Assembly: GCA_030824555.1 (NCBI GenBank)
Contig: JAVBXK010000011.1
Span: 62,001-126,000 of the forward strand
Origin: a bacterium
Lineage (GTDB): Bacteria; Pseudomonadota; Gammaproteobacteria; Burkholderiales; Burkholderiaceae_C
Length of the DNA: 64,000 nucleotides
Reading direction: 5' to 3'
Shown: positions 1 to 64,000 of the stretch, in pieces
How positions within the stretch are numbered: the first letter of the stretch is position 1
Layout: each line of letters opens with the position of its first letter
Position numbers and translations under genes: made by a program
The notes under the pieces: generated by a model
Databases searched by the model: none
What the model was told of the DNA's origin: nothing
What the model saw: the letters and a program-made list of their open reading frames with translations, nothing else

Positions 1-366
1 TTAGAGCCTCCAGAGAACTTGAATGGCCCAGCCGAGGCAACCCACGAGCCAGACGATGGTGAATACATGCAATGCAAGGCGAATGCCGGCGGGCTTGACG
101 TAGTCCATCCAGATGTCGCGTACGCCAACCCATGCGTGATAGAACAAGCCGATCAGCACCGAGAAAGTCAGGGTCTTCATCCACTGTGCGGCGAAGATGC
201 CTGCCCACGTCTCGTAGCCAATGGGGCCACTGGTCAACAGCAGCTTGGCCAGTACGATGAGTGTGAACAGGGCGATGAGGGCCGCAGTGGCGCGCTGAGC
301 CAGCCAGTCGCGCGTGCCGTAATGCGCGCCAACGACAACGCGCTTGGAGCCGTAATTGATAGCCAT
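1..366 (-). CDS. sdhD: Succinate dehydrogenase membrane anchor subunit SdhD
   Basis: Hydrophobic anchor subunit of respiratory complex II; with SdhC it binds heme b and ubiquinone and holds SdhAB on the cytoplasmic membrane. The 121-residue protein has three predicted membrane segments, at about 20-45, 60-80 and 95-118. The second carries the family-typical FYHAWVGVRDIWMDY stretch, whose His is the likely heme-side ligand. The length is normal for the family. It starts 26 bp after sdhC on the same strand, so the two are cotranscribed. sdhA and sdhB should follow beyond the left edge. The stop codon is at the very first base of the window, so the gene is complete. Confidence 0.95.
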   Translation of the reverse strand: MAINYGSKRVVVGAHYGTRDWLAQRATAALIALFTLIVLAKLLLTSGPIGYETWAGIFAAQWMKTLTFSVLIGLFYHAWVGVRDIWMDYVKPAGIRLALHVFTIVWLVGCLGWAIQVLWRL

Positions 367-392
367 GATGGTGTTTCCTTAGGTTTGGGTGC

Positions 393-824
393 TCAGTACA
401 ACCCGAACAGTTTTGCGCCCAGAATGGCGGTCAGACCAATGCTCAGCACCAGCACGGCATAGGCTGAGCTGGCACCGAATTCTTTGGTGACCGAATGCGT
501 GGCATCCATGTACAGATGGCGAACGCCAGCGATCAGGTGATGCAGGTAGGCCCAGATCAAGGCCAGTGCAACCAGCTTGATGAACCAGCCAGGCACGAAG
601 CCGATGCCTGCGCTGAAGGCTGAGGTGAAGCCTTCAAATGAGATTTCGGAGCTGAGGGACGAATCGAACATCCAGACGATGAACGGCATCAGCAGGAACA
701 TCATCAGCCCGCTGATGCGGTGCAGGATGGACACCCATCCGGCCGGGGGCAGGCGATAGGTGGTGAGGTCCGTGAAAGCGTTGATGTTGCGGAATTCGGG
801 CCGCGGTTTGTTCAACTGGGTCAT
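393..824 (-). CDS. sdhC: Succinate dehydrogenase cytochrome b556 subunit SdhC
   Basis: Larger membrane anchor of complex II. The 143-residue protein begins with a short cytoplasmic arm containing RPEFRNINAF, followed by three membrane spans. HRISGLMMF sits in the first span. HHLIAGVRHLYMDATHS in the second matches the HxxxGxRHLxxD heme and quinone signature of SdhC. It is the first gene of the sdhCD(AB) operon in this window; the promoter should lie in the 128 bp between it and the GntR gene. Nothing unusual was seen. Confidence 0.96.
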   Translation of the reverse strand: MTQLNKPRPEFRNINAFTDLTTYRLPPAGWVSILHRISGLMMFLLMPFIVWMFDSSLSSEISFEGFTSAFSAGIGFVPGWFIKLVALALIWAYLHHLIAGVRHLYMDATHSVTKEFGASSAYAVLVLSIGLTAILGAKLFGLY

Positions 825-952
825 GGGTTGTGCTTTCTTTTATCGAGAGATGTGGGATGTAACGCCCAGGTAACCTTGCAGGATAGCCCTCAAATTCTAT
901 TGCAACGCAGCATTCACGAAGCTTTCAAATCGGGCAAGTGGGCTCAGGTTTT

Positions 953-1762
953 TCAACTCAATTCGTTTTTGTAGTGGTGTGTGTCCGTTCGATATAGCCC
1001 GCGCCGCAATTCCATGGGCACGTCGTTGTAGGTGTAGGCGATGCGTTCCACGCTGAGCAGTGGGTGGCCGACGGGCACTGTCAGCAGTTCGGACATCTCG
1101 TCAGTGGCCGCAACAGCTTTGATTTTTTCGTCGGCGCGCACCATGCGCACACCGTACTCCCGCTCAAAGAAGGCGTACATCGGACCCTGGTCGGAAGAGA
1201 GCGCTTCAAGTGACAGGCCCTTGAATTGAGTGCCAGGCAGCCAGATGTCTTCAAGAATGGTGGCCGCGCCCTGCATGCTGAGCACACGCCTGACCAGTAT
1301 CACGGGGTCCGCGCTGCGTATGCCCAACAGGCGAGCAATTTCGGCCGTTGCACGCTGACGTTTGCATTCGATGATGGTGCGCTGTGCGGGGTTTTCCTCG
1401 CCAGCATCAGGCTGTAGTCGCAGAAACCGGTATTGAATGTGTCGTTCGGCATGGGTGGCCACATAGGTGCCTTTGCCTTGTCGACGCACCACCAGGTTTT
1501 CGGCTGCCAGCTCGTCAATGGCTTTGCGAACCGTGCCTTGGCTGACTTTGAACCGGGTGGCGAGCTCCTGCTCGCTGGGGATGACGTCGCCGGGTTTCCA
1601 CTCTCCCTCCTCCAGGCTGCGCAGGATCAGGTTCTTGATCTGCTGATACAGCGGGCTGAATGCAGGTGTGGCGCTGACAGCGGTCATGCCGCCCAAAGTC
1701 GGCACAACAGGTGCTGGGGTGGCCTGGACTGGCGGCTGCATGGGTGCGCTGAGTTGGCTCAT
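953..1762 (-). CDS. GntR-family transcriptional regulator (HutC/UTRA type)
   Basis: DNA-binding regulator, probably of the surrounding TCA-cycle genes. The N-terminal winged helix-turn-helix (about residues 40-105) contains PGDVIPSEQELATRF and SQGTVRKAIDEL followed by the QGKGTYVA wing. The rest is a UTRA effector domain. It lies between sdhC and divergent mdh, which supports local control. The ATG at 1762 was chosen over a TTG at 1777. The divergent region up to mdh contains a 12-bp perfect palindrome that is a good operator candidate. The effector is not evident from the sequence. Confidence 0.9.
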   Translation of the reverse strand: MSQLSAPMQPPVQATPAPVVPTLGGMTAVSATPAFSPLYQQIKNLILRSLEEGEWKPGDVIPSEQELATRFKVSQGTVRKAIDELAAENLVVRRQGKGTYVATHAERHIQYRFLRLQPDAGEENPAQRTIIECKRQRATAEIARLLGIRSADPVILVRRVLSMQGAATILEDIWLPGTQFKGLSLEALSSDQGPMYAFFEREYGVRMVRADEKIKAVAATDEMSELLTVPVGHPLLSVERIAYTYNDVPMELRRGLYRTDTHHYKNELS

Positions 1763-1779
1763 GATGTGTGTTAGCAATC

Positions 1780-1794
1780 ATATCTTATATAAGA
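1780..1794. promoter_or_regulatory. Palindromic operator candidate between GntR gene and mdh
   Basis: TCTTATATAAGA is a perfect 12-bp palindrome just upstream of the GntR start, within the divergent region leading to mdh. Read on the minus strand the extended form is GTCTTATATAAGAT. The identical 14-mer occurs upstream of the DUF3579 gene near 38.6 kb. The position fits autoregulation plus control of mdh; this is inferred from location and symmetry only. Confidence 0.6.
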
Positions 1795-1946
1795 CATAAG
1801 ACAAATTGACGAATCGGTTTCAGGCGGGGTACACTCGGAGTCGCTTAAGGGTTTTCCATGCATGGAACGCACGTTTCGCGGCATGGCCCCTTCAGGTTGT
1901 CTCTCGCACATCATTGTTTGCAAGTTCATCCATCGGAGTTATCACC

Positions 1947-2933
1947 ATGTCCAAGAAGCCTGTTCGCGTTGCTGTCACCGGTGCTGCCGGTCAAATCGGT
2001 TACGCCCTGTTGTTCCGTATCGCATCTGGCGAAATGCTGGGCAAAGACCAGCCCGTGATCCTCCAGTTGCTGGAAGTGCCCATGGAGAAAGCCCAGGAAG
2101 CGCTCAAGGGCGTGATCATGGAGTTGGAAGACTGCGCATTCCCTCTGTTGGCTGGCATCGAAGCGCACAGCGACCCCATGACTGCATTCAAAGACACCGA
2201 CTACGCCTTGTTGGTGGGTGCCCGTCCTCGCGGACCTGGCATGGAGCGTGCCGACCTGCTGGCTGCCAATGCTCAAATTTTCACAGCCCAAGGCAAAGCA
2301 CTGAACGCAGTGGCCAGCCGCAACGTCAAAGTGTTGGTGGTCGGTAACCCTGCCAACACCAATGCCTACATCGCCATGAAGTCGGCACCTGACCTGAAGC
2401 CTGGCAACTTTACCGCCATGCTGCGTTTGGACCACAACCGTGCTGCCAGCCAAATTGCAGCCAAGACTGGCAAGCCAGTGGCCGCCATCGAGAAGCTGGC
2501 TGTTTGGGGCAACCACTCTCCCACCATGTACGCCGATTACCGTTTCGCCACCATCGACGGCGTGTCGGTCAAAGAATCCATCAACGACGACGTGTGGAAC
2601 CGTGACGTGTTCCTGCCCACCGTTGGCAAGCGTGGCGCGGCCATCATTGCTGCACGCGGTGTGTCGTCTGCAGCATCCGCTGCCAACGCCGCCATTGACC
2701 ACATGCGTGACTGGGCCCTCGGCACCAATGGCAAGTGGGTCACCATGGGCATTCCTTCCAAGGGTGAGTACGGTATTCCTGCTGAAACCATGTTTGGCTA
2801 CCCTGTTACCTGCGAAGGTGGCGAATACACAATCGTCGAAGGTCTGCCAATTTGCGAGTTCTCACAGGAATGCATCAACAAGACCCTGAAAGAGCTGCAA
2901 GACGAGCAAGCTGGCGTTGCCCACTTGCTGTAA
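1947..2933 (+). CDS. mdh: Malate dehydrogenase
   Basis: NAD-dependent malate dehydrogenase, interconverting malate and oxaloacetate in the TCA cycle in the cytoplasm. The start at 1947 gives 328 residues beginning [21 protein letters not shown], which places the GxxGxxG nucleotide-binding loop in its usual position; the longer ORF upstream is a spurious extension. Other marks are the substrate-binding [14 protein letters not shown] segment and the catalytic His in WGNHSPTMY. The length fits the roughly 328-residue bacterial LDH-like MDH group. It is divergent from the GntR gene and followed 54 bp later by the CoA-lyase gene in the same direction. Confidence 0.97.
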
Positions 2934-2987
2934 CTCAGTTGTAACCAGTGCGCAGCCTTCTTCAGTATCAACCGTTCTGATCAGAGC

Positions 2988-3977
2988 GTGAACCATCCGC
3001 GCCACATCCTGCTGGGGGCTCAGGCATCGAGCCGAATGCTCCCGGTTTGTGACCACTACAGTGGTGTCGAGGTGCGGATGCGTAAAAGCCTGATCCTTCA
3101 ACGCGATCTGTTTGATGAATTCGGCGCATGTGTCGTCGATGTCACACTCGATTGCGAAGACGGTGCACCCGTCGGGGCTGAAGCTGAGCATGCTGCACTG
3201 GTTGCCGAGTTGTTGGCGGGTGCCGATACCCGCTGCCGTGTGGGTGTCCGCTTGCATGCTGTTGATCACCCCGCCTTCACGCAAGATGTGCAGACCATCG
3301 TCGGGCGTGCCGCGAAAGCTGGCTCGGTTGAGCCTGCCTACATCATGCTGCCCAAGGTCGAGTCCACCGCTTGCGTCGAGGTTGCTGTGGCCGCCATCGA
3401 TGCCGCAGGCGGCGGCGCGGTGCCTGTACATGTTTTGCTGGAGTCTCCTTTGGCGGTTCACCGGGCGCATGACATTGCAGCCCATCCTCGGGTGGAGTCG
3501 CTCAGCTTCGGGCTGATGGATTTCGTGTCTGCGCATGGTGGGGCCATACCCTCGTCCGGCATGGGGGTTGACGGTCAGTTTGCGCACCCTTTGGTGGTGC
3601 GTGCCAAACTGGAACTTGCAAGCGCTGCGCACGCCCATGGCAAGGTGCCTTCCCATTGTGTCGTGACCGAGTTTCGTGATCAGGATGCCTTGCGCGCAGC
3701 GGCACACAAGGCACGCGATCAGCTGGGTTACACACGGATGTGGAGCATCCATCCGGACCAGATCCGCACCATCGTGGATGTATTCGCCCCCGATGCGCGC
3801 GAAATTGAACTGGCTGCCCGCATCATCTGTGCGGCTGTTGGCAACGGTTGGGGCCCAGCCCAGGTGGATGGCACCTTGCACGACCGTGCCAGTTACCGTT
3901 ATTTCTGGCAGGTTCTTGAGCGCGCGCACCAGACTGGCCGCAGCCTGCCCGGCGAAGTTCGCCACTATTTTTCTTGA
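2988..3977 (+). CDS. HpcH/HpaI aldolase / citrate-lyase-beta-like CoA ester lyase
   Basis: TIM-barrel lyase of the CitE-like family, which cleaves or forms malyl-, citramalyl- or related CoA thioesters with Mg2+. The 329-residue product shows [10 protein letters not shown] (acidic metal ligand), MLPKVES, and [17 protein letters not shown] followed by [14 protein letters not shown], all family hallmarks. It starts with GTG. It sits between mdh and acnB, so it probably belongs to the TCA/2-methylcitrate-related operon. The exact acyl-CoA substrate cannot be read from the sequence. Confidence 0.85.
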
Positions 3978-3994
3978 CAACGACTGGAGTCCCC

Positions 3995-6586
3995 ATGTTG
4001 ATAGCCTACCGTGAACATGCTGCCGAGCGCGCTGCGCTGGGTATCCCCCCTCTGCCACTGGATGCCAAGCAGGTTGAATCCCTGATCGAACTGATCAAGA
4101 ACCCTCCTGCTGGTGAAGATGCTTTCCTGCTGGACCTGTTGACGCACCGCGTGCCCCCAGGCGTGGACGATGCCGCCAAGGTCAAGGCCAGCTTCCTGGC
4201 TGCCGTTGCCCATGGTGACTTGACAGTCGCGCTGATCAGCAAGGCCAAAGCCACCGAGCTGCTGGGCACCATGGTGGGTGGCTACAACGTGCACCCCCTG
4301 ATCGAGCTGCTGGACGATGCCGAAGTGGCCGGTGTGGCCGCTGCTGCGCTCAAGAAAACCCTGCTGATGTTCGACTTCTTCAACGACGTCGTCGAAAAAG
4401 CCAAAGCAGGCAACGCCTTCGCCAAAGATGTGATGCAGAGCTGGGCCGATGCCGAGTGGTTCACCAGTCGCCCCGAAGTGCCGAAGAGCATCACTGTGAC
4501 CGTGTTCAAGGTGCCTGGCGAGACCAACACCGACGACCTGTCGCCTGCGCCCGATGCCTGGAGCCGCCCCGACATTCCGCTGCACTACCTGGCCATGCTC
4601 AAAAACACCCGTCCCGACGCGGCTTTCAAGCCCGAAGAAGACGGCAAGCGCGGCCCCATGCAGTTCATTGAAGACCTGAAGAAAAAGGGCAACCTCGTGG
4701 CCTACGTGGGCGACGTGGTGGGCACCGGCTCCAGCCGCAAATCGGCCACCAACAGCGTGATCTGGGCCACCGGCCAGGACATCCCGTTTGTGCCTAACAA
4801 GCGTTTCGGTGGTGTGACCCTGGGTGGCAAAATTGCCCCCATCTTCTTCAACACCCAGGAAGACTCTGGCTCCCTGCCCATCGAAGTGGACGTGACCAAG
4901 CTGGAAATGGGTGACGTGATCGACGTGCTGCCCTACGACGGCAAAATCGTTCGCAACGGCGAAACCGTGGTTGAGTTCAAGCTGAAAAGCGATGTGCTGT
5001 TTGACGAAGTGCGCGCCGGTGGCCGTATCAACCTGATCATTGGCCGCAGCCTGACCGCCAAGGCCCGCGAGTTCCTGGGTCTGCCTGCCTCCACCCTGTT
5101 CCGTCTGCCCTCCGAACCCACCGCTACCAAGGCCGGTTTCACACTGGCACAGAAGATGGTTGGCCGCGCCGTCGGTCTGCCAGAAGGTCAGGGCGTGCGC
5201 CCCGGTACCTACTGTGAACCCAAAATGACGACCGTGGGCAGCCAGGACACCACTGGCCCCATGACCCGCGACGAGCTGAAAGATCTGGCTTGCCTGGGCT
5301 TCAGCGCCGATCTGGTGATGCAGTCTTTCTGCCACACAGCGGCCTATCCCAAGCCAGTGGACGTGAAAACCCACCGCGAACTGCCCAAGTTCATCAGCAG
5401 CCGTGGCGGCGTGGCCCTGCGCCCCGGTGACGGCGTGATCCACAGCTGGCTCAACCGCCTGCTGCTGCCTGACACCGTCGGCACCGGCGGTGACAGCCAC
5501 ACCCGCTTCCCTATCGGCATCAGCTTCCCAGCGGGTTCCGGACTAGTCGCTTTCGGTGCCGCCACGGGTGTGATGCCCCTGGACATGCCTGAGTCCGTGC
5601 TGGTGCGCTTCAAAGGCGAAATGCAGCCCGGCATCACCCTGCGTGACCTGGTGCACGCCATCCCGCTGTACGCCATCCGCGCCGGTCTGCTGACCGTGGC
5701 CAAAGCGGGCAAGAAAAACGTGTTCTCCGGTCGCATCCTGGAAATCGAAGGTCTGCCTAACCTGAAGGTTGAGCAAGCGTTCGAATTGTCCGATGCCTCC
5801 GCCGAGCGTTCTGCCGCCGGTTGTACCGTCAAGCTCAACCCCGAGCCAGTCAAGGAATACCTCACCAGCAACATCGTGCTGATGAAGAACATGATTGCCG
5901 ATGGTTACGCTGATGCCCGCACCCTGGCACGCCGCATCGAGAAGGTCGAAGCCTGGTTGGCCAATCCCAGCTTGCTCGAAGCCGATAAGGATGCCGAATA
6001 CGCAGCCGTGATCGAAATCGACTTGGCTGAGCTGACCGAACCCGTGCTGTGCTGTCCCAACGACCCTGATGATGCCAAGCTGCTGAGCGATGTGGCTGGC
6101 ACCAAAATCGACGAGGTGTTCATTGGTTCTTGCATGACCAACATCGGTCATTTCCGTGCAGCGTCCAATCTGCTGGCTGGCAAGCGTGACATCCCCGTCA
6201 AGCTGTGGCTGGCACCGCCGACCAAGATGGACGCACAGGAGCTGACCCGTGAAGGCCACTACGGCGTGTTCGGTGCGGCCGGTGCACGCACCGAAATGCC
6301 CGGTTGCTCGCTGTGCATGGGCAACCAGGCGCAAGTGCGCGAAGGTGCGACCGTGGTGTCCACCTCCACCCGTAACTTCCCCAACCGCTTGGGTAAAAAC
6401 ACCAACGTGTACCTGGCCTCTGCCGAGCTGGCTGCCATTGCGTCCAAAATTGGCCGTATCCCCACCGTGGCCGAGTACCAGGCCGACATGGCTGGCCTGA
6501 ACAAGGACAGCAGCAAGGTCTACCAATACCTGAACTTTGACCAGATTGAGGAATACGCGGACATTGCCAAGGGCGTGACCGCCTGA
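3995..6586 (+). CDS. acnB: Bifunctional aconitate hydratase 2 / 2-methylisocitrate dehydratase
   Basis: Fe-S dehydratase that isomerises citrate and isocitrate through cis-aconitate and can act on 2-methyl-cis-aconitate. The ATG at 3995 is preceded by GGAG at good spacing and yields 863 residues, close to the usual AcnB length. The protein starts with the AcnB HEAT-like domain ([16 protein letters not shown]). The swivel domain carries [24 protein letters not shown]. Cluster cysteines lie in QSFCHT and in the C-terminal GCSLCMGNQ. It starts 17 bp after the CoA-lyase gene and ends before a strong terminator. Confidence 0.97.
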
Positions 6587-6607
6587 TCGCTGTCCAGCGG
6601 TTCAGAC

Positions 6608-6632
6608 AAAGCCACCTTCGGGTGGCTTTTTT
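6608..6632 (+). terminator. Rho-independent terminator after acnB
   Basis: AAAGCCACC-TTCG-GGTGGCTTT followed by a T run forms a nine-pair stem with a stable UUCG-type tetraloop, 21 bp after the acnB stop. It closes the mdh-lyase-acnB transcription unit. Confidence 0.93.
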
Positions 6633-6705
6633 CATGTGCGCTGCAGGTGCAATGGGTTGAAACACGTATTCCCTGACCAAGTGTTTTCGGTTCCACTGCA
6701 TCACC

Positions 6706-7326
6706 ATGAAGCTTTACACCAGCCCCCGTGCACCCAACCCCCGCCGTGTCATGATGTTCATGGCCGAAAAAGGCATTACCGACATCGCGTTGGTAACCGT
6801 TGACATCAACGCGCAAGCGCACAAGGCCGATGCATTTCGCGCCATCAACCCCCTTACCACGGTCCCCGTGCTGGAGCTGGAAGATGGCCGAGTGCTGTCG
6901 GAAAGCCGCGCCATTTGCACATGGCTTGAAGGCCGGTTTCCCGACTGCAACCTGATGGGGATCGACGCTGAAGAACGTGCCTTCATAGAGATGGCTGATC
7001 GCCGCGCCGAGTGGTACCTGCTGGTGCCCATTGCCCAGGTCATTCGCCACACGCACCCTGGCCTTGCTCCTCTGGAGCAGCCCCAGTTCCCTGACTATGG
7101 GCAAGCTCAAACAGCAAAGGTACGTGATTACGCAGCGCGATTCGATACCTTGCTTGACAGGCAGCCGTGGATGGCCGGCGATCGGTTCACCATTGCAGAC
7201 ATCACGGCATTTTGTGCACTTGAATTTGCCAAGCTCATGAAGTTCAGTCCCAAGGCCGAGGGCCTGATGGCACTGCAGGCTTGGCGCGACCGCGTGGCTG
7301 CCCGCCCCAGCGCAGTGGCAGTCTGA
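6706..7326 (+). CDS. Glutathione S-transferase family protein
   Basis: Cytosolic glutathione-transferase-fold protein of 206 residues. The N-terminal thioredoxin-like domain (1-80) starts MKLYTSPRAPNPRRVM and contains the cis-Pro region INPLTTVPVLELEDG and the SESRAICTWLE glutathione-contact motif. The C-terminal all-alpha domain includes GDRFTIADITAFCALEFA, the conserved N-capping box. Single gene, with the acnB terminator upstream and a convergent chemoreceptor gene downstream. The substrate is unknown. Confidence 0.9.
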   Translation: MKLYTSPRAPNPRRVMMFMAEKGITDIALVTVDINAQAHKADAFRAINPLTTVPVLELEDGRVLSESRAICTWLEGRFPDCNLMGIDAEERAFIEMADRRAEWYLLVPIAQVIRHTHPGLAPLEQPQFPDYGQAQTAKVRDYAARFDTLLDRQPWMAGDRFTIADITAFCALEFAKLMKFSPKAEGLMALQAWRDRVAARPSAVAV

Positions 7327-7385
7327 CGCTCACTGCCCTACTCAAGCCGCGCCCTGAGGCGCGGCGGGCGTTGGCCGAGGCCTCA

Positions 7386-8924
7386 TCAGGCCGATTCGAC
7401 CTTGAACGTGTGCACCAGTTTTTCGAGGTGACCGGCTTGGTCTTGCAGAGACTGTGCAGCGGCTGCAGCCTGCTCCACCAACGCAGCGTTTTGCTGCGTG
7501 ACATCGTTCATTTCACCGATGGCCATGTTCACCCGCTCGATGCCTTGCGTCTGTTCGGCGCTTGCCTGGGCAATTTCACTCACGATGGCTGACACGTTGC
7601 GGATGCTGTCCACTACTTCAGTCATGGTGGCACCCGCCTGGTGCACCAGTGAACTGCCTGCGCTGATTCTGTCGACCGAGTCGCCAATCAGCGTTTTGAT
7701 TTCCTGTGCGGCTGCTGCCGAGCGCTGAGCCAGGCTGCGCACCTCTTGCGCCACCACCGCGAAACCACGGCCCTGTTCACCAGCGCGGGCCGCCTCCACC
7801 GCGGCATTCAGCGCCAGGATGTTGGTCTGGAAGGCAATGCCGTCGATCACACTGATGATGTCAGCAATGCGGCGCGACGATGCGTTGATGGAGTCCATGG
7901 TGCTGACCACTTGCGACACCACCCCACCTGCACGCTCCGCCACCCCTGAGGCTGACACAGCCAGTTCGCTTGCGTTGCGGGCACTGTCTGCACTCTGGTT
8001 CACACCCGTTGTCAGTTGTTGCATGGAGGCGGCGGTGCGCTCCAGGCTGTCAGCTTGCAACTCGGTTCGCGACGACAGGTCGCTGTTGCCGCGTGCGATG
8101 TCACCAGAGGCACCGTAAATGGCCTCGGTGCCTGTGCGCACCTGCCCCACCGTCTGGGCGAGGCTGCTCTTCATGTCCTGCAGGGCTTGCTGCAGCTCAC
8201 CGATTTCGTTGTTGGAAGTGACCTTGATGTTGTGTGTCAGGTCGCCCGCTGCAATGGCCCGGGCAGCAGCTACGCCCGATTCAAGCGGATGCGTTACCAC
8301 GCGACTGATGAACGGGTAGATCAGCCCCAGCACAGGAATGGCTGTGATGAATGCGACCAGAATGGACTTCCAGCGCTGACTGACCTGTTCTGCATTGATC
8401 TTGTCCAGTGACACCTTCATGCTGACCACGCCCAACACGCTTTTTTCAGGCACCTGGTGGCACATCAGGCAGTTTTTGCCCAGGTAATCGGGCAATGCCA
8501 GGGTAGGGCGCACAGCTCGCAGGTATTCCCCTTTGGCATCGGAATCAACAAAGAACACCTCTTGCCCGGTTTCCATCACCTTCTGCTCGATGGCATCGCC
8601 TTTGGTGTCGTCATGTGCGGTGCCTGGACCGAAGGTGTCACTGACGGCCTTGCCGCGGATGACCTTCACATCGCGAATCGAACCCAATTGCTTGATCTGA
8701 TCCAGAAACACATGGCGCTCGCTGACCGTGCCTGTCACCATCATGCCGGTCAGACCGGCCATGGTGGCATCGTGCATGCTCAGCGAAAACTCTTTCGCCT
8801 GCTGCAATGCTGACTCACGGTAGACATAACTTTGCCAGATGATCACCCCCGTCCACACCACCACCAGTGCAATGGCAATGGTGGTGAGGAACTGCATCCA
8901 GATTTTGATTTTGGCGATACGCAT
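7386..8924 (-). CDS. Methyl-accepting chemotaxis protein with periplasmic c-type heme motif
   Basis: Transmembrane chemoreceptor of about 512 residues from the ATG at 8924, which has AAGGA upstream; the longer ORF start is less likely. Order: membrane span near 10-30; periplasmic sensor with [11 protein letters not shown] (CxxCH, covalent heme c) followed by [11 protein letters not shown]; second span; HAMP; and a C-terminal signalling hairpin with the highly conserved [21 protein letters not shown]. The sensor resembles the DUF3365/Tll0287-like heme domain, suggesting redox, NO or O2 sensing. No NWETF-like methyltransferase tether is seen at the C terminus. Confidence 0.93.
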
Positions 8925-9112
8925 CGGGGATCCTTGATGTGGCGTCAGCTGGCCCAGTGGGGCATTGAGATCGATTCTCGGTGCAAGTGGCTTCATTATT
9001 CAATTGAACAGCCCTGTTCTGGTGTGGTTTTTCAGCCCAGGTTGCGTTTCGTCAATCGGAATGGGTTCTTGCGTACGTGCCTGATTTGTCTGCTGCGCAT
9101 CTATCATGTGCC

Positions 9113-9574
9113 ATGCCCGGTCCCCGCTTCCTGCACCAGTTGCCACCAGAACCAACTCACCACGCTTGTCTGCTTGATGAGCGCGATGTGGTGTTCAGTG
9201 CCATCCGTGCCCAGGGTGCGGGTGGGCAAAACGTGAACAAAGTGTCCAGTGCGGTGCATGCCAGGCTCGACGTGCGGGCGTCTGCATTGCCCGACGACAT
9301 CAAGGCGCGCCTGCTGGTGCTGCCAGACCACCGCATCACGGCCGAGGGTGTGGTGGTGATCAAAGCGCAGGTGCACCGCAGCCAGGAACTCAACCGGGCC
9401 GATGCGCTGGCCCGGCTTCAGGCACTGGTGGACAGTGTGGCGCAGCCACCACGCCGCCGCAAACCCACCCGCCCCACGCTGGCATCCAAGCAGCGGCGGC
9501 TGCAGGGCAAAACACAGCGTGGGCAGCTCAAGCGTCTGCGAGGTGGGTTACCGGGTTCTTCGGCGGGCGACTGA
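9113..9574 (+). CDS. arfB: Peptidyl-tRNA hydrolase ArfB-like (class I release-factor domain)
   Basis: Codon-independent release factor that rescues stalled ribosomes by hydrolysing peptidyl-tRNA. The catalytic GGQ is in RAQGAGGQNVNKVSSAV. The C-terminal tail is basic (RRRKPTRPTLASKQRRLQGKTQRGQLKRLRG), as needed to enter the empty mRNA channel. The stop-codon-reading domain of RF1/RF2 is absent. About 153 residues from ATG 9113, slightly longer than the usual roughly 140; an in-frame upstream start at 9077 exists but would add an atypical leader. Confidence 0.9.
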   Translation: MPGPRFLHQLPPEPTHHACLLDERDVVFSAIRAQGAGGQNVNKVSSAVHARLDVRASALPDDIKARLLVLPDHRITAEGVVVIKAQVHRSQELNRADALARLQALVDSVAQPPRRRKPTRPTLASKQRRLQGKTQRGQLKRLRGGLPGSSAGD

Positions 9575-9807
9575 TTCAGGCTGTTTCATGCCAAGCTCAG
9601 CAGAGCTGATCGCTGTGTTGTGCGGGCACTCTTCACGGCTGTGTGCAGGAATGCACAACGTACACACGGGTTGCTGACCGCTTGCCGCGTTTCCAAGTGT
9701 GGCGTCACTATGATCGGGCAGCATTCAATGCTGTGCCACGTCGTGATCACCCATCGGTGGTGTCGGCGGGCACATTCCACGCCACTCAACCACGATCGGA
9801 GCGCCTC

Positions 9808-10200
9808 ATGGGACTTTTCAGCAACATCCTTGAAAAACTCGGCATGGGTACTGCCCACGCCGCACCTGTGCCAGCGCTTGACCCAGCGACTGCCACGTCA
9901 CCGGTTGTCACGGCCCCTGCCGCAGTTGCGTCCATCACCATGGTGGATGTGGTAGAGCAAATGGAAGCCCGCGCGGCGGCCAACTCGCAAAAGCTGAACT
10001 GGCGCACGTCTATCGTTGACCTGCTGAAGCTGCTTGACATCGACAGCAGCCTGGCTGCCCGCAAGGCGTTGGCCACCGAGTTGTATTGCCCCGATGAACT
10101 GATGGCCGACTCAGCCCAGATGAACATGTGGCTGCACAAGAACGTGCTGGCGCACATTGCGGCCAATGGTGGAAACGTTCCCCAGGAACTGCTCGACTGA
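9808..10200 (+). CDS. DUF3597 domain protein
   Basis: Small soluble protein of unknown function, 130 residues from ATG 9808. MGLFSNILEKLG is followed by an Ala/Pro-rich linker (about 15-45) and then a conserved helical C-terminal domain (VDVVEQMEARAAANSQKLNWRTSIVDLLKLLDIDSS...LNMWLHKNVLAHIAANGG) that matches the DUF3597 / LysM-associated small domain. No signal peptide and no membrane span. It lies alone 123 bp before the ATPase-PIN-ligase unit on the same strand. The longer ORF start at 9643 is not supported. Confidence 0.8.
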   Translation: MGLFSNILEKLGMGTAHAAPVPALDPATATSPVVTAPAAVASITMVDVVEQMEARAAANSQKLNWRTSIVDLLKLLDIDSSLAARKALATELYCPDELMADSAQMNMWLHKNVLAHIAANGGNVPQELLD

Positions 10201-10323
10201 CACAGCCGGGTCGGCTCTTGACAGGGCCTGTGCGCGGCACTGACTGGCTACACAGCAAACCCAGGTGGTTGCCCGCGGCGTGAATGACCTCGGGAGGGCC
10301 GCCGCTTGGTCATTCACAACGAC

Positions 10324-11625
10324 ATGATTTCCCAACTCCACCTTCAAAACTTCAAGGCCTGGCGTGACAGCGGGCCGGTGCGGCTGGCACCCGTCACCAT
10401 GCTGCTGGGCACCAACTCGTCGGGCAAATCCACTTTGCTGCAAAGTTTGCTGCTGCTCAAGCAAACGGTGGCATCACCCGACCGCACCGTGCACCTCAAC
10501 CTGCGGGGCGACGAGGTGAACGATTTTCTGGACTTCGGCCAGTTTGACAACGTGCTGTCTCACGCCTGTGACGGGCCACGCCAGTTCGGGCTGGCGTTCG
10601 ACTTTCAGCGCCCGCCGGGCGAGCGCGTCACGCAGGGTCGTTTTGACTGCCACTACGGCCAGACCGCCAGCGGTGCCGTGGCGGTGCAGGCGCTGGCATT
10701 GTCCAGCCCTGAGCAGCGGTTTCGGGCCATGCGACGTGACAAGGGCGCCTACTCGTTGTGGGTGGGTGACGACGCTCAACCCCGTGGCAAAGGCAGCCAT
10801 CTGGCCCCTGAGCGCTCCATTGCCCTGTCGGCCGACGCGATTGCGCTGCTGGGTGCCGATGGTGCCCACGCCCAGGACCTGAGCCTGGCCATGCGCCGCG
10901 AACTGGAAGGCCTGGTGTACCTGGGCCCCTGGCGGCGCAAGCCCGAGCGCGACCACGTCTGGCACAAAACCCAACCGGGCGATGTGGGCAGCGACGGGCA
11001 CCGCGTGGTGGAGGCGCTGCTGGCCAGCGCGCTGTTGAAAACGGAAGACCAGGGGCACACCCTGGCCCAGGTGTCGCACTGGCTGCAGGTCATGGGCATA
11101 GCCGACAGCCTGGAGGTGCGGCAGGTAGGCCGCTCCAGCCGTTACGAGCTGGTGGTGCACCAGCACGGCGTGGCCGCCAACTTGCTGGATGTGGGCATTG
11201 GCGTGCTGCAGGTGCTGCCCGTGCTGACTGCGGCGTACTTTGTGCCACCCGGCAGCACCGTGCTGCTGGAAGAGCCCGAAATCCACCTCCACCCGCTGGC
11301 GCAGGCGACCCTGGCCGACCTGTTTGTGCAGGTCAGCCAGCAGCGACAGGTACAGTTCATCGTGGAAACCCACTCCGAACACCTTTTTCGCCGCATGCAA
11401 ACCCTGATTGCCCGCGAGCAAACGCATCCCCACCATTGCCAGATGCTGTTTGTGGAGCGCCAGGGCGCCCAAGCCAAGCTGGTGCCGCTGGACGTGGACG
11501 ACTTCGGCACCGTGCGCAACTGGCCTGCCCAGTTCTTTGGCGACTCGGTCGGAGAAGCCCGTGAACAGGCCCGCGCCCGCGCTCAACGCACCCGTGAGGC
11601 AGCCAGCCGTGGCCAGGAAACCTAA
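10324..11625 (+). CDS. AAA/ABC-type ATPase with DUF3696 C-terminus
   Basis: Cytoplasmic SMC/ABC-like ATPase of 433 residues, the class used as sensor or motor in several nuclease-coupled defence systems. Walker A is GTNSSGKST (29-37). The signature-like segment is DVGIGVLQVLPVL. Walker B is TVLLEEPEIHLHP and the switch His is in IVETHSEHLF. The C terminus has VRNWPAQFFGD, typical of DUF3696. The start MISQLHLQNFKAWRD was preferred over an ORF start 18 bp upstream. Its 3' end overlaps the likely GTG start of the PIN gene, so the two are translationally coupled. It is the first gene of a three-gene unit with a nuclease and an RNA ligase. Confidence 0.9.
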   Translation: MISQLHLQNFKAWRDSGPVRLAPVTMLLGTNSSGKSTLLQSLLLLKQTVASPDRTVHLNLRGDEVNDFLDFGQFDNVLSHACDGPRQFGLAFDFQRPPGERVTQGRFDCHYGQTASGAVAVQALALSSPEQRFRAMRRDKGAYSLWVGDDAQPRGKGSHLAPERSIALSADAIALLGADGAHAQDLSLAMRRELEGLVYLGPWRRKPERDHVWHKTQPGDVGSDGHRVVEALLASALLKTEDQGHTLAQVSHWLQVMGIADSLEVRQVGRSSRYELVVHQHGVAANLLDVGIGVLQVLPVLTAAYFVPPGSTVLLEEPEIHLHPLAQATLADLFVQVSQQRQVQFIVETHSEHLFRRMQTLIAREQTHPHHCQMLFVERQGAQAKLVPLDVDDFGTVRNWPAQFFGDSVGEAREQARARAQRTREAASRGQET

Positions 11626-12184
11626 ACGCGTCACCCAAATGCGCGTGGTGGACACCAACGTGCTCATCGTGGCCAGTGCTGCCGATGGCGACTCGCCTTT
11701 CGATGCCGATGCCACGCCAGTGGAAGAAGCGGTGCTGCGCGAACAGGTGCTGGGCTGGCTGGAGGCCTTCGAGGCCGACCCCTACCGCCACGCGGTGATG
11801 GACCTGGATTGGCACATTGCCACCGAATACCGGCACAAACTTTCCGAACAGGACTACGGCTGGCTGGCGCTGCGGCACAAAATGGACCATAACCAAGTGG
11901 CCTGGGTGACGCTGGACATGGACGACGACGGCCATGCCGTGCTGCCCCCCAGCCTGTCCGCCGCCGTGACCGATCTGGCTGACCGCAAAATGGTGGCGGC
12001 GGCGCTGGAGGCGCTCAAGCAAGACCTGCCATGCAAGCTGACCAATGCCAGCGACACCGATTGGCTGGATTGCCAGGACGCCCTGCACACCGCCGGGCTG
12101 GACGTGGAAAACCTGCTGGCCACCTGGTTGCGCGCCAAATGGCGCACCAAACACCCCAAAACTGCCAAGCATAAAAAATCATGA
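11609..12184 (+). CDS. PIN-domain-like ribonuclease
   Basis: Predicted metal-dependent RNase of 190 residues. MRVVDTNVLIVASAAD carries the first PIN Asp. A central acidic/His segment reads VMDLDWHIATEYRHKL, and the late acidic motif is NASDTDWLDCQDAL, in the order and spacing expected of a PIN active site. The C terminus is strongly basic (RAKWRTKHPKTAKHKKS), suiting nucleic-acid binding. A GTG at 11609 with GAGG upstream overlaps the ATPase gene; an ATG at 11639 directly before RVVDTN is the alternative. Its stop overlaps the ligase start (ATGA). No antitoxin gene is adjacent, so it does not look like an ordinary VapBC toxin. Confidence 0.75.
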   Translation: MARKPKRVTQMRVVDTNVLIVASAADGDSPFDADATPVEEAVLREQVLGWLEAFEADPYRHAVMDLDWHIATEYRHKLSEQDYGWLALRHKMDHNQVAWVTLDMDDDGHAVLPPSLSAAVTDLADRKMVAAALEALKQDLPCKLTNASDTDWLDCQDALHTAGLDVENLLATWLRAKWRTKHPKTAKHKKS

Positions 12185-12861
12185 CCGACTTTTTTCGCTT
12201 TCCCCACACCCCCCACGTGGCCTGGCTGGCCACGGGCGAGCCACGCGACGACAAGGTGTTTTCACCCGACGAAGCGGACAGCCTGTTGACCGCCCCCATC
12301 GTGCTGGAAGAAAAGCTGGACGGGGCCAACCTGGGGTTTTCCATCTCGCCCGACGGCGTGTTGCGCGCCCAGAACAGGGGGCAGTACCTGCATCAGCCCT
12401 ACCACGGTCAGTTTGCCCGGCTGGGGCCGTGGCTGGCTGCCCACGAGGACAAGTTGTTCGACGCACTGGGCAGCCACCTGATGGCCTTTGGCGAGTGGTG
12501 CGCGGCCCGCCACTCGCTCGACTACGTGGCGTTGCCCGACTGGTGGCTGCTGTTTGACATTTACGACCGCCGCACCGGCCAGTTCTGGAGCACCACCCGG
12601 CGCAACGCATGGGCCGCCGAACTGGGCTTTGTGACCGTGCCCAGGCTGTATGCCGGTGAGGCCAACCTGCACCAACTGCGCGAATGGGTACACGACAGAC
12701 CCAGCCAGTTCCGCCACGGCTATCTGGAAGGGCTGGTGATTCGCCGTGAAAACGCTGACTGGCTGGAACAGCGCGCCAAGCTGGTTCGTGCCGATTTCAC
12801 ACAGGCCATCGACAGCCACTGGCGCAGCCGCGCGCTGGAGTGGAACCGGGTGGTGGTTTAG
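12181..12861 (+). CDS. RNA ligase (Rnl2-like nucleotidyltransferase)
   Basis: ATP-dependent RNA ligase family member (PF09414-like) of 226 residues, expected to seal 3'-OH/5'-phosphate RNA ends through a covalent lysyl-AMP. Motif I is EEKLDGANLGF with Lys45 as nucleophile. LRAQNRGQYL is the substrate-binding strand, FGEWCAARHSLDY and LLFDIYD are motif III, LEGLVIRRE is motif IV and KLVRADF is motif V. All nucleotidyltransferase motifs are present, so it should be active. It lacks the accessory C-terminal domain of phage Rnl2. The ATG overlaps the stop of the PIN gene, so it is coupled to the nuclease and ATPase. Confidence 0.88.
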   Translation: MTDFFRFPHTPHVAWLATGEPRDDKVFSPDEADSLLTAPIVLEEKLDGANLGFSISPDGVLRAQNRGQYLHQPYHGQFARLGPWLAAHEDKLFDALGSHLMAFGEWCAARHSLDYVALPDWWLLFDIYDRRTGQFWSTTRRNAWAAELGFVTVPRLYAGEANLHQLREWVHDRPSQFRHGYLEGLVIRRENADWLEQRAKLVRADFTQAIDSHWRSRALEWNRVVV

Positions 12862-12923
12862 GGGGTGTCTTTTTGGGTGGGTTTTTCGTCAATATTCATC
12901 TCACATTGACTGGAGGTCCTGAC

Positions 12924-14852
12924 ATGGCTGTTCGTGCACTCGTTACCCGTCTTTTGCACCATCCGTGCTTGTCTGTAGTGGGGTGCTTGTCGGCTGTCCT
13001 GCTGGCTGCACCCGCGCTGGCGCAGACCGCCAGCACCATGCGGCTGGGCACCAACCTGACGGAGGTCAACGACTATTCCACCGATCTTCCATTTGTCGAT
13101 GTGTTCAAAATGGCCCGCGACTGGTACACCAGCGCACCGGGTACCTTCGATACCGAAGAAGCCACTCGACTTGACAAAGATGCCCAGGGTTGGGTGCGCT
13201 CGCTCACGCCCACCGCCGGGCCAGCGGTGCGTTACACCAAAGCCTGTACGCTGATCTTTTCCATGGGACCGGTGTCGGGCGGTGCACTGGCCGGGCAGTA
13301 CCCTTACCCGGCAGGGGCTTATGTGGTGCGCTACGACGGCGAGGGCACGCTGGCATACGGGCTGGCCGCACGGCAAGATGCCGGCCAGTCCGCACCCGGG
13401 CGCGATGTGATCAACGTCACCCCGCAAGAACCGGGCATCGAGATCTGCATCACCGCCACCGACCCCCGTGGCATGGGCAACCCCCTGCGCAACATCCGGG
13501 TCTACCCGCCTGGTATGGAGGCCCTGGCGGCCACCGAACAGTTCCACCCCGACTTTCTGGCCCGCACCCAGGCGTTCAGCGTGCTGCGCTTCATGGACTG
13601 GATGCGCACCAACCACAGCACCCAGGCAGACGCCTCGCACCGGCCCCTGCCCACCGACCACAGCTACGCCACGGAACGGGGTGTGTCGGCCGAGGTCATG
13701 GTCGATCTGGCCAACCGCCTGGGGGCCATGCCCTGGTTCAACATGCCGCATGCCGCCACAGACGCCTACGTCACCACCTTTGCCACCGTGGTACGGGACC
13801 GGCTCGCATCTGGTCGCCAAGTTTACGTGGAGTACAGCAACGAAATCTGGAACGACCAGTTCAGCCAGGGACGCTTCATTGGCGACCAGGGGGTGGCACA
13901 GTTCGCGGGCCAGGCGGGCTCTGACTTTGACAAGCGGCTCAACCGTTTCGGCGAGCGCAGCGCACAGGTGTGCCAGCTCTGGCGCAGCGTGTTCGGTGCC
14001 GGGGCGGACCGCGTGCGGTGCGTGATGGGCGGGCAGGCGGCCAACACCTACATTGCCGAAACCGCGCTCGATTGCCCCATGTCCACCCTCAAGCCTTGCC
14101 GGAGCCGGGGCTTCCATGGCCTGGCCATCGCCCCCTATGTCGGCGACCACGTGGGCTTGCCAGCCTACCAGGCGACCGTGCAGGGCTGGACCACCCAGGC
14201 CGATGGCGGGCTGGCCAAACTGTTCAACGAACTGAACACCGGCAACGAACTGAATGACGAAGGCGGCGGCATGCCCGTGGTGCGCCAACGCATTGCCGCA
14301 CATGCCACGCTGGCCCGTGCGCAAGGGGTCCAACTGCTGGCATACGAAGGCGGTCAGCACCTGGTGGGCGTGGGCGCACCGGCTGATGTCGATGCCATCA
14401 ACACCCTGTTCGACGCCGCCAACCGCGATGCCCGCATGGGCACGCTTTACCGCGCCTACCTGGCGGACTGGGGCAGCTTGGGCGGGGGGCTGTTCATGCA
14501 CTTCAGCAACGTGGGCAGCTACTCGCGCTTTGGCCGCTGGGGGGCGTTGGAGATGGGTTCGCAGACCGCTTCACCCAAGTTTGACGCCCTGATGTCGGTG
14601 GCTGACACCGTGCACGGCGCGCGGTCGAACTGCCTGTTCGACTGGGCCCAAGGCCAGTTTGGCAGCCTCTTCGGCCAGGGCAGCACGGCGGGCACTGCGC
14701 CACCCTACACCTACCGCCTGTACGGCACTGGCAATGCGCTGGCCACGTCGTCGGCAGACCGCCAAGTGTGGGCGCTGGGACCGGTCACGGGCAGTGTCTT
14801 GGTCAGCGTGGGTGCCATGGCCGATTGGGTGGTGACCGCTGGTTGTGAGTGA
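12924..14852 (+). CDS. Secreted glycoside-hydrolase-like protein
   Basis: Predicted exported protein of 642 residues. The ATG at 12924 has GGAGG upstream. A signal peptide (LSVVGCLSAVLLAAPALAQ, cleavage after ALA) begins the protein. A beta-rich N-terminal region precedes a TIM-barrel-like segment with VYVEYSNEIWNDQF, where the Glu in EYSNEIW resembles the acid/base Glu of clan GH-A glycosidases. A later LLAYEGGQHL would supply the nucleophile Glu. Seven cysteines suggest extracytoplasmic disulfides. The substrate is unknown; it could be a cellulose- or exopolysaccharide-related protein. It is separated from the ligase gene by 62 bp and has its own ribosome site. Confidence 0.7.
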   Translation: MAVRALVTRLLHHPCLSVVGCLSAVLLAAPALAQTASTMRLGTNLTEVNDYSTDLPFVDVFKMARDWYTSAPGTFDTEEATRLDKDAQGWVRSLTPTAGPAVRYTKACTLIFSMGPVSGGALAGQYPYPAGAYVVRYDGEGTLAYGLAARQDAGQSAPGRDVINVTPQEPGIEICITATDPRGMGNPLRNIRVYPPGMEALAATEQFHPDFLARTQAFSVLRFMDWMRTNHSTQADASHRPLPTDHSYATERGVSAEVMVDLANRLGAMPWFNMPHAATDAYVTTFATVVRDRLASGRQVYVEYSNEIWNDQFSQGRFIGDQGVAQFAGQAGSDFDKRLNRFGERSAQVCQLWRSVFGAGADRVRCVMGGQAANTYIAETALDCPMSTLKPCRSRGFHGLAIAPYVGDHVGLPAYQATVQGWTTQADGGLAKLFNELNTGNELNDEGGGMPVVRQRIAAHATLARAQGVQLLAYEGGQHLVGVGAPADVDAINTLFDAANRDARMGTLYRAYLADWGSLGGGLFMHFSNVGSYSRFGRWGALEMGSQTASPKFDALMSVADTVHGARSNCLFDWAQGQFGSLFGQGSTAGTAPPYTYRLYGTGNALATSSADRQVWALGPVTGSVLVSVGAMADWVVTAGCE

Positions 14853-14857
14853 AAACA

Positions 14858-14900
14858 ATAGCTGCTACCGCTTGTGTACAAAGCGGTAGAGGCTGATTTT
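14858..14900. repeat. Short dispersed palindromic repeat, copy A (also terminator-like)
   Basis: ATAGCTGCTACCGCTTGTGTACAAAGCGGTAGAGGCTGATTTT contains a perfect nine-pair stem (CTACCGCTT / AAGCGGTAG) with a seven-base loop and a T-rich tail. It lies between two convergent genes, so it may serve as their terminator. It is the clearest member of the repeat family described in the findings. Confidence 0.75.
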
Positions 14901-14902
14901 CC

Positions 14903-16330
14903 TTACAAAATGCGCGCCACCAGCGCCCCGCGCGTGGCGTCTTCCTGGCCAGGCACCGGGATCCACACCTTCATGGGGTTGCCCAGCGCCACCTGAATAG
15001 GCTGGCCTTTGTCGTCTTTCATCTGGTCGAGTTTGACCAGGCGGTTGCCACCGGGGTGAATCACCTCGATGGTGTCGCCGACCGAGAACTTGTTTTTGGT
15101 CTCGATCTCGGCCCAGCCGTCGGCCACGCTCAGCACCTCGCCCACGTACTGGCTGTGCCGGGCTTCAGAACCGCCGGTTTCGTAGTTCTGGTAATCGTGC
15201 GCAGGGCGGCGCTCCAGGAAGCCGCTGGTGTAGCCCCGGTTGGCCAGGCTTTCCAGCTGGGCAATCAGTTCGGGGTTGAAGGGCTTGCCTGCCACCGCGT
15301 CGTCAATGGCGCGGCGGTAAATCTGGGCGGTGCGCGTCACGTAGTACTGGCTCTTGGTGCGGCCTTCTACTTTCAGCGAGTCGACCCCGATTTGGGCCAG
15401 CCGCGCCACGTGCTCCACGGCACGCAGGTCCTTGCTGTTCATGATGTAGGTGCCGTGCTCGTCCTCCATGATGGGCATCAGCTGGCCTGGGCGCTCGGCC
15501 TCTTCCAGCAGGTACACCTTGTCGGCGGCGGGGTGGCGGGCGCTGCCACCGCAGGCGGCAAAGGCGCTTTCGGCCTGCTGCTGTTCCTGCGCAAAGCTGA
15601 AGTCGGCCCCCAGTTTGTCAGCCTGCGCGGGCATCACGTCGCCGCTGTCGGACGTTTGGGTGTCGCTGGGTTTGTACTCCCAGCGGCAGGCGTTGGTGCA
15701 GGTGCCCTGGTTGGGGTCCCGGCGGTTGAAGTAGCCACTGAGCAGGCAACGCCCTGAATAGGCAATGCACAGCGCGCCGTGCACAAACACCTCCAGCTCC
15801 ATGTCGGGGCACTCGTTGCGGATGGCCTCGATCTCTTCCAGGCTCAGCTCGCGCGACAAAATGATGCGCGTCACGCCCACCTTCTGCCAGAACTTCACGG
15901 TGGCGTGGTTGACGGTGTTGGCCTGCACCGAGAGGTGAATGGGCACGTGGTTCCACGCGCCGCTGTGCATCTTGTCCAGCACCATCATGATCAGGCCGGG
16001 GTCGGCCATGATGATGCCGTCGGGTTTCATCTCGATGATGGGCTCGATGTCGCGCAGGTAGGTGCGCACCTTGTCGTTGTGCGGCAGCAGGTTGCTGGTC
16101 AAAAAGAACTTTTTGCCGCGCTGGTGGGCTTCTTCAATGCCTTGTGCAATCTGTTCCAACCGGAACTCGTTGTTGCGGGCACGCAAGGAGTAGCGGGGTT
16201 GGCCGGCGTACACGGCATCTGCGCCGAAATCGTAGGCGGCGCGCATTTTGGCCAGTGAGCCAGCGGGCAGCAGCAGTTCGGGGCTTTTGAGCAAGGGGGT
16301 AGCCATGGGGTTTGGAGTCGAGGCGTTCAT
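14903..16330 (-). CDS. trhP: tRNA hydroxylation protein TrhP (U32 peptidase family, YegQ)
   Basis: Prephenate-dependent tRNA U34 hydroxylation factor of the U32 'peptidase' family. From ATG 16330 it has 475 residues; an internal MATPLLKSPELLLPAGS start is also possible. Family marks: PELLLPAGSLAKMRAAYDFGADAVYAGQPRYSLR, the SRELSLEEIEAIRNECPDMELEVFVHGALC block, GRCLLSGYFNRRDPNQGTCTNACRW with clustered Cys residues, and NSKDLRAVEHV. It is slightly longer than E. coli YegQ owing to an Ala-rich insert around SAFAACGGSARHPAADK. Divergent from the monooxygenase gene. Confidence 0.93.
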   Translation of the reverse strand: MNASTPNPMATPLLKSPELLLPAGSLAKMRAAYDFGADAVYAGQPRYSLRARNNEFRLEQIAQGIEEAHQRGKKFFLTSNLLPHNDKVRTYLRDIEPIIEMKPDGIIMADPGLIMMVLDKMHSGAWNHVPIHLSVQANTVNHATVKFWQKVGVTRIILSRELSLEEIEAIRNECPDMELEVFVHGALCIAYSGRCLLSGYFNRRDPNQGTCTNACRWEYKPSDTQTSDSGDVMPAQADKLGADFSFAQEQQQAESAFAACGGSARHPAADKVYLLEEAERPGQLMPIMEDEHGTYIMNSKDLRAVEHVARLAQIGVDSLKVEGRTKSQYYVTRTAQIYRRAIDDAVAGKPFNPELIAQLESLANRGYTSGFLERRPAHDYQNYETGGSEARHSQYVGEVLSVADGWAEIETKNKFSVGDTIEVIHPGGNRLVKLDQMKDDKGQPIQVALGNPMKVWIPVPGQEDATRGALVARIL

Positions 16331-16450
16331 GGGGTCATATTGTCCGCTGGTCCGCACACACTGGTGGGTGCCAGGCCCACGGGCGTGTCGTGGGGTTGCC
16401 CTGACAAGCATCAAATCAAGCTGTCGGCAAAGCTCGCACAATGCACCCCC

Positions 16451-17698
16451 ATGAACAAACTAGTGTTGATTGCCGGTGGCGGCATTGGTGGCATGGGGCT
16501 GGCCGTGGCGCTGTCCCGTGCGGGGCTCAACGTGGACTTGCTGGAGCAAACGCCCGAGTTCTCGGAAGTGGGGGCCGGCATACAGCTGGGCCCCAACGCC
16601 GTGCGGGTGTTGTCTGACTGGGGTTTGTCCAACGCGCTGCAGGCGGTGGCGGCGTTCCCCGACCGCTTGCGCGTGCGCGATGCCCACCAGGGCACCGTGC
16701 TGGGTGAACTGGCCCTGAGCGAGCGGTCACGCCAGCTGTACGGCCAGCCTTACGCCACCATCCACCGTGCCGATGCCCTGCAGGTGTTGCTGCAAGCCGC
16801 ACAAGCCGAGCCCCGTGTGACCTTGCACCTGAAAGAGCGTGCGCGCAGTGTTTGCGAGCTGCCCGATGGCGTGAACGTGCTCACAGAAAGTGGTCGCCAC
16901 TACATGGGCGATGCCCTGATCGGCTGCGATGGCCTGTGGAGCGTGGTGCGCCGCCACGTCATGGCCGGCCCGGCCGGATTGGTGCCTGGCAACGACCCGC
17001 CGCTGGACATCCCGCCCCGGTTCTCAGGGCACATTGCCTACCGGGGCATGGTGGCCCAGGCCGACTTGCCCGACAGCCTGCGCACGCAGAGCGTGACAGC
17101 GTGGTTCGGCCCCAAGCTGCACGTGGTGCAGTACCCCGTGCGGCGGGGTGAGCTGGTCAACGTGGTGGCCGTGGTCGAAGGCCGACAGACCGGCAACCCC
17201 CAGGGCTGGAGCAACGATGCCAGCCGCACCGAGTTGTTGCAAACCATTGGAGCCGTGCACCCGCAGTTGCGCGACATGCTGGAGGCCGTGACCCTGTGGA
17301 AGCTCTGGCCCCTGAACGACCGGCCACCCATGACCGGCCCCTATGAGCACGCCCAGGGGCGGGTGGCGCTGGCGGGCGATGCGGCGCACCCCATGCGCCC
17401 CTACCTGGCACAAGGTGCCGCCATGGCGCTGGAAGACGCGTGGACGCTGGGCCGCCTGGCGCAAAAGGCACAGGCCACTGACAGCGCCGCCCCCATCCCG
17501 TGGGCTGACCTGTTTCAACGCTATGCCAACGGGCGCTGGCAGCGCAATGCGCGGGTACAGGCCAACTCCATCAGCAATGGCAAGGTGTTTCATGCCGACG
17601 GCTTGCTGCGCTGGGGCCGCAACGCCGCCATGTCGCTGATGGGCAACACGCTGATGGACAAACCGTGGCTCTACAGCGGGCCACCCGACTTGGCATGA
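16451..17698 (+). CDS. FAD-dependent aromatic-ring monooxygenase (3-hydroxybenzoate 6-hydroxylase-like)
   Basis: Class A flavoprotein monooxygenase of 415 residues using NAD(P)H and O2 to hydroxylate an aromatic acid. The dinucleotide-binding GxGxxG is in VLIAGGGIGGMGLAVALSRAG. The DG motif is in GCDGLWSVVRR, and the GD motif is GRVALAGDAAHPMRPYLAQGAAMALEDAW. This layout is shared by 3-hydroxybenzoate 6-hydroxylases and salicylate hydroxylases. It is followed, after a terminator-like palindrome, by a Bug-type solute-binding protein, which could deliver an aromatic or carboxylic substrate. The specific substrate is inferred, not proven. Confidence 0.85.
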   Translation: MNKLVLIAGGGIGGMGLAVALSRAGLNVDLLEQTPEFSEVGAGIQLGPNAVRVLSDWGLSNALQAVAAFPDRLRVRDAHQGTVLGELALSERSRQLYGQPYATIHRADALQVLLQAAQAEPRVTLHLKERARSVCELPDGVNVLTESGRHYMGDALIGCDGLWSVVRRHVMAGPAGLVPGNDPPLDIPPRFSGHIAYRGMVAQADLPDSLRTQSVTAWFGPKLHVVQYPVRRGELVNVVAVVEGRQTGNPQGWSNDASRTELLQTIGAVHPQLRDMLEAVTLWKLWPLNDRPPMTGPYEHAQGRVALAGDAAHPMRPYLAQGAAMALEDAWTLGRLAQKAQATDSAAPIPWADLFQRYANGRWQRNARVQANSISNGKVFHADGLLRWGRNAAMSLMGNTLMDKPWLYSGPPDLA

Positions 17699-17723
17699 TG
17701 GGCCGTGTGCGCTTGAATCATTC

Positions 17724-17769
17724 ATAGCACTCAACGTTTGATGTAAAAGCGTTGAGTGCCTTTTTTTTA
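17724..17769 (+). repeat. Dispersed repeat, copy B, forming a rho-independent terminator
   Basis: TAGCACTCAACG-TTTGATGTAAAAG-CGTTGAGTGCC followed by eight T residues: a perfect ten-pair stem (GCACTCAACG / CGTTGAGTGC). It sits just after the monooxygenase gene and should end its transcript. The layout TAGC-stem-TTGATGTAAAAG-stem-T tract matches the dispersed repeat family. Confidence 0.8.
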
Positions 17770-17790
17770 TTTGATATTTTGGAGTCCGGT

Positions 17791-18840
17791 ATGCATGCCA
17801 AGCTGAAACCCTCTTGTCGCCGATCTGTCACACAGGTGCTGGTGCGCCTGTGTGGCCTGGGTGCCGTGGCGGCGGGCCTGTCGGCGTCGCTGGTGGTACC
17901 TGCCTTCGCCGCGCCTGGTGCGCCCGGCGCGCAGCCTGCGCCGGCGGCGTGGCCCAGCCAACCCATGAAGCTGGTGGTGGGGTTCCCGGCCGGGTCGTCA
18001 CCCGACATCACGGCCCGCATGCTGGCCGAACCCTTGGCGCAGGCGCTGGGCCAGCCCGTGGTGGTCGACAACAAACCCGGTGCCGGGGGCAACATCGGTG
18101 CCGCTGCCGTGGCACAGGCCAAAGACGGCCACACCCTGGGGCTGATGATCAACGGCAACCTGACCATTGCCAAAATCCTGAATCCGGCCACGCCCTATGA
18201 CCCGCTGAAAGACCTGGCGCCCGTGTCACTCATTGCCACCGCGCCGCTGGTGTTGACCGCCCCCGTCAACCTGCCTGCTGGCGGTGCCGCCTTCCTGGCT
18301 GCGGGCAAACAAGCGGGTGGGGCGTGGAACTACGGCACCCCCGGCGTGGGCACCGTGGCACACCTGGGGGCCGAGTTGCTGAAAAACCGTGTCGGCCTCA
18401 CGGCCGTGCACGTGCCGTACCCGGGCAACCCGCAGGTCATCACCGGCATGTTGGGTGGCCAGACGCACTTTGCGTTGCTGCCGCCGGGCCTGGCCATGCC
18501 GCAGGTGAAAGCGGGCAAGCTGCACGCGGTGGGTGTCACGTCGGCCGGGCGCAGCAGCCTGGTACCCGACGTGTCCAGTCTGGCCGAGGCCGGTCTGTCG
18601 GGTTTTCAACTCGAAATCTGGAACGCCGTGGCCGCCCCGGCTGGCATGCCTGCCGCACACATACAGAAGGTGGCCAACGCACTTGTTGACATCGTGCGCC
18701 GCCCCGAGATGCGGCAAAAACTGTTCAACCAGGGTTGGCAGGTGGCTGGCACGTCGCCCGAGGGCCTGGCCAACCGCATCAAAGCCGATACCGCACAAAT
18801 GGCCGAAGTCATCCGCATGCAGGGCATCAAGGCGCAATGA
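17791..18840 (+). CDS. Bug-family tripartite tricarboxylate transporter substrate-binding protein
   Basis: Periplasmic solute-binding protein of the Bug/TctC family, 349 residues from ATG 17791 (GGAG upstream). A Tat/Sec-like leader (HAKLKPSCRRS ... AGLSASLVVPAFAAPGA) is followed by the diagnostic WPSQPMKLVVGFPAGSSPDITARMLAEPLAQALGQPVVVDNKPGAGGNIGA. The TctAB membrane partners are not adjacent, as is common for orphan Bug proteins in Burkholderiales. The ligand is probably a carboxylated compound. Proximity to the flavin monooxygenase is suggestive, but the two are separated by a terminator. Confidence 0.93.
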   Translation: MHAKLKPSCRRSVTQVLVRLCGLGAVAAGLSASLVVPAFAAPGAPGAQPAPAAWPSQPMKLVVGFPAGSSPDITARMLAEPLAQALGQPVVVDNKPGAGGNIGAAAVAQAKDGHTLGLMINGNLTIAKILNPATPYDPLKDLAPVSLIATAPLVLTAPVNLPAGGAAFLAAGKQAGGAWNYGTPGVGTVAHLGAELLKNRVGLTAVHVPYPGNPQVITGMLGGQTHFALLPPGLAMPQVKAGKLHAVGVTSAGRSSLVPDVSSLAEAGLSGFQLEIWNAVAAPAGMPAAHIQKVANALVDIVRRPEMRQKLFNQGWQVAGTSPEGLANRIKADTAQMAEVIRMQGIKAQ

Positions 18841-18913
18841 GGGTTGGCAGCCTACGCGGTGCAGTGGCAGACCGCTAAACTGGGCCGCCCACCCCACCCT
18901 CCCGGGAGCTGCC

Positions 18914-19828
18914 ATGACCCCATCGAAACGCGCTGTCCGTCCTGCAGCCGACGCCCCCGTGCGGCCCCCCCGTCAGGCGGCTCAGACAGCGCCCGTGTCC
19001 ACACCGGCTGTGCCAGCCAAGGTGGCAAGCAAAGCGGCAGCCAAAACGACTGTCGAAGCGGCTGTCAAAGCGACTACCCATGCGGGTGCCAAAGCGACAA
19101 CCCGAACTGCCGCGATCACGCGTGCCAAGTCAACGGACGCGGTGGCCGTCAAGGTATCTCGTACCCAGGTGGGCGCAAAGACGCTTGCCGTCAGCGCCGC
19201 CCGCACCACGTCAGACGCCGTGCGGCCCCGCCTGCGTGCCAAAGCGGTGGCGGCCGAGCAAGGTCTGGTCAGTGGGCTGGTCCACAGCCTTCAGGATTTG
19301 CCCACCAAACTGCTGGCCCGCCTGGGCACTGCCAGCGAACTGGCCGCCGTGCTGGTCAAGGCGCAAATGCCCAAACCGGCCAACAAGGCACTGGTTGACC
19401 AGGCTGCGCATTTCCTGCGCGACCTGCGCGAGGCCGCCCAGCTGTCGCTGGATGACCTGGCCAAAGCGCTGACGCTGGAAGACGCCTCGCTGCTGTCGCT
19501 GGTTGAAAGTGGCAAGGTGGGGCTGCCGTTCGACATCATCCTGCGCATGGCCACGGTGCTGGGCAAGAACGACCCGGTGGGTTTTGTGCTGAAGGTGACG
19601 CGGGCGTACAACCCCGGCATCTGGGCCACGCTGGACAAGCTGGGCATCGGCAAACTGGTGGTGCAAGCGGGGCGCGAGCGTGAATTTGCCAACATCTACC
19701 GCGCCAACGAGGCCGGGCGTCAGCTCAACGACGCCGAGTTTGCCGCTGCGTTGCGCTTCGTGGCAGCAGCCTTTGACACGGCAGTGGTGTGTCAGCAGCA
19801 GGCCAATGAACGGGGGGGGCAGTCATGA
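18914..19828 (+). CDS. Helix-turn-helix protein with histone-H1-like Ala/Lys/Thr-rich N-terminus
   Basis: Predicted DNA-binding protein of 304 residues. Residues about 1-110 are low-complexity and basic with degenerate repeats (KVASKAAAKTTVEAAVKATTHAGAK...), resembling the H1-like tails of AlgP-type proteins. Residues about 160-220 hold an XRE-like helix-turn-helix (REAAQLSLDDLAKALTLEDASLLSLVESGKVGLPFDIILRMATVLG). The C-terminal helical domain (ANIYRANEAGRQLNDAEFAAALRFVAAAFD) is uncharacterised. Its stop overlaps the start of the following membrane-protein gene (ATGA), so the two are coupled. No target was identified. Confidence 0.75.
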   Translation: MTPSKRAVRPAADAPVRPPRQAAQTAPVSTPAVPAKVASKAAAKTTVEAAVKATTHAGAKATTRTAAITRAKSTDAVAVKVSRTQVGAKTLAVSAARTTSDAVRPRLRAKAVAAEQGLVSGLVHSLQDLPTKLLARLGTASELAAVLVKAQMPKPANKALVDQAAHFLRDLREAAQLSLDDLAKALTLEDASLLSLVESGKVGLPFDIILRMATVLGKNDPVGFVLKVTRAYNPGIWATLDKLGIGKLVVQAGREREFANIYRANEAGRQLNDAEFAAALRFVAAAFDTAVVCQQQANERGGQS

Positions 19829-20295
19829 TGGCACCTGTTCATACCTTGCGCGCCGTGTTTGCACTCAGCGTGTTCGCCTGCTCGGTCATTTTGGTGCTGT
19901 TTGTGCGGGGCAGGGTGACGTGGACCGACGCGTTCTGGGTTCAGCTGTTCGTGGCCGCTTTCGTCGTCTGCCTGGGCATCTGCCTCATCGCATTCCGCCA
20001 CGGCGACATGAGGCTGCGGGACGTGTCGTTGGCGGTGCTCGCCAAGGTATTTTTCCCCCAGCTTGTGTTCATGTACATCGCCTCGGCTGTGGGCATCACG
20101 CTGGTCTCTATGGTGGTCATCTATGCCATCACGGCCTCGGTACAGAGCTCTGTCGCACTGGCTGTCATTGCCGGGTTGTGGCTTGCGCTTTGGTTCGCGC
20201 CGGGCGTGGCGTCACTCACCACTTGGCGCAAGCTGCGCGCCTTGCGCGGTGCGCCCGATCAGTACAGGTCGGTGTCGGCCAGGGTGAGGGCGTAA
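19825..20295 (+). CDS. Small four-span membrane protein
   Basis: Uncharacterised integral membrane protein of 156 residues with about four hydrophobic segments (12-33, 38-60, 75-100, 108-130), ending in a charged cytoplasmic tail. The ATG overlaps the stop of the HTH gene by four bases, indicating translational coupling and a related role. Its 3' end overlaps the convergent acetyltransferase-like gene by 37 bp. No family was recognised. Confidence 0.7.
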   Translation: MMAPVHTLRAVFALSVFACSVILVLFVRGRVTWTDAFWVQLFVAAFVVCLGICLIAFRHGDMRLRDVSLAVLAKVFFPQLVFMYIASAVGITLVSMVVIYAITASVQSSVALAVIAGLWLALWFAPGVASLTTWRKLRALRGAPDQYRSVSARVRA

Positions 20296-21251
20296 TGCTG
20301 GTTGATGTCTTGGGCGCTGTGCAGTGGGCTGTACAGCGTGAAAGCCGGCAACACGGGCAACGGCGACTGACCGCCTGACCAGCCCAGCTGCCGCAGGGCG
20401 CGTTGTTCGGGGCAGGCGTTGGCCATGTAAGTGACCACTTGCGTGATGCCTTGCCTGCCCAGCCAGTGGACCAGCTGGGTCCAGGCGTCGCGAACTTGCT
20501 GGGGTTGGGTGGGCAGGATGCAGTCAACCAGCACAGCCTGGGTACCCTTGGACAGCCGCCACACCATGTAACCCAACGGGATGGGTTCGGTGGCGCTGCG
20601 CAAGGCAAAGCAGTGGTAGGTGTGACCCTGGCGCGGGTCGAAGCGCCAGGCCAGAAAGGCTTGGTCGCGTACCAGGCTCCAACGCACTTGCTGGCTGCGC
20701 TGTGCCCAAAGCGCTGTCCATTCGGCGTGCTCAAAGTGGGTGATGCCCAGCTGCACGCTGCAGCCGGGCTGCGCCGAGCCTGGCACCACCGGGCTTTGCA
20801 GCCAGGTCCCCCCCTGAAAGGGTTGGAGGTTGCCCGCCAGAAACGCCAGTTTCATGCGCCGGTTGAGCCCAAAGCCTAGGCCCAGCGCGGCAAAGTCGCG
20901 CTGGTGGGCTTGAAAGGCGGTTTCCATTTGCACGTAAGGCGCGTGCTTGCCACCGTTGCGCCATCGGGGGTGGCTGAAGCTGTCGGAGCCGTGCAACACA
21001 GTGGCTTCGGTACCGTTGAGTTGCGCACGTTGCGCCGTGGCACCCAGGAATGCAATCACACCGTCCTGAGGGTGGCAGGCTACCCAACCCCGCCAGGCTT
21101 GGGGTTGGTGGGTACGGAATTTCCAGGCCCAGGTTTCGGGGGTGTGGCAGTCGAGAAAGCTGTGGGCAAAGCCGGCTTGGACCAACGGCCAGTCGGCATC
21201 GGTCATTTCACGGACGGTGTAGCTGGCTTCAGTGGGGGCAGCGGTGTTCAT
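20259..21251 (-). CDS. GNAT-like acetyltransferase, glycan-cluster associated
   Basis: 330-residue protein with a GNAT-type N-terminal region (YTVREMTDADWPLVQAGFAHSF, WAWKFRTHQP) similar to acetyltransferase-like proteins near polysaccharide and glycosylation loci. The middle region has FGLNRRMKLAFLAGNLQPF, and a second GNAT-like half contains QVRDAWTQLVHWLGRQGITQVVTYMAN. Its start overlaps the stop of the upstream PIG-L/glycosyltransferase gene by four bases (21248-21251), so it is translationally coupled to it. It probably modifies an amino-sugar, but the acceptor is unknown. Confidence 0.65.
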   Translation of the reverse strand: MNTAAPTEASYTVREMTDADWPLVQAGFAHSFLDCHTPETWAWKFRTHQPQAWRGWVACHPQDGVIAFLGATAQRAQLNGTEATVLHGSDSFSHPRWRNGGKHAPYVQMETAFQAHQRDFAALGLGFGLNRRMKLAFLAGNLQPFQGGTWLQSPVVPGSAQPGCSVQLGITHFEHAEWTALWAQRSQQVRWSLVRDQAFLAWRFDPRQGHTYHCFALRSATEPIPLGYMVWRLSKGTQAVLVDCILPTQPQQVRDAWTQLVHWLGRQGITQVVTYMANACPEQRALRQLGWSGGQSPLPVLPAFTLYSPLHSAQDINQHYALTLADTDLY

Positions 21252-24200
21252 GCGGAGGTTTGCAAACCGGCGGATGTGGGGCTGGCGGTGGCGGCAGCGG
21301 GCACTTGCACGATGAAACTGGCCACATAGTCGCGCTGGTAGACGAGGCTGTGGCGTTCGGTGAGAAGGTCTCCCCAGCGATCAACCAGGCGCTGGCCAGC
21401 AGCGAGTATTTCGTTGAGCTTGTCTGGGCTGTCGGGCAGGCCCCGGGTGCGGGATTCGTGGTGGATGCCTGTCACGTCGCTGGCTTGGACGATGCGGTAG
21501 CCCAGGCGGCGAACATGGAGGCAATAGTCCACGTCGTTGAAGGAGATGGCAAACCGTTCATCGAAGCCGCCACATTGGTTGAACACGCTCATGGGGGTGA
21601 GCATGCAGGCGCCTGTGACGGCCGAGACGTTGCGCGGCATGCGCAGGCCTGCACATTGTTCGCTGTTTCTGATGTTGTGGGCAGCCTGGCGGGGGTTGGT
21701 GGTGGTGACGATGCCATCGTGCTGTATGCCGCCACCGTCTTGCGGTGCGTACATGAGCCGCATGCCGACCGCGCCGATGGCGGGGCCGAGCGTGAGGTAG
21801 CGCGCGAGTTGTTGCAGGGTGTCGGGCGCGGCCCATTCGACATCGTCGTTGAGGAACAGCACCCATGGGGTGGTGCATTGGCGCGCTGCGGCATTGTTGA
21901 GTGCAGCCCAGTTGAAGGGCCTGTTGTCGTGCACCACGCGGGCGTTGGGCCAGCTGGCCACTTCGCTGAGCAGGCGGTGGGTGTGGGCGTCAGCGGGGTC
22001 AACGCGGTTGGCCACCAGGTGAATGTGCAACTGCGGGTAGGTGCTGGCCTGCAACGACGCCAGCAGGCGTTGCAGGTCGCTGGGGTTGCTGTGGGTCAGC
22101 ACCACTGCCGTGAGGGGTTGCAAGGGGGCTGCCCAGGTGTGCCTCACGCCGGGTCCACCTTCGGTGGGAAAGTGGTTGGCAATGTGTGTGGCACCCAGGC
22201 GCTGAAGGTGGTTTTGGGTTGCCGTGAGTGCCGCTTGCAGCACGTAGGGTTTGGAGGCGAGCGAGTAGGCCGTGGACGTTTCGCTGGCGCGCCAGTCGTA
22301 CAGCGATTGCGGAATGTGCCCCACGTTCAGGTTGGGCAACGATGCGAGGCGCAACCACATGTCCCAGTCCTGGCACCCGTCGAGGCCCGGGGTCAGCCCC
22401 CCGATCGCATCGAACACGTCGCGCCGCACGAGGCTCAGGTGGTTCATATAGCTCAGGTGCAGCAGGGTTTCGGGCGACCAGGCGGGTTTGCAAAAGGTGT
22501 TGATGCGCTGACCGTTGCGGTCGACGGTGTCGCTGTCGGTGTAGAGGGCTTGCAGCCCGGGTTGCTGGTGAATGGCTTTGACGGCTTCGAGCAGGGCATC
22601 GGGGTGCAGCCTGTCGTCGTGGTCGACGAAGGTGATCCACTGCCCCGTTGCGTGGGTGTAAGCGCTTGTGGTGGCGGCGACGATGCCCTGACGATGGGTG
22701 TGCGTGTGCAGCTTGATGCGGGTGTCGCTGCCAGCCAGGTGCTGGAGCATGCGGCAAATGGTTGGCGAGGTGCTGGCGTCGTCAGCCAGACAAAGCTCCC
22801 AATGGGGGTAACTTTGTTGCAGCACAGAGTGAATGGCTTCGGTCAGGAAGTTGGGCTCTGGGTCGCACACGGGCATGAGCACGGTGACCAGGGGACCGAT
22901 GTGGCTCATGGTGAGGCCGAGCAACCGGGGCCAGGGGGCCAGGCCGGGTGTGGCGGGGACCAGCTGATCTGCCCACAGATGCTGTTCAAGCTGCTGACGA
23001 TGCAGTTCTTCTAGCTGGGTTTGCTGCGTGGCGCTGGTTTGCTCCAGTGCCGCATGGCGGGCTTGCAGGTCGGCAAGCTGTGAACGTGTGCTTTCGGCAA
23101 ACTGCTGAAAGACATAGAACTGCTTGAAGGTGAGTTGGTCGAAGAGCTTCTTGCACACCACGGGTGTCCACGCCAGGTAGCCTTTGTGGTGGTGCAGGTC
23201 GTTGATGTCGCTGGATTGGTTGGGGTCGGGGTAGAGGCGGTATTCGGCAACAGTGGCATCTACACGGCGGAATTGCCAGCCATCGAGCTCGGCGCGCAGC
23301 AAAAAGTCCCAGTCTTCGTAGGCAGCAAGGGCTTCGTCAAAACGGATTTGCCTGGCCCTGCGCAAGCGGCACACATAGGTGTGCAGCGGGATGTGATTGC
23401 CCAGCATGAGCCTGCCTTCACGATAAGGCTCGGTGTTGACCTGTTCACGGCCTTGTACCTGAACCGTGGCCCCATGGCGGGTGCACACCACACGCTCGTA
23501 ATTGCCGTAGGCGAGGTCGAGCAGGGGGTCCGACTGGAGTTCGGTGATGAGTGTGGACACATGGTGGCTTTGCCATACATCGTCTTGGTCCAGAAACGCC
23601 AGGTATTCGCCACTGGCGTGCGCCAGGCCCAGGTTGAGGTTAGCCGAGCGGCCACCCGGACCCCGGAGCACGTGGGCCATAAGGCCAGGCGCCAGACTGG
23701 GTGGCGGCGCCTCGCCATGCCAGATGACCCAGACTTCGAGTTGGTCGTATTCCTGTTCTTCGATGCTGCGCAGGGCGTGGGCGAGCAGTTCGTGGTCATC
23801 CGCGCGGACGATGACCGACACCAGGGGCTGGTGCTCGAAGAAGTTTTGAGGGCTGCCATCCCACTGGTAACTCAGGTAGCCCTCGGCGGCATCGCAACCC
23901 GCCGATGCGCCACGCAATGCGCACAGGCCGGTGATCCACTGCAGGTAATTGAAGCTGGGTAACTGCGAGGCATGCATGGCCATGGCATCGAGCTTGGTGC
24001 TGAGGGCAACGGGCTCGAAATGGTTGCATTGGGCAAGGGGCGTGGTGGTTTCGTAAAACATGAGCACGCCAGCCCATTGACCCATGATCGCACTGAGCAC
24101 GCCACGGGTGAGGCGGCGGTGGTCCGGGTGGGCCTCTGTCGGGCTGGGCAAGGCTATGTGCGAGGGGTTGAACTCTCTCACCAGTTGCAGGTAGCGTGCC

Positions 24201-24442
24201 CTGATGTCCAACCCCATGGGAAGGGCCCCGTCGGGATATCGCCAAAAATGGGCGTCAGGCAGGCCAAGGTACGACAGCGCAGCTTGGGTTTCGCGTTCAC
24301 GAACTGCAGGGGCAGCGGCCAGCTGGCCATCGGTGATGACGACGACGCGAACGCCGCCGCCGCTCTGAGCTGTGCGAAGCATGAGGCCGGTGCAGCCCAG
24401 TATGTCGTCGTCGGGGTGGGGGGCCAGTACCAGAAGGCGCAT
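21248..24442 (-). CDS. PIG-L deacetylase fused to multiple GT2 glycosyltransferase domains
   Basis: 1064-residue multidomain enzyme. Residues 1-200: PIG-L/LmbE Zn-dependent N-acetylglucosamine deacetylase (LAPHPDDDILG and HPDHRR metal motifs). Residues about 207-430: GT-A family 2 domain (VSVIVRADDHELL, LDQDDVW). Residues 450-490: coiled coil. Residues about 518-745: a second GT2 (VTVLMPVCDPEPNFL, FVDHDDRLHPDAL). Residues about 775-1030: a third GT2 (TAVVLTHSNPSDLQRLL, LFLNDDVEW, FDERFAISFNDVDYCLHVRRLG). No membrane span was seen, so it is likely cytoplasmic and builds or remodels a glycan containing a de-N-acetylated sugar. Flanked by two acetyltransferase genes on the same strand. Confidence 0.88.
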   Translation of the reverse strand: MRLLVLAPHPDDDILGCTGLMLRTAQSGGGVRVVVITDGQLAAAPAVRERETQAALSYLGLPDAHFWRYPDGALPMGLDIRARYLQLVREFNPSHIALPSPTEAHPDHRRLTRGVLSAIMGQWAGVLMFYETTTPLAQCNHFEPVALSTKLDAMAMHASQLPSFNYLQWITGLCALRGASAGCDAAEGYLSYQWDGSPQNFFEHQPLVSVIVRADDHELLAHALRSIEEQEYDQLEVWVIWHGEAPPPSLAPGLMAHVLRGPGGRSANLNLGLAHASGEYLAFLDQDDVWQSHHVSTLITELQSDPLLDLAYGNYERVVCTRHGATVQVQGREQVNTEPYREGRLMLGNHIPLHTYVCRLRRARQIRFDEALAAYEDWDFLLRAELDGWQFRRVDATVAEYRLYPDPNQSSDINDLHHHKGYLAWTPVVCKKLFDQLTFKQFYVFQQFAESTRSQLADLQARHAALEQTSATQQTQLEELHRQQLEQHLWADQLVPATPGLAPWPRLLGLTMSHIGPLVTVLMPVCDPEPNFLTEAIHSVLQQSYPHWELCLADDASTSPTICRMLQHLAGSDTRIKLHTHTHRQGIVAATTSAYTHATGQWITFVDHDDRLHPDALLEAVKAIHQQPGLQALYTDSDTVDRNGQRINTFCKPAWSPETLLHLSYMNHLSLVRRDVFDAIGGLTPGLDGCQDWDMWLRLASLPNLNVGHIPQSLYDWRASETSTAYSLASKPYVLQAALTATQNHLQRLGATHIANHFPTEGGPGVRHTWAAPLQPLTAVVLTHSNPSDLQRLLASLQASTYPQLHIHLVANRVDPADAHTHRLLSEVASWPNARVVHDNRPFNWAALNNAAARQCTTPWVLFLNDDVEWAAPDTLQQLARYLTLGPAIGAVGMRLMYAPQDGGGIQHDGIVTTTNPRQAAHNIRNSEQCAGLRMPRNVSAVTGACMLTPMSVFNQCGGFDERFAISFNDVDYCLHVRRLGYRIVQASDVTGIHHESRTRGLPDSPDKLNEILAAGQRLVDRWGDLLTERHSLVYQRDYVASFIVQVPAAATASPTSAGLQTSA

Positions 24443-24460
24443 GGGCGTGGGGCCGCTTTG

Positions 24461-25069
24461 TCAGGGTGAGTGAGGGAACATGGCGGAGCTCAAGGGTGCC
24501 AAGCGTTGCAGCAGCTTGCGGGTGGTGCCGTCGCTCCATTCGGAGGCCAGAAGGGCATACCGCAGCAGGTCTTGCCGGGTACCGTCGGGGGCAAGCATCT
24601 CCAGCCTGAGAACCGCTTCGAGTGGAATGTCCAGAGACTTGAGCAGCCGGATGGCCTGGGTATTGGCAGGCGACACGCAAAACACCACTTTGTGCAGGTT
24701 TGCAAATGCAGTTTCAAGCACCCAATGCAGTGCCTCAAGGGTGATTCTGGTGCCCTGACGGTGAAACATGCCCATGGACAGCTCGGCTTTCAGATTGGTG
24801 CTGTCTATGGCGCCGAGGCAAATGAACCCCACAGGCTGCAGGCGGTGAGCCGAAACGATGAGGGCTTCGATTTCTGGCCGGGGAGACAGCTTGGTGAGCC
24901 ATTCGTTGCGCTCGACCAAGCTGTTGATGGCGTGCTCTTCAGGCTTGTACCAAGGCCGATAAGCAGTCAGAACCGCCTTCACCTCCGCAAGGGGGTAGAG
25001 TTCTCGGATGTGCTGGGATGTCAGCTCTTGAAGGTGGCAATGCCGACCTGCAAAGAGAGTGGTGCTCAA
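24461..25069 (-). CDS. GNAT-family N-acetyltransferase (RimJ/RimL-like)
   Basis: 202-residue acetyltransferase. An N-terminal strand (LFAGRHCHLQELTSQHI) leads to the core ALIVSAHRLQPVGFICLGAIDSTNLKAELSMGMFHRQGTRITLEALHWVLETAFANLHKVVFCVSPANTQAIRLLKSLD, with the RxxGxG/A-like acetyl-CoA loop and the 'NTQAIRLLKSL' alpha-helix typical of the fold. It lies 18 bp upstream of the PIG-L/glycosyltransferase gene in the same direction, so it is probably cotranscribed and adds acetyl groups to a sugar or peptide in the same pathway. Confidence 0.8.
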   Translation of the reverse strand: MSTTLFAGRHCHLQELTSQHIRELYPLAEVKAVLTAYRPWYKPEEHAINSLVERNEWLTKLSPRPEIEALIVSAHRLQPVGFICLGAIDSTNLKAELSMGMFHRQGTRITLEALHWVLETAFANLHKVVFCVSPANTQAIRLLKSLDIPLEAVLRLEMLAPDGTRQDLLRYALLASEWSDGTTRKLLQRLAPLSSAMFPHSP

Positions 25070-25090
25070 AACGGCTCTGGCCCGTGGCCG

Positions 25091-25693
25091 TCAGTACACG
25101 ATCTGGCCATGTGGCCCAAAACTGGAGCAGGTGTTGACGGAAACCACATCGAGTTCGGAGACCTTGGCCTGACTCCAACTGACCGTACCAGCTGGAAACA
25201 CAATGGTCTGCATGTAGAACTTGGCGCCGTTGGTCAGGGCGTAGCCCTGGGAGGCCAGGATGCTGAGGTCGATGGCCACGGTGGCAGAAACCGATTCGCT
25301 GCCATTGGCGCCGATGGAGAGCGCTTTGGGAATGAACAGGTTCTGGGTACCAATTTTCAAATTGGGGTGGAAATTCTGGTTGCCGCCAAGGTTGGTGGAA
25401 GTGATGACATAAACCAGGTCCCTGTCGTTGAGGCCTGTCAGGACCACGCCGAGTTTGCTTGCGATGGCCCCGTTGAGGCTGCACACCGTTGCAGCACCGT
25501 CGTAAACCGGAGAAGACCCCAGCGAGTTCAGCTCTACAGCTTGGGTCACGGGCAGTTGAACCTGCGTGACTTGGTCGGTGATGACGGTGTAGAGAGACGG
25601 CGTCCAGGTTTGGACGGCCTCGGCGTTGCTCATCAAAAACGGCAGTGTTGCGGCCTTGCCGGTCATCAACAGTCTGGAAAATTTGCTTGCCAT
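25091..25693 (-). CDS. Uncharacterised 200-residue protein heading the glycan cluster
   Basis: Not recognised. From ATG 25693 (GGGAGTG upstream) the product begins MASKFSRLLMTGKAATLPFLM and is rich in Ser, Thr, Val, Asn and Gly, with predicted beta-strand character (LYTVITDQVTQVQLPVTQAVEL, ESVSATVAIDLSILASQGYALTNGAKFYMQTIVFPAGTVSW). It has two Cys residues and no clear signal peptide. The composition resembles surface or appendage subunits. As the first gene upstream of two acetyltransferases and a multi-glycosyltransferase, it could be the protein that the cluster decorates; this is inference only. The longer ORF start at 25867 adds an implausible Cys-rich leader. Confidence 0.6.
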   Translation of the reverse strand: MASKFSRLLMTGKAATLPFLMSNAEAVQTWTPSLYTVITDQVTQVQLPVTQAVELNSLGSSPVYDGAATVCSLNGAIASKLGVVLTGLNDRDLVYVITSTNLGGNQNFHPNLKIGTQNLFIPKALSIGANGSESVSATVAIDLSILASQGYALTNGAKFYMQTIVFPAGTVSWSQAKVSELDVVSVNTCSSFGPHGQIVY

Positions 25694-25944
25694 GTGCCAC
25701 TCCCAAGTTACGGACTTGAGATTTTCTGTCAAATGAGACCGTTTGACGTCACTATTTTCAAGCTTGATGCACAAATACAGCCATAGACACTTGGCGCAGG
25801 CCACGCAGGGGCACCCCGGCAACAGGCAAACGTGCGTGCGGGCAACGAATGGGGCGGGATGGCGCAATCACCTTCATGCAACAGGGCGATGCGCTGGGCC
25901 TGCCGCGGGCCAATCTGGTGGTGGGTGTTTCAATATTGAAAAAA

Positions 25945-25985
25945 GTAGCAAACTGTTGAATATTTAAAAGCGCTGAAAGCAAATT
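25945..25985 (+). repeat. Dispersed repeat, copy I
   Basis: GTAGCAAACTGTTGAATATTTAAAAGCGCTGAAAGCAAATTT lies directly upstream of the thioredoxin-like gene, over its expected promoter and leader. It shares the order AGCAAAC / TTGAATA / AAGCGCT / GCAAATTT with the other members, and is AT-rich against a GC-rich background. Confidence 0.55.
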
Positions 25986-25991
25986 TCATCA

Positions 25992-26321
25992 ATGAATACT
26001 CTGACCAAATCGTATCTGAGCGCCATCGAAGCACCTTCGCGGGCCGAGGTGGATGCCCTGCCAGGCCTCACCCTGCTGGAATTTGGTACCGGCTGGTGCC
26101 GCCATTGCCGTGCCGCTCAGCCCGCGCTGGCCGAAGCGCTGACGCCACACGCGCAGCTGCGCCACATCAAGGTGGAAGACGGGCCAGGGCACAAGCTGGG
26201 CCGCAGCTTTGGCGTCAAGCTGTGGCCCACGCTGTTGCTGCTGCGCGACGGGCAGGAGGTGGGGCGCTTGGTGCGGCCCACGGAAGTGGCCGAGATGGCT
26301 GCTGCATTGAATGCGGCGTAG
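25992..26321 (+). CDS. Thioredoxin-family protein
   Basis: Small cytosolic thioredoxin-fold protein of 109 residues. LLEFGTGWCRHCRAAQPALAEAL carries the redox CxxC as WCRHC rather than the canonical WCGPC, and VKLWPTLLLLRDGQEVGRLV contains the cis-Pro strand. The unusual Arg-His dipeptide in the active site should raise the redox potential compared with thioredoxin 1. Single gene, followed 57 bp later by a diguanylate cyclase gene. Confidence 0.88.
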   Translation: MNTLTKSYLSAIEAPSRAEVDALPGLTLLEFGTGWCRHCRAAQPALAEALTPHAQLRHIKVEDGPGHKLGRSFGVKLWPTLLLLRDGQEVGRLVRPTEVAEMAAALNAA

Positions 26322-26378
26322 CGCTGCCACGGTGCCCGCGACAATCGGCACGCCGGGCAACCCGCTGAAACCACCAAA

Positions 26379-27527
26379 ATGACCCTCAACGTCCCCACCA
26401 TGCTTGCGATGATCGTCATCACCAATCTGGTGATGACGATCGCCTTGTGGGTCGTTGCCTATGGGCGGGAGATTCCGGGCCTCAAATCGCTGGCCTGGGG
26501 CATGTTTGCCAACACAGGCATCTATGCGCTGTATGGGCTGCAGGGCACCATTTCGGAATGGCTGGCCGTCAGCCTGCCCAACACCCTGGGTTCGCTGGTG
26601 GTGGTGCTTTTTTTGCGCGCCGCACTTCAGTTGCGGGGGGCGCAGCTGTCCAGGGTGTGGACGCTGTTGCCACTGCTGGCAGTGTTCCTGGCCAGCACCT
26701 TGCTGCTGGAGCACCGGGCCGCCCGCATCATTGTGGTCAATGCCGTGCTGGCTTGCCAAGAAGGGTCGGTCCTGTGGGCCTTGCTGCGCCACGGGGGCAT
26801 TGGCATCGGCCGTGGGCGCCACATCCTGGCCGCCAGCACCACGCTGCTGATGCTGATGTTTGCCTTCCGCAGCCTGGCCGTTGCCCTGGGGTGGCTGCCT
26901 GCCACGCCGGTGGTGGTGGGCGGTGTCCTGCCCACGGTGACGTACCTGGTGACCTATTTGGCGGTGGTGTTCATTGCGTTCGGCTTCGTCCTCGTAGCGA
27001 CCGAACTGACCGCAGAACAGAATCGTCGCCTGGCCATGGAAGATGCACTGACCTGCCTGCCCAACCGCCGCGCCGTGCTCGAAGCCCTGGCCCGGCACTG
27101 TTCGGCGGCGCAACGCAATGCACGGCCACTGACCGTGCTGCTGCTGGACATCGACCACTTCAAACAGGTGAACGACCACCACGGCCACCCGGCCGGGGAC
27201 GAGGTGCTGCAGCGCATTGCACACACCATCCGCCAGCGCCTGCGTGCGCAGGACATGGCAGGCCGCTTTGGTGGCGAAGAATTTCTGGTGCTGCTGCCCG
27301 AGACTGCCCCAGAGGGCGGCCTGACCTTGGCCGAAGCCCTGCGCGAAGCCGTTGCCACCACCACCATCGTGATCGGCGACAAGGTGCTGCAGGTCACGGC
27401 CAGCATCGGCCTGTATGGCACCGAGGTGTGCACGGCCGACCACAACGGGGACCTGCTGGTTCGCGGTGCCGATGCCGCGCTGTATGCCGCCAAGGCAGGC
27501 GGGCGAAACCGGACGGTGATGGGCTGA
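26379..27527 (+). CDS. Membrane-bound diguanylate cyclase
   Basis: 382-residue GGDEF protein synthesising cyclic di-GMP from GTP. Residues 1-205 form about six to seven hydrophobic segments (a 7TM-like sensor of unknown ligand). Residues about 215-380 are the GGDEF domain, with DALTCLPNRRAVLEAL at its start, LDIDHFKQVNDHHGHPAGDEVL, and the active-site variant GRFGGEEFLVLLPE. GGEEF is catalytically competent in the family. No clear inhibitory RxxD site was identified immediately before GGEEF. Monocistronic. Confidence 0.93.
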   Translation: MTLNVPTMLAMIVITNLVMTIALWVVAYGREIPGLKSLAWGMFANTGIYALYGLQGTISEWLAVSLPNTLGSLVVVLFLRAALQLRGAQLSRVWTLLPLLAVFLASTLLLEHRAARIIVVNAVLACQEGSVLWALLRHGGIGIGRGRHILAASTTLLMLMFAFRSLAVALGWLPATPVVVGGVLPTVTYLVTYLAVVFIAFGFVLVATELTAEQNRRLAMEDALTCLPNRRAVLEALARHCSAAQRNARPLTVLLLDIDHFKQVNDHHGHPAGDEVLQRIAHTIRQRLRAQDMAGRFGGEEFLVLLPETAPEGGLTLAEALREAVATTTIVIGDKVLQVTASIGLYGTEVCTADHNGDLLVRGADAALYAAKAGGRNRTVMG

Positions 27528-27678
27528 GAAGTGTCGCCCACGCAGCGGCTGGGTGAGTGGTCTGCCACGTGGCGATATCGAAGGGCAACATTGAAACAAT
27601 TCCCCGCAGCAGTTTGGGGAAACGCTTCACTCTCCCCCTCAGCTCCCTTCGCAGGTCATGGTCTGAATCTCTGAATAC

Positions 27679-27724
27679 ATAGCAGTCAGTAGCCGTTGAA
27701 TATGCGGTAAGTCCACTTTTTATT
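27679..27724. repeat. Dispersed repeat, copy J
   Basis: ATAGCAGTCAGTAGCCGTTGAATATGCGGTAAGTCCACTTTTTATT lies between the diguanylate cyclase gene and convergent kynA. It matches the family layout TAGC ... TTGAATATGCGGTA ... CACTTTTT, but its stem is eroded. The rest of the 244-bp intergenic region shows nothing further. Confidence 0.5.
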
Positions 27725-27771
27725 CAAAGTTTCAGGTCGGCCCACCTCCCTCGCAGGCCAGCCCTTTCCCC

Positions 27772-28674
27772 TCACAGCTCCGTGCGCAGCTGCCACAGCT
27801 CGGGGAACAGCACCACGTCCAGCATCTTGCGCAGGTAGCCCACGCCGCTGGTGCCGCCGCTGCCGCGCTTGAAGCCGATGACGCGTTCCACTGTGGTCAC
27901 GTGGCGGAAGCGCCAGAGGCGGAAGGCGTCTTCGATGTCGGCCAGTTTTTCGCCCAGTTGGTACAGCGCCCAGTGGCGCTCGGGGTCGCGGTAGACCACC
28001 AGCCAGGCGTCTTTCACCTCGCTGCTGGCGGTGTAGGGCTGGGTCCAGTCGCGGTTCAGGTGGCTGGCGGGCAGGCTCAGGCCCTGGCGGGCCATGAGTT
28101 GCAGCGTCAGGTCGTACATGGAGGGTGCTTGGTAGCTGGCCTGCACCGCAGCCAGTCGGTCGGGGTGGTGGGCGTGGGGGCGCAGCATGGCGGCGTTTTT
28201 GTTGCCCAGGCTGAATTCGATGCAGCGGTATTGGTGGCTTTGGAAGCCGCTGGAGTTGTCCAGGTAGGGGCGGATGGCGCTGTACTCGGGCGGTGTCATG
28301 GTGGCCAGCACGTCCCAGGCGTGCACCAGTTGTTCCATGATTTTGCTCACGCGCGACAGCATCTTGAACGCCGGGGGCAGGTCGTCGGCGGCCACATGCT
28401 GCATGGCGGCGTGCAGTTCGTGCAGCAGCAGCTTCATCCACAGCTCGCTGGTCTGGTGCTGCACGATGAACAGCATTTCGTTGTGGTTGGGGCTGCGCGG
28501 GTGCTGGGCGCTGAGGATGGCGTCCAGGCCCAGGTAGTCGCCGTAGCTCATGCTGCGACTGAAGTCGAGCTGGGCGTTTTCGGCGTGGACGATGGCTTCA
28601 GTGCCTTGCGCCTCGGTGGGGCCGCGCACCTGTTCGTGGGTCTGGCCATGCAGGGGGCATTGCGGGGTGGTCAT
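27772..28674 (-). CDS. kynA: Tryptophan 2,3-dioxygenase
   Basis: Heme enzyme opening the indole ring of L-tryptophan to N-formylkynurenine, the first step of the kynurenine pathway. ATG 28674 (AAGGA nine bases upstream) gives 300 residues. Family blocks: [46 protein letters not shown] (heme and substrate pocket), [19 protein letters not shown], and the C-terminal [30 protein letters not shown]. It lies 14 bp after kynU on the same strand and closes the kynBUA operon. Confidence 0.96.
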
Positions 28675-28688
28675 GGGATGGCGTCCTT

Positions 28689-30080
28689 TCAGGTCACGGC
28701 GTGTTTCTGGTTGAAGCGGGGGTCTTGCCATTCGCCGCTGTCCAGCACCTGGCGCAGGTGTTCCACGGCGTGCCACACGTCTTCGAACCCCAGGTACAGC
28801 GGGGTGAAGCCAAAGCGCAGGATGTCGGGCGTGTGTCCACCCAGGTGCGCATCACCCGCCCGGAAGTCGCCCACCACGCCACGGGCAATTAGCGCCTGCA
28901 CGATGGCGTAGGCACCAGAGCCACTGCCGCCGGGCCGCCCCAAGGCGGTGGCCGCCCCCTCGGGGGGCAGCGCAGCGTGGGGGCTTGGTCCGCGGCTCAA
29001 ACACACTTGCGAGCCGCGGCGGGCGTGGTCCTGCGGCGTGACCAGGGCCAGGCCGTGCCCGGCGCATCGCTGTTCCACCAGCGCAATGAACAGGTCGGTC
29101 AGCGCCAGGCTTTTGGCGCGCAGCGCGGCCATGCCGCCCAGGGGTTCGGCGGCCAGCAGGGTGTGCACGCCGCATTCCAGCGCCGTGAGGCTGAGGATGG
29201 GCTGGGTACCGCACTGGTAGCGGGTGATGCCGGGGGCGGGCTGGTAGTCGGGCGTGAACTGGAAGGGCGCTGCATGGCCCCACCAGCCGGACAGGGGTTG
29301 CCAGAAGCGGTCCACGTGCCGGGGCGCGGCCCACACAAAGGCGGGGGCGCCGGGGCCGCCGTTCAGGTACTTGTAGCCGCAGCCCACGGCAAAGTCGGCT
29401 TGTGCGCCGGTCAGGTCCACGGGCACGGCCCCGGCGCTGTGGGCGAGGTCCCACACGGCCAGTGCGCCCACGGCGTGGGCGGCGGCGGTGATGGCTGCCA
29501 TGTCGTGCATGGCGCCGGTGCGGTAGTTGACGTGTGTGAGCATCAGCACGGCCAGGTCAGACCCGGCTGCGGCAATGTCTGCGGCCACGGCTTCGGGGTG
29601 GCCGTCGTGGTCCATCAGCCGCAGCTCCAGCCCGCGTTCGCGGCACAGACCCTCGGCAATGTAGAGGTCGGTGGGGAAGTTGCTGCGCTCGCTCAGCAGC
29701 ACCTTGCGGGTGGGCGTGCCGGCCTTGGCGGCATCGTCTGCAGCGATGTTCAGCGCCGCGCTCAGCACCTTGAACAGGTTGATGGAGGTGCTGTCGGCGG
29801 CCACCACCTCGCCCGGGCCGGCCCCGATGAGGCGGGCGATCTGGTCGCCCACCTTTTGCGGCAGGGCAAACCAGCCCGCGGTGTTCCAGCTTTGGATGAG
29901 GTCGCGACCCCATTCGGCGGTCACGGCCTGGGCCACGCGGGCCGGGGTGGCCGCAGGCATGGCACCCAGCGAGTTGCCGTCCAGGTAAATGGTGCCGGGT
30001 GGGATGGCAAACTGGTCGCGCAAGGGGTGCAGCGGGTCGGCTTGGTCAAGCGCTTGGCAATGGGCGAGTGTGAGGGTCAT
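28689..30080 (-). CDS. kynU: Kynureninase
   Basis: PLP-dependent hydrolase converting kynurenine to anthranilate and alanine. At 463 residues it is some 40 longer than typical bacterial kynureninases. The PLP lysine is in [16 protein letters not shown], and the N terminus carries [13 protein letters not shown] Gly/Pro/Ala-rich stretch of about 25-28 residues ([28 protein letters not shown]), not expected in the family, interrupts the small C-terminal domain between RRGSQVCL and [12 protein letters not shown]. The DNA of that stretch is a GC-rich double-hairpin element, apparently inserted in frame. The gene lies between kynB and kynA. Confidence 0.95.
28920..28990. repeat. GC-rich REP-like element inside kynU
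   Basis: Contains two small palindromes, GCCGCC-CCAA-GGCGGTGGC and CCCCC-TC-GGGGG, flanked by GC-rich sequence. This resembles the short GC-rich intergenic REP-like elements frequent in Comamonadaceae. It coincides with the additional, low-complexity part of kynureninase and preserves the reading frame. Confidence 0.55.
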
Positions 30081-30093
30081 GGTTTCAAAATAA

Positions 30094-30138
30094 GTAGCTG
30101 CTTACGCAACAGGTATATGCGCTAGAGGTTGATTTTTT
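30094..30138. repeat. Dispersed repeat, copy C
   Basis: GTAGCTGCTTACGCAACAGGTATATGCGCTAGAGGTTGATTTTTT lies between kynB and kynU on the operon's non-template side. It shares TAGCTGC ... TGCGCTAGAGG ... GATTTTTT with copy A; the stem is imperfect. Confidence 0.65.
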
Positions 30139-30145
30139 ACAAATT

Positions 30146-30835
30146 TCAGCCCAAGGCGCGCAGCACAGCGCGCACGGGGCTGGCGTCGGCGGTGGTCAGC
30201 TTCAGGGGCAGGGCAATCAGCTCGTAGTCGCCTTCGGGCACGTCGTCGAGCACCAGGTTTTCCAGCACGCGCAGGCCACGGCGGCGGATCACCTGGTGGC
30301 TGTCCAGGGTTTTGCTGTCGGCTGGGTCGATGCTGGCGGTGTCAATGCCTACCAGCCGCACGCCTTTGTCGGCCAGCAGTTCGACCGTTTCGGGGGCAAA
30401 GGCGCTCAAGCGCCCGTCCCACTGGTGCTGCGGCATGCGCAGGTAGGTCCGCACCAGCACACGTGGGGGCAGCGGGCGGGTTGGCCCGGCCAGGGCGTGG
30501 GCCAGGTGATGCGGCCACACCAGCGGGCCAGGGGCAATGGCGTGGATCACCCGGCAGAGGCCCAAAAACGGTGTCAGGTCCAGCTCGCCCACGGCTTGGC
30601 CTTCGGCGTCGTAGTGCAACGGGGCATCGGCGTGCGCGCCCAGGTGGGGCGACAGGGTGATGGCGCTCACGTTCACCGGGCAGTCTGGCCCCAGCGTGGC
30701 CACCCAGGTCTGGCTGTACGCCGTGTCGCCAGGGAAAGCGGGGGTGGCTGCGTCAATGGGCGGTGAAATGTCCCACAGCCTGGGGCCTGAGTCTGGGCCG
30801 TTGGTTGCATGGGTGAGGGTGGCGGATGGGGTCAT
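30146..30835 (-). CDS. kynB: Kynurenine formamidase (arylformamidase, cyclase family)
   Basis: Metal-dependent hydrolase converting N-formylkynurenine to kynurenine. From ATG 30835 it has 229 residues. Marks: [21 protein letters not shown], the metal-binding [18 protein letters not shown] (HxGxHxDxP), and [56 protein letters not shown]. First gene of the kynBUA operon, separated from kynU by 65 bp that contain repeat copy C. Together the operon converts tryptophan to anthranilate. Confidence 0.95.
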
Positions 30836-31047
30836 GGGCGGCGAAGTTAGCACCGCCCCAAACGGTGTGGTGTCGGTTGGTTGCAACAGGTGTCAAAAAG
30901 GACCCGGTGTCGTGCGATCGGATGGGCTGCGCGGGGGGCAGGTTTCGTTGCCGACCAGGCGTTTGGGGTGCGGTAACATGTTCGGTGGTTCTGCCATCGT
31001 GCTGTCACTGACCAGTGATATGGATTGTTCACAGCGGTGCCGCCTCC

Positions 31048-32166
31048 ATGCAAGCTGACGCACCTCCTTCCACCGCCGCCCCCACACCTTCGGTGCCCGC
31101 AACGGCCTCAATGGGGAGGGGCGTGCCACCTGATCAGGGCATGGGCGCGATGCACGTCGGGTGGGTGCTGGCCGGTGCGCTGGTGGTGTTGGTGGTGATG
31201 TGGGCAATGGCCCAGCGATCCGATTTGGCAGTCACGCGTCTGGCCGGCGATGGCCCCTTGCAGGCTTTGGGCCCGTCTGCCACCCAGGCGCTGTTGCCTT
31301 TGCCCGATGCCCCTGTGGTGCCCGCTGACACAGTGGCTTTGGGGGAGCGCCTGTTTGCCGACAAGCGGTTGTCGGCCGATGGCACCGTGTCGTGCCTGAG
31401 CTGCCACGACCTCAAGGCGGGCGGCGCAGATGGCCTGCCCACTGCCCGAGGCGTGCAGGGCCGAACCGGTACCGTCAACACGCCCACGGTGTTCAACAGC
31501 CACCTGAATTTCGTTCAGTTCTGGGACGGGCGGGCCCGCACACTGGCTGAGCAAGCCGCTGGCCCCATTCAGAACCCACTGGAAATGGCGTCAAACTGGC
31601 CAGACGTGCTGGCCATGCTGCGGGCCGATCCCGTCTATGTGGTGCAGTTTCAGACCAGTTATGGCGGCGACATGTCGCCACAGACGGTGACTGATGCCAT
31701 TGCCACCTACGAAAAAACACTGGTCACCCCCAACAGCCGGTTCGACCGGTATTTGCGTGGCCAGGGTGATGCGCTGACCGCGCTGGAGCTGAAGGGTTAC
31801 CGCTCGTTCCTGGACCTGGGGTGTGCCAGTTGCCACCAGGGTGTGGGCATTGGCGGCAATCTGTTTCAGCCTTTCGGTATCTTCCTGACCCGACCCGTGT
31901 CGGGCGCCGAGCCGCCATCCGATCTGGGGCGCTACAACGTCACCGGGCAGGCTTCAGACAAGGGTGTGTTCAAGGTGCCCAGCCTGCGCAACGTGGCACT
32001 GACGGCCCCCTATTTTCACGACGGATCGGTGCCCACGCTGGAAGAGGCCGTGTGGTGGATGGGGCGGGCGCAGCTGGGCCGTGAGTTGTCGTCAGCCGAC
32101 GTGGCGGCGCTCAGCGCTTTTCTGCGCACGCTCACCGGTGAATGGCGCGGCGGGGGAGGCCGATGA
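31048..32166 (+). CDS. Membrane-anchored di-heme cytochrome c peroxidase (MauG-like)
   Basis: Periplasmic peroxidase-family protein of about 372 residues, tethered by an N-terminal span (HVGWVLAGALVVLVVMWAMA). Two CxxCH heme sites are visible: CLSCHDLKAGG and CASCHQGVGIGG. Between them lie HLNFVQFWDGRARTLAEQAAGPIQNPLEM and ANTYEKTL-like family blocks; KGVFKVPSLRNVALTAPYFHDGSVPTLEEAV closes the domain. The start is uncertain: ATG 31048 is listed, GTG 31015 is in frame. The stop overlaps the following GGDEF-EAL gene (ATGA), linking redox chemistry to cyclic-di-GMP signalling. Confidence 0.9.
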   Translation: MQADAPPSTAAPTPSVPATASMGRGVPPDQGMGAMHVGWVLAGALVVLVVMWAMAQRSDLAVTRLAGDGPLQALGPSATQALLPLPDAPVVPADTVALGERLFADKRLSADGTVSCLSCHDLKAGGADGLPTARGVQGRTGTVNTPTVFNSHLNFVQFWDGRARTLAEQAAGPIQNPLEMASNWPDVLAMLRADPVYVVQFQTSYGGDMSPQTVTDAIATYEKTLVTPNSRFDRYLRGQGDALTALELKGYRSFLDLGCASCHQGVGIGGNLFQPFGIFLTRPVSGAEPPSDLGRYNVTGQASDKGVFKVPSLRNVALTAPYFHDGSVPTLEEAVWWMGRAQLGRELSSADVAALSAFLRTLTGEWRGGGGR

Positions 32167-35165
32167 GTCCTGCAGGCAGTTGGCAAGCGCGGCGGCGCTG
32201 GGTGGGCGTGCTGTTGTCCGTGCTGGTGCTGATGGCGGCACTGATCTGGGTGTATCAACAGGCGGAAGCCGTGGTGCCCGCGCAGCACGAGCGGTATGTG
32301 CTGACCCTCAGCCGTCTGCAGGCACTCGATGCCAAAGCTGACAGCGAACTGCTGGCCTCGCGCATGGGGTTGGTCAACCACTACGACGGCCTCACGCAAT
32401 TGCAAGCCGACATGGCGCAGCAGGTTGATGTGCTGCTGACATTGCCCGGCTACCTGCCCGAGCCGGCACGTCAGCAACTGTCTTCACTGACGCGGGGGGT
32501 GCAGACCATCCTGGCCAGCAAAGCCGATCTGGTCGATGTGTTCAAGCGTCACAACGCCGTGCTGCGCAACTCGGAAGCGTATTTCCCGCGCGCCATGCAC
32601 GCTTTTTTGCACGGAAATGAATCGGGTGGACTGTCTGCAGCCGACCGAGAGCTGGCCGAGCGTTTCGGCCGGGCGGTGATGGTGTACGCACTCAAGCCGA
32701 GCGACGCCTACCGCCAGCACTTCGAGGCAGTGGCTGCCGAGTTGGCCAAGCGGCACCCGGCCGCGAAATCGACAAGCGGGTTGGGGCACCTGGCGCTGCA
32801 TGGCAAGCAGATTGTTCAGCGCATTGCGGCACTTGAAGACGTGCACAGGCAGTGGGGCGAGCTGGGCAGCGGGCCGCTGCTGGGGCAATTGAGTGTGGGG
32901 TATGCCCGTGCGCACACCTTGGCGGTGTCGCGGGCAACGGTGTACCGGCAAGGGCTGTACGCGCTGGCGCTGGTGTTGGCGGTGTACCTGGTGGGCATGT
33001 TCGTGGTGCTGGCGCGCGCGCGCCAGTCATTGGCCCATGCCCATGCCGAGACGGCAGCACGGCTGGCCGCACAGCTGGCGGCCGAAATGCAGCTCAAGCT
33101 GCATTCGACGGCGTTTCAGCATTCGCACGATGGCATCACGTTGACCGATGCCCAAGGCAACATCCTTGACGTGAACCCGGCGTTTTCACGCATCACGGGC
33201 TGGTCTCGCGGTGAGGTACTGGGCCGCAACCCGCGTGTGCTGCGGTCAGGGCGGCATGACAAGGCCTTTTACGAGGCGATGTGGAACAGCATCCAGTACA
33301 TCGGCACATGGACCGGGGAAATCTGGAACCGCAACAAGTACGGCGAGGTGTTCCCGGAGTTGCTGTCCATTTCAGCCGTGCGCGACGACGAGGGCGCCGT
33401 GACCAACTACGTGGCGGTGTTTTCGGACATCCGCAGGCTGAAGGCACAGGAAAACCAGCTGACCAAACTGGCCTACTACGACCCGCTGACCGAGCTGCCC
33501 AACCGCACCTTGCTGGCCGATCGGCTGGGGCGGGGTCTGCTCCAGGCTCGGCGCATGCACACCCTGCTGGCTGTCTGCTACCTGGACCTCGATGGTTTCA
33601 AACCCATCAATGACACCTGGGGCCATGATGCGGGCGACCGCGTGCTGGTTGACGTGGCACGCCGCCTCAAAAGTGCCCTGGACGTGGATGACACGGTTGC
33701 GCGCATCGGTGGCGACGAGTTCGTCATCCTCATGACCGGCCTGGGTGCCACGGAGGCATGCCTGCAAGGCTGTCAACGGGTGCTGGACGTGCTGCAGCAG
33801 CCGCTGATGGTTGGCACCGATGCCGTGCAGCTGACGGCCAGCATGGGTGTGGCCGTGTATCCCCAGGACGATGCCGACGCCGACACCTTGTTGCGCCATG
33901 CCGATCAGGCCATGTACGTGGCCAAGCAGGCGGGCAAGAACTGCTACCACCTGTTCGATGCCGAAATGGACCGCGATGCCCGCAGCCACATCGACCGGAT
34001 GGCCCGCGTCCGCGAGGCGCTGGTGGCCGACGAAATGCGCCTGTACTACCAGCCCAAGGTCAATTTGCGCACGGGGCAGGTGGCTGGCATGGAGGCGCTG
34101 GTGCGCTGGCAGCACCCGCAAACCGGGCTGGTGCCGCCAGCCGACTTTTTGCCACTGATCGAAGAAGACGACCTCATCTGCGAGCTGGGCGACTGGGTGA
34201 TCGAAACCGCGCTGGATCAGATGCAGTTCTGGCGCAGCCAAGGCCTGAACCTCCCCGTCAGCGTCAACGTCGCCGGGCGGCAGTTGCAGTCGCCCGACTT
34301 CGTGCAGAAGCTGACAGCGGCCATCAGCCGGCATCCGACGGTGCCAGCTGCCGATCTGCAACTTGAAATCCTGGAAACGACGGGTCTGGAAGACATCGTC
34401 AAGGTCAGCCGGGTGATCGCAGAGTGCCACCAGCTGGGTGTGACCGTTGCGCTGGACGATTTCGGCACGGGCTATTCGTCATTGACCTACCTGAAGCGAC
34501 TGCCCGTCGACACGGTCAAGATCGACCAGAGCTTTGTGCGCGACATGCTCAGCGACCCCGACAACCTGACCATCGTCCACAGCGTGACGAAGCTGGCGGG
34601 TTCGTTTGACCGCGAGCTGGTGGCCGAGGGGGTCGAATCCGTCGAGCACGGCCGCCTGCTGATGATGTTGGGTTGCCACGTGTTCCAGGGTTATGGCGTG
34701 GCACGGCCCATGCCTGCCGACCTGGTGCAAGGCTGGGTGCTCGGCTGGCGCATGCCGACCGAGTGGCAAGCCGCCGCGCGGCATGTGTGGACAGATGCCG
34801 TGTACCCCGTTTTGGTGGCCGAAATCCAGCACCGCAGCTGGGTGAACCAGCTGGTGCACGCTGTGGCCGAGGGCTGGGTGCCACCCCATGTGCACCTGGC
34901 AGATGCCCACGCCTGCACATTCGGGCACTGGTACGACGCTGCTGCGGCCACTGGTCAGGCCTGGACACAGTCTGACGCATTCAAAGGCATACGAGAACCC
35001 CACGAGCGGGTACACGCCGTTGCCCATGACCTCGATACCCTGTGGCGCGATGGCCTGCTGGCAGACGCACAGGCGTTGACGGGTGAACTGCTGCAGGCCC
35101 GTGACGGCGTGCTGGAGGCCATGTGTGCGCTGGAGTACTCGTTGGGGCAACCCCGAGCGGATTGA
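32163..35165 (+). CDS. PAS-GGDEF-EAL signalling protein with CZB-like C-terminal domain
   Basis: 1000-residue cyclic-di-GMP enzyme. An N-terminal span, a periplasmic helical sensor (about 40-260) and a second span (about 265-285) precede a PAS domain (about 310-430, HDGITLTDAQGNILDVNPAFSRITGWSRGEVLG). The GGDEF domain (about 440-600) has an intact site, RIGGDEFVILM. The EAL domain (about 620-865) has MEALVRW and ALDDFGTGYSSLTYLKRLPVDTVKID. The C-terminal HACTFGHWYDAAAATG ... FKGIREPHERVHAVAHD resembles a chemoreceptor zinc-binding (CZB) domain, so activity may respond to zinc. Coupled by ATGA to the peroxidase gene. Confidence 0.9.
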   Translation: MSPAGSWQARRRWVGVLLSVLVLMAALIWVYQQAEAVVPAQHERYVLTLSRLQALDAKADSELLASRMGLVNHYDGLTQLQADMAQQVDVLLTLPGYLPEPARQQLSSLTRGVQTILASKADLVDVFKRHNAVLRNSEAYFPRAMHAFLHGNESGGLSAADRELAERFGRAVMVYALKPSDAYRQHFEAVAAELAKRHPAAKSTSGLGHLALHGKQIVQRIAALEDVHRQWGELGSGPLLGQLSVGYARAHTLAVSRATVYRQGLYALALVLAVYLVGMFVVLARARQSLAHAHAETAARLAAQLAAEMQLKLHSTAFQHSHDGITLTDAQGNILDVNPAFSRITGWSRGEVLGRNPRVLRSGRHDKAFYEAMWNSIQYIGTWTGEIWNRNKYGEVFPELLSISAVRDDEGAVTNYVAVFSDIRRLKAQENQLTKLAYYDPLTELPNRTLLADRLGRGLLQARRMHTLLAVCYLDLDGFKPINDTWGHDAGDRVLVDVARRLKSALDVDDTVARIGGDEFVILMTGLGATEACLQGCQRVLDVLQQPLMVGTDAVQLTASMGVAVYPQDDADADTLLRHADQAMYVAKQAGKNCYHLFDAEMDRDARSHIDRMARVREALVADEMRLYYQPKVNLRTGQVAGMEALVRWQHPQTGLVPPADFLPLIEEDDLICELGDWVIETALDQMQFWRSQGLNLPVSVNVAGRQLQSPDFVQKLTAAISRHPTVPAADLQLEILETTGLEDIVKVSRVIAECHQLGVTVALDDFGTGYSSLTYLKRLPVDTVKIDQSFVRDMLSDPDNLTIVHSVTKLAGSFDRELVAEGVESVEHGRLLMMLGCHVFQGYGVARPMPADLVQGWVLGWRMPTEWQAAARHVWTDAVYPVLVAEIQHRSWVNQLVHAVAEGWVPPHVHLADAHACTFGHWYDAAAATGQAWTQSDAFKGIREPHERVHAVAHDLDTLWRDGLLADAQALTGELLQARDGVLEAMCALEYSLGQPRAD

Positions 35166-35229
35166 GCCGAGCGCGCCGCCGGTCTGGCGCCGTTGCGGTT
35201 GACGTTGCCCGGTTGACCGGCCAGGTCGG

Positions 35230-36174
35230 TCAGGCAGGGGTCAGTTCAGGCGCGCGGTACAGCAGCACCTTCAGCGCGCGGTCGGGTGAGGCGTCGGCAA
35301 ACGCGGCCGGGTTGGCCAGCCGCTTCACAAAGACCAGTTCCGGGGCGGTGTCGGACACCAGGTTTTGCAGGAAGTCCACACCCAGCTCGGGCGCGTTCAG
35401 GCACAGCACTGCGTGGCCACCCGGTGCCAGCAGGTCCGGCAGGCGGCGCACCAGGCGGGCGTAGTCCTTGCTGGCCACGAAACTGCCCTTCTGGTAGCTG
35501 GGCGGGTCCATGATGACCAGTTCATAGGGGCCATGGCGGTTGATCTTGCCCCAGGTGCTGAAGATGTCGTGTGCCATGAAGCTGGCACCCGTGCTCAGGC
35601 CGTTGAACGCGTGGTTCTGCTGCCCGATGCCCATGGCCCCGTGGCTCATGTCCACGTTCAGCACCTGTCGTGCGCCACCTTGCAGCGCGGCGACCGAAAA
35701 GGCGCATGTGTAGGCAAACAGGTTCAGCACCTTCAGCCTGCGCTGGGTGGTGGCCAGGGCTTGCATGTGCTCGCGCACCCAGCGGCGGCCTTCGGCCATG
35801 TCCAGGAACAAACCGTGGTTTTGGCCTTTGAGCACGTGCACGGCGTAGCGCGCACCCTGCTCGGTCACGGTGTGCGGGGTGGGCACCTCGCCCGTCATCA
35901 GCCGGGTTTCGGTCTGGCCAGGGTGGCGGCACTGGTACACCCAGTTCAGTGTTTGGTCTGGGGCCAGTTGCGTCCAGCGCGCAGCCAACGCGCGGTGCAC
36001 GGTGTCCAGTTCAGCATCGGTGATGGGCAGAAAACTGGTCAGCACCCAGACGGGGGGGTAGGCATCCAGCGCCAGGTGTTCGCAACCCGGATGCAGCCCG
36101 CCCCGCCCGTGGAAAATCCGTTGGGCGTCGGTGGGCAGGGCTGCCTGGGCAATGGTGTCGAGCAGGGCTTGCAT
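35230..36174 (-). CDS. Class I SAM-dependent RNA methyltransferase (RlmI/RlmKL-like)
   Basis: 314-residue methyltransferase. An N-terminal region (RGGLHPGCEHLALDAYPPVWVLTSF) is followed by a Rossmann domain with LNLFAYTCAFSVAALQGGARQVLNVDMSHGAM (SAM loop) and the catalytic-site motif VIMDPPSYQKGSF (DPPSY), as in RlmI and the RlmK half. It lacks an obvious PUA domain and is shorter than RlmI. The substrate is probably rRNA, but the modified base is not inferable. Monocistronic; 60 bp downstream of the argF stop on the same strand. Confidence 0.82.
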   Translation of the reverse strand: MQALLDTIAQAALPTDAQRIFHGRGGLHPGCEHLALDAYPPVWVLTSFLPITDAELDTVHRALAARWTQLAPDQTLNWVYQCRHPGQTETRLMTGEVPTPHTVTEQGARYAVHVLKGQNHGLFLDMAEGRRWVREHMQALATTQRRLKVLNLFAYTCAFSVAALQGGARQVLNVDMSHGAMGIGQQNHAFNGLSTGASFMAHDIFSTWGKINRHGPYELVIMDPPSYQKGSFVASKDYARLVRRLPDLLAPGGHAVLCLNAPELGVDFLQNLVSDTAPELVFVKRLANPAAFADASPDRALKVLLYRAPELTPA

Positions 36175-36234
36175 GGGGGTGCAGGGAACCGCGTCAGTGT
36201 GGGCGGTGCGCGGCAGTGGGTGCCGCGCAGCCTG

Positions 36235-37170
36235 TCATGCCAGTTGTCCCAGCAGCAAATACTCCATGAGAGCCTTTTGCGCATGCATGCGGTTCTCGGC
36301 CTCGTCCCACACCACGCTTTGGGGGCCGTCGATCACCTCGGCCGTCACCTCTTCACCCCGGTGGGCGGGCAGGCAGTGCATGAACAGGGCGTCGGGTTGG
36401 GCCACAGCCATCATCTCGGTGTTGACGCACCAGTCGGCAAACGCGGTGCGTCGCACTTCGTTTTCGGCCTCGTAGCCCATGCTGGTCCACACGTCGGTGG
36501 TGACCAGGTGGGCACCCCGGCAGGCATCCAGTGGGTTGTCAAAAACTTTGTAGCACGAAGTGCTTGATATACCTGCGGTAGAGGCACTTACTTCGTAACC
36601 TCTGGGTGTGCTGATGTGCACCGTAAAGCCCAGCAGCTCGGCGGCCTGCAACCACGTGTTGGCCATATTGTTGCCGTCGCCCACCCAGGCTACCACTTTG
36701 CCTTGGATGGCATCCAGCGGCGCACCGCTGGCGGCCGGGCGGTGCTCGACCAGCGTGAACAGGTCGGCCAGGATCTGGCACGGGTGAAACTCGTTGGTCA
36801 GCCCGTTGATGACGGGCACGCGTGAGTGGGCGGCAAAGCGCTCGATCTTGGTTTGCTCGTAGGTGCGGATCATCACCAGGTCGGTCATGCGGCTGATGAC
36901 TTTGGCGCTGTCTTCGATGGGCTCGGCCCGGCCCAGCTGACTGTCGCCGGTGGTCAGGTGCACCACGCTGCCCCCCAGCTGGTACATGCCCGCCTCGAAG
37001 CTCACGCGGGTGCGGGTGCTGGCTTTTTCAAAAATCATGGCCAGTGTGCGGTCGGCCAGCGTGTGGTGCTTTTCGTAGGCCTTGAACTTCTTTTTGATGA
37101 ACGCCGCCCGGCCCAGCAGGTAACCGTATTCGTCAGCCGTGCAGTCTTTGAATTGCAAATAGTGTTTCAT
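36235..37170 (-). CDS. argF: Ornithine carbamoyltransferase
   Basis: Catalyses carbamoyl phosphate + ornithine to citrulline in arginine biosynthesis. ATG 37170 gives 311 residues beginning MKHYLQFKD. Carbamoyl-phosphate site: FEKASTRTRVSFEAGMYQLGG. The HPCQ motif is in TNEFHPCQILADLF. The ornithine site is in FMHCLPAHRGEEV, after DVWTSMGYEAENEV. The segment YEVSASTAGISSTSCYKVFDNP is encoded by an AT-richer patch that matches the dispersed repeat family (copy D), without changing the protein length. It lies 10 bp after argD and is cotranscribed with it. Confidence 0.97.
   Translation of the reverse strand: MKHYLQFKDCTADEYGYLLGRAAFIKKKFKAYEKHHTLADRTLAMIFEKASTRTRVSFEAGMYQLGGSVVHLTTGDSQLGRAEPIEDSAKVISRMTDLVMIRTYEQTKIERFAAHSRVPVINGLTNEFHPCQILADLFTLVEHRPAASGAPLDAIQGKVVAWVGDGNNMANTWLQAAELLGFTVHISTPRGYEVSASTAGISSTSCYKVFDNPLDACRGAHLVTTDVWTSMGYEAENEVRRTAFADWCVNTEMMAVAQPDALFMHCLPAHRGEEVTAEVIDGPQSVVWDEAENRMHAQKALMEYLLLGQLA
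36550..36590. repeat. Dispersed repeat, copy D, within argF
   Basis: GTAGCACGAAGTGCTTGATATACCTGCGGTAGAGGCACTTA matches the family layout (TAGC ... TTGATATA ... GCGGTAGAGGC) and contains its own inverted arms, GAAGTGC and GCACTTACTTC. It is read through in frame as part of ornithine carbamoyltransferase. Confidence 0.6.
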
Positions 37171-37180
37171 GCGCACCGCC

Positions 37181-38389
37181 TCAGGCCTGTTCGGACAGGA
37201 ATTGTTTGATCTGCGGCACCAGGATGGCGACGATTTCGTCCGCTTCTGACATGCTCAGGATCAGCGGGGGCACCAAACGCACCACGCTGTCGGCGGTCAC
37301 GCTGAGCATCAGGCCCGCATCGGCACAGCGTTGCAGCAGCGCGCCACAGGGGCGGTCGAGTTCCACACCCAGCATCAGGCCCTGGCCGCGCACGTCTTTC
37401 ACGCCTTGCACGCCCAGCAACTGGGTGACCAAGGCGGTTTTCAGGTGGTTGCCTACCTTCGCGGCGTGGGCCAGCAGGTCGGCCTCTTCCATGATGCGCA
37501 GGGTTTCTACCCCGGCGCGCATGGCCAGCGGGTTACCACCGAACGTGGTGCCGTGGTTGCCTGGCTGGAAGATGTTGGCGGCTTTGGGGCCTGCCACCAC
37601 CGCACCGATGGGCACGCCCGAGCCCAGGCCTTTGGCCAGGGGCATCACGTCAGGGACGATACCCGCCCACTGGTGGGCAAACCACTTGCCGGTGCGGCCG
37701 ATGCCGCACTGCACCTCGTCGATCATCAGCAGCCAATCGCGCTCGTCGCACAGGGCGCGCAGCTCGCGCATGAAGTCGACCGTCATGGGGTGGATGCCGC
37801 CTTCGCCTTGAATGGCTTCAAAAAACACGGCGGTGATGTTGGCGTTGCCTTCAGTCAGCTTGCGCACGGCCGCAATGTCGTTGCGGGGTACGCGCACAAA
37901 GCCTTCCACCAACGGGCCAAACCCGGCATGGATTTTGGGGTTGGCGGTGGCGCTCAGCGTGGCAATGCTGCGGCCGTGGAAGGCGCCTTCAAACACCACC
38001 ACTTCGGGCCGGTCAATGCCTTTGTCGTGGCCGAACTTGCGTGCCAGCTTCAGCGCGGCTTCGTTGGCTTCCAGCCCGGTGGAGCAGAAAAACACGTTGG
38101 TCATGCCAGACAGTTCCACCAGCTTGGCAGCCAGGGTTTCCTGCAAGGTCACGTGGTAGTAGTTGCTGCTGTGGATCAGCTTGGCTATCTGGTCTTGCAG
38201 GGCCGCCACCAGCTGCGGGTGGCCGTGGCCCAGTGTGTTGACGGCGATGCCGCCCAGGCCGTCCAGGTACTCTTTGCCATTCACGTCCCAGACTCGGCAG
38301 CCTCGGCCATGGGAGAGCGCCAGGGGCAGGCGCCCGTAGGTGTTCATCACATGGGGGGAGGCGGCGGCAATCGGGGTCGCTGCGGTCAT
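37181..38389 (-). CDS. argD: Acetylornithine aminotransferase (class III)
   Basis: PLP-dependent aminotransferase of arginine (and often lysine) biosynthesis, 402 residues. Marks: MNTYGRLPLALSHGRGCRVWDVNGKEYLDGLGGIAVNTLGHGHP at the N terminus; VFFCSTGLEANEAALKLARKFG; the metal/PLP Asp in LLMIDEVQCGIGRTGKWFAHQ; and the Schiff-base Lys in DVMPLAKGLGSGVPIGAVV. The length is normal. It is the upstream gene of an argD-argF pair. Confidence 0.96.
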   Translation of the reverse strand: MTAATPIAAASPHVMNTYGRLPLALSHGRGCRVWDVNGKEYLDGLGGIAVNTLGHGHPQLVAALQDQIAKLIHSSNYYHVTLQETLAAKLVELSGMTNVFFCSTGLEANEAALKLARKFGHDKGIDRPEVVVFEGAFHGRSIATLSATANPKIHAGFGPLVEGFVRVPRNDIAAVRKLTEGNANITAVFFEAIQGEGGIHPMTVDFMRELRALCDERDWLLMIDEVQCGIGRTGKWFAHQWAGIVPDVMPLAKGLGSGVPIGAVVAGPKAANIFQPGNHGTTFGGNPLAMRAGVETLRIMEEADLLAHAAKVGNHLKTALVTQLLGVQGVKDVRGQGLMLGVELDRPCGALLQRCADAGLMLSVTADSVVRLVPPLILSMSEADEIVAILVPQIKQFLSEQA

Positions 38390-38596
38390 GGCAAAACTCC
38401 AGTCAAGGTAAAAAACCAGTCAGTTGAAAAACTTTTGGGTCAGATCTGAATCCCACAAAGCACAACGGCCCAACGCAGGTTGAGCCGTTGAAACGTGATT
38501 TTAGGCTGATCGCTGTGACGGTTCACCACGAGGCGGTGCAGGCGCCGGATATGTGCGCGGTGCCCATGCTGTGGCATCCCGGCAGAGTGGGTTTAA

Positions 38597-38610
38597 GTCT
38601 TATATAAGAT
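38597..38610. promoter_or_regulatory. Second copy of the GTCTTATATAAGAT palindromic motif
   Basis: Identical 14-mer (reverse orientation) to the site between the GntR gene and mdh. It lies 80 bp before the DUF3579 start, within reach of that gene's promoter. Its identity over 14 bases in such a GC-rich genome makes chance unlikely. Confidence 0.6.
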
Positions 38611-38689
38611 AGAATACTTGTGCGGTGCAGCAGGCGGCGATCCTCCCTGTGGTACCTTCAACATCCTCGTTTTTCAGGGCCAATTACCC

Positions 38690-39025
38690 ATGGTCTCCAG
38701 CACGTCAAGACAGCTGTTCATTCAGGGGGTCACCAGCAGTGGCCGTACCTTCAGGCCCAGCGACTGGGCTGAACGTCTTGCCGGCGTGATGAGCCAGTTT
38801 CGCCCCGGTGGTGCGTCTGCGCAGGCCCACCGTGCAAGCTATTCGCCTTGGTGCGTGCCGTCCACGTTGGGTAACGTGAAGTGCGTCATCGTCCACCGCG
38901 ACATGGAAGACGAAGAGCCCATGGCGTGGGCGTTCTGCATGAACTTCGCCAAAGACAACGATCTGCAGGTGGTTGAAGCCTGCCTGTTGCCCGACCACCC
39001 TGACACGCCCCCGGCGGCACGCTGA
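38690..39025 (+). CDS. DUF3579 family protein
   Basis: Small cytosolic protein of unknown function, 111 residues from ATG 38690. The family-typical segments are RQLFIQGVTSSGRTFRPSDWAERLAGVMSQFRPGG, LGNVKCVIVHRDMEDEEPMAWAFCMNFAKDNDLQVVEACLLPD. No membrane span or cofactor motif. Burkholderiales genomes usually keep this gene near argDF/rpsT/murJ, as here. It has a candidate GntR-type operator upstream. Confidence 0.88.
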   Translation: MVSSTSRQLFIQGVTSSGRTFRPSDWAERLAGVMSQFRPGGASAQAHRASYSPWCVPSTLGNVKCVIVHRDMEDEEPMAWAFCMNFAKDNDLQVVEACLLPDHPDTPPAAR

Positions 39026-39198
39026 GGCGCAGGCCGCTGGCTGCGCCAGGCGGGGCCAAGCTGGCATTCACCCCACTCGCGCCCCACATCCGACAGGACG
39101 CAGCCCGCCTGTTGAACCTGTCTCTGCTTCGCGCTTCGGTGCCACACCCGTCGGTGCCTCACGTGTGCCAGTCTCACCCGTCTTTTTCACCCGGACAT

Positions 39199-39229
39199 GA
39201 AAAAACCGCCTGGTTTGCACCAAGGCGGT
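39199..39229 (-). terminator. Rho-independent terminator after rpsT (possibly bidirectional)
   Basis: On the minus strand ACCGCCTTGGT-GCAA-ACCAGGCGGT followed by TTTTTT forms a ten-pair stem with one bulged base. On the plus strand it is followed a few bases later by a T tract, so it may also end the DUF3579 transcript. A further eight-pair palindrome, CGAAGGGG/CCCCTTCG at 39269-39292, lies between it and the rpsT stop. Confidence 0.85.
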
Positions 39230-39334
39230 CGTTCATTTTTTTTGCTGGCAGCGCACCGTTTCAAACGGCGAAGGGGGTTTCAAGCCCCTTCGGGCTGTTT
39301 TGGCCCCTGCGAACAGGTGCCGGGTTTGGCCTGA

Positions 39335-39640
39335 TCAGGCAGCGGCTGCGGCCACGGCCATGGCCTTGACCTGAGCGCTCAGGCGGCTCTTGTCGCGAGC
39401 GGCCTTGTTCTTGTGGAAGATGCCCTTGTCGGCAACGGTGTCCACCACGGTTTGCATTTTTGCAAAGGCTTCGGTGGCTTTGGATTTGTCACCCGTCAGG
39501 ATCGCTTTTTCAACGTTCTTGACGAATGTGCGGTATTTGGAGCGCAGCGATGTGTTGGCTGCATTCAGTTTGACGTCCTGGCGGGCGCGTTTGCGGCCGG
39601 ATGCCAGGCGGGGGTTCTTTTTCTTGGGCTTGGTTGCCAT
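39335..39640 (-). CDS. rpsT: 30S ribosomal protein S20
   Basis: Primary 16S rRNA-binding ribosomal protein, 101 residues. [47 protein letters not shown] is the S20 core; [23 protein letters not shown] is the conserved C-terminal helix, with a short Ala-rich tail typical of betaproteobacteria. Monocistronic, divergent from murJ. Confidence 0.98.
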
Positions 39641-39726
39641 GATGAATTGTCCTTAAATGGTTTGGGGATGTTGCCAGCAAAGCCCGCGATTGTAACCCGC
39701 CTGCCAACCTACCGTACACTGGCCGC

Positions 39727-41298
39727 GTGAACCTGTTCAAAGCCGCTTCCGTCATTTCCCTGTTCACCCTGGCGTCACGTGTCACGGGTCTGGTGCGCCA
39801 GTTGCTGATGGCCGCGATGTTCGGCGCCTCGCCCATCACCGATGCGTTCAACGTCGCCTTTCGCATTCCCAACATGCTGCGGCGGCTGTTTGCCGAAGGG
39901 GCTTTCAGCCAGGCGTTTGTGCCCGTGCTGGCCGCCATGAAAGAAAAAGAAGGCGAGGCCGCCACCAAGGTGCTGATCGATCAGATTGCCACCGTGCTGG
40001 CCTGGGCGCTGACCGCCACTTGCGTGCTGGGTGTGCTGGGCGCACCCTGGATCGTGTGGGCCATGGCCAGCGGGCTGAAACAAAGCCCCGATGGTTTCGA
40101 CGCTGCGGTGCTGATGACCCGCTGGATGTTCCCCTACATCGTGTTCATGTCGATGGTGGCACTGTCTGCGGGCATATTGAATACGTGGAAGCGTTTTGCC
40201 GTACCCGCCGCCACGCCCGTGCTGCTGAACATCAGCATGATCACCGCTGCCTGGCTGGGTGCGCCGTGGTTTGCGCGCATGGGGGTGGAGCCCATTTACG
40301 CCATGGCTGCTGGCGTGATGGTGGGTGGCATGCTGCAACTGGGTGTGCAGGTGCCCGCCTTGCGCAAGCTGGGGTTGCTGCCGCGCATCGGGTGGCGCTG
40401 GTCCGCCGTCAAGGCAGCCTGGGCGCATCCCGGTACCCGGCAGGTCACGCGTTTGATGCTGCCCGCGCTGCTGGGTGTGAGCGTGGCACAGGTGTCGCTG
40501 CTCATCAACACGCAAATTGCCTCGCACCTCACGCCGGGCAGTGTCAGCTGGCTGTCGTATGCCGATTTGCTGATGGAATTCCCCACCGCCATGCTGGGCG
40601 TGGCCCTGGGTGCCGTGCTGCTGCCCCAGTTGGCAGGCGCGCGTGGCGTGAACGACACCGACCGTTACAGCAACCTGCTGGACTGGGGCTTGCGCCTGGT
40701 GTTGCTGCTGGCCGTGCCGTGCGCTGTGGGCTTGCTGACGTTTGCCAAACCGCTGGTGGCCACGCTGTACCACTACGGTGCCTTCACTGGCCAGGACGTG
40801 CAGCAAACCTCGGTGGCGCTGGCCGGTTACGGCGTGGGTTTGCTGGGGCTGGTGGCCATCAAGGTGCTGGCACCGGGTTTTTATGCCAGCCAGAACATCA
40901 AGACACCCGTGATGATTGCCGTGGTGGTGCTGGTGCTGACGCAACTCATGAACCTGGTGTTCGTGCCCATGCTGGCCCATGCCGGGCTGGCGCTGTCCAT
41001 CGGCGTGGGGGCCATGATCAATGCGGGCTGGTTGCTGGTGGGGCTGATCCGCCGGGGCATGTACAAGCCCTTGCCGGGCTGGTGGATGTTCACATTGCAG
41101 GTGGTGGCCGCCAGTGCCTTGCTGGCCATCTTCCTGATCTGGGCCGCCAACCGCATGGACTGGGTGGCCATGGCCGACGAAAAATTGATGCGAATAGGTG
41201 CCTTGTCGCTTGTTATGATTGGTTCGGCAGCTATTTATTTTGCTGCGCTGGCCGCCAGTGGCGTGCCGTTGCGCAGTTTTGCTCGAAGAGCGGGGTGA
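39727..41298 (+). CDS. murJ: Lipid II flippase MurJ (MviN)
   Basis: Essential inner-membrane flippase for lipid-linked peptidoglycan precursor, 523 residues with about 14 spans. It begins at a GTG (MNLFKAASVISLFTLASRVTGLVRQLLMAAMFGAS). RIPNMLRRLFAEGAFSQAFVPVLA carries the family's essential charged residues; SWLSYADLLMEFPTAMLGVALGAVLLPQLA and HYGAFTGQDV are further blocks. The last span (MRIGALSLVMIGSAAIYFAAL) is encoded by a patch matching the dispersed repeat family (copy H). sirB1 follows five bases after the stop, so they are cotranscribed. Confidence 0.96.
   Translation: MNLFKAASVISLFTLASRVTGLVRQLLMAAMFGASPITDAFNVAFRIPNMLRRLFAEGAFSQAFVPVLAAMKEKEGEAATKVLIDQIATVLAWALTATCVLGVLGAPWIVWAMASGLKQSPDGFDAAVLMTRWMFPYIVFMSMVALSAGILNTWKRFAVPAATPVLLNISMITAAWLGAPWFARMGVEPIYAMAAGVMVGGMLQLGVQVPALRKLGLLPRIGWRWSAVKAAWAHPGTRQVTRLMLPALLGVSVAQVSLLINTQIASHLTPGSVSWLSYADLLMEFPTAMLGVALGAVLLPQLAGARGVNDTDRYSNLLDWGLRLVLLLAVPCAVGLLTFAKPLVATLYHYGAFTGQDVQQTSVALAGYGVGLLGLVAIKVLAPGFYASQNIKTPVMIAVVVLVLTQLMNLVFVPMLAHAGLALSIGVGAMINAGWLLVGLIRRGMYKPLPGWWMFTLQVVAASALLAIFLIWAANRMDWVAMADEKLMRIGALSLVMIGSAAIYFAALAASGVPLRSFARRAG
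41193..41238. repeat. Dispersed repeat-like patch, copy H, within the 3' end of murJ
   Basis: On the minus strand AAATAGCTGCCGAACCAATCATAACAAGCGACAAGGCACC matches copy F (ATAGCAAACAAACCAATACCATCAAGCGACAGAGCCAC) at most positions in a colinear way. It is read in frame as the last transmembrane helix of MurJ. As MurJ homologues normally have a helix there, convergence is possible. Confidence 0.4.
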
Positions 41299-41303
41299 CA
41301 CAC

Positions 41304-42155
41304 ATGAAATTTGCCATTTTCACGCCGTCGCCACTCGACTACTTTTCGGCCCTGGTGGCCGACGACGTGCACTTTCCGCTGCTGGAAGCTGCGGCCTGCC
41401 TCGCGCAGGACGAGTACCCTGACCTCGACGTGCAGCAGGTGCTGGGCGATGTCGATCAGCTTCAAGCCCGTCTGGCCCGCCGTGTGACGGCCGACGCGGC
41501 CCCCATTCAGCGGTTGCGGGCGCTCAGCCAGTTTTTCTACCGTGACCTGGGCTTCGGCGGCAACGTCAACAACTATTACGACACCGACAACAGCTACCTG
41601 AACGCCGTGCTGCGTACCCGCAAAGGCATCCCCATCAGCCTGGCCGTGCTGTGGCTGGAGCTGGCCCAGGGACTGAAGCTGGAGGCCTACGGCGTGGGGT
41701 TTCCGGGGCACTTTCTGGTCAAGGTCACGTTGCCGCAAGGCCAGGTGGTGGTCGATCCGTTCACCGGGCAATCGTTCAGCCGCGAAGAGCTGATCGAGCG
41801 GCTGGAGCCTTACCAGCGCGCCCATGGGTTGGTGGACGATTTCGAGGTGCCGCTGGGCCTGTTTTTGCAGCCCTGCCCACCACGCGACATCCTGGCGCGC
41901 ATGCTGCGCAACCTGAAGGAAATTCACCGCACCGCTGAAGACTGGCCGCGTTTGCTGGCCGTGTCGGAGCGCCTGGTGCGCCTGCTGCCCTTGGCGTGGG
42001 ACGAGCTGCGCGACCGTGGCCTGGTGCATGCCGAACTGGCCCACCACCAGCACGCCGAGCGCGACCTGGCCGGTTACCTGGCCCAGGCCGATGACGCACC
42101 CGACCGCGATGCCATCTGGTCGCGCTTGCGTGACATCCGCCGCTCGTTGAACTGA
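41304..42155 (+). CDS. sirB1: SirB1-family transglutaminase-like/TPR protein
   Basis: 283-residue cytosolic protein of the SirB1 (YchA) family with a transglutaminase-like core (FFYRDLGFGGNVNNYYDTDNSYLNAVLRTRKGIPISLAVLWLELAQGLKLEAYGVGFPGHFLVKV) and C-terminal TPR-like helices (ILARMLRNLKEIHRTAEDWPRLLAVSERLVRLLP). Catalytic Cys is absent, as in most family members. The start at 41304 is five bases after murJ. The role is uncertain despite broad conservation. Confidence 0.88.
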   Translation: MKFAIFTPSPLDYFSALVADDVHFPLLEAAACLAQDEYPDLDVQQVLGDVDQLQARLARRVTADAAPIQRLRALSQFFYRDLGFGGNVNNYYDTDNSYLNAVLRTRKGIPISLAVLWLELAQGLKLEAYGVGFPGHFLVKVTLPQGQVVVDPFTGQSFSREELIERLEPYQRAHGLVDDFEVPLGLFLQPCPPRDILARMLRNLKEIHRTAEDWPRLLAVSERLVRLLPLAWDELRDRGLVHAELAHHQHAERDLAGYLAQADDAPDRDAIWSRLRDIRRSLN

Positions 42156-42243
42156 GCGATGGGTGGGCGCTCGGGCACGCCCGAAACACGGCCAACTTCT
42201 GCCCCAATATCTGATTCAGTCGGCGCTTTTTTCAGTCGTTTCT

Positions 42244-43341
42244 TCAGGCTGCGTACGCCGACGGCGTGCCGGCCAAACCGGCCTGGTGCCACGCCCGGCG
42301 CAATTGCGTATCGGAACTGAAGCCTGCCACATCGGCTGCCTGGTTGACGTTCAGCCCGCTTTGCAGTGCGGTTTGCGCTGCCGCCAGGCGGATGCGGCGC
42401 ACGTACTGCAGCGGTGCCACCCCGGCATGGGTTTCAAACAGGCGTGCCAGGTGGCGGGTGGAGGTGCAGGCCACGCTCGCCATGCGTTCCAGCGACCAGT
42501 CGGCGCGGGTGGCCTGGCTGACAGCGTCTTGCACTTTGTGGACGGTGGGGTGCAGGTGGTTGCGGTGGGTCAGGAAGGGCGACAGCTCGGCATCCTGCGG
42601 GCCACGGCGCAACGCCACCACCAGGGCTTGCGCCACCTTGGCCGCCACCACCGGGCCGCACACGGCCGACACGCGGTGCAGCATCAGGTCGATGCCCGTG
42701 GTCACGCCCGCGCTGCTGCACACCGGCCCGTCGGTCACGAACACGCGGTTGCTCTGTACGCGGCAGGTGGGGTCGGCCAGCCGCAGCTCGTCCAGGTGCT
42801 GGTGGTGGGTGGTGGCATCGCGCCCGGTCAGCAAACCGGCGTGGGCAGCCAGCACCGCACCGGCGCACACGGTCAGCAGCTCCAGCTGGCCGGGCACCAG
42901 GCGCAGGCCGCGCAGCCAGTGCAGTGTCGCCAGTGCGGCGGGGGTGTCGGTTGGCATGCATTCGCCGGGCTCGCCCACCAACACCACCCAGGTGGGTTGC
43001 GTCAGTGTGGTGGGGGACAGGTCGGGCAACGGGGCCACGTCGGCCAGGCGCACGCCCACCGACGTGATGGGGTTGGCCTCTGGCCCCACAAACCCCACCA
43101 CAAAACGGGGGGCCAGGCCCATGCCCTGCAACACGCCGTTGGCCGAGCGCAGCACCTCTGCCGGGCCTGCCCAGTCCAGCGTCAGGCTGTGGGGCAGCAG
43201 GACGAACAGCACCCGTGTGACGGGTGCCTGACCGCTTGCGCCTGCCGCCGGGGCCGTGGCTGCGGGCGTGCCCACCCCGGCGGGGCGGCTGGCGGGGCTT
43301 GTGTTCAGGCTGAGGGTGGTTGGGGCGCTTGCTGGGTCCAT
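42244..43341 (-). CDS. GlxA-type AraC-family transcriptional regulator
   Basis: 365-residue regulator with an N-terminal DJ-1/PfpI-like domain (about 40-210: VLFVLLPHSLTLDWAGPAEVL ... LLTVCAGAVLAAHAGLLTGRDATTHHQHLDEL) and a C-terminal AraC HTH (about 265-365: ERMASVACTSTRHLARLFETHAGVAPLQYVRRIRLAAAQTALQSGLNVNQAADVAGFSS). It is preceded by an extra 40-residue Ala/Pro-rich leader. Its 5' end overlaps the upstream DJ-1 gene by 37 bp. It probably controls the three-gene unit in which it is the last member. Confidence 0.92.
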   Translation of the reverse strand: MDPASAPTTLSLNTSPASRPAGVGTPAATAPAAGASGQAPVTRVLFVLLPHSLTLDWAGPAEVLRSANGVLQGMGLAPRFVVGFVGPEANPITSVGVRLADVAPLPDLSPTTLTQPTWVVLVGEPGECMPTDTPAALATLHWLRGLRLVPGQLELLTVCAGAVLAAHAGLLTGRDATTHHQHLDELRLADPTCRVQSNRVFVTDGPVCSSAGVTTGIDLMLHRVSAVCGPVVAAKVAQALVVALRRGPQDAELSPFLTHRNHLHPTVHKVQDAVSQATRADWSLERMASVACTSTRHLARLFETHAGVAPLQYVRRIRLAAAQTALQSGLNVNQAADVAGFSSDTQLRRAWHQAGLAGTPSAYAA

Positions 43342-44012
43342 GTGTATTCCATCTGGTGGGCGGTGCGCTCGGCCAGGTCGTGGCCGTCCAGCCCCAGCGC
43401 ACGCATGTGGCTGTCAGCCATTGTCGCCACCAGATGCAGGCTCATGTCGATGCCCGCGCTGATGCCTGCCGAGGTGGTGATGCGCCCACCGTCTGCCCCT
43501 TCTTCGGCCACCACCCAGCGCGCGCCGCTTTGCACGTGCAGTGCGGGGAACTGGCGTTGCAAATCGGCCAGGTCTTCCCAGTGCGTGGTGACGCGCTGGT
43601 CCGTCAGCACCCCGGCCTGCGCCAGGATGAACGCGCCTGTGCACACCGATGCCGTCCACCGGCTGGCCGCGTGCATGCGCTGTACCCAGGCCAGGGTGTC
43701 GGGGCAGGCCATGGCCCGGTCCACCACGCCGCCGGGCACCAGCAGCAAGTCGGCCTGCAAGGGTGCGGCAAAGTCGGCATCGGGCAACACGCGCAAACCG
43801 GCGCGCGCTTGCACGGCATCGAGCGTGCGGGCCACCACTTTTACATCAAAAAGTGGCTCACCGCTTGTTGTGCTTGATAAGTTTGCTACGGTTGAAGAGG
43901 CGTTTGTCCGGGCATACACCCGGCTCGCGGTGGTGAACACCTCGAACGGCCCGGCAAAGTCCAGCGCCTCCATGCCGTCAAACGCCAGCAGGGCGATGGT
44001 GACGGTACTCAT
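43305..44012 (-). CDS. DJ-1/PfpI-family protein
   Basis: 235-residue class-I glutamine-amidotransferase-like protein. VTIALLAFDGMEALDFAGPFEVFTTASRVY is the N-terminal block, and WTASVCTGAFILAQAGVLTDQRVTTHWEDLADLQRQF holds the nucleophile-elbow Cys of the family. A Ser/Thr/Asn-rich stretch of about ten to fifteen residues (NASSTVANLSSTTSGEPLF) that homologues seem to lack is encoded by repeat copy E. Without a fused HTH, it is likely an enzyme or a partner of the adjacent GlxA-like regulator. Four-base overlap with the upstream hydrolase gene. Confidence 0.85.
   Translation of the reverse strand: MSTVTIALLAFDGMEALDFAGPFEVFTTASRVYARTNASSTVANLSSTTSGEPLFDVKVVARTLDAVQARAGLRVLPDADFAAPLQADLLLVPGGVVDRAMACPDTLAWVQRMHAASRWTASVCTGAFILAQAGVLTDQRVTTHWEDLADLQRQFPALHVQSGARWVVAEEGADGGRITTSAGISAGIDMSLHLVATMADSHMRALGLDGHDLAERTAHQMEYTWTQQAPQPPSA
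43843..43889 (-). repeat. Dispersed repeat, copy E, within the DJ-1 gene
   Basis: On the minus strand GTAGCAAACTTATCAAGCACAACAAGCGGTGAGCCACTTTTTGATGT matches copies F and G (AGCAAAC ... AAGCG ... AGCCAC/AGGCAC ... TTTT). It coincides with a Ser/Thr-rich stretch of the DJ-1-family protein that appears extra relative to the family, and keeps the frame. Confidence 0.55.
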
Positions 44013-44578
44013 GCCACTTCACCCCGCGCGCGGGCCAAGGCTTGTTCCACCGTGCACAGCGTGGCAAAGCGGCCTTGCAGCACGGTGGCGGTGCGCATGG
44101 CAATGTCGGCAGCTGGCAGCACGTTGCCATCGGGTTGCACCATGTCGAAGGTCAGGGTGGCTTCGGTCACAAAGTCCACCTGCCAGCCCAGGTCGGACGC
44201 GTGGCGGGTGGTGGTTTCGCAGCATTGTTCGGTGCGGATGCCGCTGACGATCAGCCGCTGCACGCCGTGCCGCGTCAGCCACACGTCCAGCCCCGTGCCC
44301 ACCAGCGCGCTGTGGCGGTGCTTGACGAAGGTGGCCGCTGCGTCAAAGTCCACCAGCCCGTCCAGTGGGCGCACATGGCCGGATGCTTGTGCAAACGGGT
44401 TGCTGGCCACCTCGGGGCCGTCGCTGTGCAGCACGCGCACCACGGGCAGCCCGGCGGCCACGCAGCCCGCAACCAGCGCGTTTTGCGCGGCCAGGTAGGC
44501 GGGCAGATCAGCCTCGGTAAAAAATGGACGGTGGCGGAAGGACTCCTGCACATCGATCACCAACAGACACGTTTTCAT
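44009..44578 (-). CDS. Isochorismatase-family cysteine hydrolase
   Basis: 189-residue hydrolase of the isochorismatase/nicotinamidase fold. The catalytic triad is visible: Asp in CLLVIDVQESF, Lys in TFVKHRHSALVGTGLDVWL and Cys in GIRTEQCCETTTRHASDLGW. The substrate is not evident. It is the first gene of an operon with a DJ-1 protein and a GlxA-type regulator. The next 384 bp (44579-44962) hold no convincing gene and probably the operon's promoter. Confidence 0.9.
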   Translation of the reverse strand: MKTCLLVIDVQESFRHRPFFTEADLPAYLAAQNALVAGCVAAGLPVVRVLHSDGPEVASNPFAQASGHVRPLDGLVDFDAAATFVKHRHSALVGTGLDVWLTRHGVQRLIVSGIRTEQCCETTTRHASDLGWQVDFVTEATLTFDMVQPDGNVLPAADIAMRTATVLQGRFATLCTVEQALARARGEVA

Positions 44579-44962
44579 GAAAAGCTCCTTTGAAAGAAGC
44601 CTTTATTCTTCCTGCATCAGCCGCCGTTGGCTGGGGCGGAAACGGACAGGAAACGATCAAATTGGGACATGGGTGACGGGAGCCAAGGGCACCGATTTGA
44701 TCGGATACAGGCAAGCCTGTGCCGTGGCTGGGCTACAGTGCATTTACCCGGAACGCCCCGACGTTGAAGCAGCAGGCGGGCGGCAAGGGGAAACAGGGGA
44801 GGGGGATTTGGCCACTGTCACGGATGTTGCGCTGATGGGCTGCGGGGGAAAGCGGCTGGCGGTGGCGCATGAATTTGCTGAATTCAATGAACCGGTTTAT
44901 TTCGTCGTCTAGCTTGGGAATGCCAGGATAGGCGCTCGTCCACATCACGTGAGGTTTCACGA
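44579..44962. other. Intergenic region without a supported gene
   Basis: 384 bp between the isochorismatase operon and the HEPN-like gene. A 111-codon plus-strand ORF (44577-44912) overlaps the hydrolase start region and lacks family features; a minus-strand ORF from 45152 is a shadow. CGTGA-GGTT-TCACG near 44949-44962 forms a small hairpin at the 5' edge of the HEPN-like gene. Confidence 0.6.
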
Positions 44963-45478
44963 ATGCGAACTGCCCAGGAAGCGAAAGAGCAGGATCACTC
45001 GCTGTACGAGCTGTTGTACGTTGCGCAGGAAGATCTTGACCAAGCATCGTTCTACGCAAGACATCTGCTGAAGAAGGGATGGCATTTCGTGCTTTGGGAG
45101 AGCCGTCGCCGATGGACAACCTATATGCAGCAATCGGCCTATACCACCGCACTCGTCGTCGCGTATTCCCGGCCGTTTGTGGAAAGTCGAGGCTGGCCCA
45201 AGTTCCCGCGAAGGCTCATTCAGTACTCTCCGAACCAAAAGAAATTGCACGAGTCAGTCTTGAATCTTCGCCACGAGGTTTACGCCCATTCAAATGTTGG
45301 GAGTAGGCGCATTAGGCCTATGAAGATCAACGGGCATCCATCTGCGATTGAGTTTCTTCCCGCAATGCGCTTGACAAAAGAAGAGACCGAAGATCTTCTT
45401 GAGATGATCTCCATCACAAGGTCAACGATTCATGCTCGTCTTGAGAAGCTTATCGATACTGTTGCGAGTGAAACCTGA
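44963..45478 (+). CDS. HEPN-like (AbiU2-type) hypothetical protein, probably acquired
   Basis: 171-residue all-alpha protein. It shows LRHEVYAHSN, an Rx5H arrangement like the active-site motif of HEPN ribonucleases and close to the 'RN/DKxxAHxD' signature of AbiU2-like HEPN proteins. N-terminal helices (DHSLYELLYVAQEDLDQASFYARHLL) and a C-terminal helical segment (LTKEETEDLLEMISITRSTIHARLEKL) fit the fold. The coding sequence is visibly lower in GC than its neighbours, with AT-rich third positions, indicating horizontal acquisition. It lies just before the restriction-modification genes. HEPN assignment is tentative. Confidence 0.6.
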   Translation: MRTAQEAKEQDHSLYELLYVAQEDLDQASFYARHLLKKGWHFVLWESRRRWTTYMQQSAYTTALVVAYSRPFVESRGWPKFPRRLIQYSPNQKKLHESVLNLRHEVYAHSNVGSRRIRPMKINGHPSAIEFLPAMRLTKEETEDLLEMISITRSTIHARLEKLIDTVASET

Positions 45479-45497
45479 GCAGGTGCCCGAGTCGACT

Positions 45498-45541
45498 CGC
45501 GTCGGCAGGCAGCCGCTCGCGGTTCAGCTTAAACGTTAAAC
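45498..45541 (+). repeat. attC-like 3' end after the HEPN-like gene (tentative)
   Basis: AGCCGCTCGCGGTTCAGCTTAAACGTTAAAC ends in GTTAAAC, which fits the GTTRRRY core of an integron attC right half, preceded by an attC-like L' segment. A matching RYYYAAC left half could not be found, so this may be a degenerate cassette end or chance. Confidence 0.3.
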
Positions 45542-45641
45542 AGAGCCGCCCCTGAAATATTCAAAAGCGGCGGTTGTCATCAACCGTTAAAGCAGTGCCG
45601 ACGCATCGGGCACCATCCACCCGGTCCGCCACCCGAAACTC

Positions 45642-47354
45642 ATGCCCCCTCCCCTCCTGATCGACCAACCCTCCCTCCAAGGCTTCTGCCCCATAGCCGA
45701 TGCCGTGGACACGCTCGCCAGCCAGACGGACGCTGACGGGCGGGGCGCGGTCAATACCCGGCCCGAGGTGGTGGAGTTCATGCTCGATTTGGCTGGGTAC
45801 ACCGCCTGCCAGCCGCTGCACCGCATGCGCCTGCTGGAGCCGTCTTTTGGTGGCGGCGCGTTTGTGCTGGCTGCCGTGGGGCGGTTGCTGCGTGCGTTCA
45901 AGGCGGCCGGTGGCGGGGCTGATCTGGCCGATTGCATCCGCGCGGTGGAGCTGCACCGCAGCACCTTCCACGCCACGCGGCAAAAGGTGGATGCGCTGCT
46001 GCGGGCGCACGGGCTGGCGGATGCCGAGCGGGCGCGGCTGTTGTCGGTATGGCTGGTGTCTGGCGACTTTTTGCTGCACCCGCTGTCGGGTCGCTTTGAT
46101 GTGGTGGTGGGCAACCCGCCCTATGTGCGGCAGGAGTTGATTGCGTCCGCGTTGCTGTGCCAGTACCGCAAGCTCTACGCCACGCTGTTTGACCGGGCCG
46201 ACTTGTACGTGCCCTTCATCGAACGTTCGCTGGCGCTGCTGGCCAATGGCGGGCAACTTGCGTTCATCTGTGCCGACCGCTGGACCAAAAACACCTACGG
46301 CGGGCCGTTGCGTGCGGTGGTGTCGGCGGGTTTTCATGTGCGGGCCTATGTGGACATGACCGACACGCCCGCCTTCGAGTCAGACGTGGTGGCTTACCCG
46401 GCCATCACCCTGATTGAGCGGGCCAAGGCCGGGGCTACGCTGGTGGCGCAGCGCCCCGGCGTGGGGGCTGCCGATGCATTGGCGCGGCTGGCGCAGTTGG
46501 CCGGTGTGCTGCGGGCAGGCCAGCCCAGCCCGGCGCACGGGGTGTCGCTGGTGGAGTGTGTGGGCACCGGCTCGCAGCCGTGGGTGCTGGGCTCATCCAG
46601 CCAGCGTGCGCTGTTGCGCCGCCTGGAGGCGCAGTTTCCGGCGCTGGAAGATGCCGGGTGCAAGGTGGGCATTGGCGTGGCCACCGGGGCCGACAAGGCT
46701 TTCATTGCCCCGATGGCGGCGCTGGACGTGGAGCCATCGCGCAAGCTGCCGCTGGCCACCACCAAAGACATTGCCAGCGGCACCGTGCAATGGACGGGGC
46801 TGGGCGTGGTCAACCCGTTTGAAGACGACGGCAAGCTGGCCGACCTGGCGCTGTACCCCCGCCTCCGGGCGCACCTGGAGCGGCACCGCCAGGCCATTGC
46901 CGGGCGGCATGTGGCCAAAAAGAACCCGGCCAACTGGTACCGCACCATTGACCGCATCACGCCCGCGCTGGCGGCACGTCCCAAGCTGCTGATCCCGGAC
47001 ATCAAAGGCTCGGCCCATGTGGTGTACGAGCCGGGCGGGCTGTACCCGCACCACAACCTGTATTACGTGGTGTCGCAGGATTGGGATTTGCGTGCCTTGC
47101 AGGCTGTGCTGCTGTCGCGGGTGGCGCGGCAGTTTGTGGCAGCGTATTCCACGGCCATGCGTGGGGGCTTTTTGCGGTTTCAGGCCCAATACCTGCGCCG
47201 CATCCGCCTGCCGCTGTGGGCCGATGTGCCACCACCCATGCGGGCCAGGCTGGCCCACGCCGCCACCACGCTCAACATGGCCGAATGCGACCAAGCCGCC
47301 TGCGAACTCTATGGCCTGACCCCGGAAGAGGCCGATGCGCTGCTGAGCGATTGA
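45642..47354 (+). CDS. Type II DNA adenine-N6 methyltransferase (M.PaeR7I/XhoI-like)
   Basis: 570-residue class I SAM-dependent DNA methyltransferase of the Eco57I/PaeR7I group. The SAM-binding motif I is [13 protein letters not shown] and the catalytic motif IV is [12 protein letters not shown] (NPPY, adenine-N6). The C-terminal half ([66 protein letters not shown]) is the target-recognition region. It immediately precedes a PaeR7I-like endonuclease, so it should protect CTCGAG by methylating adenine. The reading frame is intact. Confidence 0.88.
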
Positions 47355-47384
47355 CGCAACCCACACTGAGAAAGACAAGCCCAC

Positions 47385-48123
47385 ATGCCGCTGAACCTTT
47401 GCGACTACGACCAACAAGCCCGCGCTGCGGTCAAGGCGTTCTGGCAAACCCGTGACGCAGCCCGGCAAAAGCAACAGGCATCGGGCAAGGCCGACCAGGG
47501 CGAACGCGCTGGCGTGACCGGGGGCAAAAACATGGACGGCTTTGCCAGCCTGGTGATTGACCTGGTGCGGGCCAACGGCCTGGCCCATGCGCAGATTTGC
47601 CAGCAGCGCGCCGTGCTGACGCTGCCGGGATATTTCCGCCCGACCAAGCTGTGGGATTTGCTGGTGATGGATCGGGGCCGCCTGATTGCGGCCATTGAGT
47701 TCAAAAAGCCACGTTGGCCCATCGTTTGGCAACAACTTCAACAACCGGGCCGAAGAGGCCATCGGTACCTCGCACGACCTGGCCACGGCCTACCGCGAAG
47801 GCGCGTTTGGCGCGCAGGAGCGCCCGTTTGTGGGCTGGCTGATGGTGGTGGAAGATGCCCCGGCCTCCCGTGCGCCGGTCAAAGACAAGTCGCCACACTT
47901 TCCGGTGTTTCCGGAGTTTGCCGGTGCGTCTTACCTGCAACGCTACGACACCCTGTGCCAGAAGCTGGCCAGAGAGCAGCTGTATTCCTCTGCCGCCGTC
48001 ATTGCCACGCCTCGCACGGCGGCGACCGATGGGGCCTACACCGAACTGTCACCCATGACCGGCCTGCGCTCGTTCGTGGCGACGCTGGCGGGGCACATTG
48101 CGGCAGAAGCGGCGAGGGCGTAA
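47385..48123 (+). pseudogene. PaeR7I/XhoI-type restriction endonuclease, frameshifted
   Basis: Type II endonuclease expected to cut CTCGAG, interrupted by one extra base. The first frame gives [31 protein letters not shown] and the catalytic IAAIEFK (PD-ExK). The next frame continues [34 protein letters not shown] ... [29 protein letters not shown]. Reading an AAAAA run at 47703-47707 as AAAA restores one 245-residue protein, about the length of R.PaeR7I. As given, translation after the catalytic Lys runs into about 160 wrong residues (stop 48203). It could be a true inactivation, phase variation or a sequencing error. Confidence 0.88.
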
Positions 48124-48150
48124 GCAGCAGACAAAAAACCCTGGTTTCAA

Positions 48151-48216
48151 GTCAAATGTGGCTCTGTCGCTTGATGGTATTGGTTTGTTTGCTATCTTAT
48201 TAAATATATAGCAAAC
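48151..48216 (-). repeat. Dispersed repeat, copy F, with extra inverted repeat
   Basis: On the minus strand ATAGCAAACAAACCAATACCATCAAGCGACAGAGCCACATTTGA is a family member. The AGCAAAC end is mirrored on the other side: GTTTGCTAT (48187-48195) and ATAGCAAAC (48208-48216) form a nine-pair inverted repeat. It lies in the 205-bp AT-rich region between the restriction gene and the Lrp-like regulator. Copy G has the same composite form. Confidence 0.6.
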
Positions 48217-48328
48217 TTTGTACGTAAATAAAGCGGTGGTAGCCATTTTTTTATAAAACTTGGGCCGATCAATTCACGGCACACCAAGCCGCGCGGCTCA
48301 CGGCGCAGCGGTTTGTCCTGGCAAGGCC

Positions 48329-48829
48329 TCAGGCCGCGCTGCCGCCAGATGCCAGCGGCACCTGCAGCCCCGCCTTCAAACACCCCAGTGACACCGAGGT
48401 GCGAAAGCGCCGCACGTTGTCGTCGCCTGCCAGCAGCCGTTTGGTGAGCGCGTCGTAGTCGGTCATCGATGCCACATTGACCACCAGCAAGTAGTCCGCC
48501 TCGCCCGTCACGAAATAGCACTGCTGCACCGCAGGCTCGGCCGCAATGCGGGCGCGCAGCGGGGCGGTGCGGTCGGGGCGCTCGTTCTCCAGGAACACTT
48601 CCACCAGGATGGTCAGTGGCAGGCCCAGTTTCTCGGGGTCGAGCACGGCCACGTTGGCGCGGATCACGCCAGCCTTTTGCAGCCTCTGAATGCGCCGCTG
48701 CACGGCGGGGGCCGACAGGTGCACGGCCTGCGCAATCACGCGCTGGGGCGTGGTGTTGTCCTGTTGCAGGATGGCCAGAATGGCCAGGTCGAAGCTGTCG
48801 ATGGCTGGGGGGGCGGCGGTTGCGGACAT
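48329..48829 (-). CDS. Lrp/AsnC-family transcriptional regulator
   Basis: 166-residue regulator from ATG 48829. The N-terminal HTH (FDLAILAILQQDNTTPQRVIAQAVHLSAPAVQRRIQRLQKAGVI) is followed by a RAM/AsnC effector domain (LPLTILVEVFLENERPDRTAPLRARIAAEPAVQQCYFVTGEADYLLVVNVASMTDYDALTKRLL). Divergent from the EamA transporter gene with 83 bp between starts, which it very probably regulates, perhaps in response to an amino acid. The longer ORF start is not family-like. Confidence 0.92.
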   Translation of the reverse strand: MSATAAPPAIDSFDLAILAILQQDNTTPQRVIAQAVHLSAPAVQRRIQRLQKAGVIRANVAVLDPEKLGLPLTILVEVFLENERPDRTAPLRARIAAEPAVQQCYFVTGEADYLLVVNVASMTDYDALTKRLLAGDDNVRRFRTSVSLGCLKAGLQVPLASGGSAA

Positions 48830-48912
48830 GGCTGGCAGACTGAGTGAAAGTTGCGTTTTGGCTGCGAATTCAGAGCCAAAAGCACTGATGAGGCGAACTA
48901 TATTTTCACGCC

Positions 48913-49839
48913 ATGACGTTCTTGCACCGCAATCAACACTTCTTTCCATTTCTCGCCGTCCTCGGCTCCGTCACGGCGCTGGGTGTGGGCACGTCGTGGG
49001 CCAAGCACTGGCTGTTTCCGCTGGTGGGGGCGCAGGGCACCACGGCGGTGCGGGTGGGCTTGTCGGCGTTGGTGCTGCTGGTGTTGTGGCGGCCCTGGCG
49101 CTGGCACCTGCGGGCGGGCGATGCCCGTGCCATCGCGCTGTATGGCGCGGCACTGGGGGGCATGAACCTGTTGTTTTACATGTCGCTGCGCACGCTGCCG
49201 TTCGGGCTGGCGGTGGCCATTGAGTTTGCCGGTCCGCTGGCCGTGGCGGTCTACGCTTCGCGCAGGGCGATTGATTTTGTGTGGGTGTTGCTGGCGGTCA
49301 CCGGGCTGGGGCTGCTGTTGCCGCTGGGCGCAGACAGTTTGAACGCCAGCGCGCTGGACCCTGTGGGCGTGGCCTATGCGCTGGGCGCGGCGCTGATGTG
49401 GGGCACCTACATCGTGTTCGGCAAACGGGTGGGCCACCTGCACGCGGGGCAATCGGTGTCGCTGGGGCTGCTGATGGCGGCCGTGGTGGTGGTGCCTGTG
49501 GGCGTGGTGCACGCGGGCGCGGCGCTGTGGTCGCCCACGGTGCTGGGGGTGGGGCTGGCCGTGGCGGTGATGTCCAGCGCCATCCCCATTTCGCTGGAGA
49601 TGATGGCGCTCAAGCGGCTGCCCAAACAGGCCTTTGGCATCATGCTCAGCATGGAACCCGCCGTAGCCGCCTTGCTGGCCATGGCCTTGCTTGACGAACA
49701 CCTGAGCTTCAACCAGTGGCTGGCCATTGGCTTGGTCGTGTCGGCTTCGATGGGGACGGCGATGACAGCCAGCAAGCGAGCAGGTGGGCAACCTGATGCG
49801 CAAGGCTGTGACGCACAGCGCCCTGGCCCGGCGGTGTGA
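48913..49839 (+). CDS. EamA/DMT-family exporter (RhtA-like)
   Basis: 308-residue inner-membrane transporter with about ten spans in two EamA repeats. FPFLAVLGSVTALGVGTSWAKHWLFPLVGAQGTTAVRVGLSALVLL begins the first; GAALMWGTYIVFGKRVGHLHAGQSVSLGLLMAAVVVVPVGV begins the second; SLEMMALKRLPKQAFGIMLSMEPAVAALLAMALLDEHLSFNQWLAIGLVV closes it, as in RhtA-type threonine/homoserine exporters. Divergently paired with an Lrp-like regulator, it is likely an amino-acid exporter. Confidence 0.9.
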   Translation: MTFLHRNQHFFPFLAVLGSVTALGVGTSWAKHWLFPLVGAQGTTAVRVGLSALVLLVLWRPWRWHLRAGDARAIALYGAALGGMNLLFYMSLRTLPFGLAVAIEFAGPLAVAVYASRRAIDFVWVLLAVTGLGLLLPLGADSLNASALDPVGVAYALGAALMWGTYIVFGKRVGHLHAGQSVSLGLLMAAVVVVPVGVVHAGAALWSPTVLGVGLAVAVMSSAIPISLEMMALKRLPKQAFGIMLSMEPAVAALLAMALLDEHLSFNQWLAIGLVVSASMGTAMTASKRAGGQPDAQGCDAQRPGPAV

Positions 49840-49849
49840 TGGCCAGCGC

Positions 49850-50935
49850 TCAAAACCCCAATACATGCCCTTCAACGGGCGGCACCTGCCCTTGCAGCAT
49901 CTGCTGGTACAGCACCAGGCCCGCTTCGGCCCCGTGGTGCTCAACCACTTGCAGCCAGGGCGGGGTGCTGTGCGTCACCGTGTGGGCAAACTGCTGCCAG
50001 GCTTGCAACAGCCGTTGTTGCAGCACGGCTGCGCCCCAGTCGCCTTGCCGTTTCTTGATTTGGGCTGGCGCAAAAAACAGCACCGGGCGCGGGCCGGGCA
50101 GGTCTTTCGCACCGCCCAGTGCCTGCACATGCGCGCCGCCGATGCTGCAGCTGTACGCCAACGCCTGCATGTGGGTGTGCACCCGATGGCGCAGGCTGGC
50201 ATTGCCTGCCAGGTCCACATACACACTGGGGGTGGCGGGGTCCAGCTGGCTGAGCTGGTCGTAACTCAGCACCCGGTGGTAGCAGCCCAGGCCCTCGCAG
50301 AACGATAGGTTGGCGGCCGATGTCAGCCCCACTACTGTGATGCCCGCCCGCTGGTGCAGCGCATGCGCCGTGCCGTAGGCTGTTTTGCTGGATGCGCTGG
50401 ACACCAGCGCCTGCGTGGCCCCGAAAAAGCCCTGGTCGCCCAGGAAGTCGTCCACGAGCCACGACGTGGTGTACAGCGGCCGCAGCAGGGCTTGCACCGC
50501 TTCGCTGGCACCGCTGTACCACGGGTCTTGCGCACAGCGCAGGTACTGGTTGTAAACCGGGTGCAGCCCGGCTCGGTGGGCCGCACCGTCCACGAAGCCG
50601 TGTGGGCTGTGTCGCTGAGGCAGCAAGACCGCATGGCTGGCCATGGGGAAGTAGCCGTACAGCCGCTCGCCCACAGCCACCTCGGGGCAGCGCGATTCGG
50701 CCACCGTGGCAAACCCCCACACCGGAATCAGCCCCCAACCTTCGTCTGTGGGGAAAAACTGCCAGTACTGCATGGCATCGCCAAACGCGGCGTAGGTGAT
50801 GTTGTTGGCTGTGAGTGCAAATTGTTCGATGCGCACCCGCACCTGGCCCGCATCCAGCGGCAGGTGAGGGGCGTGGTGCAGCTCGGCGGTGGACAGCTGC
50901 TGTGTGCTGACGCGCAGTTGGGTGGTGGTGTTCAT
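49850..50935 (-). CDS. DUF2855 family protein (medium-chain-dehydrogenase-like)
   Basis: 361-residue protein from ATG 50935, with a GroES-like start (QVRVRIEQFALTANNITYAAFGDAMQYWQFFPTDEGWGLIPVWGFATVAESRCPEVAVGERLYGYFPMASHAVL) and a Rossmann-like core (LVSSASSKTAYGTAHAL, VVGLTSAANLSFCEGLGCYHRVLSYDQL) of the MDR superfamily. The usual catalytic zinc ligands are absent, as in DUF2855 generally. The function is unknown. Convergent with the EamA transporter gene, 10 bp apart. Confidence 0.85.
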   Translation of the reverse strand: MNTTTQLRVSTQQLSTAELHHAPHLPLDAGQVRVRIEQFALTANNITYAAFGDAMQYWQFFPTDEGWGLIPVWGFATVAESRCPEVAVGERLYGYFPMASHAVLLPQRHSPHGFVDGAAHRAGLHPVYNQYLRCAQDPWYSGASEAVQALLRPLYTTSWLVDDFLGDQGFFGATQALVSSASSKTAYGTAHALHQRAGITVVGLTSAANLSFCEGLGCYHRVLSYDQLSQLDPATPSVYVDLAGNASLRHRVHTHMQALAYSCSIGGAHVQALGGAKDLPGPRPVLFFAPAQIKKRQGDWGAAVLQQRLLQAWQQFAHTVTHSTPPWLQVVEHHGAEAGLVLYQQMLQGQVPPVEGHVLGF

Positions 50936-51141
50936 GCCCCGCAAGTTAGTGCAGGCGCGCCAGGCTGGCAATACGTTTGCGGGCGCGTGGGGGACAGTGC
51001 TTGCATGCCCGGCAATTGATGCCGGTGCGGTCGTGACAGCCGTTTGCAGTGCCCGGCACCGCCGTGGCACAAAATATACGCCCCCTCAACGCCCGGTTGC
51101 CCGCTCCTTGTGGCTGGCCGGGCACCACCTGACACGTTGCC

Positions 51142-51627
51142 ATGCCCCTGATTGTTTTACCTGTGGACTACCTGAACGGCGCACACCGCGCTGCCTTGGT
51201 GATGCTGCTCGATGCCTATGCCCGCGACCCGATGGGCGGTGGCGAACCCTTGGCCGAAGACGTGAAGGCCCGCCTGTGTGACGACCTGGCCGCGCGCGCC
51301 GGTGCGGCCAGTTTCATTGCCTGGCTGGATGACCAGCCCGTTGGGCTGATCAATTGTTTGGAGGGATATTCCACCTTCAAAGCGCAGCCATTGCTGAACG
51401 TGCATGACATTGCGGTGCTGCCCGGCCACCGGGGTCAAGGCATCGGGCTGGCGCTGCTGGCCGCTGCCGAATCACACGCCCGCACACGTGGCTGCTGCAA
51501 GCTCACGCTCGAAGTGCTGACGGGCAACACCCCCGCGCTGCGCAGTTACCTGCGCTTCGGCTTTGCGCCCTATGCGCTCGACCCGGCAGCAGGCCAAGCC
51601 AGCTTCATGCAAAAGTGGCTGGGTTGA
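51142..51627 (+). CDS. GNAT-family N-acetyltransferase
   Basis: 161-residue acetyltransferase with the acetyl-CoA-binding motif VLPGHRGQGIGLALLAAAESHARTRGC (RxxGxG/A) after LNVHDIAVLP, and KLTLEVLTGNTPALRSYLRFGFAPYAL as the final strand-helix. The substrate is unknown. The 3' end overlaps the convergent DsbA-like gene by 23 bp. Confidence 0.9.
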   Translation: MPLIVLPVDYLNGAHRAALVMLLDAYARDPMGGGEPLAEDVKARLCDDLAARAGAASFIAWLDDQPVGLINCLEGYSTFKAQPLLNVHDIAVLPGHRGQGIGLALLAAAESHARTRGCCKLTLEVLTGNTPALRSYLRFGFAPYALDPAAGQASFMQKWLG

Positions 51628-52276
51628 TGGCGGCCAGTGCCCAGGCAGGGATGACGGTGGCCAAGCTCCCGTCGTAAAGCGCGTGCCCACTCAACAGCTG
51701 CGTGCGTTGGCCGTCGCTGACCACCAGCGCAGGCACGCCTTGTGCGCCAAAGGTCTGCATCAGGCCCTGTGCCTTGTGAATGCGGGTGGCGTTTGCCGCC
51801 AGCAGCTCGGCATCGGCAGCCACCAAACGGTTCGCGGCAGTGGCCAGCCCCAGGTCTTGCAACAGTTTGGCCACCACCGACACGTCGCAGGTGTCCAAGC
51901 CTTGCACATAACGAGCTTCCTGCAGAGCAGTGAGCGTTTCCAGCTCACGCAGCGGCTCGGACAAGCAGACGGCGGTCAGCGCCAGCGTGGCCACAGCCGA
52001 GTCAAAGCGGCTGCCATGGCGGCCCAGCACGTTTTGCCGATAGGCCTCGGTGAAGCGTTGACCCGTCAGCTTGGCAATGCGCACGTCGTTGGACCAGGCG
52101 TAGTCCGCAAAGGCTGCGTCCAGAGTGCGCCCGCCACCGGCAAACAGGCCGGTGGGGGCCAACGCCAGCGTCAGGCCTTTGTGCTGCCCCAACTGCTGGA
52201 GCGCGGGTGACGCCCCGTAGCACCAGCCACACAGGGGATCGAACAGATACGTGACCGTGATACGGGGGGAGGTCAT
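51605..52276 (-). CDS. DsbA-family thioredoxin-fold oxidoreductase
   Basis: 223-residue cytosolic DsbA/FrnE-like protein with the active site FDPLCGWCYGASPAL (CGWC) near residue 16 and a helical insertion domain. VPALVVSDGQRTQLLSGHALYDG carries the cis-Pro strand. No signal peptide, so it is not an oxidative-folding DsbA. It follows the MBL-fold gene by 12 bp on the same strand and probably shares its transcript. Confidence 0.88.
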   Translation of the reverse strand: MTSPRITVTYLFDPLCGWCYGASPALQQLGQHKGLTLALAPTGLFAGGGRTLDAAFADYAWSNDVRIAKLTGQRFTEAYRQNVLGRHGSRFDSAVATLALTAVCLSEPLRELETLTALQEARYVQGLDTCDVSVVAKLLQDLGLATAANRLVAADAELLAANATRIHKAQGLMQTFGAQGVPALVVSDGQRTQLLSGHALYDGSLATVIPAWALAAINPATFA

Positions 52277-52288
52277 GGCGCTATCTCC

Positions 52289-53152
52289 TTACCACTTCAT
52301 TTCGCCAGTGTTGACCTTGGCACCCAAGTCCAACGACATCGCGCCGTCAGTCACTTGGGGGTAGGCCTGTTTCATGGCCCCGATCAGCGCTGCGCTGGTC
52401 TTGTTGGCGGCCAGGTTTTTCTCGAAGCTCAGCAAATAGTCCTTGGTGAAACCGATGGCGCTGGCGTCGACTGCCGTGCCCGCCTTCATGTGGCCAGGAA
52501 CCACCAGCTCGGGCTTGAGGGCAGCCATCTCGTCCAGCTGCGCCACCCAGGCTGCGCGCAGGGCAGGGGTTTGGGTGTCGGCCGTCCACACGTGCATGTT
52601 GCCAAACACGCCGATGTTGCCCACCACCGCCTTGATGGACGGGATCCACGCATAAGGGCGGTGCGCCAGCGCGCCTTGCGTGCCGCGGATTTCAATGGCC
52701 TGGCCTTCCAGCGTCAACGTGTTGCCTGTCAGCGCACGTGGCACCACCGGTTTGCGCGGTGCGTTGGCGCCCATTTTGGGGCCCCAGAAGGCCACCTTGC
52801 CCGCCAGTTTTGCGGTCAGCTTTTCCAGCACGGCGGGGGTGCTGACCACGTCGACCTGGGGGAAGATTTCTGTCAGCGTTTCCACGCCAAAGTAGTAGTC
52901 GGGGTCGGCCTGGCTGACGTAAATGGTGGTCAGCTGTTTGCCGCTGTCGAGCACGTTGGCGGCAATGCGCAGGGCGTCGGCACGGGTGAAACCCGCGTCG
53001 ATCACCATGGCCTCTTTCTCGCCATACACCAGGGTGGAGTTGACGTTGAAACTGCTGGTCCCCGCGTTGTAAACCTTGACGGTCAGCGGCTGGGCGGCGT
53101 GGGCGGTGAAGGCGATGGCCAATGAGGCGGCGATGACAGTGGTGCGGATCAT
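52289..53152 (-). CDS. Periplasmic metallo-beta-lactamase-fold protein lacking the metal-binding histidines
   Basis: 287-residue exported protein (signal peptide RTTVIAASLAIAFTAHA) with the MBL fold: FNVNSTLVYGEKEAMVIDAGFTRADALRIA is the N-terminal block. The usual HxHxDH position reads YVSQADPDYYFGVETL, so all three His ligands are replaced (Gln, Asp, Tyr), while VVPGHMKAGTAV retains a later His. It is therefore probably not a di-zinc hydrolase of the normal type. Divergent from a LysR regulator, and followed by a DsbA-like gene. Confidence 0.85.
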   Translation of the reverse strand: MIRTTVIAASLAIAFTAHAAQPLTVKVYNAGTSSFNVNSTLVYGEKEAMVIDAGFTRADALRIAANVLDSGKQLTTIYVSQADPDYYFGVETLTEIFPQVDVVSTPAVLEKLTAKLAGKVAFWGPKMGANAPRKPVVPRALTGNTLTLEGQAIEIRGTQGALAHRPYAWIPSIKAVVGNIGVFGNMHVWTADTQTPALRAAWVAQLDEMAALKPELVVPGHMKAGTAVDASAIGFTKDYLLSFEKNLAANKTSAALIGAMKQAYPQVTDGAMSLDLGAKVNTGEMKW

Positions 53153-53277
53153 GAAAAAAGCTCCTGTGGGGGTGGTGTGTGAAGGCGCTTTGCAGCGCTG
53201 GGGTGAACTTTAGTTTCAATATTCGCGCAGATAAACCGCATAATTTGCCCATTACTGTTTCATAAATAGAGCAAATC

Positions 53278-54171
53278 ATGGACAGACTGACCGCCATGCA
53301 AGTGTTTGCAGAAGTGGCCCACAGCGGCAGCTTCAGCGCCACAGCCGACAAGCTGGACATGTCGCGCGCCATGGTCACGCGCTACGTGGCCGAGCTGGAG
53401 CAATGGCTGGGCGCACGCCTGCTGCAGCGCACCACCCGCAGCGTGACGCTGACCGACGCGGGCGAAAGCTGTCTGCGCCGCAGCCTGCAAATGCTGGCCC
53501 TGATGGAAAACGTGGAAGAAGAAACCCACAGCCACGACGGCACCCTGCGCGGGCAGTTGCGCATCACCTGCAGCACGTCGTTCGCCTACGCGCAGATTGC
53601 GGCGGCGGTGGTGGACTTTTTGAAGCTGCACCCGCAACTCAAAATCGACCTCAACGCCAGCGAAGGCGCGCTCAACCTGGTGGATGCACGCATTGACCTG
53701 GCCATCCGCATCAGCGCCGAGCCCGACCCGATGCTCATTGGCCGCGCGCTGGCACCGTGCGCATCGGTGCTGGTGGCCTCACCGGCTTACCTGGCCGCAC
53801 AGGGTCTGCCGCAGGCCCCGGCAGACCTGGCCACGCACCGCTGCCTGAGCTATGCCAACTTTGGCAAAAGTGTGTGGAAGCTCCACCGGGGGAGCGAACA
53901 CGCCCAGGTCAGCGTGGCCAGCCATTTCAGCGCCAACGAGGCCACGGCCCTGCTGCGCGCCGCGCTGGCGGGCGGCGGCATCGCGCTGCAGCCCACCTAC
54001 CTGGCCAACCCGCACCTGCTGGACGGCAGCCTGCAAGCGGTGTTGCCCGAGTGGACCGTGCCCGACATGACTATTTATGCGCTCTATGCCTCGCGCAAAC
54101 ACCTGTCACCGGCGGTGCGGGCGCTGCTGGATTATTTGGTGGAGCGGTTTGCCAAGATACCTTGGCAGTGA
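53278..54171 (+). CDS. LysR-family transcriptional regulator
   Basis: 297-residue regulator. HTH: MDRLTAMQVFAEVAHSGSFSATADKLDMSRAMVTRYVAELEQWLGARLLQRTTRSVTLT. The effector domain (LRGQLRITCSTSFAYAQIAAAVVDFLKLHPQLKIDLNASEGALNLVDARIDLAIRIS) belongs to the DsdC/CrgA-like group. It is divergent from the MBL-fold gene, with 125 bp between starts containing an ATTTGC-N22-GCAAAT inverted repeat just before the LysR start, so control of the MBL/DsbA pair is likely. Confidence 0.93.
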   Translation: MDRLTAMQVFAEVAHSGSFSATADKLDMSRAMVTRYVAELEQWLGARLLQRTTRSVTLTDAGESCLRRSLQMLALMENVEEETHSHDGTLRGQLRITCSTSFAYAQIAAAVVDFLKLHPQLKIDLNASEGALNLVDARIDLAIRISAEPDPMLIGRALAPCASVLVASPAYLAAQGLPQAPADLATHRCLSYANFGKSVWKLHRGSEHAQVSVASHFSANEATALLRAALAGGGIALQPTYLANPHLLDGSLQAVLPEWTVPDMTIYALYASRKHLSPAVRALLDYLVERFAKIPWQ

Positions 54172-54272
54172 GCTGCACTGGTTTCAAACCTGGCGCACTG
54201 GGTCTGGCCACAAACGTCCGGTATGGCGCATGAGTTTCGTCACGTTCAGCATGGTGAGGCGGCCACGGTACA

Positions 54273-54656
54273 TCAGGCTTGGGTCAAGCGCTCCAGGGCG
54301 TATTTCAACGCATCTTCGTTCAGTGGTTTCAGCAGGGTTGCCAGCACATTGATGCCACCATCAGTGGCCATCACACCGGCCATTTTCAGCAGGCTGGGGT
54401 CGGCACCTGAAATCAAAATCAACCCTCCCCCGTATTGACGGGCAACCAATTCGGCAATGATTTCAATGCCATCTTTGTTGGGCATGAGCAGGTCGGTCAT
54501 CACGACATCTGGTGGCGCGGTCATGCGGTCCAGCAGCTTCAACCCCTGCTTGCCATCTGTTGCCGTCACAACATTTGTCACGCCCAACTGCCGCAGCGCA
54601 ATGAGGGTGATTTCTCGGCAGGTTTCTTCGTCTTCGATCAGTAGCAGGCGGGTCAT
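54273..54656 (-). CDS. Single-domain response regulator
   Basis: 127-residue CheY-like receiver from ATG 54656. The acidic pocket is in RLLLIEDEETC, the phospho-Asp in DVVMTDLLMPNKDG and the switch Lys in ATLLKPLNEDAL. No output domain. The ATG overlaps the stop of the HD-GYP gene (ATGA), so it is coupled to it and is the likely phosphate-sink or shuttle of this three-gene system. Confidence 0.92.
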   Translation of the reverse strand: MTRLLLIEDEETCREITLIALRQLGVTNVVTATDGKQGLKLLDRMTAPPDVVMTDLLMPNKDGIEIIAELVARQYGGGLILISGADPSLLKMAGVMATDGGINVLATLLKPLNEDALKYALERLTQA

Positions 54657-55654
54657 GAATGCAGGGTGTTGTTTTCGTTGGCGTCCCACTCGCTCTTGGT
54701 GGTCAGCAGCTCGGGCAGTATGGTTTCGAAGGCCGCAACCACATCAGGGTCAAAGTGCGTGCCTGCGCCTTCCCGCACGGTGGCCAGCACCCGGTCCATG
54801 GGCCACGGGTCTTTGTATGGCCGTTTCATGGTCAGTGCATCAAACACATCGGCCACGGCAACGATGCGGGCTGATACCGGTATGGCCTTGCCCGACAGGC
54901 CTTCGGGGTAACCCGTGCCATCCCAGCGTTCATGGTGATAGAGGGCTATTTCTGCTGCCAACGCGAACACGGGCGCTTTGCTGGTGGACAGGATGTCGAA
55001 GCCGATGCGGGAGTGTGTTTTCATTTCCACCCATTCCAGTTCATCCAACTTGGCGGGTTTTTTCAGGATGGCATGGCTGATACCGATCTTGCCCGTGTCA
55101 TGCATGGGTGCAGCCAGCTCGATCAGGGCGCACAAGTCCTCTGGCAAGCCACAAGCCCGGGCCAGTTGGCGCGCGTATTTCGCCATGCGCCAGATGTGGA
55201 CGCCCGTCTCGTTGTCGTTGAAGTGTCCCGCCTGACCCAGCATGTGGATGGCGTCGTGGTAACTGCGTTCCAGCTCGGTCGCCCGCACCAGCGACAAATG
55301 CGTTCTGACCCGTGCATTCAGAATTTCGACGGAAAAGGGCTTGGTGATGTAGTCCACGCCGCCAGCGGCAAATCCCTCGGCTTCGTCGGTGATGTCTGAT
55401 CGACTGGTGATGAAGATCACCGGAATGGATGCTGTCCGTGGATCGGCCTTCAAACGCCGACACACGGCGTACCCGTCCATGTCGGGCATCTGGATGTCAA
55501 GCAGGATCAGCGCAGGCGAGTGCTTGAGCGTGGCCGCCAGTGCGTCGGTCCCGTTACGGGCGAACACCAGCTTGAATTTGCTTCGCAAGGCGGCATCGAT
55601 GGTGGCGAGGTTGACGGGTTCATCGTCCACAACCAAGATAGGTCCCTTGGGCAT
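54653..55654 (-). CDS. Two-component response regulator with HD-GYP phosphodiesterase
   Basis: 333-residue regulator from ATG 55654. The receiver domain (PILVVDDEPVNLATIDAAL, LILLDIQMPDMDGYAVCRRL, YITKPFSVEIL) is joined to an HD-GYP domain with the metal site APMHDTGKIGISHAIL and the HHERWDGTGYPEGLSG hallmark. HD-GYP hydrolyses cyclic di-GMP to GMP. It is 10 bp after the hybrid kinase gene and coupled to the downstream receiver gene. The kinase upstream very probably phosphorylates it. Confidence 0.95.
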   Translation of the reverse strand: MPKGPILVVDDEPVNLATIDAALRSKFKLVFARNGTDALAATLKHSPALILLDIQMPDMDGYAVCRRLKADPRTASIPVIFITSRSDITDEAEGFAAGGVDYITKPFSVEILNARVRTHLSLVRATELERSYHDAIHMLGQAGHFNDNETGVHIWRMAKYARQLARACGLPEDLCALIELAAPMHDTGKIGISHAILKKPAKLDELEWVEMKTHSRIGFDILSTSKAPVFALAAEIALYHHERWDGTGYPEGLSGKAIPVSARIVAVADVFDALTMKRPYKDPWPMDRVLATVREGAGTHFDPDVVAAFETILPELLTTKSEWDANENNTLHS

Positions 55655-55664
55655 GCGCGCGCTC

Positions 55665-58600
55665 CTATTCGATCTGTGCCATTGTGTTGACAAGCGCTTT
55701 GGTTGCAGCCTCTCCGGCAGGGAAGTCGTAGCTGTCAAGCAAGGTTTGCTGCAACGCCAGTGCATGCGTGGACAGCAAGGGTCCCACGTTGGCCAGCGCA
55801 GTTTCCACTTCTAAGGAGCTGTCACTTTGCCAGGCCATCAGCAGCTGTTTCAAGCCAGGTCCGGATGACTGAGAGGGCACGGCGGGTGACGTGGCAGGCG
55901 CCTCATTGGTCGGTGGCGCATACACGGCAATGGAGTCCAAAGCCACAGTCATGGCGTTTTGCAAGTCAAGCAGAGCTTGCTCGGGTTGCGTTGCTTCTTC
56001 CAGCGTGTGCTCCAGCGAAAGGGCCGCTGCAGCGACATCGACAAGCCCCAGGTTGGCAGCGGCGCCCCGGAACTTGTGCACCAGTGCTTGTGCATCCTTG
56101 CCATTGGCGCTGCGCAAAATTTGCACGATGTCCATGTAATGGTCAGCGAATCGGCGCAAAAATTTTCGGTAATGCACATCGTCTCGCCAGATCGCCAGTG
56201 CACTGGCAATGGCGATACCAGGCAGGTCAGCCATGCTGGCTGGGGTGTCAGGTGCCGTCTCGACGGGCAGCACCTCGACAAGCTTGCGGGGGTTGACCAG
56301 CCGCCGTATCAGTCCCACAGCATTGTCAACATCAAACGGCTTGGTGATGTAGCCATTCATGCCAGCTTGGTGAGCCAACGCCTGGTGCTGAACCAGCGCA
56401 CCGGCTGTCAACGCCACAACGGGTAAGGCTTTCAGGGTCTCGATGCTGCGGATCTTTCGCGTGGCTTCATACCCATTCATCAATGGCATCTGCACATCCA
56501 TCAGCACCAGGTCAACGCTGTCCGCATGGCTTGTCAACCAGTTGACAGCGGCCCGTCCGTCATCAACTGTGGCCACCTGCGCGCCTTCTCGGGCAAAGAT
56601 GCGTTGTGCAACCTCTCGGTTTACCTCGTTGTCGTCCACTACCAGCAAACGCAAACCTGCCAAGCGGGTCGCACGTTGCGTCGTGACGGGCTCTTTGCCA
56701 CCCTTTCGAGCCCGCTGTGCTTTGGCAACTGCGTTGCGCAGTGCGACGGGCGTCACTGGTTTGATCAGAATCGCATCTGCCAGCTTTGCGTGCGGGTGAT
56801 TGCGCAGTTCGTCTTGGGTGTAGGCGGTTGTCAGCACCACAATCGGGTCCGAGAGGTCTGGGTGGGAATGCCGCACCGCCAGTGCGGTTTGCAAGCCGTC
56901 CATGATGGGCATCTTGAAATCCAATACCAGCACCTCGTCGGCGTGGGTCGATCTTTTGGTTGATCTGAGGTGCGCCAACACGTCAAAACCGGAGTGAAAC
57001 GTGGTGGCACGCCAACCCAACCCATCCACGATGTTGCGCATGGCCTCCATCGCAATGCTGTGGTCGTCAGCAATCAGCACAGAAAACTGGGGCAGCACCG
57101 CCTGAGGTGCGGGGTTGATGTGAACGCGCCCGAGCTTGAGCTCGAACCAGAATTCACTGCCTTTGCCCAGTTCGCTGGATACACGCAGTTCACCACCCAT
57201 GGCTTCCACCAGACGCCTGCTGATGGTCAACCCCAAACCCGTTCCGCCATATTGGCGGCTGGTTGACGCATCTGCCTGGGAAAACTCGGCAAAAATGGAC
57301 TCAAGTTTGTTTGTGGGAATGCCAATGCCTGTGTCGCTCACGGCAAAACGCAAGGTGACGTGATTGCCATCCTCTTGCAGCGTGCTGATGCTCAATGCCA
57401 CATGTCCCTTGGCCGTGAATTTGATGGCGTTGCCCGTCAGATTGACCAGCACTTGCTCAAGGCGCATGGCATCGCCGAAAAACTCGTTGTCACCCATGGC
57501 CGGCGGCGATATGACCAGCTCCAGGTCTTTGTCCCGGGCATTGATGGACATGATGCTCGCGAGGTTGTCGAGCAAATCACCCAAACTGAATGGGGATGAC
57601 TGGAGCATCAGCTTGCCCGACTCGATCTTCGAGAAGTCGAGCACATCGTTCAGCAAAGTCATCAGTGAGTTGCTGGCCGTGCGTATTTTCTGTACCAGCT
57701 CTTGTGAGCCGCTGGGCAGATTGGATTTTTCCAACAAATACGACAAACCCAATATGGCGTTCATCGGTGTTCGCAATTCGTGACTCACATTGGCCAGAAA
57801 TGCACTTTTTGCAACGGTGGCTGCTTCGGCTGTGTGCATGGCCTTGTCCAATGCCTGCTCTGCCAGCTTGTGTTCTGTGATGTCCGTGTAGGTCAACAAC
57901 GTCCAGCCATTTGACAACGGTTCGCCGCACACTTCCAGAAAAATGCCATTGGCTTGCTGACGCTCGATTTTGACGATCCGTCGTGTCACCATGGCCTCCT
58001 CAAAATTGGCCAAGACTTCTTCAAAGGAGCGGCTGCCATAGTCACCTCTTGTCCAATGCAAGTGCACCATGTCGCGGAAACCGATCCGATCTCTGTTCAG
58101 AAATCCAGCGGGGTAGTTCAGCAGGTGTGAAACCCGTTCGTTTTTGAGGTGCACGAGGCGGATATCGTCCAGCACGACCACGCCATAGGGGAGCGATTCA
58201 ACCACCTCCTGCAGCAGGTTGTTCAATGCGTTGATTTGTGTGGCCTGGGCTTTTCGCTCGGTGTTGTCGACCAATGTGCTTCGACTGAACAGTGGCTCAT
58301 CGTCGGGTCCTCTGACCAGGTTGGCATCGACCAGCATCGGGCGAATGGAGCCGTCTTTGCAAACAAAGTTGAATTCGAGGTTGCTGATGTGCCCCGCAGC
58401 CAGGAAGCGCGGGTAGTGTTCTTGGAAGGTCAATGCACTTTCAGGTGTCATGAATTCAACGATGCGGTGCCCAATGAATTCGTCCTCAGCGTAGCCCAGC
58501 AAGGTCAGCTCAGTTCGGTTGGCGCGCAGGATGACCCCATCTGGTGCCAGGGAGTGGTAGCCGCACGGCGCGTTGTCATAAAGGTCCAGAACCTCTTGCG

Positions 58601-59711
58601 TGCGCTGCGATACCTTGGATTCGAGTTCAAGGTTGAAGGCTCTCAAGCCCTCTTTGGCCGCAACAAGGCTGTCGTGCAGGCGCTTGCGCTCAGTGATGTT
58701 GTGACCCACGCCCAAAACGCCAATGACCTGACCCTTTGCATCCAGAACGGGTGTTTTGGTGGTTTCCAGCAATTCTTGGTGGCCGTCCGAGGCAAAAGTG
58801 ACACATTCTTCATTGGTGCTGGGGCCTGCCTTGTCCATGGCGAGCTGGTCGTTTCGGCGGAAAAAATCGGCCAGATCCTGGCTGACAAAGTCGTAGTCAG
58901 TCTTGCCGATGATGGCCTGCTCAGGGGAACCAAAAAACTGTTCGAAACGCGAGTTGCACGCAAGGTACACGCCCTTGATGTCTTTCAACCAGACAAGATC
59001 GGGTATGGCCTGAACAATTGCGCGTTTGCGCAGCTCGCTGTCAGCCAGTTGCTGCTCTATTCTTTTTCGGTCCGTGATGTCGCGCGATATCCCATAAATG
59101 CCGATCACGTGGCCTTCGGCATCTCGCAATGGCCCTTTGGTGGCCAGAAGCACCCGTTCGCCTTCATTGGTTGAAACCGATTCTTCATAGGTGATGATGC
59201 GGCCCTCCGCCAGCACCTGGCGGTCATTCATGCGAATGGCGTTGACCTGCTCTGGAAACACGGAGCTGTCGGTGTAACCCAACGCCTGGTTGGATGACGC
59301 GCCAAAAATACGCTCGGTTTCTTTGTTGAAGATGAGGTAGCGGCCATCCAAGTCTTTGGCATAGATGGCATCGGACGAACTTTGAACGATGTTGTCGAGG
59401 AGTTGTCTGATCGACTCGCGCTCTGTGAGGGCAGTCAATTCGCGCTCAGCAATTTCCAGTGTGTGGCTTTGCATCCGGCGAATCAAGCCATACAGCAACA
59501 AGGTGGTCACGCCAACGAAAAACCAGCCTTTGAATATGCTGATGCGGCTGATGTCGTCTGGATCGCGGAATATCCAACTGACCAAGTTGTCAGAAACGAG
59601 TATCCAAAGGCTTGCGAACGCAGCGTAAATGCCAATGATTCGTTTGGCTTCCTGTGCCGCGTGTGTGCGGCTTTCCAAGCTGGTTTTCTGTGGTGGATCA
59701 GAGTTCAGCAT
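55665..59711 (-). CDS. Multi-PAS hybrid sensor histidine kinase with two receivers and an Hpt domain
   Basis: 1348-residue unorthodox kinase from ATG 59711. Two N-terminal spans (RIIGIYAAFASLWILVSDNLVSWIF; WFFVGVTTLLLYGLI) are followed by about four PAS domains (about 95-615, e.g. YDFVSQDLADFFRRNDQLAMDKA). HisKA: AKSAFLANVSHELRTPMNAIL. HATPase: GTGLGLTISRRLVEAMGGELRV. Receiver 1: IADDHSIAMEAM, LVLDFKMPIMDGL. Receiver 2: LLVVDDNEVNREVAQ, LVLMDVQMPLMNGYEAT. C-terminal Hpt: LVHKFRGAAANLGLVDVAAAA. A complete His-Asp-His-Asp relay is thus possible, delivered to the HD-GYP regulator encoded next. Confidence 0.95.
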   Translation of the reverse strand: MLNSDPPQKTSLESRTHAAQEAKRIIGIYAAFASLWILVSDNLVSWIFRDPDDISRISIFKGWFFVGVTTLLLYGLIRRMQSHTLEIAERELTALTERESIRQLLDNIVQSSSDAIYAKDLDGRYLIFNKETERIFGASSNQALGYTDSSVFPEQVNAIRMNDRQVLAEGRIITYEESVSTNEGERVLLATKGPLRDAEGHVIGIYGISRDITDRKRIEQQLADSELRKRAIVQAIPDLVWLKDIKGVYLACNSRFEQFFGSPEQAIIGKTDYDFVSQDLADFFRRNDQLAMDKAGPSTNEECVTFASDGHQELLETTKTPVLDAKGQVIGVLGVGHNITERKRLHDSLVAAKEGLRAFNLELESKVSQRTQEVLDLYDNAPCGYHSLAPDGVILRANRTELTLLGYAEDEFIGHRIVEFMTPESALTFQEHYPRFLAAGHISNLEFNFVCKDGSIRPMLVDANLVRGPDDEPLFSRSTLVDNTERKAQATQINALNNLLQEVVESLPYGVVVLDDIRLVHLKNERVSHLLNYPAGFLNRDRIGFRDMVHLHWTRGDYGSRSFEEVLANFEEAMVTRRIVKIERQQANGIFLEVCGEPLSNGWTLLTYTDITEHKLAEQALDKAMHTAEAATVAKSAFLANVSHELRTPMNAILGLSYLLEKSNLPSGSQELVQKIRTASNSLMTLLNDVLDFSKIESGKLMLQSSPFSLGDLLDNLASIMSINARDKDLELVISPPAMGDNEFFGDAMRLEQVLVNLTGNAIKFTAKGHVALSISTLQEDGNHVTLRFAVSDTGIGIPTNKLESIFAEFSQADASTSRQYGGTGLGLTISRRLVEAMGGELRVSSELGKGSEFWFELKLGRVHINPAPQAVLPQFSVLIADDHSIAMEAMRNIVDGLGWRATTFHSGFDVLAHLRSTKRSTHADEVLVLDFKMPIMDGLQTALAVRHSHPDLSDPIVVLTTAYTQDELRNHPHAKLADAILIKPVTPVALRNAVAKAQRARKGGKEPVTTQRATRLAGLRLLVVDDNEVNREVAQRIFAREGAQVATVDDGRAAVNWLTSHADSVDLVLMDVQMPLMNGYEATRKIRSIETLKALPVVALTAGALVQHQALAHQAGMNGYITKPFDVDNAVGLIRRLVNPRKLVEVLPVETAPDTPASMADLPGIAIASALAIWRDDVHYRKFLRRFADHYMDIVQILRSANGKDAQALVHKFRGAAANLGLVDVAAAALSLEHTLEEATQPEQALLDLQNAMTVALDSIAVYAPPTNEAPATSPAVPSQSSGPGLKQLLMAWQSDSSLEVETALANVGPLLSTHALALQQTLLDSYDFPAGEAATKALVNTMAQIE

Positions 59712-60372
59712 GGCTGTCACGTGTTCGGTTGTGGTGTGTTCGTCATATTCGACAGGTTGGGTGAATCCTCTGGCGTCGTGTCAGCGTGCACATCCGTACA
59801 GAGCAGTGCTTTGCATCGGCTGGCATCCATGCCATGACACACACGAGCTTGAGCAAGCGCGGATTCGGGCACCAGCGCGGTCGGGCATGCAAGCCAGAGA
59901 TACTGCGCGAGAAGACCCTTGTTGTGTCTTGCGACGAACCGGTGTCGGGCCCGCTGCCTCGTGTGTGCAATCAGGGGTCGGGGCGGTCTGCCGTGGGCCA
60001 TGGCCCACGCCACGTTGGCTGCCAAGGCTTGCTTGCTCAAACTGAACGCATCAGCGCCAAACGGTGCCGATGGACCGAGAACGCAGCCGACTTTGCAACA
60101 CGGCAACACCGTCATTTTTTAACAATTACGCACAAATACCTGGCAATCTGCGGTTAGGCAGCCGTTTTTTTCACGACCTGATTCATTTTGTATACAGTTT
60201 TTTTCGGGCGCGAGGCTATCACGGGCTTCAGTGATCAGCCATTCAAAATATTTCAAATCGTGTGAAAGAAAATTCACAGGCATAACGGGTGTCCAGCATC
60301 GCCACTGCCCTCAGATCTTGCGGACAGCAAAATCACGCTTTGCACGCACCACACACCAGGCACCACGCAGAC
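59712..60372. other. Intergenic region upstream of the kinase operon
   Basis: 661 bp. A 132-codon minus-strand ORF (60115-59717; LSKQALAANVAWAMAHGRPPRP...) ends just before the kinase start, and might be a small coupled gene, but its codon bias is weak and no family was recognised. Around 60190 there is a TGTATACA palindrome (TTGTATACAG) of the type bound by several GntR-family regulators. The AT-rich 60160-60260 stretch is a likely promoter region. Nothing else was seen. Confidence 0.5.
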
Positions 60373-60747
60373 ATGACCACGCTGTTGCACACCCTCCAAA
60401 CACTTGAAACAGCACTGCACCACCCAGGTGTGCGGTGCAACCGTGAGCAGCTTGAACAGCTGCTGCACCCCGATTTCCACGAAGTTGGCCGTTCGGGTGC
60501 GGCATACAGCCGCGAGACGGTCATTCGATACCTGTCTGGCGTGGAGGCACCGCCAGCCGTGCTGTCAGATGCATTTGCCGTGGCCGAGCTGGGACCCGCA
60601 ACCGCGCTGCTCACCTACCGGTCGGCGGCTGCCGACCCCGGCACGGGTGCGGTGCTGTGCACATGGCGGTCATCGGTCTGGCTGCACACACCGGCGGGTT
60701 GGCAGCTTCGCTACCACCAGGGCACACCTGCCGCGCAACCGTGGTGA
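60373..60747 (+). CDS. DUF4440 / NTF2-like domain protein
   Basis: 124-residue protein from ATG 60373 with a ketosteroid-isomerase/NTF2-like fold: TLQTLETALHHPGVRCNREQLEQLLHPDFHEVGRSGAAYSRETVIRYL and ALLTYRSAAADPGTGAVLCTWRSSVWLHTPAGWQLRYHQGTPA, the DUF4440 pattern. Function unknown, typically small-molecule binding. Single gene. Confidence 0.85.
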   Translation: MTTLLHTLQTLETALHHPGVRCNREQLEQLLHPDFHEVGRSGAAYSRETVIRYLSGVEAPPAVLSDAFAVAELGPATALLTYRSAAADPGTGAVLCTWRSSVWLHTPAGWQLRYHQGTPAAQPW

Positions 60748-60795
60748 ACCCAGGGGCCTGGCCACGCCAGGCAGGCAGCAATGAAGCGGGCCCAT

Positions 60796-60950
60796 TCAAT
60801 CCGTCCCGACGGGCGCTGGGCTGCGCGGCTTGCGGATGGTCCACATGGCCACCCCCATCAGTGCCACACCTGCGGTTTGCACCATGCTCAGACGGGTGCG
60901 ATAAATGCCCCAGCGCCAGTCTGGCCGGGCAGGTGGCAGCAGTGTAAAGC
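60796..60950 (-). pseudogene. EamA-like transporter C-terminal remnant
   Basis: The minus strand encodes WRWGIYRTRLSMVQTAGVALMGVAMWTIRKP, which resembles the last span of an EamA/DMT transporter. The rest of the protein is missing and the surrounding ORF is not coding-like. Read with the adjacent LysR remnant it suggests a deleted regulator/transporter pair. Confidence 0.45.
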
Positions 60951-60959
60951 GGGCTTGCC

Positions 60960-61163
60960 GTGGCGGTGTTGACGCGCTGCAGCGTGCCTGCAAGCTTGCA
61001 AACGCTGCAGAACCTGCCCAAGGAATTTGAGCTGCCTGCACTGGGGCCGATGAGCGTTGCCGTGTGCCGAAGCGAGGTGTCGCAGCCCTCAAGCGCGGTC
61101 GATGCCATGTACGAACAATTTGTGAACACCTTGGGCCAGTCGTTCGGGCGAGACAGCGGCTGA
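60960..61163 (+). pseudogene. LysR-family regulator C-terminal remnant
   Basis: 67 codons ending LQNLPKEFELPALGPMSVAVCRSEVSQPSSAVDAMYEQFVNTLGQSFGRDSG, which looks like the C-terminal tail of a LysR-type effector domain. No HTH or first subdomain is present upstream, so only the 3' end of the gene survives. The rest of 60748-61304 holds no intact gene apart from the hipBA operators. Confidence 0.5.
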
Positions 61164-61180
61164 ACACTGCGTTGAGTGTT

Positions 61181-61194
61181 TCCCGCTCGGGAAC
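61181..61194. promoter_or_regulatory. HipB operator-like palindrome 1
   Basis: TTCCCGCTCGGGAA is a perfect palindrome (six-base arms around CT). It is the first of three related sites upstream of hipB, spaced about 48-50 bp centre to centre, roughly five helical turns. Confidence 0.7.
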
Positions 61195-61227
61195 GATTTG
61201 AGCCATGCCACGGCGCACAAGGTTTTG

Positions 61228-61243
61228 TTTCCCGTTCGGTAAA
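61228..61243. promoter_or_regulatory. HipB operator-like palindrome 2
   Basis: TTTCCCGTTCGGTAAA: same arms as sites 1 and 3 with one mismatch. Central site of the three-operator array. Confidence 0.65.
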
Positions 61244-61278
61244 TTTTGCTCGCCACAGGCGCTGGTTTGCACAATAAT

Positions 61279-61292
61279 TTCCCGAACGGGAA
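61279..61292. promoter_or_regulatory. HipB operator-like palindrome 3
   Basis: TTCCCGAACGGGAA is a perfect palindrome 12 bp before the hipB ATG, overlapping the expected ribosome-binding or start region, consistent with strong autorepression. Confidence 0.7.
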
Positions 61293-61304
61293 GCAAACCA
61301 CGTC

Positions 61305-61553
61305 ATGACCACCATTCAAACCCCCCAACAACTGGGCTGCGCACTGCGCGCAGCCCGAAAGCAAACCGGGCTGACCCAGCCGCAACTCGCCATGGCAGCG
61401 GGCGTGGGTGTGCGTTTTGTGGTGGAGCTGGAGTCTGGCAAACCTACCGTTCAGCTGCAGTCCGTGCTGCGGGTGATCGACGCGCTGGGCGGCATCATCC
61501 GGCTGGACGGTTTGCCAGGCACGGCGAGCGAGGGTGCCCACCATGGCGCATGA
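61305..61553 (+). CDS. hipB: HipB-like antitoxin / XRE-family repressor
   Basis: 82-residue HTH protein: TIQTPQQLGCALRAARKQTGLTQPQLAMAAGVGVRFVVELESGKPTVQLQSVLRVIDALGGIIRLDG is the HipB-type Cro/CI fold. The antitoxin neutralises HipA and represses the operon through palindromic operators; three candidate sites lie directly upstream. The stop overlaps hipA by 11 bp, as usual for hipBA. Confidence 0.93.
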   Translation: MTTIQTPQQLGCALRAARKQTGLTQPQLAMAAGVGVRFVVELESGKPTVQLQSVLRVIDALGGIIRLDGLPGTASEGAHHGA

Positions 61554-62856
61554 ACTGAGCGTGTGGCTGTTTGCCCACCGGGTGGGCACCTTGCGGCTGC
61601 TGCAAGGCCGTCTCAACTTTGGGTATGTGCCCGACTGGTTGCTGCACCCCGCAGCCGTGCCACTGTCGTGCTCGTTGCCGCTGCAGACAGCGGCTTTTGA
61701 CGACCACGTCGCACGGCCCTTCTTCGCTGGCTTGCTGCCGGAAGGCCACATGCGCCGCCTGATTGCCAGGCAGTTTCAGGTGTCCGGCCAAAACGACTTT
61801 GCGCTGTTGGACCACATTGGCGGTGAATGCGCAGGCGCAGTGACCTTCCTGCCGCGAGGCCAGCCCCTGCCAGCAGCCAGCCCGCCCGACGACGTGCAGT
61901 GGCTGACCGACGGCGAACTGGTGGCCATCCTGCAAGAACTGCCCAAGCGGCCCATGCTGGCAGGCACCGATGGCCTGCGGCTGTCGCTGGCCGGTGCACA
62001 AGACAAACTCCCCGTGGTGTTTGACGGGCGGCGCATCGGCCTGCCCCGGCACGGTGTGCCCAGCACCCACATATTGAAGCCACCCATTCACGCTGTGGAA
62101 GACAGCGTGGCCAACGAGGCCTTCTGCATGGCCCTGGCCAACACCATGCAGCTCAACCCCGCGCAGGCGCGCATCCACACCGTGGGTGAACACGCCTTTT
62201 TGCTGGTGCGGCGGTACGACCGCCAACTGGCCACCGATGGCAGTGTGCAGCGCCTGCACCAGGAAGACCTTTGCCAGGCCCTGGGCGTGGTGCCCGAAAT
62301 GAAGTACCAGAACGAAGGCGGGCCAAGCCTGCAACAGTGTTTTGAGCTGGTGCGGCAAGTCACCCGGCCCAGCGCCCCACAAGTGCTGCGGCTGTTTGAC
62401 GGTGTGGTGTTCAACGCCCTGGTGGGCAACCACGACGCGCACGGCAAAAACTTCTCGCTGCTGTACGGCGCAAAAGAACCCACGCTGGCCCCGTTTTACG
62501 ACTTGCTCAGCACCGCCGTGTACCCCGCGTTGACCCCCAAGATGGCCATGAAGATCGGCGGCAAATACAAGTTCAGCGAGCTGATGGCCCGGCATTGGGC
62601 GCAGTTTGCGCAAGACGCAGGCGTTTCCAAAGCGCAAGCCAAAAAGCGGGTGCTGACACTGGCCCGGCAGCTGCCTGCTGCCGCAGTGCAGCTTCAAGCG
62701 GACCCGGCGCAGGCGTTTGCCACCAGCGCGGTGGTAGGGCAAATCGTCAAGCTGATCGCGCAGCGCTGCGAGCTGACCGTGAAGCGGCTGACGGCTGATG
62801 TGGGAGATGCCCTTGCGCCCAAGGAGGCGAGGGATGACAAACCCCAGACGCGATGA
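61543..62856 (+). CDS. hipA: HipA-family serine/threonine kinase toxin
   Basis: 437 residues from ATG 61543, about the length of E. coli HipA. It starts MAHELSVWLFAHRVGTLRLLQGRLNFGY. Kinase features: the nucleotide-binding LSLAGAQDKLPVVFDG, KPPIHAVEDSVANEAFCMALA, the catalytic-loop VFNALVGNHDAHGKNFSLLY and the metal-binding LAPFYDLLSTAVYP. HipA phosphorylates a tRNA synthetase or similar target, causing growth arrest and persistence. All key kinase motifs are intact, so it is likely functional. Downstream is a 408-bp intergenic region with repeat copy G. Confidence 0.95.
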   Translation: MAHELSVWLFAHRVGTLRLLQGRLNFGYVPDWLLHPAAVPLSCSLPLQTAAFDDHVARPFFAGLLPEGHMRRLIARQFQVSGQNDFALLDHIGGECAGAVTFLPRGQPLPAASPPDDVQWLTDGELVAILQELPKRPMLAGTDGLRLSLAGAQDKLPVVFDGRRIGLPRHGVPSTHILKPPIHAVEDSVANEAFCMALANTMQLNPAQARIHTVGEHAFLLVRRYDRQLATDGSVQRLHQEDLCQALGVVPEMKYQNEGGPSLQQCFELVRQVTRPSAPQVLRLFDGVVFNALVGNHDAHGKNFSLLYGAKEPTLAPFYDLLSTAVYPALTPKMAMKIGGKYKFSELMARHWAQFAQDAGVSKAQAKKRVLTLARQLPAAAVQLQADPAQAFATSAVVGQIVKLIAQRCELTVKRLTADVGDALAPKEARDDKPQTR

Positions 62857-62937
62857 CCGTGCCCTGCGCCTTCGCCTTGGTAGCACCCGCGTTCATGCTG
62901 CGCTGATGGTGCGGCAGTGCAGGTGGGAATTTATGGC

Positions 62938-63000
62938 TAAAAGTGCCTCTACAGCTTTAATTTATTGATGTGTTTGCTATATATAAAATAATATAGCAAA
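62938..63000 (-). repeat. Dispersed repeat, copy G, with ten-pair inverted repeat
   Basis: On the minus strand ATAGCAAACACATCAATAAATTAAAGCTGTAGAGGCACTTTT. TTTGCTATAT (62973-62982) and ATATAGCAAA (62991-63000) are perfect ten-base arms around an eight-base loop. Same composite form as copy F. It lies between hipA and the convergent LuxR-type gene; nothing else was seen in this 408-bp gap. Confidence 0.65.
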
Positions 63001-63264
63001 GCATGCTTATTGGATGATCGGTAGGGGTGGTTTGGATGGCAGGTGCCGGCCAGTAGTGACCACCCGCTGTGAGCACGTGATCGTCTCTTGAAGGCTGATC
63101 TGAGCCATTCACGGTCCAGTGCCTGAGCGGCAGCAAGGGCCACACCAGCCGTTGAACGCAGCCCGTCCTGGACGGCCGCTTGCGGATGGCGTTGCCCGTG
63201 GAACCTGGCGGCAAGCTGACTGACTGACGCGACAGGTGGCAGCAGAGACATGCTGTTGGATTTC

Positions 63265-64000
63265 CTATCCGCCATTGGGGAGGCGATCCAACTCACCATA
63301 CGGGAACTCAAAAGAACGCATGAGCGCCGCAAGCTGCGTTTGCTTGTTGGTTCCTGTCTTCTCGTAAATGCGCTTGAGTTGCGAATTCACGGTGTGGCCG
63401 CTAACGCACAGCTTTTTCGAAATTTCTTTGACACTGGCACCGCGCAACACGTAGGGCACGATCCGCGCCTCAGCTGGTGTGAGGTCAAACAGCGTTGCCA
63501 ACAGACTGTCCATGACGGGGCGTGAGTGGTCCCGCGTGGACAGAAAGACCGCCACAGCGCCCGAGTGAAAGGCGCTTCGAATGGGGCTGGCTTGCAATGG
63601 CAGCACGTAAGCAACTACCGGGCTTTCCCCTGGTGCCTCCAGCGCAATGCCGATTCCACGCTGACCCAGAGCCACATCGTTTTGCGCGGCGCGTTCGATT
63701 GCCTCACCGAGCGACTTGTAGGCTAAAACCCCATGAATTCCCCGCACCCTGGCCTGTGTAGCCGCCGTCAAAAAGCCCCGGTGTATGGCCAGTGTGCGTC
63801 CTTGCGCCAACACGGAGTCGGCTGCTTGGTTGATTTGCAAGACCTTCGCGTATCGGTCGGTCAGAATCAGCGGTGTAGGCACAGCATCAACCAACCGCGC
63901 ATAGCCTTGCGCCACCCGTTGTTGGCGCTCCAACAAGTCTCCAATCATCGCGGCCCGGCGCAGATGCGGCGCAATTGAACGCACGATCCAGTGATCCCGC
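63265..64000 (-). CDS. LuxR-family HTH transcriptional regulator, 5' end beyond window
   Basis: Partial regulator. The visible C-terminal roughly 245 residues show a PAS-like segment (YARLVDAVPTPLILTDRYAKVLQINQAADSVL), a variable sensor region and a LuxR-type HTH at the C terminus (FDLTPAEARIVPYVLRGASVKEISKKLCVSGHTVNSQLKRIYEKTGTNKQTQLAALM). The frame remains open to the right edge (RDHWIVRSIAPHLRRA), so the listed GTG start is internal and the real start lies beyond 64000. No linked target gene is visible. Confidence 0.88.
   Translation of the reverse strand, partial: RDHWIVRSIAPHLRRAAMIGDLLERQQRVAQGYARLVDAVPTPLILTDRYAKVLQINQAADSVLAQGRTLAIHRGFLTAATQARVRGIHGVLAYKSLGEAIERAAQNDVALGQRGIGIALEAPGESPVVAYVLPLQASPIRSAFHSGAVAVFLSTRDHSRPVMDSLLATLFDLTPAEARIVPYVLRGASVKEISKKLCVSGHTVNSQLKRIYEKTGTNKQTQLAALMRSFEFPYGELDRLPNGG

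Follow-up and report, generated by a model that had tools for sequence, protein, structure and literature searches.

Located on the forward strand of the window (the whole stretch of 64,000 nucleotides that was analyzed), between positions 10,324 and 12,861, are three intact open reading frames that encode an ATPase, a PIN-fold nuclease, and an RNA ligase (Table 1). Assignment of these genes to a DUF3696-type ATPase family, a PIN family, and an RNA ligase family with its characteristic motifs had been made in the original prediction, and it is borne out by Pfam, PADLOC, family alignments, and AF2 models. The dN/dS values relative to homologs are 0.23-0.43 for the ATPase, 0.27-0.41 for the PIN nuclease, and 0.14-0.20 for the ligase, and thus all three reading frames represent real genes under purifying selection. 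The GC content of the trio (65%) is not distinct from that of its flanks (60-65%). No tRNA genes were found in the 64-kb window, and a promoter/terminator scan yielded nothing informative.

Table 1 Coordinates of the three genes within the window
Feature	Position	Strand	Start and basis of assignment
OLD/AAA_21-DUF3696-type ATPase, HEC-03B-like	10324..11625	+	ATG start; PADLOC HEC-03B and Pfam
PIN-fold nuclease, HEC-03A-like, 181 aa, basic C-terminal tail	11639..12184	+	ATG start; family alignment, AF2 model, PADLOC
Minimal ATP-dependent RNA ligase (PF09414), 226 aa, nucleotidyltransferase domain only	12181..12861	+	ATG start; Pfam, motifs, predicted fold

The ATPase is recognized by the Pfam families AAA_21 (5e-23), AAA_15 (1e-21), and DUF3696 (29.8 bits against a cut-off of 22). 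It contains a Walker A motif, GTNSSGKST, with Lys 35 as its lysine, and a Walker B motif, LLEEPEIHLHP. The signature motif reads GIGVLQVLP, with a leucine at the position occupied by serine in 50 of 63 aligned relatives and by serine or alanine in most of them. Given this replacement, the copy in the window might be impaired or otherwise altered. In three other trios (L057, L058, and L061) the ATPase reading frame extends to only ∼331 residues and matches the C-terminal half of the profile; as judged from the reading frames, the N-terminal portions are missing or split. Positioned just 5' of the ATPase start, at 10280-10317, is a perfect 10-bp inverted repeat, GTGAATGACC / GGTCATTCAC, with an 18-nt spacer. 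A repeat of this kind has a chance of ∼1.5% per equal-sized piece of the window, and it is a possible operator or mRNA hairpin.

The second gene can begin at either GTG 11609 or ATG 11639. In the family alignment the start falls a few residues before the sequence VVDTN, which corresponds to the ATG. The ATPase and PIN genes are thus probably separated by a 13-nt gap; the overlap at 11609-11625 that had been proposed would be real only if the protein begins at the GTG. The second overlap that had been noted, between the PIN and ligase genes, does hold, for the ORF coordinates reveal the ATGA at 12181-12184. Within the PIN family, Asp 5, Thr 6, Asn 7, Asp 55, Glu 63, Asp 112, Asp 115, and Trp 142 are invariant, and Asp 139 is retained in more than 90% of the sequences. 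As had been anticipated, the catalytic acids therefore align with the family, and the set composed of Asp 5, Glu 63, Asp 112/Asp 115, and Asp 139 is intact in the window protein. The only Pfam signal is a weak PIN_3 match (0.015) that lies below the cut-off, and a search of the PDB sequences with the PIN profile matched nothing meaningful. The AF2 model of the protein has a pLDDT of 92.6 (the alignments used for the structure models left out plasmid-record rows). By probability, the leading PDB matches of the model are PIN proteins, namely VapC (5x3t and 4xgr, probability 0.69), 1o4w (0.54), and SMG6 (0.47), at weak E-values of about 0.1 that mark it as a divergent member. On the basis of the family alignment, the AF2 model, and the HEC-03A match described below, the gene product is confirmed as a predicted, divergent PIN-fold nuclease.

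The ligase displays a strong match to the Pfam RNA_ligase family (4e-32). Its five nucleotidyltransferase motifs, which are motif I (Lys 45 in KLDG), FGEW (103-106), FDIYD (125-129), EGLVIR (183-188), and KLV (200-202), are invariant across 49 sequences. The model of the protein (pLDDT 90) consists of the catalytic domain only and matches NgrRnl, archaeal Rnl3, REL1, and T4 Rnl2 first, with E-values from 1.7e-7. A phmmer search of the PDB with the ligase sequence alone matched nothing, whereas the ligase profile found Rnl3-type ligases. The nucleotidyltransferase fold and motifs are thus held in common with T4 Rnl2, NgrRnl (Rnl5), and archaeal Rnl3. Each of those subfamilies has an additional N- or C-terminal domain, however, whereas the trio ligase lacks an OB or C-terminal accessory domain. 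It may prove useful as a compact RNA ligase tool.

A comparison with the PADLOC models places the first two genes in a listed system. The ATPase matches HEC-03B (6.3e-85, the best of 142 models), and HEC-03A is the only match to the PIN nuclease in 5027 models (1.5e-5). A divergent trio ATPase attains 7e-133, and among the relatives that link the window PIN protein to HEC-03A, values extend to 3e-24 for a divergent trio PIN; the gene pair of HEC-03 is the same as that in the trio. HEC, in PADLOC naming, denotes a candidate embedded in Hma islands. HEC-03 as listed consists of an ATPase and a PIN protein without an RNA ligase, whereas the window trio has one, and this ligase matched none of the PADLOC models. 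In the literature searched, which did not extend to surveys of RNA repair, ABC ATPases, and PIN proteins, neither experimental or functional work on HEC-03 nor an earlier mention of the trio was found. Because the ATPase-PIN pair is that of HEC-03, the trio is a ligase-bearing variant and not the wholly undescribed system that had been proposed. What remains of that proposal is the ligase: as a regular third gene of the HEC-03 pair it appears to be new.

Other known systems are more remote. The ATPase is related to NsnB of Menshen (NsnABC; 1e-54) and to PDC-M55A (4e-58), and a GmrSD protein resembling NsnA/PDC-M55C lies near the trio in two loci. Kinship of the nuclease with these systems was considered and rejected, for the PIN profile gave no alignment to NsnC (hhalign probability 1%) or PDC-M55B. 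To our knowledge, no ligase occurs in Menshen or PDC-M55. With respect to Septu, the PtuA score is 27 bits versus a cut-off of 500, and the partner in the trio is a PIN protein rather than the HNH protein PtuB. With VapBC the trio nuclease shares, remotely, the PIN fold and its acidic residues. A VapB antitoxin gene is adjacent there; as had been noted, no gene for it accompanies the trio, the members of which are tightly packed with no gene between them, and control of the nuclease would instead fall to the ATPase and the ligase.

When 85,462 species genomes were scanned with the ligase, the search yielded 80 loci out of 121 relatives, to which two viral-collection contigs were added. In 77 of the resulting 82 distinct ligase loci the gene immediately upstream, on the same strand, encodes the PIN nuclease, and 65 of them also contain the ATPase gene; several of the gaps are contig ends. 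The synteny is thus conserved far outside of the source genome. Since these loci were collected by way of the ligase, a separate, ligase-blind sample of 398 Pseudomonadota genomes was searched with HEC-03A. Matches were found in 14 genomes, all with the ATPase and 10 with the ligase. A ligase-profile search of 299 genomes gave 10 close, full-length ligases besides that of the window, and every one belongs to those same trio loci. The hosts include many Burkholderiales, Zoogloea, Thauera, Nitrosomonas, and Thiorhodococcus, along with metagenome-assembled genomes labeled Verrucomicrobia, Chlorobi, and Holophagae, although labels of this type can be erroneous. The trio of a complete Rhodococcus plasmid includes a ligase of 44% identity, and the order and spacing of the genes are the same in Proteobacteria, Actinobacteria, and others.

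Neither the ATPase nor the ligase is indispensable, because four ATPase-PIN loci lack a ligase and nine PIN-ligase loci (L028, L044, L046-L049, L051, L053, and L081) lack the ATPase. The ATPase of the original concept, a breaker and a sealer under one ATPase, is dispensable in one clade, which retains only the PIN and the ligase. This clade, mostly Aquabacterium (support 99), occupies a fixed chromosomal place near the type II secretion genes gspA and gspB, and its gene pair is inherited vertically. No HEC-03B ATPase was detected elsewhere in the six of these genomes that were searched at 1e-20. In the limited sample, the PIN gene was seen only in ATPase-PIN, ATPase-PIN-ligase, and PIN-ligase combinations and never with neither partner, as would be expected if the nuclease is harmful unless controlled. 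Two close ligases stand alone: L082 adjoins an AlbA_2/Schlafen-type gene, and L084 is located in a restriction-modification region with a SecB-like gene. Both are probably remnants of lost trios.

The identity matrices of the PIN nuclease and the ATPase are strongly correlated (r = 0.91), whereas the correlation of the ligase with either is about 0.4. There are two diverged ATPase-PIN lineages. When these are used as labels, the label changes once on the PIN tree and 15 times on the ligase tree, and at least five of the latter changes are forced by well-supported branches. From the correlation and the single change on the PIN tree it follows that the ATPase and PIN nuclease constitute one co-evolving module. 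The repeated changes on the ligase tree identify the ligase as a second module, which has kept the third position while its partners were exchanged. As read from these trees, recombination of the ligase with the two diverged ATPase-PIN lineages has taken place no fewer than five times.

The trio also moves as a cassette, because the DNA match between the window and a relative from the same family (L007) covers 10324-12853 at 76% identity, with nothing matching just outside. In a congener (L009) the cassette has been lost: all that is left of it is 112 bp from the 3' end of the ligase gene (window 12745-12856, 86% identity), followed by a flank matching from 14852. Directly behind the ligase in the window, at 12924-14852 on the forward strand, is the gene for a predicted exported protein of 642 residues with no Pfam match; it is absent at the corresponding place in the congener.

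Trios are found on Azotobacter, Aeromonas, Tistrella, and Rhodococcus plasmids, of which those of Aeromonas and Rhodococcus are conjugative. The immediate neighbors of the trio on the conjugative plasmids of Aeromonas include AbiEii, Hok, and GASH genes. In 11 loci the ATPase gene overlaps a DrmMI (DISARM)/type-IIG-like methylase gene, abuts it, or starts no more than 51 nt past it; the methylases contain ∼1,300-1,500 residues (some are cut by contig ends). An SNF2-type helicase precedes one of these methylases, a GmrSD protein follows one trio, and HNH genes are found nearby in 16 loci. Models of pAgo, type III methylase, and Jet are matched by further genes near trios, at a frequency that may not exceed background. 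The breaker-plus-sealer design that had been envisaged is thus supported by the gene set, and its context, with plasmids and with methylase and AbiEii neighbors, is mobile and of the defense type. Regulation of the RtcR/CARF type was considered on account of a PADLOC RtcR-like gene upstream of the trio in four loci. The similarity is confined to the sigma-54 AAA+ portion, and the gene is regarded as an ordinary NorR-like neighbor because its N-terminus is a GAF domain. A two-gene ATPase-PIN pair (L113, PIN at 2536-3018) adjoins phage genes at 3582-6170 that include a P22-type portal and a phage lysozyme, and it apparently resides in a prophage.

Considered together, these features suggest that the trio is quite probably a defense or conflict system. 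The complete chain of events, in which the ATPase senses infection and controls the PIN nuclease, the nuclease cuts RNA, and the ligase reseals it, is a proposition that we hold in even balance. A useful model is PARIS, the ATPase of which, AriA, may be related to that of the trio (3e-23, far weaker than HEC-03B) and also has a small nuclease partner; AriB is a Toprim nuclease, whereas the trio has a PIN protein plus a ligase. By analogy, the ATPase and PIN nuclease would probably form a complex in which infection is sensed and the nuclease is held or released, as AriA does with AriB. Once freed, it would cut host or phage RNA, most likely an RNA of translation such as tRNA, and translation would stop. 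A metal-dependent PIN cut should leave 5'-phosphate and 3'-hydroxyl ends, which the ligase could reseal, thereby limiting the toxicity of leakage and allowing recovery. The repair of PrrC-type damage had been offered as the analogy, but PrrC cuts leave ends that require healing, and so the chemistry is wrong; a metal-dependent nuclease such as AriB fits better. Indeed, the ABC ATPase of PARIS sequesters a tRNase, and the tRNA cuts made by AriB leave 5'-phosphate and 3'-hydroxyl ends (PMC12409363). The main chemical uncertainty arises from VapC, whose cuts leave 5'-hydroxyl groups according to one paper (PMC6459853); ends of this type would not be directly sealable by the trio ligase. A precedent for resealing RNA cut by a toxin is the RtcB repair of 16S rRNA cleaved by MazF (PMC5408214).

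The gene neighborhoods of more distant ligases also bear on the chemistry of the ends. These ligases come from Pseudomonas, Variovorax, Bosea, Sphaerospermopsis, and Methylorubrum plasmids and from two chromosomes of the family, and nine of the 11 have close by a gene for an HD+AAA_33 protein, which we take to be an end-healing HD-Pnk enzyme (as in Runella HD-Pnk). None of the 11 has a PIN or trio-type ATPase gene nearby, and none of the trio loci contains an HD-Pnk-type gene. These ligases are the nearest relatives outside the trio, at about 29-43% identity. In the HD-Pnk pairs the partner is a healing kinase/phosphoesterase, and in the trio a nuclease takes that place. On the basis of these gene neighborhoods, the trio ligase appears to have swapped its end-healing partner for a nuclease. 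Since the trio ligase has a nuclease as its partner and lacks a healer, the simplest reading is that the PIN nuclease makes ends that are ready to seal, in keeping with the cut-and-reseal scheme outlined above.

An alternative, which we consider unlikely, is that the trio performs general RNA repair, with the PIN nuclease trimming ends broken by phage or host nucleases to 5'-phosphate and 3'-hydroxyl termini, the ligase joining them, and the ATPase sensing damage. Because the distant ligases accompany HD-Pnk enzymes, the ancestral function of the ligase group was probably RNA repair, and the PIN nuclease could have taken over from the healing enzyme as a non-orthologous substitute; the vertically inherited clade without the ATPase likewise has a housekeeping-like character. 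Trimming would lose nucleotides and spoil tRNAs, however, a repair system would not need the ATPase-PIN pairs that lack a ligase, and the trio contexts are mobile and of the defense type.

It is rather improbable that the PIN nuclease and ligase together excise, circularize, or recombine one particular RNA, such as a phage RNA or a guide-like RNA. In favor of this view, cutting and joining are closely coupled and are found together even where the ATPase is missing. Against it, the closely spaced genes have no visible conserved RNA gene or spacer between them, some ATPase-PIN pairs have no ligase partner, and the re-pairing of the ligase with diverged PIN proteins is better explained by a generic shared substrate than by a co-evolved RNA. 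Less probable still is a DNA-directed system within restriction islands, in which a PIN/FEN-like nuclease would attack phage DNA, by cutting or nicking it, and the ligase would repair nicks of the host: although methylase, HNH, and GmrSD-type genes adjoin the trio, DNA ligases match the ligase model only after the RNA ligases and with weaker E-values, the Pfam match is to RNA_ligase, and the structural matches to the PIN nuclease are RNases such as VapC and SMG6. That the ligase merely hitchhikes behind HEC-03 as a chance neighbor in defense islands is scarcely credible, for, notwithstanding the four loci without a ligase and the few ligases that stand alone despite available upstream sequence, all 10 close ligases of the unbiased sample lie in trios, gene order and spacing are the same across phyla, re-assortment has been repeated with the position kept, and the PIN-ligase pair is conserved without the ATPase.

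If sensing, cutting, and resealing are indeed combined in the trio, a function would be provided for the uncharacterized candidate HEC-03. RNA-cutting defenses are usually seen as one-way damage, with repair coming from the phage (T4 Pnkp/Rnl1 versus PrrC) or from separate host enzymes. A cutter and a sealer that travel together raise the testable question of whether a system makes its own damage reversible. More tentatively, and with some doubt on our part, the trio may represent a class of modules, for immunity or as toxins, that have a built-in antidote in the form of an enzyme able to reseal the cuts of the toxin, which would replace or supplement a binding antitoxin. Sequestration by the ATPase and enzymatic repair would then be two safety layers, each able to stand in for the other, on a single PIN nuclease, and the balance of cutting and sealing would set a reversible arrest of translation.

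A further observation concerns the distant ligases. Seven of the records (L112, L128, L130, and L144-L147) are plasmid-borne pairs of an RNA ligase and an HD+AAA_33 gene, two of them on Pseudomonas aeruginosa plasmids, and this pair is an RNA-repair module in its own right, found repeatedly on large plasmids.
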